From an uncultured Anaerolineae bacterium (GTDB lineage Bacteria > Chloroflexota > Anaerolineae > JACIWP01): a stretch of DNA of 33,973 bases. Shown here one piece after another: positions 1-33,973 of this stretch. The stretch is taken from assembly GCA_938049385.1 (NCBI GenBank), contig CALIBQ010000038.1, positions 1 to 33,973 on the forward strand. Direction: 5' to 3'. The notes under the pieces are model-generated. The model ran no database searches and was not told the DNA's origin. It was given only the letters and a program-made list of their open reading frames with translations. A program made the position numbers and the translations under genes. Every line of letters starts with the position of its first letter. The stretch's first letter is position 1.

Positions 1-1
1 G

Positions 2-181
2 GAGATGGCCCAGGACCCGCAGTTGAAGGATATTCCGGTCATCATGGTTACATCGCTGACCGGGGCACGGGCGCAGGTCTCACTGCCCTCGGATGAGTTT
101 ATCCCCGTGGACGAGTGGATCCACAAGCCCATTGACCCGGATCAGCTTCTGGCGCGGGTGGAAGCGGCGCTGAAGAAGTAG
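2..181 (+). CDS. Response regulator receiver domain, C-terminal part (gene enters from the left edge)
   Basis: The frame is open from base 2 to a TAG at 179-181, giving the last 59 residues of a protein whose start lies outside the window. The piece shows the second half of a CheY-like receiver fold: a hydrophobic strand with the conserved Thr/Ser (IPVIMVTS), then the conserved lysine in WIHKP, then the last amphipathic helix. The protein ends straight after the receiver, so it is probably a single-domain regulator or a protein with a C-terminal receiver. It resembles the partial regulator at the right edge of the window: both have D-E-aromatic-hydrophobic-P-V before a W-x-x-K-P motif. The output target cannot be told from this fragment. 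Confidence 0.85.
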   Translation, partial: EMAQDPQLKDIPVIMVTSLTGARAQVSLPSDEFIPVDEWIHKPIDPDQLLARVEAALKK

Positions 182-207
182 TCCGGAATTCCACAAAGGC
201 TCGATCA

Positions 208-250
208 GAGGCGGGGGATGGTGTTTCTGCCATCCTCCGCCTCTTGGTTT
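208..250. terminator. Hairpin terminator between convergent signalling genes
   Basis: Bases 208-221 pair with 230-243 (14 bp with one G-U pair) around an 8-base loop, followed on the plus strand by TTGGTTT. It lies between the end of the response regulator (+) and the end of the receiver-kinase gene (-), so it probably stops transcripts from the left. The T-tract is weak. Confidence 0.6.
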
Positions 251-283
251 CGTGCGGCCGACGGATTGGCTGTCCGGCCCTGG

Positions 284-1459
284 TCAGGAGATATCCCCAG
301 AACTGCCGGCAGTCGCGTGGACAGCCGGCAGTCGAAATGTGAAGCGGCTTCCTCGCCCCACCTCGGATTCGACGGAAATGCTCCCCCCATGCGCTTCCAC
401 GATATTTTTCACCAGCGGCAGGCCCAGACCGGTGCCGCGAGGCGCTAACTCTTTCGCCTGCGGTGTGCGGTAGAATTCCTCGAATATACGCGTCTGTTCT
501 TCCGGAGGGATTCCGATACCGGTATCCTCTACGCTTCCTACTGCCCAGCCATCCTGCTCGTCCAGCACCACGCGCACCCGGCCACCGGCCGGGGTGTACT
601 TGACCGCGTTCGAAATGAGGTTGCTCCAGACCTGGGTCATGCGGTCCGGGTCGGCCAGGACTTGCGGCCGGCGGCGAATCTCGACCTCAAAAGAAATGCC
701 CTTGCTCTCTGCCTCAGCCCGGAAGAGGGGATACACCCTTTCCAGCACATCCGCTAGGGACAGCACCTGCCGTTTCTCGGGGGCCTCTTGGCTTTTCACC
801 GCGGCCAGGTCCAAGAGGTCATCCACCAGGTCCAGCAGTTCCTGCGAGCGGTCAATGGCGCGCTGAAGTACCTGGGGCTGTTCCTCCGGTGGAATGTACC
901 CCTTCAACACGGCATTCAGGAAGCTCTGCAGGGCAGTGAGGGGGGTGCGCAGTTCGTGAGCCACCGTGAGCATAAAGGAGGTCTTAAAGCGATCTATCTT
1001 TTCCAGTTCCTCTTTGGCGCGCGCCAGCTCTTGCGCCTGCCGCTCGATCTCCTGCAAGCGCCTGGCCTCCATTGTAATCCGCCGGCACTCCAGCCCTTGC
1101 CGCACGGTCATGAGAAGCACATCAGCGTTGAAGGGCTTGGTCAGGAAGTCATAGGCGCCGGCCTTGATAGCCTGCACCGCCAGGTCCACCGTTGCGTAGC
1201 CGGTGATGATGACGCAGATGGTGTCCGGCGCCCGCTCTCGAATGGTCTGCAGGAGACCAAATCCCTGCATTCCCGGCAAGACTAGGTCAATGAGCACCAG
1301 GTCGAAGGGACCCTCCTCTTCCAGCCGGCGCAGGCCCTCGGGACCAGTGGCGGCTGTCACGACCTCATACCCTTCCGGCTCCAGGGCACGCCGACACCCC
1401 TCGCGGATGCCCTCTTCGTCATCAATGACCAGGATGCGCTCGCGCCGCTCTTCTCCCAT
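284..1459 (-). CDS. Receiver-histidine kinase hybrid (REC-HisKA-HATPase), soluble
   Basis: A 391-residue cytoplasmic signalling protein with the receiver at the N-terminus. Receiver residues: acidic pair D13-D14, phospho-acceptor D58, K108 in TKP. A helical linker (about 125-157) leads to the dimerisation domain with H168 in HELRTP. The ATPase domain has its N box near N284, DTGIG at 312-316 and GTGLGL at 342-347. No membrane segment is visible. The ATG at 1459 is preceded by AAGGAG about 11 bases upstream. It is the last gene of a minus-strand operon, 36 bases after the Cache/HAMP kinase. A likely role, inferred, is to take phosphate on its receiver from the upstream membrane kinase and control its own kinase module. 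Its core closely resembles those of the hybrid at 3472-4629 and the kinase at 31203-32699. Confidence 0.93.
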   Translation of the reverse strand: MGEERRERILVIDDEEGIREGCRRALEPEGYEVVTAATGPEGLRRLEEEGPFDLVLIDLVLPGMQGFGLLQTIRERAPDTICVIITGYATVDLAVQAIKAGAYDFLTKPFNADVLLMTVRQGLECRRITMEARRLQEIERQAQELARAKEELEKIDRFKTSFMLTVAHELRTPLTALQSFLNAVLKGYIPPEEQPQVLQRAIDRSQELLDLVDDLLDLAAVKSQEAPEKRQVLSLADVLERVYPLFRAEAESKGISFEVEIRRRPQVLADPDRMTQVWSNLISNAVKYTPAGGRVRVVLDEQDGWAVGSVEDTGIGIPPEEQTRIFEEFYRTPQAKELAPRGTGLGLPLVKNIVEAHGGSISVESEVGRGSRFTFRLPAVHATAGSSGDIS

Positions 1460-1495
1460 GGATGGTGTGTCTCCTTTCAGCGGTTCAAACGGGTA

Positions 1496-3475
1496 TCAGC
1501 CGATGATCCCGCCCTGGGGTGCCTGAGGCCAGCCGTCTTCCAGCACCAGTCGGGTCGGCAGAGTAATGGTGAAAGTGGTTCCTTCTCCCACGCGGCTTTC
1601 CACCCCGATCTGTCCACGATGCATTTTCACGATCCCATAGACGATGGAAAGGCCCAATCCCGTCCCCTTTCCTGGCGGCTTGGTGGTGAAGAAGGGCGTG
1701 AAAAGCCGGCCGAGATGCTCCTCGGGGATGCCGCATCCGGTGTCGGCGACCTTGACCTCCACCCATTGTTGATCCATCAGACGGGTGGAAATGGTGATCG
1801 TTCCACCATCGGGCATCGCTTCGGCGGCGTTATTCAACAGGTTGACGAAAACCTGCTGAAGCTGGCCAGGGTCGGCCTGAATGTTGGGAACGGCTGGGTC
1901 ATACTGGCGTATGATCTGGACGCGTGCAAACGTCGGCTGGTGACGCACTCCCTCGATAGATTGGTCCAGCACCTGATGTAGATTGGTGTCCTGTAGCAGT
2001 ACTTCCTGCTGGCGGGCGAAATTGAGCAGGCCGGCGACGATGTTTTTACAGCGGTTGGTTTCCTTGATGATCATCTGCATATCGGCGCGCCGGGGATCGT
2101 TCTCATCCATCTCGCGGTAGAGCACGTCGGCGAAGAGCAGGATGGTGCCGAGCGGGTTATTGATCTCGTGGGCAACGCCGGCGGCCAATTGGCCCATCGA
2201 AGCGAGCTTCTCCGCCCGCAGTAGTTCCATCTGTGTGCGGTGCAGGGTTTCTACCATCTGGTTGAAAGAGCGTGCCAAGACAGCCAGCTCGCCGTTGCCG
2301 TAAGCTTCCACGTGCACAGTCATATCGCCCTCCGCCAGCCGGCGGTTGGCCTCCACTAGCTCTGCAATGGGCATAGTGATCAGGCGCGCGATGGGTACTG
2401 CAGTGGCGCCGGCGAGCACCATACTTACCAGGGCGATGATGGATACCCGCTGATTGAAGGCGTGCACGAGTGCCAGGAAGGTGGCCTCTTTTGCACCCAC
2501 GTACAAGCTTCCCACCACGTTGCCCGTATGGTCCAGCAAAGGATCATAGCGGGTGATGAACCATTCCTGCACCACAAACGCCCGGCCGATGTACGGCCGG
2601 CCCTGTTCCAGCACTACCTCCCGCACCTCGCGGGAGATGCGCGTCCCGATGGCGCGCTGGCCCTCTTTGGTCAGGACATTGGTGGAGACGCGCAAATCGC
2701 CCAGAAAGATGGTCACGGTGTCGATGCCGGCGACGTCCTTAATGCGGTCGACCAAGGTATAGTCATTATTGAACAGATACATGGCCAAGACCGCGCCCTG
2801 GAGCCGGCCGTAGGCGTCGTGTATGGGTCGGACGCCCACCAGCGCCAGGCCGGCGGTCCCCTCACGCGGGTCAAAGGGCGTTGGAGCGGCCAGCGGGGTT
2901 TCCAGAAGGGGGATATAGGCCTGTTCTGCCAGCCCCACCTGGGATAGAAACTCCGCGGGGATGATCTCCGTCGCCTTCTGTTCCCTGCCCGTCAAAAGCA
3001 CCGCCTGGACGATGGGAAGCTGGCCCCAGTTTCCCTGGGTGATGGTGGGAGAAAGATTGTCATGCCGGTCCAGCACGCGGCCGACCAGGATATTGCCTTC
3101 GGCATCCAGCACGGCAATAAAGTGGGTGCCGCCCAGCGCCAGAACCGTGATCTTGTTGGTGATCTGCTGGTCAATGATGCGAACCGCTTCCGGGTCGCGC
3201 TGTCGAGCGCCTTCGAAGCTCTGCAGTACCCAGGTGTCCAGCGCCAGCCGATAGCTGATGGCCGCGACCTCATCAAGCTTAAGCTGGTAAAAGGCTTTGG
3301 CCAGCACCATGTCCCGCTCCACGCGTTCTGTCTCGGCCTGGGCCATGTAGTCATTGATGACGCGGGAGATGACCGCCGTGCTGAGACCGACGGTCAGCGC
3401 GGCGATGAGAACAAATGAAACGACCAGCACCAGGAGCAGTCGGCCTCCCAGCAGGCGCCGCAATAACCGGATCAT
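1496..3475 (-). CDS. Membrane sensor histidine kinase with extracytoplasmic Cache-like domain and HAMP
   Basis: A 659-residue transmembrane kinase. Membrane helix 1 spans about 13-36. An extracytoplasmic region (about 37-342) has features of a Cache-type ligand sensor. Membrane helix 2 spans about 343-365 and HAMP about 362-413. The NtrB-like kinase core has H436 in the HEINNP motif, N box near N548, DTGCGIP at 578-584 and GTGLGLS at 604-610. This H box differs from the HELRTP type of its two operon partners, so the kinase comes from another subfamily. The start codon overlaps the stop of the upstream hybrid gene by four bases (ATGA), indicating translational coupling. The ligand is unknown; Cache domains of this kind often bind small organic acids or amino acids. 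Confidence 0.93.
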
Positions 3476-4629
3476 GGGTTGACCACCTCCGATTCTGCCA
3501 GCGGCAGGCGAAAGCGGAAGGTACTGCCTTGGCCGGCTTCCGATTCCACCTCGATACTGCCGCCGTATATCTCGAGCACCTGCCGCACAATGGACAGCCC
3601 CAATCCCGTCCCTGTTTCCTGCATGCGCTTCGCCTCTTCCGTGCGGAAGAATTCCTCGAAAATGCGAGGGATATCGTCTACCGCGATGCCGATGCCGGTA
3701 TCCGACACCGCACCGACCGCCTGTTTGCCGGCCGGATCGGTGGATATGGCCACACGCATCTGGCCGCCGGGCGGTGTATAGCGGATGGCATTGTCCAGCA
3801 GGTGGGACCAGAGCGCCTTCAGGTGGTTGGGATTGATCCGGACGGCAGGGCGGTCGTGTATCTCCACCTGCAGTTGTATCTGGCGCTGTTGCGCTCGCTC
3901 GGACATGGCCGGCAGGATGCTTTCCAGCACGTCCGCCAGGGAGACCGTTTCCACATCCTGCGCGCCCACCCGCTCTTTCAAATAGGCCAGCAGGAGCAGG
4001 TCATCGAGCGTGGTCAGGAGTTCGCCGGCGCGCTGTTCGATGCGCTCCAGCATCTCAGGTTGTTCCTCCGCCGGCACGTAGCCTTTGCGGATTAACTGTA
4101 TGTAGTTCTGCATCACCGCCACAGGCGCGCGCAGGATGTGCACCATGGTGAGCATGAACCGGCCCTCAACGGCATCCAGTTTCTCCAGCTCCGCCTTGGC
4201 ACGGACCAGCTCGCGTGCCTCTTCCTCGAGCTGTTGTACCCGGCGTGCCTCTCTCTGCAGGCGCTGTCTCTCCAATTCGCGCGAAATGACCTGGAGGAGC
4301 ATTTCCGCCGTGAACGGTTTGGCGATGAAGTCGTGGGCGCCCTGCCGGATGGCCTGCACGGCCAGTTCCACGGTGGCATAGCCGGTGATGATGATGCAGA
4401 TCAGATCGGGATGTTCCTGCCGCACTTGTTCCAGCACCTGCAGGCCTGTCATGCCGGGGAGCATGGCATCGAGCAGAAGGATATCAAAGTGCGCTTCGCG
4501 CAGCTTGCGCAGGCCGGCCGGCCCATTCTCTGCCACGTCCACCTCAAACCCATGCGGGGTCAGCGCGCGCCGGCAGCCCTCGCGAATACCCAGCTCATCG
4601 TCAATCACCAGCACACGTAGAGGCGGCAT
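3472..4629 (-). CDS. Receiver-histidine kinase hybrid with a degenerate H box
   Basis: A 385-residue soluble protein with the same layout as the 284-1459 protein: receiver with D9/D10-E11 acidic cluster, phospho-acceptor D54 and K104, helical linker about 115-155, dimerisation helices, then an ATPase domain with N280, DTGIG at 310-314 and GTGLGL at 340-345. The histidine H164 is present, but the motif reads H-I-L-R-A-P. The acidic residue at H+1 and the Thr at H+4 of HELRTP are both replaced. In HisKA proteins the former helps autophosphorylation and the latter dephosphorylation, so catalysis may be impaired although the ATP site looks intact. It is the first gene of the operon. The ATG at 4629 follows a GAGAGGGTGAG ribosome site. 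Confidence 0.92.
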   Translation of the reverse strand: MPPLRVLVIDDELGIREGCRRALTPHGFEVDVAENGPAGLRKLREAHFDILLLDAMLPGMTGLQVLEQVRQEHPDLICIIITGYATVELAVQAIRQGAHDFIAKPFTAEMLLQVISRELERQRLQREARRVQQLEEEARELVRAKAELEKLDAVEGRFMLTMVHILRAPVAVMQNYIQLIRKGYVPAEEQPEMLERIEQRAGELLTTLDDLLLLAYLKERVGAQDVETVSLADVLESILPAMSERAQQRQIQLQVEIHDRPAVRINPNHLKALWSHLLDNAIRYTPPGGQMRVAISTDPAGKQAVGAVSDTGIGIAVDDIPRIFEEFFRTEEAKRMQETGTGLGLSIVRQVLEIYGGSIEVESEAGQGSTFRFRLPLAESEVVNP

Positions 4630-4676
4630 CTCACCCTCTCCACATAGGGGTTCCGAATGCGCGTCGACTCATGTGA

Positions 4677-4705
4677 AGTATAGCACGAGCTGGGGGAGGA
4701 AGCAA
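4677..4705 (-). promoter_or_regulatory. Probable promoter of the receiver-kinase operon
   Basis: Read on the minus strand: TTGCTT (4700-4705), 17-base spacer, TATACT (4677-4682). It sits about 50 bases before the ATG at 4629. Assignment is by sequence only. Confidence 0.6.
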
Positions 4706-4753
4706 CAGGAGGCGTTTGTAATTAGGGGAAGGAAATCCGGGGAGCTTTGGGAC

Positions 4754-4781
4754 ATGAGCCAGACGCTGAAGCGTCTGGCGA
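4754..4781. repeat. Intergenic palindromic repeat, copy 1 (GCCAGACGC / GCGTCTGGC)
   Basis: A perfect 9-bp inverted repeat (4758-4766 with 4771-4779) around the loop TGAA. It lies between the divergent kinase operon and ftsK. The 28 bases from 4754 match 24206-24233 at 23 of 28 positions by eye, so this is a dispersed element and not a terminator belonging to a neighbouring gene. Confidence 0.55.
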
Positions 4782-4856
4782 GGCATGAACCAAAAGCTTC
4801 AGCGCTCGATATACCGCCGTTATCTTGAGGCTGTCGGCACTCTTTACCCCCTCTCC

Positions 4857-4886
4857 TTGTCCCTATTGCCCGCCATATGCTATAAT
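4857..4886 (+). promoter_or_regulatory. Promoter of ftsK
   Basis: TTGTCC (4857-4862), 18-base spacer, TATAAT (4881-4886). The predicted start of transcription is about 25 bases before the ATG at 4918. This places any earlier in-frame ATG (such as 4825) upstream of the transcript. Confidence 0.7.
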
Positions 4887-4917
4887 ACGATTGATTCTCT
4901 CGAACATTTGGGCGAGT

Positions 4918-7203
4918 ATGGCGAAGCGAAGCACCGCGAAATCCAAAGGCAGAAACGCTCCGGACCGCTTCCCATTGGGGATGCGGGCAGACATCGCCGG
5001 CATCGCACTGTTGGCGATCGCCCTCCTCACCCTCTTCAGCCTGCTTTCCATCAACCGCGGCGGCCTCACCGGCGCCTGGATACACGTCCTGCGCCTGGGC
5101 TTCGGCTGGGGGGTCTATGTCATCCCCTTCGCACTGGGTGCGCTGGGGCTGTGGCTCATCGCCCGCGATTTCGAGCAGGATATCCCCCTGGATTGGGAAA
5201 AGCCGGCCGGCTGGGGATTGTTTTTCCTGATTTTCCTCATGGCGGCGCATCTCATCGCTTCCATCGGCCATGAGGATGCCCGGCTCCTGGCAGAGGCCGG
5301 CCAGGGCGGCGGATATATCGGCTGGGGCGCCAGCATGGTGCTGGTGGAAGCCCTGGGCCTCATCGGGACGTGGATTTTCATCCTTACCTGTTTCTTCGTG
5401 GCGTTGATCCTGGTGATGGACATCACCCTGACGGAGTTCTGGCAGGCGGTGCGCGGCCTGGCGCAGGATATCCAGCAGGCGGTGCGCCGGCGTTTGCTGG
5501 TGTCCGGATGGCCGGCCCTTGGCCGGCGCAAAGCTTCCCCGATCGTGCCTGGCCCCACTGTCGTCGAGCCGCCGGCGCCGCCGCCCAAGGCGCCGGAGCC
5601 GCCCATGGAAAAGCCAGCCCCGCCCAGGGTGTCGGCGGTCAGCACTGCCCATCCCGTGCCGGAGCGCTTCGCGCCGGCGCCGGCCGAGCCGCGGGAGCCG
5701 GTGGCTGTGGCGCCGGCGCCCAGCGGCCAGCTCTGGCAACTGCCGCGCATTGAGGAAATCCTCGACGAGGGCGTGGATGTGGAACTGAGTCCGGCGGAGG
5801 TGCGCGAGCGGGTGCGCATTATTGAAGAGACGCTGGCGAGCTTTGGGGTGCCGGCACGCGTGGTGGAGGTGAATCAGGGGCCGGCGGTCACCCAGTTCGG
5901 CGTCGAACCGGGCTTCATCGAGACCAAAGATTCCAAGGGGCGGGTGAAGCGCTCCAAGGTCAAGGTCGCCCGCATCAGCGCCCTGGCGAAGGACCTGGCG
6001 CTGGCGCTGGCCGCTTCCCCCATCCGCATTGAGGCGCCGGTGCCCGGCCGGCCCATCGTCGGCATTGAGGTCCCCAACCAGCGCACCTCTCTCGTCTCCC
6101 TGCGCAGTGTCATGGAGAGCGAGACCTTCCGCTCCATCCGTTCGCCGCTGGCGCTGGCGCTGGGGCAGGATGTTTCTGGCCAGCCGATCTGTGCCGACTT
6201 GGCCAAGATGCCCCATCTGCTGATTGCCGGCGCTACCGGCTCCGGTAAGTCGGTCTGCATCAATTCCCTCGTGACATGTTTGCTGTGCATCAATACGCCG
6301 GAGACCCTGCGCCTGCTGATGATTGACCCGAAACGGGTGGAACTGGTGCCCTTCAACGGCATCCCGCACCTGCTGGCGCCGGTAGTCGTGGACCTGGAGC
6401 GGGTGGTGCCGGTCCTGCAGTGGGCGACGCGGGAGATGGACCGCCGCTATGAGCTGTTCGCCAAGGCCGGCGTGCGCAACCTGGAGGGCTACAACGAGCG
6501 CCAGCGGGAACGCGGCGAGCCTATCCTGCCCATCATCGTCATCGTCATTGACGAGCTGGCCGACCTGATGATGATGGCGCCAGACGAGGTGGAGCGCTCT
6601 GTCTGCCGCATCGCCCAGATGGCGCGTGCCACCGGCATTCACCTCATTATCGCGACCCAGCGCCCCAGCGTGGATGTGGTGACGGGGTTGATCAAGGCCA
6701 ACTTCCCAGCGCGCATCTCCTTTGCCGTCACCAGCCAAGTGGACTCGCGCGTCATCCTCGACACTGCCGGCGCCGAGCAACTGCTGGGCCGCGGCGATAT
6801 GCTCTACATGGCCCCCGATTCACCCAAACTTCAGCGCCTGCAGGGATGCTTCGTCTCCGACCAGGAGGTCCAGCGCCTGGTGCGCTACTGGAAGGGCATC
6901 CGGCCGGCCGGCGAGCCGGCCAAGCCGGAAGAGGTTTTCCAGCCGCCGCTGTGGTCCGACCTGGTCGGGCCGGCGGCCCCTGCCAAACCGCGCGATGTGC
7001 TCTTTGACGAGGCGGTGCGCGTTATCCAGGAATATGACCGGGCCTCGATCTCCCTGCTTCAGCGGCGGCTTCGCATTGGCTACTCGCGCGCTGCGCGCCT
7101 GATTGACCTGCTGGAGCAGGAGGGCTATGTGGGGCCGGAGGAGGGCGCCAGCCGCTCGCGCGCTGTGCTGAAGAGGCCGCCGGCAGGATCAACATCCTCA
7201 TAA
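4918..7203 (+). CDS. ftsK: DNA translocase FtsK/SpoIIIE
   Basis: A 761-residue ATP-driven DNA pump that moves chromosome ends through the closing septum. Hydrophobic segments in about 23-167 (four or five membrane helices) anchor it. A Pro/Ala-rich linker covers about 208-270. The alpha/beta motor spans about 290-660 with Walker A GATGSGKS at 438-445, Walker B ending VIDE at 543-546, and the conserved IATQRPSVDVVTG stretch near 578-590. A winged-helix gamma domain (about 692-745) would read orienting sequences. The chosen start, ATG 4918, encodes MAKRS and lies just downstream of a TATAAT promoter. The frame extends 31 codons further up, but that part overlaps the promoter. The linker is short for the family, as in SpoIIIE. 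It is followed by menG in the same direction. Confidence 0.95.
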   Translation: MAKRSTAKSKGRNAPDRFPLGMRADIAGIALLAIALLTLFSLLSINRGGLTGAWIHVLRLGFGWGVYVIPFALGALGLWLIARDFEQDIPLDWEKPAGWGLFFLIFLMAAHLIASIGHEDARLLAEAGQGGGYIGWGASMVLVEALGLIGTWIFILTCFFVALILVMDITLTEFWQAVRGLAQDIQQAVRRRLLVSGWPALGRRKASPIVPGPTVVEPPAPPPKAPEPPMEKPAPPRVSAVSTAHPVPERFAPAPAEPREPVAVAPAPSGQLWQLPRIEEILDEGVDVELSPAEVRERVRIIEETLASFGVPARVVEVNQGPAVTQFGVEPGFIETKDSKGRVKRSKVKVARISALAKDLALALAASPIRIEAPVPGRPIVGIEVPNQRTSLVSLRSVMESETFRSIRSPLALALGQDVSGQPICADLAKMPHLLIAGATGSGKSVCINSLVTCLLCINTPETLRLLMIDPKRVELVPFNGIPHLLAPVVVDLERVVPVLQWATREMDRRYELFAKAGVRNLEGYNERQRERGEPILPIIVIVIDELADLMMMAPDEVERSVCRIAQMARATGIHLIIATQRPSVDVVTGLIKANFPARISFAVTSQVDSRVILDTAGAEQLLGRGDMLYMAPDSPKLQRLQGCFVSDQEVQRLVRYWKGIRPAGEPAKPEEVFQPPLWSDLVGPAAPAKPRDVLFDEAVRVIQEYDRASISLLQRRLRIGYSRAARLIDLLEQEGYVGPEEGASRSRAVLKRPPAGSTSS

Positions 7204-7236
7204 ACTTTGAGGCTTCGGGAGAATACTGACATCGCC

Positions 7237-7947
7237 ATGGTCCCCCCACACGACAAAGCCGCCTATGTCCGCCGCATGTTCGACGCCATCGTTGGCCGCT
7301 ACGACCTGATGAACCGGCTGATGACCGCCGGCCGGGACGAGGCCTGGCGCCGGCAGGCCGCCCGCCAGGCCGTCGTTCCCCCCGGTGGAAAGATTCTCGA
7401 TGTGGCCACCGGCACCGCCGACCTGACCCTGGCCCTGGCGCGCCAGCATCCTTCCGCTAGGATTTACGCCCTCGATTTCAGCCTGGGGATGATGCAGAGG
7501 GGCATTGCCAAGGTGCGGGAGCAGGGCGCCGGCGAGCGCATCCGCTTCATCGCCGGCGACGCGCTGACCCTGCCCTTTGCCGACGGCACCTTCGATGCTG
7601 TTACCAGCGGATTCCTGATGCGCAATGTGACCGATATCGTGCGCACCTTCGTCGAGATGCGGCGCGTGGTGCGGCCGGGCGGCCGGGTGGTCTGCCTGGA
7701 AATATCCAAGCCAAGACTGCCCGTCTTTTCCCGGCTGTTCTGGTGGTACTTCATGCGGGTAGTGCCGGCGGTGGGCCGGCTGGTCAGCGGCAACGCCGAG
7801 GCCTACCGCTATCTGCCGCAGTCGCTGGCACAGTTCGTCAGCGCCGAAGAGCTGAAGGCGCTGATGGAGCAGGCCGGCCTAGTGGATGTAACCTACCGCC
7901 GGCTGATGTTGGGCACAGTTGCTATACATGTCGGACGCCGGCCGTAG
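7237..7947 (+). CDS. menG: Demethylmenaquinone methyltransferase (MenG/UbiE family)
   Basis: A 236-residue SAM-dependent C-methyltransferase for the last step of quinone biosynthesis. Menaquinone is the likely product in this kind of organism; that is inference. Family signatures: MFDAIVGRYDLMN near 14-26, the SAM loop ILDVATGTAD at 53-62, and GNAEAYRYLPQS at 185-196. Length fits the family. The start is uncertain: a TTG at 7207 would add ten residues, but ATG 7237 gives a better N-terminus, with a weak GGGAG about 15 bases upstream. It begins 33 bases after the ftsK stop, so the two are probably co-transcribed from the ftsK promoter. Confidence 0.92.
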   Translation: MVPPHDKAAYVRRMFDAIVGRYDLMNRLMTAGRDEAWRRQAARQAVVPPGGKILDVATGTADLTLALARQHPSARIYALDFSLGMMQRGIAKVREQGAGERIRFIAGDALTLPFADGTFDAVTSGFLMRNVTDIVRTFVEMRRVVRPGGRVVCLEISKPRLPVFSRLFWWYFMRVVPAVGRLVSGNAEAYRYLPQSLAQFVSAEELKALMEQAGLVDVTYRRLMLGTVAIHVGRRP

Positions 7948-7952
7948 TTTTC

Positions 7953-8034
7953 CCTCTCCCTGGTGTCAGGGAGGGGCAGTGGCAGTTCCTCTTACCCCTT
8001 ACCCCCTTTCCGTTCACGGAGAGAGGGTAAGAGG
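7953..8034. repeat. Two REP-like hairpins between convergent genes
   Basis: Hairpin one pairs 7953-7962 with 7967-7976 (core CTCCCTG-GTGT-CAGGGAG). Hairpin two pairs 7988-7997 with 8025-8034 (CCTCTTACCC / GGGTAAGAGG), with a smaller TCCG-TTCA-CGGA stem inside. Neither has a good T-tract, but together they fill the gap between menG (+) and the LVIVD gene (-) and may end both transcripts. Similar C-rich/G-rich palindromes occur near 21780-22092, 24096-24180 and 25183. Confidence 0.6.
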
Positions 8035-8048
8035 GTGAGGGTTGTGGA

Positions 8049-9971
8049 TTACGGCCTTGCATGGCGCAGGACACGGGGGAAATAGTAGACCTCGCGCGGC
8101 GGATACCGCAGAGTGAAGAGGCCGCCGGCGCCGTCCGCAACAGCAATGTAATTGCCCCGCACTGCAATCCCTCTGCCATCCCCGGGGGTATCATAATGGC
8201 CGACCCAGGAGCCATGGAATCCGCCGGACCAGATATACGCACCCCGATCCAGCGTGGACACATACACCCGGCCGCCCGCCATCACGACATCGGATGGAAA
8301 CTCTGGCCAGTAGGTCGGTTGTCTTGCTACTGCTGGATGGGCGGGATCGGAGATATCCACCCATACCAGGCCGGCATAGTGTGAAACCACAACGACCAGG
8401 GAGCCGGAGACGGCGATCGCCTGCGGAATACCCGGCACCAGTACATCGCCGATGCCGGCAGGATGATTCGGGTCGGAAATGTCCACGACGGCAAGGTCAT
8501 TGCCAAACAGCACCAATGCAAGGGCCCCTGCCGTTTCTACATCTACTGCGCCCCAGGTTTCGCGAAATGTTCCTACCACGGCCGGCGCCGTCGGGTCCGA
8601 GATATCCACGACCTGAAGGCCGCCGAAATAGCGGTTCGCCACATAGGCATAACCCCCATTCACGGCCACCGCCCAAGCTTCTCCTGGCAGAATGACAGAC
8701 CCCTTCTCTATCGGGGAGCTGGGTACCGAAACGTCCATCACCCTCAATCCCCCGGTCCCATCCGCTACGCAGGCTGTTCCATCCTGCACCACAATCCCTC
8801 TGGCTTCCCCGGGCGTATCGAGAGCGCCGGCAGGGATGGGGCGAGACCAATCCGACACATTCACCACCTGCAGGCCGGCTGTCCCCGCCAGCACGTATGC
8901 AAACTGGCCAGATACTGCGGCATCCGCCGCATAGCCCAACGAGCGGTAGAAACCAACCTCTGCCGGTGATGCTGCATCAGAGACGTCCACCACGCGCAGG
9001 CCGGCCTCCCCATCTGCCAGCCACGCATAATCCCCTACCACAGCCAGCTCTCTGGAACTGCCCGGAGAATCGAACCAGCCCACGAGGCCAGGATCACCCG
9101 CATCAGAGACATCCACGATCCATAATCCCCCACCTTCATCCGTTACAAAGGCATAACCGTTTGCCACAGCGACAGACGTTGCGAAGCCGGGTAGGGGAAG
9201 CTGACTGATGGGCTGAGGCGCCGCTGGAGCGGAGATGTCCAGGATATACAGGCCGGCGTCCCTCGCCGCCACATACGCCAGATTGCCTTGCACTACCACA
9301 CCCATCGCCATGCCAGGGAGCAAAGCGGCCCCAATTTCCACCGGCGCGCTCGGGGCGGAAATGTCCAGCACCCGCAGTCCTGCTTCCCTATCAGCGAGAT
9401 AGGCAAGGGCATCCGCAACAACCACATCCTCTGCATAGCCAGGAGAGTCATACCGGCCGGCTTCGACGGGATGCGCCGGATCGGCAGCATTCACCACGCG
9501 CAGCCCCGCCTCGCCGTCGGCCAGATAGACATGGTTTCCCGCTACCTTCACGGCAGAGGCAGTTCCAGGTGAGTCATAGAAGCCCAGGAGAGCCGGAGAG
9601 GCTGGGTCGGAAACATCCAGTATTCGCAGTCCGCCGGCCAACTGCTGAAGCCCATTCTCCTCCCACACGCTCAAGGGAAGCTCAGCGATGTAAGCGATGC
9701 CGTCAGTCACCGCGATACCCGATATGATGCCGGCCAGCACCTCGGACGTTCCGAGGACCGCCGGATGTGCCGGCTTCGATACGTCGAGGATCACCAGCCG
9801 TGGGCCAACGCCAATGAGCGCATAATGACTCTGAACCGTCACGGCATATGTGGAACCGCCGAGCTGGCCGACTAGCCCGACATTCTCCGCCGGCGCCTGG
9901 GCGCCGGCCATTGTGCCCATCAGCAGGCTCAGAATGAGCGCCATCCCCAAAACGCGTGCCCCCTTCATCAT
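8049..9971 (-). CDS. Secreted LVIVD-repeat beta-propeller protein with 14 repeats
   Basis: A 640-residue exported protein. An N-terminal signal peptide (about 1-25, ending AGAQA) is followed almost wholly by LVIVD repeats of the form L-x-hydrophobic-V-D-[VI]-S-x-P. Repeat signatures start near residues 59, 115, 157, 199, 241, 283, 325, 367, 409, 452, 493, 535, 578 and 618. From 115 to 409 the spacing is exactly 42 residues; the last two copies are degenerate. Between the first and second copies there is a 14-residue insertion containing SVWEENG. LVIVD repeats are thought to form beta-propeller blades, so 14 would fit two seven-bladed propellers (inference). The protein ends in VYYFPRVLR plus a few residues. 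The start is one of two adjacent ATGs behind GGGAGGGAG. The ligand or function is unknown. Confidence 0.9.
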   Translation of the reverse strand: MMKGARVLGMALILSLLMGTMAGAQAPAENVGLVGQLGGSTYAVTVQSHYALIGVGPRLVILDVSKPAHPAVLGTSEVLAGIISGIAVTDGIAYIAELPLSVWEENGLQQLAGGLRILDVSDPASPALLGFYDSPGTASAVKVAGNHVYLADGEAGLRVVNAADPAHPVEAGRYDSPGYAEDVVVADALAYLADREAGLRVLDISAPSAPVEIGAALLPGMAMGVVVQGNLAYVAARDAGLYILDISAPAAPQPISQLPLPGFATSVAVANGYAFVTDEGGGLWIVDVSDAGDPGLVGWFDSPGSSRELAVVGDYAWLADGEAGLRVVDVSDAASPAEVGFYRSLGYAADAAVSGQFAYVLAGTAGLQVVNVSDWSRPIPAGALDTPGEARGIVVQDGTACVADGTGGLRVMDVSVPSSPIEKGSVILPGEAWAVAVNGGYAYVANRYFGGLQVVDISDPTAPAVVGTFRETWGAVDVETAGALALVLFGNDLAVVDISDPNHPAGIGDVLVPGIPQAIAVSGSLVVVVSHYAGLVWVDISDPAHPAVARQPTYWPEFPSDVVMAGGRVYVSTLDRGAYIWSGGFHGSWVGHYDTPGDGRGIAVRGNYIAVADGAGGLFTLRYPPREVYYFPRVLRHARP

Positions 9972-10171
9972 CTCCCTCCCTTTGGAGAACGGACCGACAA
10001 ATGTTGAAAAATTGGCAGATGTTGAGCGGACCCTTTAGGCATCATCTGCTGATGTGGTCATGTGGAGGTACGCTGAGGAGTGGGATGAAGACACAATGCT
10101 AACGGCGGCGAGCACAGCCGAACAGACGCGCCCAGGCTGAATATGTCATTATGCAGTGCTTCGTATAATCA

Positions 10172-10201
10172 ATTTTATCATATGGGGCCGCTTTCCGTCA
10201 A
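10172..10201 (-). promoter_or_regulatory. Possible promoter of the LVIVD-repeat gene
   Basis: On the minus strand: TTGACG (10196-10201), 18-base spacer, TAAAAT (10172-10177). It would leave a leader of roughly 195 bases before the ATG at 9971. The -10 match is imperfect and the leader long, so this is tentative. Confidence 0.4.
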
Positions 10202-10253
10202 CATACCCAAACGAGGGTGTGGGAAAAGTCCAAAATACAATCTGTGGAAGACC

Positions 10254-10337
10254 GGCCTGGCGGCTGAAGCCACGGCGACAACCAACTGTGAAGCCCGCCT
10301 ATGCAGGCTTCGCGAAGTCGGCGCAGGCCGACTTCGC
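10254..10337. repeat. Composite palindromic repeat upstream of cimA
   Basis: It starts with a 23-base unit (10254-10276, core CTGGCGGCTGAAGCC) matching the reverse complement of 31194-31216 at 22 of 23 positions. Then comes GAAGCC/GGCTTC (near 10290-10311) and a perfect 11-bp hairpin, 10312-10322 with 10327-10337 (arms GCGAAGTCGGC / GCCGACTTCGC, loop GCAG). This is a dispersed intergenic repeat with no coding content. Confidence 0.65.
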
Positions 10338-10410
10338 AGGCACAGCCGCAGTTTCAACTGCTAGGTGATGAGCCAATATCCGCTTTTTCAACACATCCGA
10401 AATACCCCAC

Positions 10411-10439
10411 TTGACGAAACCACGGATTTATGCTATACA
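10411..10439 (+). promoter_or_regulatory. Promoter of the cimA leader and cimA
   Basis: TTGACG (10411-10416), 17-base spacer, TATACA (10434-10439), with an extended -10 TG at 10431-10432. Transcription should start near 10446. That places the leader peptide, attenuator and cimA on one transcript with a leader of about 340 bases. Confidence 0.8.
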
Positions 10440-10500
10440 TTTAATAGAAGTTCGACTTTAGTCTGTACAGTACGAGTTGTGCGCCAGCAAAGAGGGTAGA

Positions 10501-10611
10501 ATGTCAGCCGGCCTTATCGCTTCTCCCAACAGCATCATTATTCGCATTATTGCGGGCATCTCCATTAGCATTATTCGCTACATGGAGACGCTGGCGGTTG
10601 GGAGAGAGTAG
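10501..10611 (+). CDS. Isoleucine-rich attenuation leader peptide of cimA
   Basis: A 36-codon open frame from ATG 10501 to TAG 10609-10611, with AGAGGG at 10491-10496 as ribosome site. Ten residues are isoleucine: codons 6, 12, 13, 14, 16, 17, 20, 22, 24 and 25 (seven ATT, three ATC). There are only two Leu and one Val, so the reading is isoleucine-specific. The Ile run sits between two RNA segments that pair with each other, and the stop codon lies a few bases after the second. It stands between a good promoter and an intrinsic terminator upstream of citramalate synthase, whose pathway leads to isoleucine. The peptide is almost certainly a ribosome-position sensor, not a functional protein. 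Confidence 0.92.
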   Translation: MSAGLIASPNSIIIRIIAGISISIIRYMETLAVGRE

Positions 10612-10678
10612 CGGCTGACAAACACCATCAAGACATCATACAGCCCACCGGTTCTCCCAACCGGTGGGTTTTTATTTT
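10502..10678 (+). promoter_or_regulatory. Transcription attenuator sensing isoleucine supply
   Basis: Four mutually exclusive RNA segments are visible. Segment 1 (10502-10510 plus 10522-10530) pairs with segment 2 (10597-10605 plus 10612-10620) in two 9-bp helices enclosing the Ile codons. Segment 2 (10595-10605, core GGTTGGGAGA) can instead pair 11 bp with segment 3 (10653-10663). Segment 3 is also part of the terminator hairpin. Expected logic, as in the known ilv and trp attenuators: with scarce Ile-tRNA the ribosome stalls near codons 12-17 and masks segment 1, so 2:3 forms and cimA is read. With enough Ile the ribosome reaches the stop at 10609, masks segment 2, and the terminator forms. 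Confidence 0.88.
10644..10678 (+). terminator. Intrinsic terminator of the cimA attenuator
   Basis: A perfect 10-bp stem, 10644-10653 (CCCACCGGTT) with 10659-10668, loop CTCCC, then the tract TTTTTATTTT at 10669-10678. The loop and 3' arm are the bases that the antiterminator would take up. Confidence 0.92.
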
Positions 10679-10706
10679 GGCACTTGACCCTGCGGAGGTC
10701 ACTGGC

Positions 10707-10759
10707 AAAGGCGCTCTCATCGCCGGCATGTCGCCGGCGGGGGCGCCTTTTGTGTTTTC
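10707..10759 (+). terminator. Second terminator-like hairpin just before cimA
   Basis: Outer stem AAAGGCGC (10707-10714) with GCGCCTTT (10743-10750), inner stem CGCCGGC (10721-10727) with GCCGGCG (10733-10739), then TTTTGTGTTTT. It lies between the attenuator and the cimA ribosome site, so any read-through transcript must pass it. A small TGACC/GGTCA stem (10685-10701) precedes it. Confidence 0.6.
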
Positions 10760-10787
10760 ACCATTTTGATAGCTTTGGGAGGGGAAC

Positions 10788-12356
10788 ATGAGAAGCGTAG
10801 AGCTGTACGATACGACCCTGCGAGACGGAGCGCAACAGGAGGGCATCTCCTTCTCGCTGGATGACAAGGTCAAGATCGCCCGTTGGCTGGACGAGTTCGG
10901 CATTCATTACATTGAGGGCGGCTGGCCCGGCTCCAACCCCAAGGACGCCGGCTTCTTCGAGCGCATGCGCGAGGCGCCCCCCAAACATGCCGTTATCACT
11001 GCCTTCGGCTCCACCCGGCGCGCTTCCCTGCGCCCGGAGGATGACCCCAACCTGCAGGCGCTGGTGGACTGCTTCGCGCCGGCGGTGGCGCTGGTGGGCA
11101 AAAGCTCCGCCTTCCATGTGCGCGAGGTCCTCGGTGTCTCCTACGAGGAAAACCTGCGCATGATTGCCGACAGCGTGCGGTACATGCGCGAAAAGGGGAA
11201 GATCGTGTTCTTTGATGCGGAGCACTTCTTCGACGGCTTCAAAGAGGACCCGGAGTATGCCCTGCGCACGCTGGAAGCGGCGGCGGACGCCGGCGCGGCC
11301 GTGCTGGTGCTGGCTGACACCAATGGGGGCACCATGCCGGCGGACCTGCTCCAAGCCATTGAGGCGGTGAAAAAGGCCACCAACGTGCCGCTGGGCATCC
11401 ATGTGCACAACGATGCCGGCCTGGCGGTGGCCAATACCATCCTGGCGGTACAGGCCGGCGTCACCCAGGTGCAGGGCACCATCAACGGCTACGGCGAGCG
11501 GTGCGGCAACGCTGATTTGTGCGCTATCATCCCGAACCTTCAGCTCAAGCTTGGCTATCAGGTGGTCAGCCCCGAGCAGTTGCGCAGCCTGACCAGCCTG
11601 TCGCGCTTTGTATCGGAGCTGGCCAATATGGCTCCCAACCCCACTATGCCCTATGTGGGGCGCAGCGCGTTCGCCCATAAGGCCGGCACCCACGTCAATG
11701 CTCTCCTCAAATCCCCTCAGAGCTATCAGCATATTGACCCGGAACTGGTCGGCAACACCCAGCGCATTGTTGTCTCGGAGCTGTCCGGTAAATCCAACCT
11801 TATGTATAAGCTCCAGGAACTGAAGCTGGGTTGGGAGGTCACCAAAGAGCAGTTGGAGCAGGTGCTCCAGGAGATCAAGCGGCTGGAGAACAAGGGGTTC
11901 CAGTTCGAGGGCGCCGATGGCTCGGTGGAGCTGTTACTGCACCGCACCCGGCCTGGGTATCAGCCACCCTTTGAGCTGGTAGACTTCCACGTGCTGGTGA
12001 CCAGTGGAAAGGATGGCGGTATGTCTGCGGAAGCCACGGTCAAGGTGCGCGTCAAGGATCAGATCATCCATACCGCCGCTGAGGGCAACGGCCCGGTGAA
12101 CGCGCTGGACCTGGCGGTGCGCAAGGCGCTCCTCCCCTTCTTCCCCAAGCTTGCGGACGTGCATTTGACCGATTATAAGGTGCGCATCCTCGACGGCGAG
12201 GCGGCCACCGGCGCCCAGACACGGGTGCTCATCTCCTCCACCAACGGGAAGAAGAGCTGGACCACGGTCGGCAGTTCCACCAATATTATTGAGGCGAGCT
12301 GGATCGCTCTGGCGGACAGCCTGGAGTACGCGCTGTTGAACGGCGCCGGCCAGTAG
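10788..12356 (+). CDS. cimA: (R)-citramalate synthase
   Basis: A 522-residue enzyme that condenses pyruvate with acetyl-CoA to citramalate, the first step of the threonine-independent route to 2-oxobutanoate and isoleucine. The HMGL-like TIM barrel (about 4-270) shows YDTTLRDGAQ with R12-D13, the metal ligands H205 and H207 in IHVHND, and NGYGERCGNADL at 233-244. HKAGTHVNA follows at 297-305. The C-terminal LeuA-type regulatory domain (about 390-515) is where isoleucine would inhibit. Length and the EGGWPGSNPKD motif (43-53) fit the long citramalate-synthase family and not homocitrate or isopropylmalate synthase. ATG 10788 follows GGGAGGGG. The upstream isoleucine attenuator independently supports the assignment. 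Confidence 0.94.
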   Translation: MRSVELYDTTLRDGAQQEGISFSLDDKVKIARWLDEFGIHYIEGGWPGSNPKDAGFFERMREAPPKHAVITAFGSTRRASLRPEDDPNLQALVDCFAPAVALVGKSSAFHVREVLGVSYEENLRMIADSVRYMREKGKIVFFDAEHFFDGFKEDPEYALRTLEAAADAGAAVLVLADTNGGTMPADLLQAIEAVKKATNVPLGIHVHNDAGLAVANTILAVQAGVTQVQGTINGYGERCGNADLCAIIPNLQLKLGYQVVSPEQLRSLTSLSRFVSELANMAPNPTMPYVGRSAFAHKAGTHVNALLKSPQSYQHIDPELVGNTQRIVVSELSGKSNLMYKLQELKLGWEVTKEQLEQVLQEIKRLENKGFQFEGADGSVELLLHRTRPGYQPPFELVDFHVLVTSGKDGGMSAEATVKVRVKDQIIHTAAEGNGPVNALDLAVRKALLPFFPKLADVHLTDYKVRILDGEAATGAQTRVLISSTNGKKSWTTVGSSTNIIEASWIALADSLEYALLNGAGQ

Positions 12357-12378
12357 CCTGCTGTCCCCAGACTGCAAA

Positions 12379-12407
12379 GGCCAGGCCCATGACTCATGGA
12401 CCTGGCC
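12379..12407. terminator. Bidirectional hairpin after cimA
   Basis: GGCCAGG (12379-12385) with CCTGGCC (12401-12407) and CCATG (12387-12391) with CATGG (12395-12399), one mismatch between the stems and a 3-base loop. It lies between the convergent cimA and lipoprotein genes, 22 bases from each stop. CTTGTGTGTGT follows on the plus strand, so the T-tract is poor. Confidence 0.65.
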
Positions 12408-12428
12408 CTTGTGTGTGTCCGACAGCGG

Positions 12429-13553
12429 CTATTCCGCCTTCTCGATGGAAATCATCACCGAGAGGGCGCCGGTGCTCTGGTCTGGGGATATCATCACCGA
12501 TACCTTCGCCTTATCACCCTGAAACTCGAGGGAGGCAAAGGCGTCGGTGGTCATGCTGGAGTCTTCCGCAAATTTCAGCCCCTGGTCGGTGAAGCCCCTC
12601 TTGTAGAACTCAGCCGCCTCCGCCATGGTCATGCCGGCCACGGTGTACATGACCATGCCCTCCTGGGACCAGGCCCGTTTGGCACCGGCCGGCTCCGGGA
12701 TGGTGAAGCCCAGGCCTTCCGTCGGAGACGGCATGGACGGCGCGGCGATCTCAATCTTGGCGTTCAGGTCGTACACCTCGAAGGTGGTCTTGATCTCGCC
12801 GGCCAGGTCCGGTTTGTTCTCGTCCACGCCCTTGCCGGCCATGTGGGTGACCATCTTGACGATGTACCCCTCATCCGCCAGATAGATGTCAATCTGGGCG
12901 ATATCCAGGTTCTCATATCTGGCGCGCGTCTCTTCATCGAACATGAACTTCAGCAAGGCCGGCTTATCGAAGCGGTAATGCGTGGTGTCGATGTTGTTCA
13001 CCTTTTCTTTGCCGATCTTGGTGGCGGCTTCCCAACCTTCCGTTAAGTCCTCCGAATGGAAGACCATGAACTGCTCATCGAAATCGGGAAGCGCTTCCTG
13101 GGTGGACTGCATCCAGCTACCACCAAACTTGATCCAGCTCTCGTTGCCGATCTGGATCATCTCCATGGAATCCTCTGGCGTGGCGCCGCTGATGACATAG
13201 CGAACCGCAGGCGGTTCTTTGACGAACTCGCCGATCATCTCCATATTGGCGCCTTGCTGGTCCGCAAAGGCCTCGCCCGTAGCCTCAATTTTCATGCGCA
13301 CCCGATACGATTTCAGCCACGGCATTTTGGAGACATCCTCGACTACCGCCGGCGTCTCAGTGGGAGCGGGCGCCGGCGTGTTGGTAGGCGGCACTGGGGT
13401 AGGGGTTGGCTGAGCCGGTGCTTGCTTGGCAGTGGTGGCCTGCGCGGCGGGGGTCTCGCCGGCCGGCGCCGTCGCCTTGCCGCCGCATCCAACCAGCAAG
13501 GCCAGGATCATCAGGGCCGTAAGGGTCAGGACAGCAAGTCTTCGTGCGGACAT
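12429..13553 (-). CDS. Surface lipoprotein with Pro/Thr linker, function unknown
   Basis: A 374-residue predicted lipoprotein. The signal peptide has a lipobox ending LLVGC with C23. Residues about 24-72 are an Ala/Pro/Thr-rich tether. Residues about 80-285 resemble the LppX/LolA-type half-barrel lipoproteins in general character (repeated beta strands such as YRVRMKIEATGEA, M-E-M-I-Q-I-G-N, YIVKMVTHMAGKG). I would not claim that family firmly. A last segment (about 290-374) carries a pattern seen in small alpha/beta surface domains (AEAAEFYKRGFTDQGLK, then KAKVSVMIS). It would sit on the outer face of the cytoplasmic membrane. ATG 13553 follows CCAGGAGG. A good promoter lies 130 bases upstream, so it is transcribed alone. 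Confidence 0.85.
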   Translation of the reverse strand: MSARRLAVLTLTALMILALLVGCGGKATAPAGETPAAQATTAKQAPAQPTPTPVPPTNTPAPAPTETPAVVEDVSKMPWLKSYRVRMKIEATGEAFADQQGANMEMIGEFVKEPPAVRYVISGATPEDSMEMIQIGNESWIKFGGSWMQSTQEALPDFDEQFMVFHSEDLTEGWEAATKIGKEKVNNIDTTHYRFDKPALLKFMFDEETRARYENLDIAQIDIYLADEGYIVKMVTHMAGKGVDENKPDLAGEIKTTFEVYDLNAKIEIAAPSMPSPTEGLGFTIPEPAGAKRAWSQEGMVMYTVAGMTMAEAAEFYKRGFTDQGLKFAEDSSMTTDAFASLEFQGDKAKVSVMISPDQSTGALSVMISIEKAE

Positions 13554-13686
13554 ACGTGTTCCTCCTGGGGTACTGCGGAATATAGGCCTGGGCTAACCAT
13601 CCCGACAACCCCAGGCTTCCGCGAGGGAGGAAAGGGGAGTCCGTGCTGGTGAAGCTCAGGCAAACATGCCAACGTTACTGCATACT

Positions 13687-13715
13687 ATCATAACACCGAA
13701 GCATGTTGCTGTCAA
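13687..13715 (-). promoter_or_regulatory. Promoter of the lipoprotein gene
   Basis: On the minus strand: TTGACA (13710-13715), 17-base spacer, TATGAT (13687-13692). The leader is about 125 bases. Confidence 0.75.
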
Positions 13716-13890
13716 TCCGCGCTCTGGGGGATGTTGAAAGGCTCTTCAGCTCCGAGCAGAAAATTGCCAGGCGGCTGGAAGACGCCGGCGAACCTGCCGA
13801 CCTATGGCTCGTGGGGCAATGCGAACGAGACGCTGTGTGCTGGTCAGCCTCATGAGCGCTTGAGACAATAGGCTTGTGGACGAAGTAAAA

Positions 13891-13919
13891 TTGCTCTCTT
13901 GGCCTGACCTGGGTATACT
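13891..13919 (+). promoter_or_regulatory. Promoter of the mannose-1-phosphate guanylyltransferase gene
   Basis: TTGCTC (13891-13896), 17-base spacer, TATACT (13914-13919). The leader is about 50 bases. Confidence 0.65.
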
Positions 13920-13975
13920 GGCGTTCATCATCCGGCAGTGGAAATCCCGTCTGGGACATGGGAGGCAAGGAAGCC

Positions 13976-15046
13976 GTGGAATATGCTGTGATTCTGGCCG
14001 GCGGAAGCGGGACCCGCCTCTGGCCCCGCAGTCGCGGAAGCAAGCCGAAGCAGTTCCTGGATATTACTGGACCCCATACCATGCTCCAGGAAGCCGTGGA
14101 GCGCATTCTGCCCCTTTTCCCGCATGAGCGCATCTGGGTCGTCACCAACCGGGCATATCTGCCCCTGGTGCGGGAACAGGTGCCGGCCCTGCCGGAGCGC
14201 AACCTCATTGGGGAGATCATGGGGCGAGGCACGGCGCCGGCCATCGGCCTGGCCGCCATGTTACTGCGCCGGCAGGACCCGGATGCCGTGATGGTGGTGC
14301 TGACGGCCGACCATCTCATCCGCCGGCGCGAGCAGTTCCAGCGGGCACTGTCCGCCGCGGTGGAAGTTGCCCGAAAGGGCCATCTGGTCACCCTCGGCAT
14401 TGAACCGCGCTATCCCGAGACGGGGTACGGTTATATCGAGCAGGGGGAACTGCTGTATCATGTGGACGGCTTCGGGGCCTACCGGGTGGTGCGCTTTACC
14501 GAGAAGCCGGACCGCCTGACGGCACAGGAATTCATCACTTCCGGCCGCTACGTCTGGAACAGCGGCATGTTCATCTGGCGCGTGGAAGCCATACTGGCGG
14601 AGATGGCGCGCCAGATGTCGGCCCTGTACGCCCAGCTCCAGGAAATCGCAGACGCCTGGGGCACGCCGGCACAGGAGGAGACGCTCCAGCGGGTCTGGCC
14701 GGCCATTCAGGCCCAGACCATTGACTTTGGCGTGATGGAGCACGCCCGCGATGTGGTGGTCATCCCGGTAGATATTGGCTGGAGCGATATCGGAAGCTGG
14801 GCGGCCCTGCTGGATATCCTGCCGGCGGACGAGCAGGGGAACGTGCTGGCGGGGGATGTGCAGGCGCTGGACACGCGCAACAGCTTTATTTACAGCGCCG
14901 GCCGGCTGATCGCCGTCATTGGCCTGAATGAAATGATCGTGGTGGATGCCGGCGATGCCTTGCTCATCTGCCCGCGCGATCGGGCGCAGGATGTGAAGCA
15001 GATCGTGGAACTGCTGAAGGTGCAGGGACGCGCCGAATATCTCTGA
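13976..15046 (+). CDS. manC: Mannose-1-phosphate guanylyltransferase
   Basis: A 356-residue nucleotidyltransferase making GDP-mannose from mannose-1-phosphate and GTP, for surface polysaccharide or compatible-solute synthesis. The nucleotide-binding signature AGGSGTRLWP is at 8-17. FTEKPD and WNSGMF follow in the family order. The short length shows the guanylyltransferase domain only, without the C-terminal isomerase domain found in bifunctional enzymes. I chose GTG 13976 (giving M-E-Y-A-V-I) because GGGAGG lies about ten bases before it and the N-terminus then matches the family. An ATG at 13958 would add six residues. The stop is only 5 bases from the stop of the convergent sigma gene, with no hairpin between. 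Confidence 0.92.
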   Translation: MEYAVILAGGSGTRLWPRSRGSKPKQFLDITGPHTMLQEAVERILPLFPHERIWVVTNRAYLPLVREQVPALPERNLIGEIMGRGTAPAIGLAAMLLRRQDPDAVMVVLTADHLIRRREQFQRALSAAVEVARKGHLVTLGIEPRYPETGYGYIEQGELLYHVDGFGAYRVVRFTEKPDRLTAQEFITSGRYVWNSGMFIWRVEAILAEMARQMSALYAQLQEIADAWGTPAQEETLQRVWPAIQAQTIDFGVMEHARDVVVIPVDIGWSDIGSWAALLDILPADEQGNVLAGDVQALDTRNSFIYSAGRLIAVIGLNEMIVVDAGDALLICPRDRAQDVKQIVELLKVQGRAEYL

Positions 15047-15051
15047 GGCAG

Positions 15052-16110
15052 CTATTTTTGCACGAAATCGCGCACGCGCTGACTGCGGGAGGGGTGGCGC
15101 AGCCGGCGCAGGGCCTTGGACTCGATCTGCCGCACGCGCTCGCGGGTGATGCCGAGCTTCTCCCCCACCTCTTTCAAGGTGTAACTGCGGCCGTCCACGA
15201 AGCCGAAGCGCAGGCGGATGATTTCCGCCTCGCGCGGCTTCAAGTGCTCCAGCAGTTTGGCGACTTCCTGCTTCAGCAGGGTCTGTGAGGCTTTCTCCGT
15301 GGGGGAGGAGACATCATCATCCTGGACGAAATCACCCAAGGAGTTATCGCCGTCCTCGCCGATAGGAGTTTCCAGGGAGACAGTATGGCGGGCGATGCGG
15401 CGCAGCCAGCGCACGCGGCTGAGTGCCATGCCAAGCTCCTGGGCAATTTCCTCATCAGTGGGCTGGCGGCCCAGCCGGTCATTGAGGACTTCTTCGGTGT
15501 TATGGAGCCGGCGGATCTCCTCATGGATATGCACCGGCAGGCGGATGGTACGCCCTTGGTCGGAGAGAGCGCGCGTGATGGCCTGGCGGATCCACCAAGT
15601 GGCATACGTGCTGAAGCGGGTGCCGCGGCGGTAGTCAAATTTGTCGGCGGCCCGCATCAGCCCCAGGTTGCCCTCCTGGATAAGGTCGCTGAAGGGGATG
15701 CCCCAGCCCCGATAGCGTTTGGCAATCTGAATCACCAGCCGGGTGTTGGCGCGGATCAGATGGTCGCGCGCTCGGTTGCCTTCGCGCACCTTTTCCGCCA
15801 GCCATCTGCGCTCTTCTTCCGTTAGGTGTTCGTCGCTGGCCAGCCGCTCCAAGGCCTCGCGGCCTTCGGCCATGCGGCGGGCAAACTCCTCCTCCTGCTC
15901 GGGGGTGAGCAGGGGGGTCCGGCTCATGTCGCGCAAATAGAGCCGGATGGGGTCGGGGCTTTCGTCGCCGGCTTCTTCCAGCTCGGCCTCGTCCTCCTCA
16001 TCCTCATCCGGTTCCTCGTTCATATCGAAGGACTCGCCTGGAAGCTCCTCGTCCTCTAAACCGTCCAGGCCAAGCTCTTCGAGAAGGTCTTCGTCCCCTG
16101 GGTCCATCAT
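15052..16110 (-). CDS. RNA polymerase sigma factor, RpoD-like, short acidic N-terminus
   Basis: A 352-residue sigma70-family protein that directs RNA polymerase to promoters. The N-terminus (about 1-52) is strongly acidic and lacks a recognisable region 1.1. Region 1.2 starts at DPIRLYLRDM (about 53-62). Region 2 has NLGLMRAADKFDYRRGTRFSTYATWWIRQAI, broken here as about 148-164 and 165-178. Region 4.2 ends with YTLKEVGEKLGITRERVRQI (about 310-329). The start could be the GTG at 16113 or either of two ATGs at 16110 and 16107; AGGA lies upstream. It is the second gene of a two-sigma operon, 25 bases after its paralogue. It is probably an alternative group-2 factor with overlapping promoter choice (inference). 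Confidence 0.92.
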   Translation of the reverse strand: MMDPGDEDLLEELGLDGLEDEELPGESFDMNEEPDEDEEDEAELEEAGDESPDPIRLYLRDMSRTPLLTPEQEEEFARRMAEGREALERLASDEHLTEEERRWLAEKVREGNRARDHLIRANTRLVIQIAKRYRGWGIPFSDLIQEGNLGLMRAADKFDYRRGTRFSTYATWWIRQAITRALSDQGRTIRLPVHIHEEIRRLHNTEEVLNDRLGRQPTDEEIAQELGMALSRVRWLRRIARHTVSLETPIGEDGDNSLGDFVQDDDVSSPTEKASQTLLKQEVAKLLEHLKPREAEIIRLRFGFVDGRSYTLKEVGEKLGITRERVRQIESKALRRLRHPSRSQRVRDFVQK

Positions 16111-16135
16111 CACAGGCCCGATTCCTATTTGCTGA

Positions 16136-17356
16136 TTACAGGAATCCCTTTAACTGCCGACTGCGGTGTGGATGGCGAAGCCGGCACAGCGCCTGCGCCT
16201 CAATCTGGCGTATGCGCTCCCGCGTGACGCCGAACTTGCGCCCTACCTCCTCTAAAGTATACGTCCGACCGTCCACAAAGCCAAATCGCAGTCGGAGGAT
16301 GCGCGCCTGCTTGGGTGTCAATGTGTCGAGCAGTTGCTCCAGCTTCTCGCGCAGGAGCTCGCGGTTGGCCACGTCCATGGGCGCCGGCGATTGGGTGTCC
16401 TCGATAAAATGTCCCAGCTCGCTCTCCTCGTCCTCCCCCACCGGTTTGTGGAGGGAAAGGGTGTCGGAGGAGATGCGCAGCATCCATTCTACACGAGTGA
16501 CGGGCATTTGCAAACGCTCTGCCAGCTCCTCGGGGGTAGGGGGCCGGCCCAGCTCCTGCTCCATATCGCGCGCCGTGCGGAAAAGCTTGCGCAGTCGGTC
16601 GCCCATATGCACCGGCAGGCGGATGACCCGCCCCTGGTCCGCCAGGGCGCGGGTGATGGCCTGGCGGATCCACCAGGTGGCATAGGTGGAGAACTTGAAC
16701 CCACGCCGGTAGTCGAATTTGGAGACGGCGCGCATAAGGCCCAGGTTGCCTTCCTGGATCAGGTCGGGGAAGGGGACCCCACGGCCAACGTAGTGTTTGG
16801 CCACGCTGATGACCAGGCGGGTGTTGGCACGGATAAGCCGGTCGCGCGCTTCCCGGCCCTTCTGAACGATTTGCCGCAGGGCTTCTCGTTCCTCGTCGCT
16901 GAGGTTGCCGTTCTGGCCGGCCAGCCGCTGGGCGGCCACGCGCCCATCAAACACCGCCCGCGCCAGCTCTCTCTCTTCCTCCGGGGTGAGCAGGGGATAC
17001 TGGCTCATCTCGCGGAAGTAGAGCGTCACCGTGTCGCTGAGCGGGCCTTCGTCCAGATATTCTTCGAGGCTCTCTGGGTCCTGGTCCTCTGATTCGCCCG
17101 TCTGCCACTCGTCGTCCCAGACCGACCGGAACGCCGGCGCAGGATGTTTCGCATCTCGTTCAGCCGGCCCAACAGCCTGCTCATATACCGGGATGCGCCG
17201 CGTGTGCAGTTGAGCGAAAAATCCTTCCAGTCCCTCCCTATCCTCCTCAGGGGTGGGGCAAACCTCCAAAATCTGGTCATATGTGATGTAGCCCTGATGG
17301 GAAGCCTGTTCCAGCAGTTCTTCCAGTATTGCGTTCTCTGTTTGCTCTTCGCGCAT
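16136..17356 (-). CDS. RNA polymerase sigma factor, RpoD-like, with region 1.1
   Basis: A 406-residue sigma70-family protein. An N-terminal segment (about 1-60) looks like region 1.1, as in principal sigma factors. A short acidic stretch (about 85-105) follows. Region 1.2 begins at TVTLYFREMSQ (about 109-119). Region 2 includes the DNA-melting and -10 recognition helix FSTYATWWIRQAITRA (222-237). Region 4.2 has the helix-turn-helix LEEVGRKFGVTRERIRQIEA (368-387). It is a candidate for the housekeeping sigma, with the caution that the genome may hold others. ATG 17356 follows GTGAGGT. The promoter is perfect consensus, with a leader of about 210 bases. Confidence 0.92.
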   Translation of the reverse strand: MREEQTENAILEELLEQASHQGYITYDQILEVCPTPEEDREGLEGFFAQLHTRRIPVYEQAVGPAERDAKHPAPAFRSVWDDEWQTGESEDQDPESLEEYLDEGPLSDTVTLYFREMSQYPLLTPEEERELARAVFDGRVAAQRLAGQNGNLSDEEREALRQIVQKGREARDRLIRANTRLVISVAKHYVGRGVPFPDLIQEGNLGLMRAVSKFDYRRGFKFSTYATWWIRQAITRALADQGRVIRLPVHMGDRLRKLFRTARDMEQELGRPPTPEELAERLQMPVTRVEWMLRISSDTLSLHKPVGEDEESELGHFIEDTQSPAPMDVANRELLREKLEQLLDTLTPKQARILRLRFGFVDGRTYTLEEVGRKFGVTRERIRQIEAQALCRLRHPHRSRQLKGFL

Positions 17357-17575
17357 TGTGAGACCTCACTTTATCCGTCATATGACAAATAATTCCATCT
17401 CGGAGGGTCATGGGGCGAAAGACTTCCAACAACAGCGGCGACTTGTCGCGAACCATGCGCAGGAGGCGCGGCAGATACTAGGGAGCGGTAAATGAGATAG
17501 GGGTATGAGGAGAGCATCACCAGAATCGGTTTACAAATCGTCCCTTTCCCCTTTCTTCTCGTTTTATTCCATTTC

Positions 17576-17604
17576 ATTATACAACAAACCCGAAAGTTTG
17601 TCAA
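17576..17604 (-). promoter_or_regulatory. Perfect-consensus sigma70 promoter of the sigma-factor operon
   Basis: On the minus strand: TTGACA (17599-17604), 17-base spacer, TATAAT (17576-17581), both hexamers exact. An AT-rich tract lies directly upstream. Transcription should start near 17569. Confidence 0.88.
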
Positions 17605-17667
17605 TGGAAAAATTTTAAATTTTAGAAAATCCTGTGTTAATTTTCGTCGAACAAATACACACTGTCG

Positions 17668-17701
17668 AATAAATGAAAAGCCCCTGCTGGTAGCAGGGGC
17701 T
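17668..17701 (-). terminator. Intrinsic terminator of the TPR-ndk operon
   Basis: A perfect 10-bp stem, 17679-17688 with 17692-17701 (AGCCCCTGCT / AGCAGGGGCT), 3-base loop. On the minus strand it is followed by TTTCATTTATT. It lies 25 bases after the ndk stop. Confidence 0.88.
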
Positions 17702-17725
17702 GGATAAGCGCCGTGGCAAATCGTG

Positions 17726-18181
17726 CTACGGTTTGACCATCAGCCAGCGATCCGTGTCGCGCGGGTACTGCAGGAGTTCATCCTCGCGGAAGAACAGGGC
17801 GATCTCGCTGGCGGCAGTCTCCGGCCCGTCAGAGCCGTGCACCAAGTTGCGGTCCACGGTGAGGGCCAGGTCGGCGCGAATGGTGCCCGGCGCCGCTTTG
17901 GCCGGGTCGGTGGCGCCCATGGTGGTGCGCACCACCTCGATAGCGCGAGGGCCTTCCAGCACCATCAGCACCACCGGCGCTGAGGTGATGTAGGCGATCA
18001 AGCCTTCGAAGAAGGGTTTGCCCTCGTGCACGGCGTAATGCCGGCGCGCGATCTCCTCGGATAACTGCACCATCTTCATGGCGATGATCTTCAGTCCCCG
18101 GCGTTCCAGCCGGCAGATGATCTCCCCGATCAACCCCCGCTGTACGGCGTCTGGCTTGAGAATGACGAGTGTGCGTTCCAC
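17726..18181 (-). CDS. ndk: Nucleoside diphosphate kinase
   Basis: A 151-residue enzyme transferring the gamma phosphate among nucleoside triphosphates through a phosphohistidine. The ATP-site motif [12 protein letters not shown] is at the N-terminus, the catalytic histidine is H115 in NLVHGSD, and [18 protein letters not shown] is the nucleotide loop. I chose GTG 18181 (M-E-R-T-L-V-I) because GAGGTGA lies just upstream and this matches the family N-terminus. A GTG at 18188-18190 would add three residues but overlaps the ribosome site. The tail is slightly longer than in E. coli Ndk, as in many bacteria. It is the second gene of an operon with the TPR protein. Confidence 0.96.
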
Positions 18182-18214
18182 GGTGCTCACCTCAGCGTAT
18201 GATGATATGGCGCG

Positions 18215-20476
18215 TTACGCCGGCTTGCGGCCCAAAGCCCGCCGGTAGGCGTCCAAGGCGTCGGACAGCCGCCCCTGCCGCATGTAGGCATCTCCCAGCA
18301 CAGTCCAGGCCGGCGCTGCCCCCATCCCTTCCCCCAGCTCTGCGACCAGGTGCTCCAGGTCACTGACGATGGATTCGACGAACTGGTCCGCTTCCACCAA
18401 GGTGCTGTATTCCTGCAGAGCAGATTCGAGCTGGCCGGCGTCGCGCCAGGCACGCGCCAGCGCCAGCCGCATCTCATGGTCGTCCGGCCGCACCCGCAGA
18501 CGTTCCTGCGCCTGCGCGATGAAGGGCGATGGTGCCTCCAATACCTGCTCCTCGGCCAGGGGGGCTGGCTGTTCTTCTACCCCAACCACCGCGGTCGGAG
18601 CGGCTTCTTCCAGCGGTGCTGGTGCTTCCAGCGTCTGCGGTACAGGGGTGATTTCCTCCTCGTGGATCAGCGGCATCCCTTCTACGGTAGCCATCCAGAT
18701 TTCTTCCAGCATGGAGGCGGACACAGCGGTGCTGATCTCCTCTGCCGGCGGGGGAGCTTCCTCTGCTGACGGTGTCAGTTCCAGCTCGTGGGCCGGCACG
18801 CCGGCCTCCTGCTCCAGCAGAAGCTCTTGGCCGACAGCCAGCTCGCTCTCCAGCGAGGGCATGTCCTGGATAGCGGCCTGACGCAGTCTTTGCAGCCATT
18901 CGGGGATTTCTTCGACGGGCGCCGGCTCTTCTTCGGAAGGGATGGCCGCTTCGGCCGGCGGGACGGCCGGCGCCGTCAGCTCTTCCAGGCGGGATTCCAG
19001 CCAGGGTGGGATAGCCTCTTCCTCCGCCGCCGGCGCTTCCACGGCGGCCTCTTTCTGGGCCAGCTCGCGCAGCCAGGCAGGGATTTCCTCTTCCTCTGCT
19101 GTTTCTATCTCGGCCGGCGCTTCTTTCACCTCGGGCTTTTCCTCTTCCTCGGCGAACCCGACCAGCCAGGGCGGAAGCTCGACCTCGGCCGGCTTCTCAG
19201 CGGGTGCGGCCGGCGGTGGAGCGGCTTCCGTGGCCATGGCCTCCTCGACCAGGGCGCGCAGTTCCTCCGGAAGCTCTGCCGCCAGCTTCAGCAGGTCCTC
19301 TGGCGCGGCCGGAGCCTCGGCTTCCTCCGTGATGGGGGCCGGCGGCAGTTTCTCTCGCGGCAGTATCTCCTCTATAAGGGCTTCCGCCTCGGGTGTGAAT
19401 TCCTCCTCGCCGGCCGGCGCGGCGGGTGCCGCTGTCTCGGCCAGCCATTCGGGGACTGTCGGCGCCGGCGGAAACTCTTCCACGGTGGGCATCTCTGCCT
19501 CTTCCTTAGGCGCGAAGGCTGGCGGCACCGCTTCTGATGACGGCGCGAACTCCTCTATCCAAGCAGGGGCCTCTGCGGGGGGCGGGGGGACTGCCTCTTC
19601 CAGCGGCCGCTCCTCTATGGTTTCTTCCGCTTCCTCCAGCGGTACCGGCGAGACTTGGGGTTTGGTTGCGGCGCGTGCCGGCGTGGGGGTGCGCAGGCCG
19701 GCTGGCAGTACACCTACCGGCGGCAGTACAGGCTCTTTGGGCGGGAGCGGGGTTCCTTCACCCAGCAGTTCTGCGGCGCGGCGGTTCTCCGGATCCATGG
19801 CTTCTGCCATGCGGAGCAGGCGCTCGCCCTCCTCGGGCTGGTCGCCGCGGCTCCAGATGGTGCCCAGGATGAGGGCGGCCGGCAGACAGTTGGGGAGGAT
19901 TTCCAAGATATCTTGGCACACGGCGGCGGCCTCCACACGCCGGTCCATATGCCACAATGCCCTCGCCAGGCCCACATGCACGTGGTAATAGTCAGGATGT
20001 TTGTCGAGGGCGGCCCGAAACTCTTCAGCGGCCAGGTGATAGAGCCCGCCGCGCAGGTAGATGCGGCCCAGGGCCGGCCCATTCAGTTTGACGCGCAGTT
20101 CCTTGACCCCTCGCACTTGGGCGTACAGCCGCTGAAGCTCCGCGCGCAGGTCCGGGTTGGTAGGGTCCACCTCAAAGGCGCGTTCCAGGTACCACAGGCC
20201 CAGCTCAGGCAGTTCGTCCTGCTGGTACGCCTCGGCCAGCCCCACCCAGGCCATGAGGTTCTCGGGGTCCGCGCTGAGGACGCGCTGGAACATTTCGATG
20301 GCCTCGCGGGTACTGCCGCTTTCCAGGCAGGCTTCGCCCAGCAGGAGATAGGTGTCCAGGTGTTTGGGGAAGTAGTAGAGCACATGCCGGGCGGTGTGGA
20401 TAGCCTCGGTGTAGGCCTGGCGCTGGATGAGAGAGCGGATTTCCTCGCCGAATTCGCGTAAGGTTCGCTGGGACAT
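18215..20476 (-). CDS. TPR protein with long Pro/Glu/Ala-rich linker and repeated P-x-W-L motifs
   Basis: A 753-residue protein, probably cytoplasmic. Residues about 1-235 are tetratricopeptide-like helical repeats (for example AIEMFQRVLSADPENLMAWVGLAEAYQ, split as 59-78 and 79-85). Residues about 240-650 are low-complexity and strongly acidic, presumably disordered. Within them a short motif P-[AEP]-W-[LI] recurs at 304, 342, 435, 466, 490 and 525. Residues about 655-750 are a second set of TPR-like helices. TPR domains bind protein partners, so a scaffold role is reasonable, but no specific function can be named. ATG 20476 follows AAGGAG at good spacing. A promoter lies at 20545-20573. ndk follows after 33 bases. 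Confidence 0.88.
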   Translation of the reverse strand: MSQRTLREFGEEIRSLIQRQAYTEAIHTARHVLYYFPKHLDTYLLLGEACLESGSTREAIEMFQRVLSADPENLMAWVGLAEAYQQDELPELGLWYLERAFEVDPTNPDLRAELQRLYAQVRGVKELRVKLNGPALGRIYLRGGLYHLAAEEFRAALDKHPDYYHVHVGLARALWHMDRRVEAAAVCQDILEILPNCLPAALILGTIWSRGDQPEEGERLLRMAEAMDPENRRAAELLGEGTPLPPKEPVLPPVGVLPAGLRTPTPARAATKPQVSPVPLEEAEETIEERPLEEAVPPPPAEAPAWIEEFAPSSEAVPPAFAPKEEAEMPTVEEFPPAPTVPEWLAETAAPAAPAGEEEFTPEAEALIEEILPREKLPPAPITEEAEAPAAPEDLLKLAAELPEELRALVEEAMATEAAPPPAAPAEKPAEVELPPWLVGFAEEEEKPEVKEAPAEIETAEEEEIPAWLRELAQKEAAVEAPAAEEEAIPPWLESRLEELTAPAVPPAEAAIPSEEEPAPVEEIPEWLQRLRQAAIQDMPSLESELAVGQELLLEQEAGVPAHELELTPSAEEAPPPAEEISTAVSASMLEEIWMATVEGMPLIHEEEITPVPQTLEAPAPLEEAAPTAVVGVEEQPAPLAEEQVLEAPSPFIAQAQERLRVRPDDHEMRLALARAWRDAGQLESALQEYSTLVEADQFVESIVSDLEHLVAELGEGMGAAPAWTVLGDAYMRQGRLSDALDAYRRALGRKPA

Positions 20477-20544
20477 CCCAAGCTCCTTATGACAGATTCC
20501 TGGCGCGCCGGCGGCGCGCGTTCGGAAGGGCAAGCGCTATCCTA

Positions 20545-20573
20545 ATTATGCAGGCTTTCGGGGGAAAAGTCAA
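20545..20573 (-). promoter_or_regulatory. Promoter of the TPR-ndk operon
   Basis: On the minus strand: TTGACT (20568-20573), 17-base spacer, CATAAT (20545-20550). It lies about 70 bases before the start codon and just after the tRNA-Leu terminator. Confidence 0.7.
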
Positions 20574-20589
20574 CCGCATGGGCAAATTG

Positions 20590-20627
20590 AAATATAAAAA
20601 ATGCGCCGGCTGTGTGAACAGCCGGCG
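20590..20627 (-). terminator. Intrinsic terminator of tRNA-Leu
   Basis: A perfect 10-bp stem, 20604-20613 with 20618-20627 (CGCCGGCTGT / ACAGCCGGCG), loop of four. On the minus strand it is followed by CATTTTTTATATTT. It begins 7 bases after the tRNA 3' end. Confidence 0.88.
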
Positions 20628-20633
20628 TTTGTG

Positions 20634-20716
20634 TGCCCCCGACTGGACTCGAACCAGCACGCCCTTCCGGGCACAGGCCCTCAACCTGCCGTGTATACCA
20701 ATTCCACCACGGGGGC
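20634..20716 (-). tRNA. tRNA-Leu (anticodon GAG)
   Basis: 83 bases on the minus strand. Acceptor arms GCCCCCG/CGGGGGC (20710-20716 and 20635-20641). Anticodon loop TTGAGGG in a GCAGG/CCTGT stem gives GAG. The long variable arm GCCC-GGAA-GGGC is typical of class II tRNA-Leu, and the T arm has GGTTCGAGTCC. The discriminator base is A. CCA is not encoded. Confidence 0.95.
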
Positions 20717-20729
20717 AACACCTGACGTT

Positions 20730-20758
20730 ATTATACTCCTGGCCGGCAATCTTGTCAA
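20730..20758 (-). promoter_or_regulatory. Perfect-consensus promoter of tRNA-Leu
   Basis: On the minus strand: TTGACA (20753-20758), 17-base spacer, TATAAT (20730-20735), both exact. The -35 overlaps that of the divergent tRNA-Arg promoter. Confidence 0.88.
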
Positions 20759-20781
20759 CTGTCGCGCTCCTGTGCTATAAT
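20752..20781 (+). promoter_or_regulatory. Promoter of tRNA-Arg
   Basis: TTGTCA (20752-20757), 18-base spacer, TATAAT (20776-20781). The -10 ends 9 bases before the mature tRNA, so the 5' leader is very short. Confidence 0.82.
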
Positions 20782-20790
20782 GTGCATACC

Positions 20791-20863
20791 GCCCCTGTAG
20801 CTCAGAGGATAGAGCAGCGGTTTCCTAAACCGCGTGTCGGGGGTTCGACTCCCTCCAGGGGCG
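20791..20863 (+). tRNA. tRNA-Arg (anticodon CCT)
   Basis: 73 bases. Acceptor GCCCCTG/CAGGGGC, D arm GCTC...GAGC, anticodon stem GCGGT/ACCGC with loop TTCCTAA giving CCT (reads AGG), T arm GGGGG-TTCGACT-CCCTC with one G-U pair, discriminator G. CCA is not encoded. Confidence 0.95.
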
Positions 20864-20921
20864 CCTTGTTACACCATACATTCCCCTTATGTATGCAGTG
20901 TTCCTACTGCTTCCCGGAATA

Positions 20922-21641
20922 TCATGCGAGAAAGAAGGGTTCCCCGCGCTCGCGCAAGCTGACGTAATGGGGCCGGCCAATGATGAGATGGTCCAGCACC
21001 TCGATATCAAGGAGCTTGCCGGCCTCCACCACCTGACGCGTCAGCGCGATATCCTCGCGCGACGGCGTGGGATCGCCGGACGGATGATTATGAGCGATAA
21101 GGATGGCGGCACAGTTGGCCCGGATGGCCTCGCGAAACAGCTCTCCCACCCGCACCATGCTGGCGTTGAGGGAACCTCGATACACTGTGGGCATATCCAG
21201 CACGCGGTGCTTGGTGTCCATCAGCAGAACCTTCAGGCATTCCTGCTCCAGGAGCTGCATTTCGGGCATGAGGAGGTTGGCGGCGTCCGCCGGCGAGAGG
21301 ATCTGCGGCCGTTCCAGCGGGGATTCGACCTGCAGACGCCGGCCCAGCTCCAGCGCCGCTTTGAGTTGGGCGACCTTGGCCAGGCTGAGGCCGTTCTCCC
21401 CGCACAGCTCGTGGAAGCCGGCCTGCGCCAGCCCCGTCAGACCGCGGTACTTCCGGAGCAAGTGCATGGCTAGATCCACCGAGCTGACCCCAGGCGCGCC
21501 GACCCGCAGGATAATGGCCAGGAGTTCGGCTGTGGAGAGGGAGCGTTCGCCGTACTGAGCCAGACGCTCGCGGGGGCGCTCCGCAGGAGGCATCTCGCGG
21601 ATCATGGTGTGGTAGGTGGGCCGGCCGGCGTCTTCCTGCAT
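20922..21641 (-). CDS. radC: RadC/YeeS-like JAB (JAMM) domain protein
   Basis: A 239-residue protein of the RadC family. Residues about 18-105 hold the N-terminal UPF0758 helical region ([20 protein letters not shown]). Residues about 112-235 are the JAB/MPN metalloprotease-like domain, with the metal motif intact: H184-x-H186 followed by D197 in [14 protein letters not shown]. The real role is unsettled; the old link to DNA repair has been doubted for the family. ATG 21641 follows GGGGAG. The frame runs open upstream into the repeats, but the ribosome site and a promoter at 21694-21722 fix the start. It is convergent with tRNA-Arg. A CATACAT/ATGTATG stem (about 20876-20896) lies between them. 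Confidence 0.93.
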
Positions 21642-21693
21642 CGTTGTTCTCCCCGGTTCACAGCAGAGACAGCGGATGAAGCGGCATGGTCCG

Positions 21694-21722
21694 AGTATAG
21701 CAGTGCGAAATGGGTGTGTCAA
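21694..21722 (-). promoter_or_regulatory. Promoter of radC
   Basis: On the minus strand: TTGACA (21717-21722), 17-base spacer, TATACT (21694-21699). The leader is about 45 bases. Confidence 0.82.
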
Positions 21723-21826
21723 GGAAGCTTGCCGAAGGTGTTGAAAAAGTACAGGTGGTGAATGCGGCCCAAAACGCCCTATCCCCCACACCCCTTCCCC
21801 ATAAACGGAGAAGGGGACAGCTCGCC

Positions 21827-21843
21827 GGCGGCTGGAAGCCGCC
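21827..21843. repeat. GGCGGCT-AGCCGCC palindrome
   Basis: GGCGGCT and AGCCGCC around a GGA loop. It shares its core with the repeat units at 10254-10276 and 31194-31216. CCCC-GCA-GGGG (21860-21870) follows closely. Confidence 0.5.
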
Positions 21844-21960
21844 GGCCTGGGAAGCGAAGCCCCGCAGGGGCTTGTCACCGTAAGCCTGGTGCTGAAGCAA
21901 GATGGAGTGAGGCTACAGCATCCTCCAATCATAATGCTGTGCCACCTACCCTCCAGGCTG

Positions 21961-21983
21961 TTATGGGAATAAAATTCCCATAA
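21961..21983. repeat. Perfect AT-containing hairpin
   Basis: TTATGGGAAT (21961-21970) and ATTCCCATAA (21974-21983) around AAA. It is the least GC-rich hairpin in the region and has no T-tract or gene adjoining it. It could be an operator-like dyad or part of a mobile repeat end. Confidence 0.6.
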
Positions 21984-22017
21984 GCCGCCAAGAAGCGGAG
22001 AGGGAAGATACCCCACC

Positions 22018-22092
22018 CCTTCCCCTCCCCGCATGCAGGGAGGGGAAGGGCCTCATCCTGGCTCCTCCCCGCACGCAGAGAGGGGCGGGGCA
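22018..22092. repeat. Tandem REP-like palindromes after the ferredoxin-like gene
   Basis: The first is a perfect 12-bp stem, 22018-22029 with 22038-22049 (CCTTCCCCTCCC / GGGAGGGGAAGG), loop CGCATGCA. The second (about 22062-22090) is an imperfect relative, CTCCTCCCCGCACGCAGAGAGGGGCGGGG in essence. Decayed relatives occur at 24104-24180 and 25183-25219. Confidence 0.7.
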
Positions 22093-22110
22093 TGGAAGGG
22101 GGCAGAAGTA

Positions 22111-23967
22111 TCAGCGCGCGTCCGGCTGGCCGAGCTGAATGGTCCGGGCGAACTCTCCCGTGAAGCGAGGGTCGGTGGTCAGCTCGATATATTCTGCCTT
22201 CCGAGCGATGGCGACGGCCTGCTGTCGGCGCTTCACCGACAGGAGCGCCTGTTTGGCGCCAATGCCGGCGGCGTTGCCCACCTGGACGAAGCGGTGACGC
22301 GGGATGGCCGGCAGCATGCCGATGGTGATAGCGCTCTCCAAATCAATATAGGTGCCGAAGGCGCCGGCGATGACAAAGCGTGTGATGTCCTGGTCGGTCA
22401 GGCCAGCGGTCTGGAGAAGCAGGTTCAAGCCGGCGCGCATAGCTCCCTTGGCGAGTTGAATCTCGCTGATGTCCCCTCGTGAGACGGTGATGTCTTCTTG
22501 AATGCCGCTTTCCTCCGCCGGCACCAGCACGTACTCATGGCCGCGGCCGTCGTTGGACGGGCGCACGCGCGGCGCCTCGGACATGGCCCCGCGCCGGTTC
22601 AGGATGCCGCGCTTGTACAGCTCGGCGATGACATCCAGGATGCCGGAGCCGCAGATACCTACCGCCGGCTGATTGTCAATGGTGCGCACGCGCAGTTCGC
22701 CGTCTTCCTCCAACCGCACCGCCTCGATGGCGCCTGGGGCGGCACGCATGCCGTACTTGATATGCGCGCCTTCGAATGCCGGCCCGGAGGCGGTGGAGCA
22801 GGTCAACAGCCGGCCGCGCGCTGACATGCCGATCTCGGTGTTGGTGCCGATATCCATGCCCACCCAAACCTCATCCTCGGGCGCCTCGCCGATGCCCGTA
22901 GCCAACAGCATGGCGACATGGTCGGCGCCCACGAAGCCGGCGATGTTGGGCAGAAGGTGGACATAGGCGCCGGGCGCGAAGCGGAAGCCGATATCGCGCG
23001 CCTTGACGTCCAGCGCCATGTTCTCCGCCGGCACGTAGGGCGCGGTGCCCAACTGATGCACCGGCAGGCCCAGGAAGAGGTGGTGCATGGCCGTGTTGCC
23101 GACGATGACCGACTCCACGATCTGGTCAATGCCGGCGCCGATCGCCTTGCACATGTCCTTCGCCAGGTCCTCGATGCCGTGAACGATGGCCAACCGGAGG
23201 GTCTCCGCCTTCTCCGGCCCCTCCATGGCGTAGGTGATGCGGGCCATCACATCCTCGCCGTAGGAGATCTGGGGGTTCATAATGCCCTTGGCCTGGAGGG
23301 TCTCGCCGGTCTCCATGTTCACCAGATAGCCGGCGACCTTGGTGGTGCCGAGGTCCACGGCCAGGCCCAGCGGGATCTGCGCCGGCGGCAGGACGGCGAT
23401 GACCTCATGGCCGTCCGCCGTCTGACGCAGTACCACCTTGACGTCCCAGTTATGCTGGCGCACCACATGGGAGAGCTGACGCAAAAGGGTGAAATCAATA
23501 CGGCCATCCAGGTCCGGACACTGCTCCCGACAAACATCGCGCAGGCGCTGGGCGTCGGATCGCAGGTCTTCCAGGGAGGCCGGCGGGATTTTCAGCCGCA
23601 CCACCTTGACGGCCGGCTCGAATTCCACCTCGTATTCCTTGCCCTCCACCTGGGTGCGCTGGGTGGTGGTCATCGAGGAGGGTGGGATATACAGCTTGAT
23701 ATCGGTCAGCGGCTTGGCCTGACAGGCGAGACGGAATCCCTGGGCAAGCTGGTCAGGGTTGAAGCGCTTTTTCTCTACCGCAGTCGGTTCACTGAGCTGG
23801 CCGGCGCGCACCTGGACGACACAGCGACCGCAGGTGCCGTGTCCGCCGCAGACCGCCATGATGCCGACGCCGGCGCGCTGGGCGACCTGCAGAATAGTCT
23901 CATTGGGTTGAGCGGTGGCCCGCCGGCCCACCGGCTCAAAGTCTATCACGGTTTGCTGGGTGCTCAT
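22111..23967 (-). CDS. [2Fe-2S] ferredoxin-ASKHA protein, corrinoid-activating type (RACo-like)
   Basis: A 618-residue protein. The N-terminal plant-type ferredoxin domain has cluster ligands C40, C46, C49 and C82 (C-x5-C-x2-C then C). A linker (about 95-195) leads to an ATPase of the acetate-kinase/sugar-kinase/Hsp70 fold starting at GLAVDLGTTKVAGYL (201-215), with later conserved blocks VGNTAMHH and GMDIGTNTEIG. Proteins of this architecture reductively reactivate Co(II) corrinoid proteins in methyl-transfer systems, using ATP. That function is from family knowledge. No corrinoid protein or methyltransferase partner lies in this window. ATG 23967 follows GAGGGAGAG. The promoter is at 24036-24063 and the gene stands alone. 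Confidence 0.9.
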   Translation of the reverse strand: MSTQQTVIDFEPVGRRATAQPNETILQVAQRAGVGIMAVCGGHGTCGRCVVQVRAGQLSEPTAVEKKRFNPDQLAQGFRLACQAKPLTDIKLYIPPSSMTTTQRTQVEGKEYEVEFEPAVKVVRLKIPPASLEDLRSDAQRLRDVCREQCPDLDGRIDFTLLRQLSHVVRQHNWDVKVVLRQTADGHEVIAVLPPAQIPLGLAVDLGTTKVAGYLVNMETGETLQAKGIMNPQISYGEDVMARITYAMEGPEKAETLRLAIVHGIEDLAKDMCKAIGAGIDQIVESVIVGNTAMHHLFLGLPVHQLGTAPYVPAENMALDVKARDIGFRFAPGAYVHLLPNIAGFVGADHVAMLLATGIGEAPEDEVWVGMDIGTNTEIGMSARGRLLTCSTASGPAFEGAHIKYGMRAAPGAIEAVRLEEDGELRVRTIDNQPAVGICGSGILDVIAELYKRGILNRRGAMSEAPRVRPSNDGRGHEYVLVPAEESGIQEDITVSRGDISEIQLAKGAMRAGLNLLLQTAGLTDQDITRFVIAGAFGTYIDLESAITIGMLPAIPRHRFVQVGNAAGIGAKQALLSVKRRQQAVAIARKAEYIELTTDPRFTGEFARTIQLGQPDAR

Positions 23968-24008
23968 GCTCTCCCTCTCGTCGTGCTAGGCAAGATTGTC
24001 CCGGATAG

Positions 24009-24025
24009 ATACCCCTATCGGGTAT
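24009..24025. promoter_or_regulatory. Dyad ATACCC-CTATC-GGGTAT just downstream of a promoter
   Basis: A 6-bp inverted repeat with a 5-base centre (24009-24014 with 24020-24025). It lies about 10-25 bases inside the predicted transcript of the ferredoxin-like gene, a usual position for a repressor operator. No regulator is known; it could equally be a small RNA hairpin. Confidence 0.45.
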
Positions 24026-24035
24026 GTCGACAGAC

Positions 24036-24063
24036 ATTATATCCGAAACCGGGCGGCTGTCAA
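24036..24063 (-). promoter_or_regulatory. Promoter of the ferredoxin-ASKHA gene
   Basis: On the minus strand: TTGACA (24058-24063), 16-base spacer, TATAAT (24036-24041), both hexamers exact. Confidence 0.82.
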
Positions 24064-24095
24064 CTTGGATGTGGAGGGGTTATAGGGCCGCATCC

Positions 24096-24178
24096 CATCT
24101 TCCGGCCGCTTCCCTCGCGCAGGGAGGGGAAGATGCCCCTCCCCGGCTCCTTCCTACACGCGAGGGGCCGGCGGGGGA
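24096..24178. repeat. REP-like palindromes upstream of the ferredoxin-ASKHA promoter
   Basis: CATCTTCC (24096-24103) pairs with GGAAGATG (24128-24135), enclosing TCCCT-CGCGC-AGGGA. A second, weaker C-rich/G-rich unit covers about 24137-24178. The order and wording resemble 22018-22092. Confidence 0.6.
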
Positions 24179-24205
24179 AAGCGACAGCCCTGGTGGGCTT
24201 TGCTG

Positions 24206-24233
24206 ATGAGCCAGAGTCTTCAGCGTTTGGCGA
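24206..24233. repeat. Second, decayed copy of the 4754-4781 repeat
   Basis: Matches 4754-4781 at 23 of 28 positions by eye (starts ATGAGCCAGA, ends TGGCGA). Its own palindrome is broken. It lies just after the stop of the MsrP-like gene. Confidence 0.5.
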
Positions 24234-24259
24234 AAATTTCTCGAAGCGAATGCCGGCGC

Positions 24260-25036
24260 TTAATATTCGGTGATTTCGCCGCCGGCGATAGGCCGAGCTT
24301 CCCGCCCATCCCCGATGTCCAGCGGATGGTCCATCCCCTGCCGGATGTCGCCTTCCGCCGAATACGGGCCGACGCTGGGCCAGTAGCCGCGTCCCCCCTC
24401 CTGGTGGAACTCGATGCGCGTGATAGCCTTAGGGCTTTTATAGCCGTATTTCCAGGGAAGCAGTATCCGCAGTGGAGCGCCGTACTCGTCCGGGAGCAGG
24501 GTGCCGTTCATATGGGTGACAAAGAGCGCGCGGGGATGGCGCATCTCCTCGATGGAAATGACCTCCCAATAGTCGTCAGCGCAGGTGATATGAAGGTATT
24601 GGGCCGCCGGCAGTGGCCTTACCAGCCGCGCCAGCTCCTCATACCGGAACCCCTCCCACAGGGAGCGCGCCGACCAGCATTCGACGCATTTCATCCGGGC
24701 GTTGAGGCGTGTGCGCGGCAGGGCGAGCAGTTCGTCCAGGGGGAGGGAGAGCGGAGTCTCGACCAGGCCGGCGACCTCCAGCCGCCAAGATGACTTGTCC
24801 ACTGCTGGGAAAGGTTTGTAGTAGCGGATGTAAAAACCCTGACGGTTCTCATTGTACAGGATTTTCAGTGCTTCCGTTGGTGAAGCGGCGGCGTCAGGGA
24901 ACGGTGCCTGTATCTCTTCTGCAGGCTGGTCTTCAGGCGCGGAGAGGCCGCAGGCCTGGGCGGCCCAAGCAACAGCGCCCAGTATGCCGAGCTGGAACAG
25001 CCGGCGCCGGCTCAGCCGGCCGGAGCTTGTGGACAT
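24260..25036 (-). CDS. Tat-exported molybdopterin oxidoreductase, MsrP/sulfite-oxidase family
   Basis: A 258-residue exported molybdoenzyme. The N-terminus has a twin-arginine signal (LSRRRLFQLG, R10-R12) followed by a hydrophobic stretch and C29 in AAQAC, so it may be a Tat lipoprotein. The sulfite-oxidase-type Moco domain shows MKCVECWS with C117 as the probable molybdenum ligand, and APLRILLPWKYGYKSPK (187-203), which resembles the methionine-sulfoxide reductase MsrP (YedY). It is shorter than typical MsrP. No haem partner MsrQ lies nearby, so the electron donor and the substrate are open. ATG 25036 follows GGAGGGAA. No clear promoter was found. Confidence 0.88.
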   Translation of the reverse strand: MSTSSGRLSRRRLFQLGILGAVAWAAQACGLSAPEDQPAEEIQAPFPDAAASPTEALKILYNENRQGFYIRYYKPFPAVDKSSWRLEVAGLVETPLSLPLDELLALPRTRLNARMKCVECWSARSLWEGFRYEELARLVRPLPAAQYLHITCADDYWEVISIEEMRHPRALFVTHMNGTLLPDEYGAPLRILLPWKYGYKSPKAITRIEFHQEGGRGYWPSVGPYSAEGDIRQGMDHPLDIGDGREARPIAGGEITEY

Positions 25037-25182
25037 TGGTTCCCTCCAATGTGCAGTAACATATATTATCGCTGGCAGAAGGATGGCCGGCTGTAAGAAA
25101 CCTTACGTTGGATAATCTTCGCCAGGCGTTTCAGCGCTTGGCTCCGGGGGCGGGTCTGCTGGGAACGCTTCTTTCGACCTCC

Positions 25183-25219
25183 CTGCATGTGGGAAGGGGT
25201 TGGAGGTGGAGTATCCCCC
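25183..25219. repeat. REP-like element, decayed copy
   Basis: Begins CCTCCCTGCATG and ends TGGAGTATC, closely following the reverse complement of about 22000-22035, including the flanking GTATC. It lies immediately after the stop of the diacylglycerol-kinase-like gene. Confidence 0.55.
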
Positions 25220-25226
25220 AAAGGCG

Positions 25227-26147
25227 TCAGCACAGCATCGGCACTTTCCAGGGCATGATCGTGAAGCTGTAGCGGCGGGCGCGCACGCTGTAAATTTCCC
25301 CATCCACATGGGAGGGCAGAGGCTCACTGGATTCAAGCGTCACCTTTTGCGCCTTTGCCATCATAATGCGGGGATGTTTCGGGTGCGTCCCCATAATGAA
25401 GCGGGGCACCATCGGGAGCATGCTGTGCCGGGGAAGCTTGCGCACAAAGCAGAGGCTGAAGAGGCCATCGTCAATGCGCGAGCCAGGGGTCATGTGGAAG
25501 ACCGCGCCGAAGCGTTCGCCGTTCATGACGGAGATCATCATCAGGCGGTCTTCAAAGGATTGATCATCGTAGGTGACCTTGACGAGAGGGGAGCGGTAAT
25601 AGAAGAGCAGGGTGATCAGGACCGCCGGCAGGTAGACCGCCGCACCGCGCAAGTAGCGTATCTTGCGGCTCTGGATATTGACGACGGCGTCGAAGCCTAA
25701 CCCTACGCCGTTGACGAAAAAGAGCGGCGGTTCGGTGTCCGATTCCACCAAGCCCACGTCCATCCAGCGCACGCGGCCGTCCAGCAGGCGCTGGCAGGCC
25801 GCCGGCACTTCATGCGGCAGGCCAAAGTTATAGCCGAAGTCGTTGCCGGTGCCCACGGGAATCATGCCGAAGCGGGGCATGGTGCCGGGGTCGCCGCCGT
25901 TGCGCAGCCAGCGCGAGAGGCCGTTCATGATCTCATTGGCGGTGCCGTCGCCGCCGGCGCCGGCGATAAAGGGCACACAGCGCTGTGCCGCTTCATATGC
26001 CCATTGGGCCGCATCGCCAGGCCGGTTGGTCACCAGAATCTCCACCGGCTGGCCGGCCTGCTGGAAGGCGCGCGCAATTTCCTCTTTGGAGGCGGCGCCT
26101 CGGCCGCGGCCGGCAACGGGGTTGACAATCACCACAGGTACTGTCAT
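25227..26147 (-). CDS. Diacylglycerol-kinase-family lipid kinase
   Basis: A 306-residue kinase of the DagK/YegS/sphingosine-kinase superfamily. The nucleotide-binding motif GGDGTANEIMNG is at 65-76 and PVGTGNDF at 97-104. The C-terminal beta-rich domain includes FFVNGVGLGFDA and ends with DGEIYSVRARRYSFTI. It would phosphorylate a lipid hydroxyl, perhaps diacylglycerol, in lipid turnover; the exact substrate cannot be told. ATG 26147 has AGGAACT upstream. It lies 58 bases after the small membrane protein gene and may be the last gene of that operon. Confidence 0.92.
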   Translation of the reverse strand: MTVPVVIVNPVAGRGRGAASKEEIARAFQQAGQPVEILVTNRPGDAAQWAYEAAQRCVPFIAGAGGDGTANEIMNGLSRWLRNGGDPGTMPRFGMIPVGTGNDFGYNFGLPHEVPAACQRLLDGRVRWMDVGLVESDTEPPLFFVNGVGLGFDAVVNIQSRKIRYLRGAAVYLPAVLITLLFYYRSPLVKVTYDDQSFEDRLMMISVMNGERFGAVFHMTPGSRIDDGLFSLCFVRKLPRHSMLPMVPRFIMGTHPKHPRIMMAKAQKVTLESSEPLPSHVDGEIYSVRARRYSFTIMPWKVPMLC

Positions 26148-26205
26148 AGTTCCTGATATACTCTTTCCGGGAATTTGTTATAAAAACACCATCGAGCGCA
26201 GTTCG

Positions 26206-26868
26206 TCACGCCGCGAGGTCCGGCCCGGGGCCGGCCAGGTCGAAGTAAAGGTCAGACAATGCGCGCGCCAGATCGCTCTGGCTGGAGAAGGCCAGCAGGA
26301 CCATCTCCTCCCGTTTGGCGCCCTGATATCGCAGGCGAAGCGCCGGCCGGCGCTGAAACCCATATTCCAGCTCCCCGACTTCGATACGACGGATGTCCTC
26401 TGGCTTGAAAAAGGCGTACCACATGCCGGCGTACTGCCGGCGCGAGCGCGCCAGCAGGAAGCGCGACCAGGGCACATGTGCCATGACCGCATGCTCGCGC
26501 GTCTCGAAGGTATGGTAAATGGCCTCCAGGTCCACGAAGAAGCGCTCCTTGCCTTCCACGGAAAGCCGGCCGGTGGCGCGAACCTTGATATGCTCCAGGC
26601 CGCGCAGGGGCATGTACGGCGCTTCGGGGGCTACAGCACTGCGGTCTGGCAGAAAGCGGTGGTAGCGCTGGGCGCGGCCCCATATGAGCAGGGCCAGGCT
26701 TGCCAGGGCGATGATGCCAGCCAGCACCGACACGGCAGGCGGCCAGCGCCGCCACAGTCCGATGATCGCGACCAACAGTCCCAGCACCACCAGCCAGACG
26801 CCTACCGGCAGGGCGCCGTAGTAATGCCGGCTGAGCTGGTGGCTGAGTTTCAACAGTCGGCCTACCAT
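26206..26868 (-). CDS. Hypothetical membrane protein with two helices
   Basis: A 220-residue protein I do not recognise. Two hydrophobic segments (about 20-38 and 45-64) form a hairpin in the membrane. The rest (about 65-220) is soluble and basic, with alternating strand-like segments (LEHIKVRATGRLSVEGKERF, then AFFKPEDIRRIEVGELEYGF) that suggest a beta-rich cytoplasmic domain. ATG 26868 has AAGGGGG about nine bases upstream and lies 15 bases after the EamA transporter stop, so it is in the same operon. Another frame is open here (26252-26887), but it overlaps the transporter stop and lacks a good ribosome site. Confidence 0.8.
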   Translation of the reverse strand: MVGRLLKLSHQLSRHYYGALPVGVWLVVLGLLVAIIGLWRRWPPAVSVLAGIIALASLALLIWGRAQRYHRFLPDRSAVAPEAPYMPLRGLEHIKVRATGRLSVEGKERFFVDLEAIYHTFETREHAVMAHVPWSRFLLARSRRQYAGMWYAFFKPEDIRRIEVGELEYGFQRRPALRLRYQGAKREEMVLLAFSSQSDLARALSDLYFDLAGPGPDLAA

Positions 26869-26883
26869 GGCATAATCCCCCTT

Positions 26884-27855
26884 TCATTCGCTGGCGGTGC
26901 TGACAGCGGTGCGCTTGCGCCGGCGCAGGCGCGGGTCAAAGCGCACCAGCCAGATACCCACCAGCACCACTGCCGCTCCTGCCATTTGCACGGCGTTCAG
27001 CCGCTCTCCGAGCGCGATCCAGGCAGTGATCAGGGAGATGATAGGTGTCAGGTTGGAGTAGGCAGTAGCGCGCGCACTGCCCATGTACTGGACGCCGGTA
27101 TTCCAGAACAGGTAGGATAGGGCGATGGAGAAGACGGCCGAGAACAGCAGGCCGGCCCAGGCAGGCCAGGGAATGGCGCTCCAATCGGTGCGCAGAAGCT
27201 GTGGAATGGCGATCAGGTCCAGCGCCGGCGCGGCGAACAGCATGGAGAGGGTGGTGATCTTGGTGGGCGAATGCCGCTCCAGCAGGGACTGGCTCCCGAT
27301 GGTGTATGCGGCCCAGCACACGGCCGCCAGCAAGATGAGGCCGTCGCCGATGAGCGAGGCGCTTCCGGCGCTGAACGCCTTTCCAGACCCCAGCGTCAGC
27401 ATGGCGACGCCAGTGAATGTCATCACGGCGCCGGCCCAGATGAGGGCCGGCAGGCGCTGGCCGTGAATGATGCCCCAATACAGCGCGATGAAAATGGGGA
27501 TGGTGGCCAGCAGGACCGAGGTGTTGCCGGCGGTCGTGCGGCTCAGGCCGAAGACGAACAGCAGTTGATACAGCAGTACCCCCACCACCATGATTGGGAA
27601 GGTGCGCCGGCGGTCCTCCCGTGGGAGGGACAGCGGCTGGTGCTGAAGCCAGGAGATCAGCACCATGACAATGGATGAGAGGGAGAAGCGCAGGGCGTTG
27701 AAGACCATCGGGTGCATGGACGCCAGGGTGGCCTTGACGATGCTGGTGTTCACGCCCCAGATGAGGACGGCCAGCAGGATCAGCCCATCCGGCAGGCCGA
27801 ACGGGGGCCGCGTGCCCAAATAGTGGGTGGACAGTGACGCCTGCGCCCTGCTCAT
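26884..27855 (-). CDS. EamA/DMT-family transporter
   Basis: A 323-residue integral membrane protein with about ten hydrophobic helices in two EamA repeats (about 24-155 and 170-310). Typical pieces are LIWGVNTSIVKATL in the first repeat and SYLFWNTGVQYMGSARATAY with LGERL in the second. The family exports amino acids, metabolites or other small molecules; the substrate is unknown. It ends in a basic tail (RLRRRKR), consistent with a cytoplasmic C-terminus. Its ATG overlaps the stop of the isomerase-like gene by four bases, so the two are translationally coupled and their substrates may be related. Confidence 0.92.
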   Translation of the reverse strand: MSRAQASLSTHYLGTRPPFGLPDGLILLAVLIWGVNTSIVKATLASMHPMVFNALRFSLSSIVMVLISWLQHQPLSLPREDRRRTFPIMVVGVLLYQLLFVFGLSRTTAGNTSVLLATIPIFIALYWGIIHGQRLPALIWAGAVMTFTGVAMLTLGSGKAFSAGSASLIGDGLILLAAVCWAAYTIGSQSLLERHSPTKITTLSMLFAAPALDLIAIPQLLRTDWSAIPWPAWAGLLFSAVFSIALSYLFWNTGVQYMGSARATAYSNLTPIISLITAWIALGERLNAVQMAGAAVVLVGIWLVRFDPRLRRRKRTAVSTASE

Positions 27856-28790
27856 CCCGCCGGCACGACCTCCCCGCGTGTGAAAATGGCCTGCAAATAA
27901 TCGCGGCCGGCCACGACGCTCTCCAGGTCATTGAACTTTCCCAGCTCCAGCACCTGAATGGTGTCGGGGCGGATGTACGCACGGATCATCTCGAAGGGCA
28001 TGTTGCCGGGGGCCGGCGCATAATGGTCGTGCGTGCGGTCCGCCATGCCGTGCAGGTGCACACCGATCAGACAGTGCCCGTAGCGCTCCAGCCAGTCCTG
28101 GTGCCGGCAGATGCCGAAATTCTCCTGCACCTGGGCGTGGCCGCAGTCATGCCAGTAGCCCAGGTTGGACAGGTTCGCTTCCGCCAGCACTTCTGCCAGC
28201 TCGTCCACGTCCGGCAGGCCGTAATAATGATAGCGGCACTCTATCCCGAAGCGCAGTTCCGGGAAATCCGGGCACACCTCACGCAGGCTCTTGCGCAACT
28301 GCGCCAGGTGCGGCCGGCCCATCTCCTTGCGCTGGGCGACCTTCTTCTGCGTGATCTCCGCCACGGTTGATGGTTCTATCTCCCCGCGAGCGAAGGCGCG
28401 CCGCAGCGCGCGATACTCTTGATCCGCCTTGGCCGCCGGCACGAAGCCGGCGTGAATCACGACGGCCCGCGCCCCGAACTGCACCGCGGTTTCCGCCGTA
28501 CTGCGCAGGTGCATGGCCGCCTGCCGGCGCTCGTCCTCGTCCAACGAGGCAATGTTGTCGCCGTACTCGTCGTCTGGCGCCAGCGGCTCGCGCAGGGTGG
28601 AGCAGACGTTGTGCAGGCTGGTGATGGTGAAGCCCAGCTCCTGCTGGAGCCGGCGCATTTCCCCCAGGTCCACCGGATGGACGACATAGTTCAGCTCGAA
28701 GGCCTGGAAGCCGTGTTTGACCAGCAGTGAAAAAATGTCGGCGAGAGGAAGCTCCTCTCGCGTGAACCAGGCAGTGGATAATGCCAGCAT
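27852..28790 (-). CDS. Sugar phosphate isomerase/epimerase-like TIM barrel protein
   Basis: A 312-residue protein of the xylose-isomerase-like / AP-endonuclease-2 superfamily. Candidate metal ligands lie in strand-end motifs in the usual order: H60 (SLHN), H113 (VIHAGF), E184 (GIECRYHYYG), H214-D215 and H218 (GYWHDCGH), H245-H247 (GVHLHG) and E282 (LELG). The substrate is not evident. ATG 28790 follows AGGAG at close spacing, 36 bases after proS. A perfect 9-bp inverted repeat (28741-28749 with 28753-28761) lies within codons 10-17 and could form a hairpin in the mRNA near the start. Confidence 0.88.
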   Translation of the reverse strand: MLALSTAWFTREELPLADIFSLLVKHGFQAFELNYVVHPVDLGEMRRLQQELGFTITSLHNVCSTLREPLAPDDEYGDNIASLDEDERRQAAMHLRSTAETAVQFGARAVVIHAGFVPAAKADQEYRALRRAFARGEIEPSTVAEITQKKVAQRKEMGRPHLAQLRKSLREVCPDFPELRFGIECRYHYYGLPDVDELAEVLAEANLSNLGYWHDCGHAQVQENFGICRHQDWLERYGHCLIGVHLHGMADRTHDHYAPAPGNMPFEMIRAYIRPDTIQVLELGKFNDLESVVAGRDYLQAIFTRGEVVPAG

Positions 28791-28826
28791 GACAGCTCCT
28801 GATGGGATAGGATAGCAGCAGGACGG

Positions 28827-30278
<1,452 letters not shown>

Positions 30279-30339
30279 TCACCGCAAGCCTCGGGCGGAT
30301 ATGATGTGCTGGGAGAACGGGCGCGCCGGCAGGAGGGGG

Positions 30340-30972
30340 TTACTTGGCCGGCTCCACATCCAGGACCACGTATCCATAGGCGTTGACGACTTCGGTGTCC
30401 TTATATTTTGTCTGGCGCTTCTGGTTCGGCATGTACATATGGGTGTGCCCATGAATCAAATAGCGCGGCTTGAAGCGCTCCATGAACCAGATATACTGTC
30501 GGAAGCCCTGATGACAGCGGTCGGCGGCATCGTGGATGCCGGCCGGCGGCGCATGCGTCACCAGGATATCCAGGTAACGGCCCCGGGTAATGCGGTTCCA
30601 GATGAGCTGGGGCAGTATCCGCACGATTTTCCAGAGCATCTCCTCTTCGGTGTACTGGTACTCGCCGTCGGGGCGGTAGCGGATGGAGCCTTCCAGGCCG
30701 GCGATCAGCAGACCCTTGACATTCACAACGCGGCCGTCCAGGTTGACACAGCCCGGGATTTCCTGCGTTCGCCTCCCGTCCTGGTCATAGGCCGGCTCGT
30801 GATTGCCAAAGACGTAATAGAGCGGCTTGTTGAGCGTGCTGACCAGGTACTCCAGGTAATAGGCAGGGAGATCGCCGCAGGAGAGCACCAGATCCACATC
30901 CGCGAAGGCGCTGGCCGCGCTTGCGTTGTAAAGGCGTTCTTCGATTTTATCGCTGACCGCCAGGATCTTCAT
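30340..30972 (-). CDS. Calcineurin-like metallophosphoesterase
   Basis: A 210-residue protein with most of the phosphoesterase motifs: D8, GD at 33-34 (SCGDLP), GNHE at 56-59, TH at 139-140 and HGHTH at 174-178. Motif I usually reads D-x-H; here it is D8-K9-I10, so one metal ligand is missing or replaced. It is probably cytoplasmic. The substrate could be a nucleotide or phosphodiester. The ribosome site before ATG 30972 is weak. Its promoter at 31061-31089 is strong, and the proS cluster follows. Confidence 0.85.
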   Translation of the reverse strand: MKILAVSDKIEERLYNASAASAFADVDLVLSCGDLPAYYLEYLVSTLNKPLYYVFGNHEPAYDQDGRRTQEIPGCVNLDGRVVNVKGLLIAGLEGSIRYRPDGEYQYTEEEMLWKIVRILPQLIWNRITRGRYLDILVTHAPPAGIHDAADRCHQGFRQYIWFMERFKPRYLIHGHTHMYMPNQKRQTKYKDTEVVNAYGYVVLDVEPAK

Positions 30973-31060
30973 TGAGCAGGCCGGCTCACTGCCCTCCGGC
31001 CGAGGGACTCATCCGGGATAACGCCGGCGCGAGCCGCTGTGTGCCGGAATTGTACAGCGT

Positions 31061-31089
31061 AGTATACCACGAAAGGAGAATGCTGTCAA
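31061..31089 (-). promoter_or_regulatory. Promoter of the metallophosphoesterase-proS cluster
   Basis: On the minus strand: TTGACA (31084-31089), 17-base spacer, TATACT (31061-31066). The leader is about 80 bases. Confidence 0.8.
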
Positions 31090-31156
31090 CGCGCAGGCTG
31101 AGGGTGTCAGGGCTTTTCACTATTCTAACAAAATGGGCAGTTGAATCTGCACCAAC

Positions 31157-31216
31157 GGCTACAAAGTCGGCCGGCGCCGGCAGGCTTCTTGTAGCCGCGG
31201 CTTCAGCCGCCAGGCC
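31157..31216. repeat. Palindromic repeat running into the end of a kinase gene
   Basis: GGCTACAA (31157-31164) pairs with TTGTAGCC (31189-31196), enclosing GC-rich GCCGGC words. The unit 31194-31216 is the reverse complement of 10254-10276 (22 of 23 positions). It covers the stop codon and last codons of the histidine kinase ending at 31203. Confidence 0.65.
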
Positions 31217-32699
31217 ACGGGGGCCGGCTTTCGTCGGTCGCATCTCGCTCGGCCGGCTCCGCCGGTGCCGGCACATCACTGCGCGGCAGGACAAAGGTAA
31301 ATTTCGACCCTTTGCCCGGCGCTGAGCTGACCCAAATGCGCCCGCCCAGACCCTCCACAATCTGTTTGACGATGGACAGGCCCAGGCCGGTGCCGTGCGG
31401 CGCCATCTGCTTGGCCTCTTCCGTGCGGTAGAACTCCTGGAAGATCTTCTCCTGGTCCTCCGGGGCAATGCCGATACCGCTGTCCCGCACCGAACCGATG
31501 ATAGAGGTAGGGCGGTGGGAGAGGGTAACTTCAATGTAGCCGCCGGCCGGCGTGTACTTGATGGCGTTGCTGATGAGGTTCATCCAGATATGCTGGATCT
31601 GCTCCCGGTCCGCAAAGATGGGCGGTAGGTCTGGCTCGACCTCCACATGCAGACGGAGGCGTTTCTCCTCGGCTGCCGGCCGCATCAGCTCCACCACCTT
31701 CTCCAACACCTCAGCGGCGTTCACCTGCTCCCGCTTCTCGACATGCTCTTGGATGCGGCTCAGGATGAGCAGGTCGTTGATGCGGTCGAGGAGTTCCAGC
31801 GCCCGCTGTTCGACGCGGGTGATGATTTCCTCCTGTCGTTCTGCCGGCACATAGCCGCTGAGGATGAGGCGGGCATAGCTTTGGATGGCCGCCACCGGCG
31901 CCCGCAGTTCGTGGGCCGCCACCCGCACGAAGCGCTTGCGCGCCTCGTCAATCTCCTGGAGCCGGCGGTTCAGCTCCCCCAGCTCATCGGCGCGATGCTC
32001 CAGCTCCACGTTGAGCCGCACCAGCTCCAGGTCCCGCGCCCGCAAGCGCATCGAGATGCTGGTGGCCATCCATGCGGAAAAGAACAGGGTCGCTAGGAAT
32101 GCACTGCCTGTGCTCAGCAGTACCGTCCATTGGGCATAATGCCCGGGGCATGCCATGCCGTTCAGATGGGTATGGGGGATAATGCCGAAAAATTCCAGCA
32201 GAACCATCGTGCCGTAGAAGACAGCCGCTACGCCCACGTAGGCGTAGGCGCTGAGCGGTGATAGGAGGATGCTGGCGATGATAATGTGGAGCACGTAGAA
32301 GGCCCAGAAGGGGGTATCAATGCCGCCGGCGAAATGGAGCAGTACGGTCAGACAAAGCAGGTCCAGCACCACCTGAAAATGGATGAGGCGGCGGGCGTAG
32401 CGGGCGCGCCGCGCATCATCCGGAATGCCGGCCAGCCGGCGGGCGATGAAATGAAGGCCCAGGTTGTAGGCGGCGATGAAGCCTGTGGTGGCCACCAGCG
32501 CGCCCAGGGGCAACGTGCCGGGCACGACCTGGTCCGCCACCGCGATGGCGATCAGTGTGCCGACCACAGCCAGCCAGCGCAGGCGGATCAACCACGCCAG
32601 GCGCTCCGCCACCTCCACCTCGATAGGCGAGCGAAGGGAAGCGGTCGTTTTCGAGGGCACGCGGGAAACCGTATCTTGTGGACCTTCGTCCGGCGTCAT
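31203..32699 (-). CDS. Six-helix membrane histidine kinase, RegB-like sensor
   Basis: A 498-residue kinase. Six hydrophobic helices (about 39-60, 63-86, 106-124, 130-148, 152-172, 189-212) form the sensor. The opening AWLIRLRWLAVVG and the GGIDTPFWAFY stretch recall the membrane domain of the redox kinases RegB/PrrB, so redox or quinone sensing is a fair guess (inference). A coiled linker (about 218-255) leads to H263 in HELRAP, then N378, DSGIG at 406-410 and GTGLGL at 436-441. The Thr at H+4 is Ala, which may weaken phosphatase activity. The kinase core is paralogous to the two hybrids at the left end; all share GY[IV]P before the second helix. ATG 32699 follows GAGGTGA. It is the last gene of the operon. 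Confidence 0.92.
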   Translation of the reverse strand: MTPDEGPQDTVSRVPSKTTASLRSPIEVEVAERLAWLIRLRWLAVVGTLIAIAVADQVVPGTLPLGALVATTGFIAAYNLGLHFIARRLAGIPDDARRARYARRLIHFQVVLDLLCLTVLLHFAGGIDTPFWAFYVLHIIIASILLSPLSAYAYVGVAAVFYGTMVLLEFFGIIPHTHLNGMACPGHYAQWTVLLSTGSAFLATLFFSAWMATSISMRLRARDLELVRLNVELEHRADELGELNRRLQEIDEARKRFVRVAAHELRAPVAAIQSYARLILSGYVPAERQEEIITRVEQRALELLDRINDLLILSRIQEHVEKREQVNAAEVLEKVVELMRPAAEEKRLRLHVEVEPDLPPIFADREQIQHIWMNLISNAIKYTPAGGYIEVTLSHRPTSIIGSVRDSGIGIAPEDQEKIFQEFYRTEEAKQMAPHGTGLGLSIVKQIVEGLGGRIWVSSAPGKGSKFTFVLPRSDVPAPAEPAERDATDESRPPWPGG

Positions 32700-32737
32700 T
32701 ACGTCTCACCTCTGGCTAGGCCGGCGGCAAGTGGGCA

Positions 32738-33211
32738 TTAGGGCAGTTCAAAGGTTTCGGAAATGGCTTCCAGCGCGGCCTGGGTGTCCTGGCGGTTGAT
32801 GACGCAGGAGACGGTAGATATGGATGTGCTGATGGCGAAGATGTTGATGCCGCGGCCGGCCAGGGCGGAGAACATGGCGCCGGCAATGCCGGGCCGCTCC
32901 CGGAAGTCGGGGCCGAAGATCGAAATCAGGCTGACCTCCCGGATCAGGTCCACATGGCGTGCTTGGAGCATCTGCGCGGCGCCCTGCACCAGCTCGAAGG
33001 CGAGGTCCGCCCGGTCGCGATCCACACACACCACGATGTGGTCCTGGCTGGCCAGGTCAATGCACTGCACGATGAACTGCGCGCTGATGCTGTTCTGGCC
33101 CAGCGCGGTCAGCACTGCCGCCGCCACACCGGGACGGTCTGCGATGCCGGAAACGCGCACTGCCGCCAGTTGGGTGTTTTGGATAATCCCTCCGATTTTC
33201 GTCTTGGCCAT
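32738..33211 (-). CDS. Stand-alone tandem ACT-domain protein, aspartokinase-regulatory-like
   Basis: A 157-residue protein made of two ACT domains and nothing else. The first has VSGIADRPGVAAAVLTALGQ near 20-39 and the second ISIFGPDFRERPGIAGAMFSAL (about 96-117), followed by INIFAISTSISTVSCVINRQ. These patterns match the C-terminal amino-acid-binding region of aspartate kinases, but no kinase domain is present. ACT pairs bind amino acids such as lysine or threonine at the interface. Its place between a response regulator and a sensor kinase, with about 38-base gaps on both sides, suggests a regulatory role in the same pathway (inference). ATG 33211 follows GAGAGGTGA. Confidence 0.88.
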   Translation of the reverse strand: MAKTKIGGIIQNTQLAAVRVSGIADRPGVAAAVLTALGQNSISAQFIVQCIDLASQDHIVVCVDRDRADLAFELVQGAAQMLQARHVDLIREVSLISIFGPDFRERPGIAGAMFSALAGRGINIFAISTSISTVSCVINRQDTQAALEAISETFELP

Positions 33212-33249
33212 ATTTCACCTCTCGTTAGGGATGCGGAACCGCGGCCGGC

Positions 33250-33627
33250 CTATTCCTTACACAGCGCGCGCACCTTCTGCGCCAGCTCTTCCAGCCGGAC
33301 GGGCTTCACCAGCCAGCCCTGAATTTGCTGGAGCGCGCTGGCCGGGAGCATCTCGGCCACCTGGGATGGGCGGAGCGAGGAGATGACGAGGATGGGCGTG
33401 TCCCGAAAGTCTGGAAGCCGGCGAATCTGCGTCACCATGTCCATGCCATCCAGGGTGTAGGTCATCATCACATCCAGCAGTATCACGGCAGGATGTTCCT
33501 GCTGGAGGATGGACATAGCCTGTGCCCGATTGCTGGCGGTCAGGACCTCGATGCCGTGATGGATCAGCACCAGGCGGGTGATCTCCAGAAAATCGGGGTC
33601 ATCATCGACAAGCAGAACCTGCGTCAT
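33250..33627 (-). CDS. Single-domain response regulator
   Basis: A 125-residue CheY-like receiver with no output domain. Acidic cluster D8-D9-D10, phospho-acceptor D52 in LLDVMM, and K108 in VKP. After D52 the usual M-P-x-x-D-G turn reads M-M-T-Y-T-L-D-G, with no proline and one extra residue; the adjacent regulator has a similar change. I chose ATG 33627 (M-T-Q-V-L-L-V-D-D-D) behind GGGGAG; the frame extends ten residues upstream. It lies 38 bases before the ACT gene and 40 after the neighbouring regulator, so it is in the same operon. It may relay phosphate or act by protein contact. Confidence 0.92.
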   Translation of the reverse strand: MTQVLLVDDDPDFLEITRLVLIHHGIEVLTASNRAQAMSILQQEHPAVILLDVMMTYTLDGMDMVTQIRRLPDFRDTPILVISSLRPSQVAEMLPASALQQIQGWLVKPVRLEELAQKVRALCKE

Positions 33628-33667
33628 TGCTCCCCGCTCCCCAGCTCTGCGCGCCATGCGGCCAATG

Positions 33668-33973
33668 TTACTTTCGATGTGTACAATATTTCCCGACAGT
33701 TGTCAACAGTTTGTCCGGCTGGACCGGTTTGGTCAGCCAGGCCTCGACGGGCACGTATTCGTCGGTGGGGAAGAGGCCGGCCTTGTCGGTGTCCATGATG
33801 GACGTCACCATGATAACCTTACAGCCTTTCAGATCGGGGTTCTCGTGAATCTCGTGGCTGATGTGCAGTCCCTCCAGCACCGTGTCCATCATGATATCCA
33901 GCAGGACGATGTTCGGCGGGGACTGGCGCAGTTTCTCGAGCGCCTGCGGGCCGCTCTGGGCCAGGTCTACCTG
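33668..33973 (-). CDS. Response regulator receiver domain, partial (start beyond the right edge)
   Basis: The frame is open from the window edge to TAA at 33668, giving 101 residues that lack the N-terminal strand and its acidic pair. The phospho-acceptor is the D in IVLLDIMM. It is followed by the unusual M-M-D-T-V-L-E-G turn, then a strand with VIMVTS and the conserved lysine in WLTKPV. The protein ends shortly after the receiver, so no DNA-binding output follows. It is the most upstream gene seen in the right-hand signalling operon. Its closest relative here is the fragment at 2-181. Confidence 0.9.
   Translation of the reverse strand, partial: QVDLAQSGPQALEKLRQSPPNIVLLDIMMDTVLEGLHISHEIHENPDLKGCKVIMVTSIMDTDKAGLFPTDEYVPVEAWLTKPVQPDKLLTTVGKYCTHRK

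Follow-up and report, generated by a model that had tools for sequence, protein, structure and literature searches.

In Proteobacteria, the attenuators of ilvGMEDA, ilvB and leu work by ribosome stalling and a choice among 1:2, 2:3 and 3:4 pairings that exclude one another, and we know of no attenuator of this type for cimA in that phylum. Also the T-box leader (RF00230) senses an amino acid shortage by terminator choice, with the uncharged tRNA bound directly. CimA produces citramalate in the first reaction that is dedicated to isoleucine on the way from pyruvate. The ilvBNC attenuator of Corynebacterium glutamicum encodes the leader peptide MTIIRLVVVTARRLP, and its transcription starts one nucleotide from the leader start codon (PMC11857589). 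For ilvB of Actinobacteria, comparative genomics has given candidate leaders, i.e. short ORFs with Ile/Val/Leu runs plus terminators, whose mode of regulation is unclear in that work and among which cimA is not mentioned (PMC1262725). A preliminary description of the locus studied here proposed an attenuator before a stand-alone cimA and knew of no earlier account; likewise, we found no description of attenuation in Chloroflexi or at citramalate synthase in the open-access literature, and priority is not certain. Below, the window is the whole stretch of DNA analysed, 33,973 nucleotides of an uncultured Anaerolineae bacterium (contig CALIBQ010000038.1). It is compared with the rest of its own genome (G000), a genome of the same genus (G002), genomes of another order (f4) and the one sampled genome of a third order, f3 (G004).

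The leader locus and its alternative pairings

The features of the locus are collected in Table 1. All the parts named in the preliminary description, namely promoter, ribosome site, 36-codon peptide, hairpins and terminator ahead of cimA, were recovered where it had placed them. The promoter-like site is missing from the list of our promoter scan because the strict rule of the scan on the last T failed. A palindromic repeat of ~105 bp (10275-10380) ends ~30 nt before this promoter and belongs to a set of ~40 copies with 86-93% identity spread across the own genome. The gene upstream of the leader (8049-9971) is on the opposite strand and divergent, which makes cimA promoter-proximal and means that no upstream gene ends in the terminator at 10642-10670. 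The assignment of cimA itself is clear (709 bits against TIGR00977, cut-off 450). Directly 3' of it and on the same strand, two ORFs of 216 and 198 aa (12396-13649) gave no Pfam/NCBIfam match; further on, two adjacent RpoD-like sigma factor genes occupy 15052-17356 of the minus strand.

Table 1. Features of the cimA leader in the window and of the ilvD leader in the same genome
Feature	Position	Strand	Basis or source
Promoter-like site: TTGACG (10411-10416), 17-nt spacer, TATACA (10434-10439), extended -10 TG; 9/12 consensus match	10411..10439	+	Read from sequence
SD-like AGAGGG of the leader ORF (before ATG 10501)	10491..10496	+	Read from sequence
Leader peptide ORF, 36 codons, 10 Ile (7 ATT, 3 ATC)	10501..10611	+	Translation, composition tests
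Segment 1 (TCTCCCAAC), 5' arm of the anti-antiterminator, codons 8-10, just 5' of the Ile runs	10522..10530	+	Duplex/fold analysis
Segment 2 (CGGTTGGGAGA), within the final codons of the leader peptide; partner is segment 1 or 3	10595..10605	+	Duplex/fold analysis
Segment 3 (TCTCCCAACCG), from the terminator loop into the 3' arm; pairs with segment 2 as antiterminator	10653..10663	+	Duplex analysis
Intrinsic terminator, 12-bp stem (10642-10670) and T-rich tail	10642..10678	+	Terminator scan
Second terminator-like hairpin, stem ~18 bp, 3-nt bulge, then TTTTGTGTTTT	10707..10757	+	Kept in G002
SD-like GGGAGGGG of cimA	10777..10784	+	Read from sequence
cimA, citramalate synthase, 522 aa	10788..12356	+	TIGR00977, E 3.5e-213
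ilvD leader peptide and terminator, directly before ilvD	L187 4604-4780 (contig C8, G000)		Own genome

The leader ORF encodes MSAGLIASPNSIIIRIIAGISISIIRYMETLAVGRE, and its count of ten Ile, two Leu and one Val agrees with the one on which the Ile-specific reading of the preliminary description was based. Given 5.7% Ile in the window's genes, at least 10 Ile in 36 codons would arise by chance with a probability of 2.4e-5. Also the frame is unique in the window, as it is the only one of 654 start-to-stop ORFs of 20-45 codons to have at least 22% Ile together with at least 7 Ile. The terminator has the loop CTCCC and its stem is followed by TTTATTTT; it was the single find of the terminator scan between 10000 and 11000. 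As a whole, the leader RNA folds at -89 kcal/mol, compared to -62 +/- 4.6 for its shuffles (z -5.9). Scanning it with Rfam gave no family at the gathering threshold, T-box (RF00230) and riboswitches included.

The antiterminator of 11 bp claimed earlier corresponds to a 2:3 helix of exactly this length between CGGTTGGGAGA and TCTCCCAACCG. Segment 3 consists mostly of the terminator loop plus part of the 3' arm, which refines the first description. The 1:2 pairing joins TCTCCCAAC to GTTGGGAGA (10597-10605), with a duplex p of 0.007 in the window. Segments 1 and 2 flank the Ile runs (codons 12-25), and the anti-antiterminator overlaps the control codon region. Antiterminator and terminator are mutually exclusive in the window, and a ribosome at the stop codon would mask segment 2. 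On partition-function folding of the window, the terminator probability is ~0 with the ribosome footprint at codons 7-28 and ~1 with the footprint at the end of the ORF or at codons 1-3; the terminator is restored also in the fold without ribosome. This dependence on the footprint matches what a classical attenuator needs.

Distribution and co-variation among relatives

Among named organisms, the cimA relatives in the class of the window's genome are mostly Chloroflexota, in line with Anaerolineae. We found cimA in 286 of the 396 sampled genomes of the class and examined ~110 of its upstream regions. The order f4 has the gene in 26 of 28 sampled genomes, and at all 26 loci a short Ile-bearing ORF (3-11 Ile codons, some leaders having just 3-5) and a terminator precede it. 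The same combination is present in G004, where the leader is MVGNTVPSRIIIIAIPLIIRSGALAVGTEPA, preceded by a TTGACA-17-TAGAAT site; its LAVG and the DNA TTGGCGGTTGGGA are similar to the end of the window leader. The same scan gave no Ile leader with terminator before cimA at ~80 loci in 39 other families. Short Ile-bearing ORFs, as a form of the conserved peptides that the preliminary description proposed to look for, are thus present in f4 and G004 and absent from most of the class. At the leader-less loci cimA mostly lies close behind another gene, and of the six such genes tested four were leuD, one was ilvE and one was unrelated. On the cimA tree G000, G002 and G004 fall on one part and f4 on another, and the leader-bearing rows need two changes, which well supported branches force. 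The cimA terminator is also there in G002, 111-139 nt upstream of the gene; its contig starts just upstream of this terminator and genome G001 gave no match, and the comparison within the genus thus covers no peptide. It may be noted that the leader peptides keep their Ile runs and little else.

The f4 leaders have their start codon 7-15 nt past the -10 hexamer in nearly all cases (L130-L146, L211-L217), which suggests that these peptides are probably translated from leaderless messages, unlike those of the window and G004, where the ORF is preceded by a 5' UTR that holds an SD-like site.

The pairings that the preliminary description expected to co-vary (1:2, 2:3 and 3:4) are kept in the relatives while their sequences change. 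For 25 non-redundant leaders the cognate 2:3 energy was -20.4 compared to -17.8 kcal/mol with swapped partners (z -4.7, 0/100,000 permutations), and the cognate 1:2 pairing also beat swapped partners (z -7.7, 0/100,000 permutations); two control segments in the same test were not significant (z -1.1 and -0.9). Against dinucleotide shuffles the 2:3 duplex gave a Fisher p of 2e-11 over 21 leaders, an optimistic value since the species are related; in general our pooled p-values are inflated by this relatedness and by the f4 ORFs having been picked partly with Ile in mind. Examples of the changed 2:3 sequences are CCGAATCG with CGATTCGG in G005 and CCCTGTC with GAACAGGGG in G171. Double changes (C-G, T-A, G-C) occur at most stem levels of the 25 distinct terminators. 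Most leaders have their segment 2 within or close to the final 30 nt of the ORF, with a similar register on the terminator and downstream of the Ile codons. Terminator-arm occupancy was tried as a measure of antitermination and was hardly above shuffles (Fisher p 0.036), because the arm pairs with whatever GC-rich sequence stands upstream; it was dropped for duplex energy and swap tests. In equilibrium folding of most relatives, a stalled ribosome leaves the terminator standing, and only a kinetic mechanism would allow these leaders to switch.

Isoleucine specificity, proposed mechanism and alternatives

Pooled over the cimA leaders, the 929 codons include 177 Ile (19%), 29 Leu (3%) and 52 Val (6%), compared to 5.7%, 10.9% and 8.0% in the window's genes, and 69% of the Ile codons are ATT, compared to 23% in these genes. 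The own genome offers a further comparison at ilvD (TIGR00110), which has ilvB and leuA downstream on the same strand. Its leader, MNLVNVLSLNLVIILGILVLVLIGQSLVPVGEGAR if read from its ATG, is a Leu/Val/Ile mixture and has its own terminator, AGAAGCCTCCCAACCGGGAGGCTTTT (L187 4755-4780). A separate mixed leader in the same genome makes the Ile-only composition of the cimA leader look specific, in line with the reading of the preliminary description. Similar mixed leaders precede the ilvB genes of f4, and G004 has a candidate leader before ilvD. In a further family (G134, L174), a candidate branched-chain leader MSRHGFSIILLSSSLLVIVVERVTRAEGR with a 12-bp terminator was seen 275-365 nt before ilvB. 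Regarding the pathway, no threonine deaminase of G000 passes the TIGR01127 cut-off (best 232 bits, cut-off 379), and two f4 genomes have one that does. For G000 the citramalate route may therefore be the only one to isoleucine, which does not hold for every leader-bearing species.

Considering the parts, the mutually exclusive pairings, their conservation and co-variation, and the contrast with the ilvD leader, we hold with high confidence that a classical Ile-specific ribosome-mediated transcription attenuator controls cimA, and the gene is very likely read only under isoleucine shortage. From these sequence features we infer that in the cell the leader is translated, the ribosome stalls, transcription terminates and cimA is regulated as follows. 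RNA polymerase would start near 10445, with a ribosome behind it translating the 36 leader codons. Under a shortage of charged tRNA-Ile, this ribosome would stall on Ile codons 12-25 and block the pairing of segment 1; the freed segment 2 would pair with the loop and arm of the terminator, which would then not form, and cimA would be transcribed. With plentiful Ile, the ribosome would reach the stop codon (10609-10611) and cover segment 2, and the terminator would form near 10670. If no ribosome is present, the 1:2 hairpin, to which we would also assign the role of the 'paused' hairpin, would form, and so would the terminator. Since CimA catalyses the reaction that commits pyruvate to the isoleucine route, such attenuation would amount to end-product control.

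In L078 (2206-2454), from another Chloroflexota genome, a T-box leader precedes cimA, so other RNA control of this gene exists in the phylum, and one may ask if leader and terminator are real here but are read, for instance, by a metabolite, a protein or, as in a T-box, a tRNA, with the ORF incidental. We consider this very unlikely, as no Rfam family, T-box included, reached its threshold in the window leader and the peptides preserve the Ile runs but little else. Also the position of segment 2, in most leaders within the final ORF codons and 3' of the Ile codons, is easily explained by a switch that the ribosome reads. Since short ORFs and intrinsic terminators occur commonly, the arrangement could instead be a constitutive terminator behind a non-functional ORF, decaying or insulating and without any regulation. 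That reading is hardly credible, because the divergent upstream gene leaves no transcript needing an end there, the terminator has a promoter-like site before it and a biosynthetic gene behind it, and the alternative pairings co-vary between species.

A caveat for the attenuator is the second terminator-like hairpin (10707-10757) that also stands in the path of the transcript to cimA, with the hairpin proper at 10707-10751. It was absent from the preliminary description. It has ~-33 kcal/mol and a T-rich tail, with the T tract interrupted in the window. We also considered it as a dispersed repeat and rejected this, the hairpin being single copy in G000. Its role may be weak termination at a second site, pausing or stability. 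A more elaborate possibility, adding to the attenuator reading, is a two-stage control, with the Ile attenuator first and then another switchable terminator answering to a different signal. The strength of the hairpin, its tail, its preservation in G002 and a comparably strong hairpin with TTTTTTCTT before cimA in G004 would suit such a control, and in the window the leader sequence can pair with the 5' arm of the second hairpin (p 0.02). However, the extra pairing in G004 is no better than in shuffles (p 1.0), and the leader as a partner of the second hairpin was not upheld. Also most f4 terminators are too close to cimA to leave place for a second one, and in the window the interrupted T tract also speaks against this control. 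It thus seems unlikely that cimA in the window's genus and in G004 is under a two-input attenuator with two tandem terminators, one sensing Ile shortage through the leader ribosome and one another signal.

Comparison with known attenuators

We rate the cimA attenuator as a known mechanism in a new lineage and on a new target gene. Ribosome-mediated attenuation is hereby documented, with comparative support, on the committed gene of the citramalate route and in a phylum for which we found no description in the open-access literature. Within one genome the cimA leader is Ile-only and the ilvD leader Leu/Val/Ile-mixed, so that the composition follows the end-product logic gene by gene. The lineages with a stand-alone cimA have the Ile leader and occupy two distinct places on the cimA tree, and where cimA lies close behind another gene, as in most of the class, it has no leader of its own; cimA thus offers a natural example of a gene that gained (or kept) regulation on leaving its operon.

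A T-box precedes cimA in L078, and the window has no T-box match. The logic of the window leader is shared with the ilvGMEDA, ilvB and leu attenuators of Proteobacteria, except that those have mixed branched-chain or Leu/Val leaders on other genes and here an Ile leader stands on cimA. In contrast to the Actinobacteria ilvB candidates (PMC1262725), the antiterminator pairings are supported for the cimA leaders. The C. glutamicum ilvBNC system (PMC11857589) similarly combines a short leader ORF of branched-chain amino acid codons with a terminator, an antiterminator and an anti-antiterminator, and the f4 leaders seem to be arranged like it, with the start near the leader start codon. It differs in that ilvBNC (acetohydroxyacid synthase) is read through Ile, Val and Leu codons, and the window leader is Ile-specific, stands before cimA, carries an SD-like site in a 5' UTR of its own and belongs to a different phylum.
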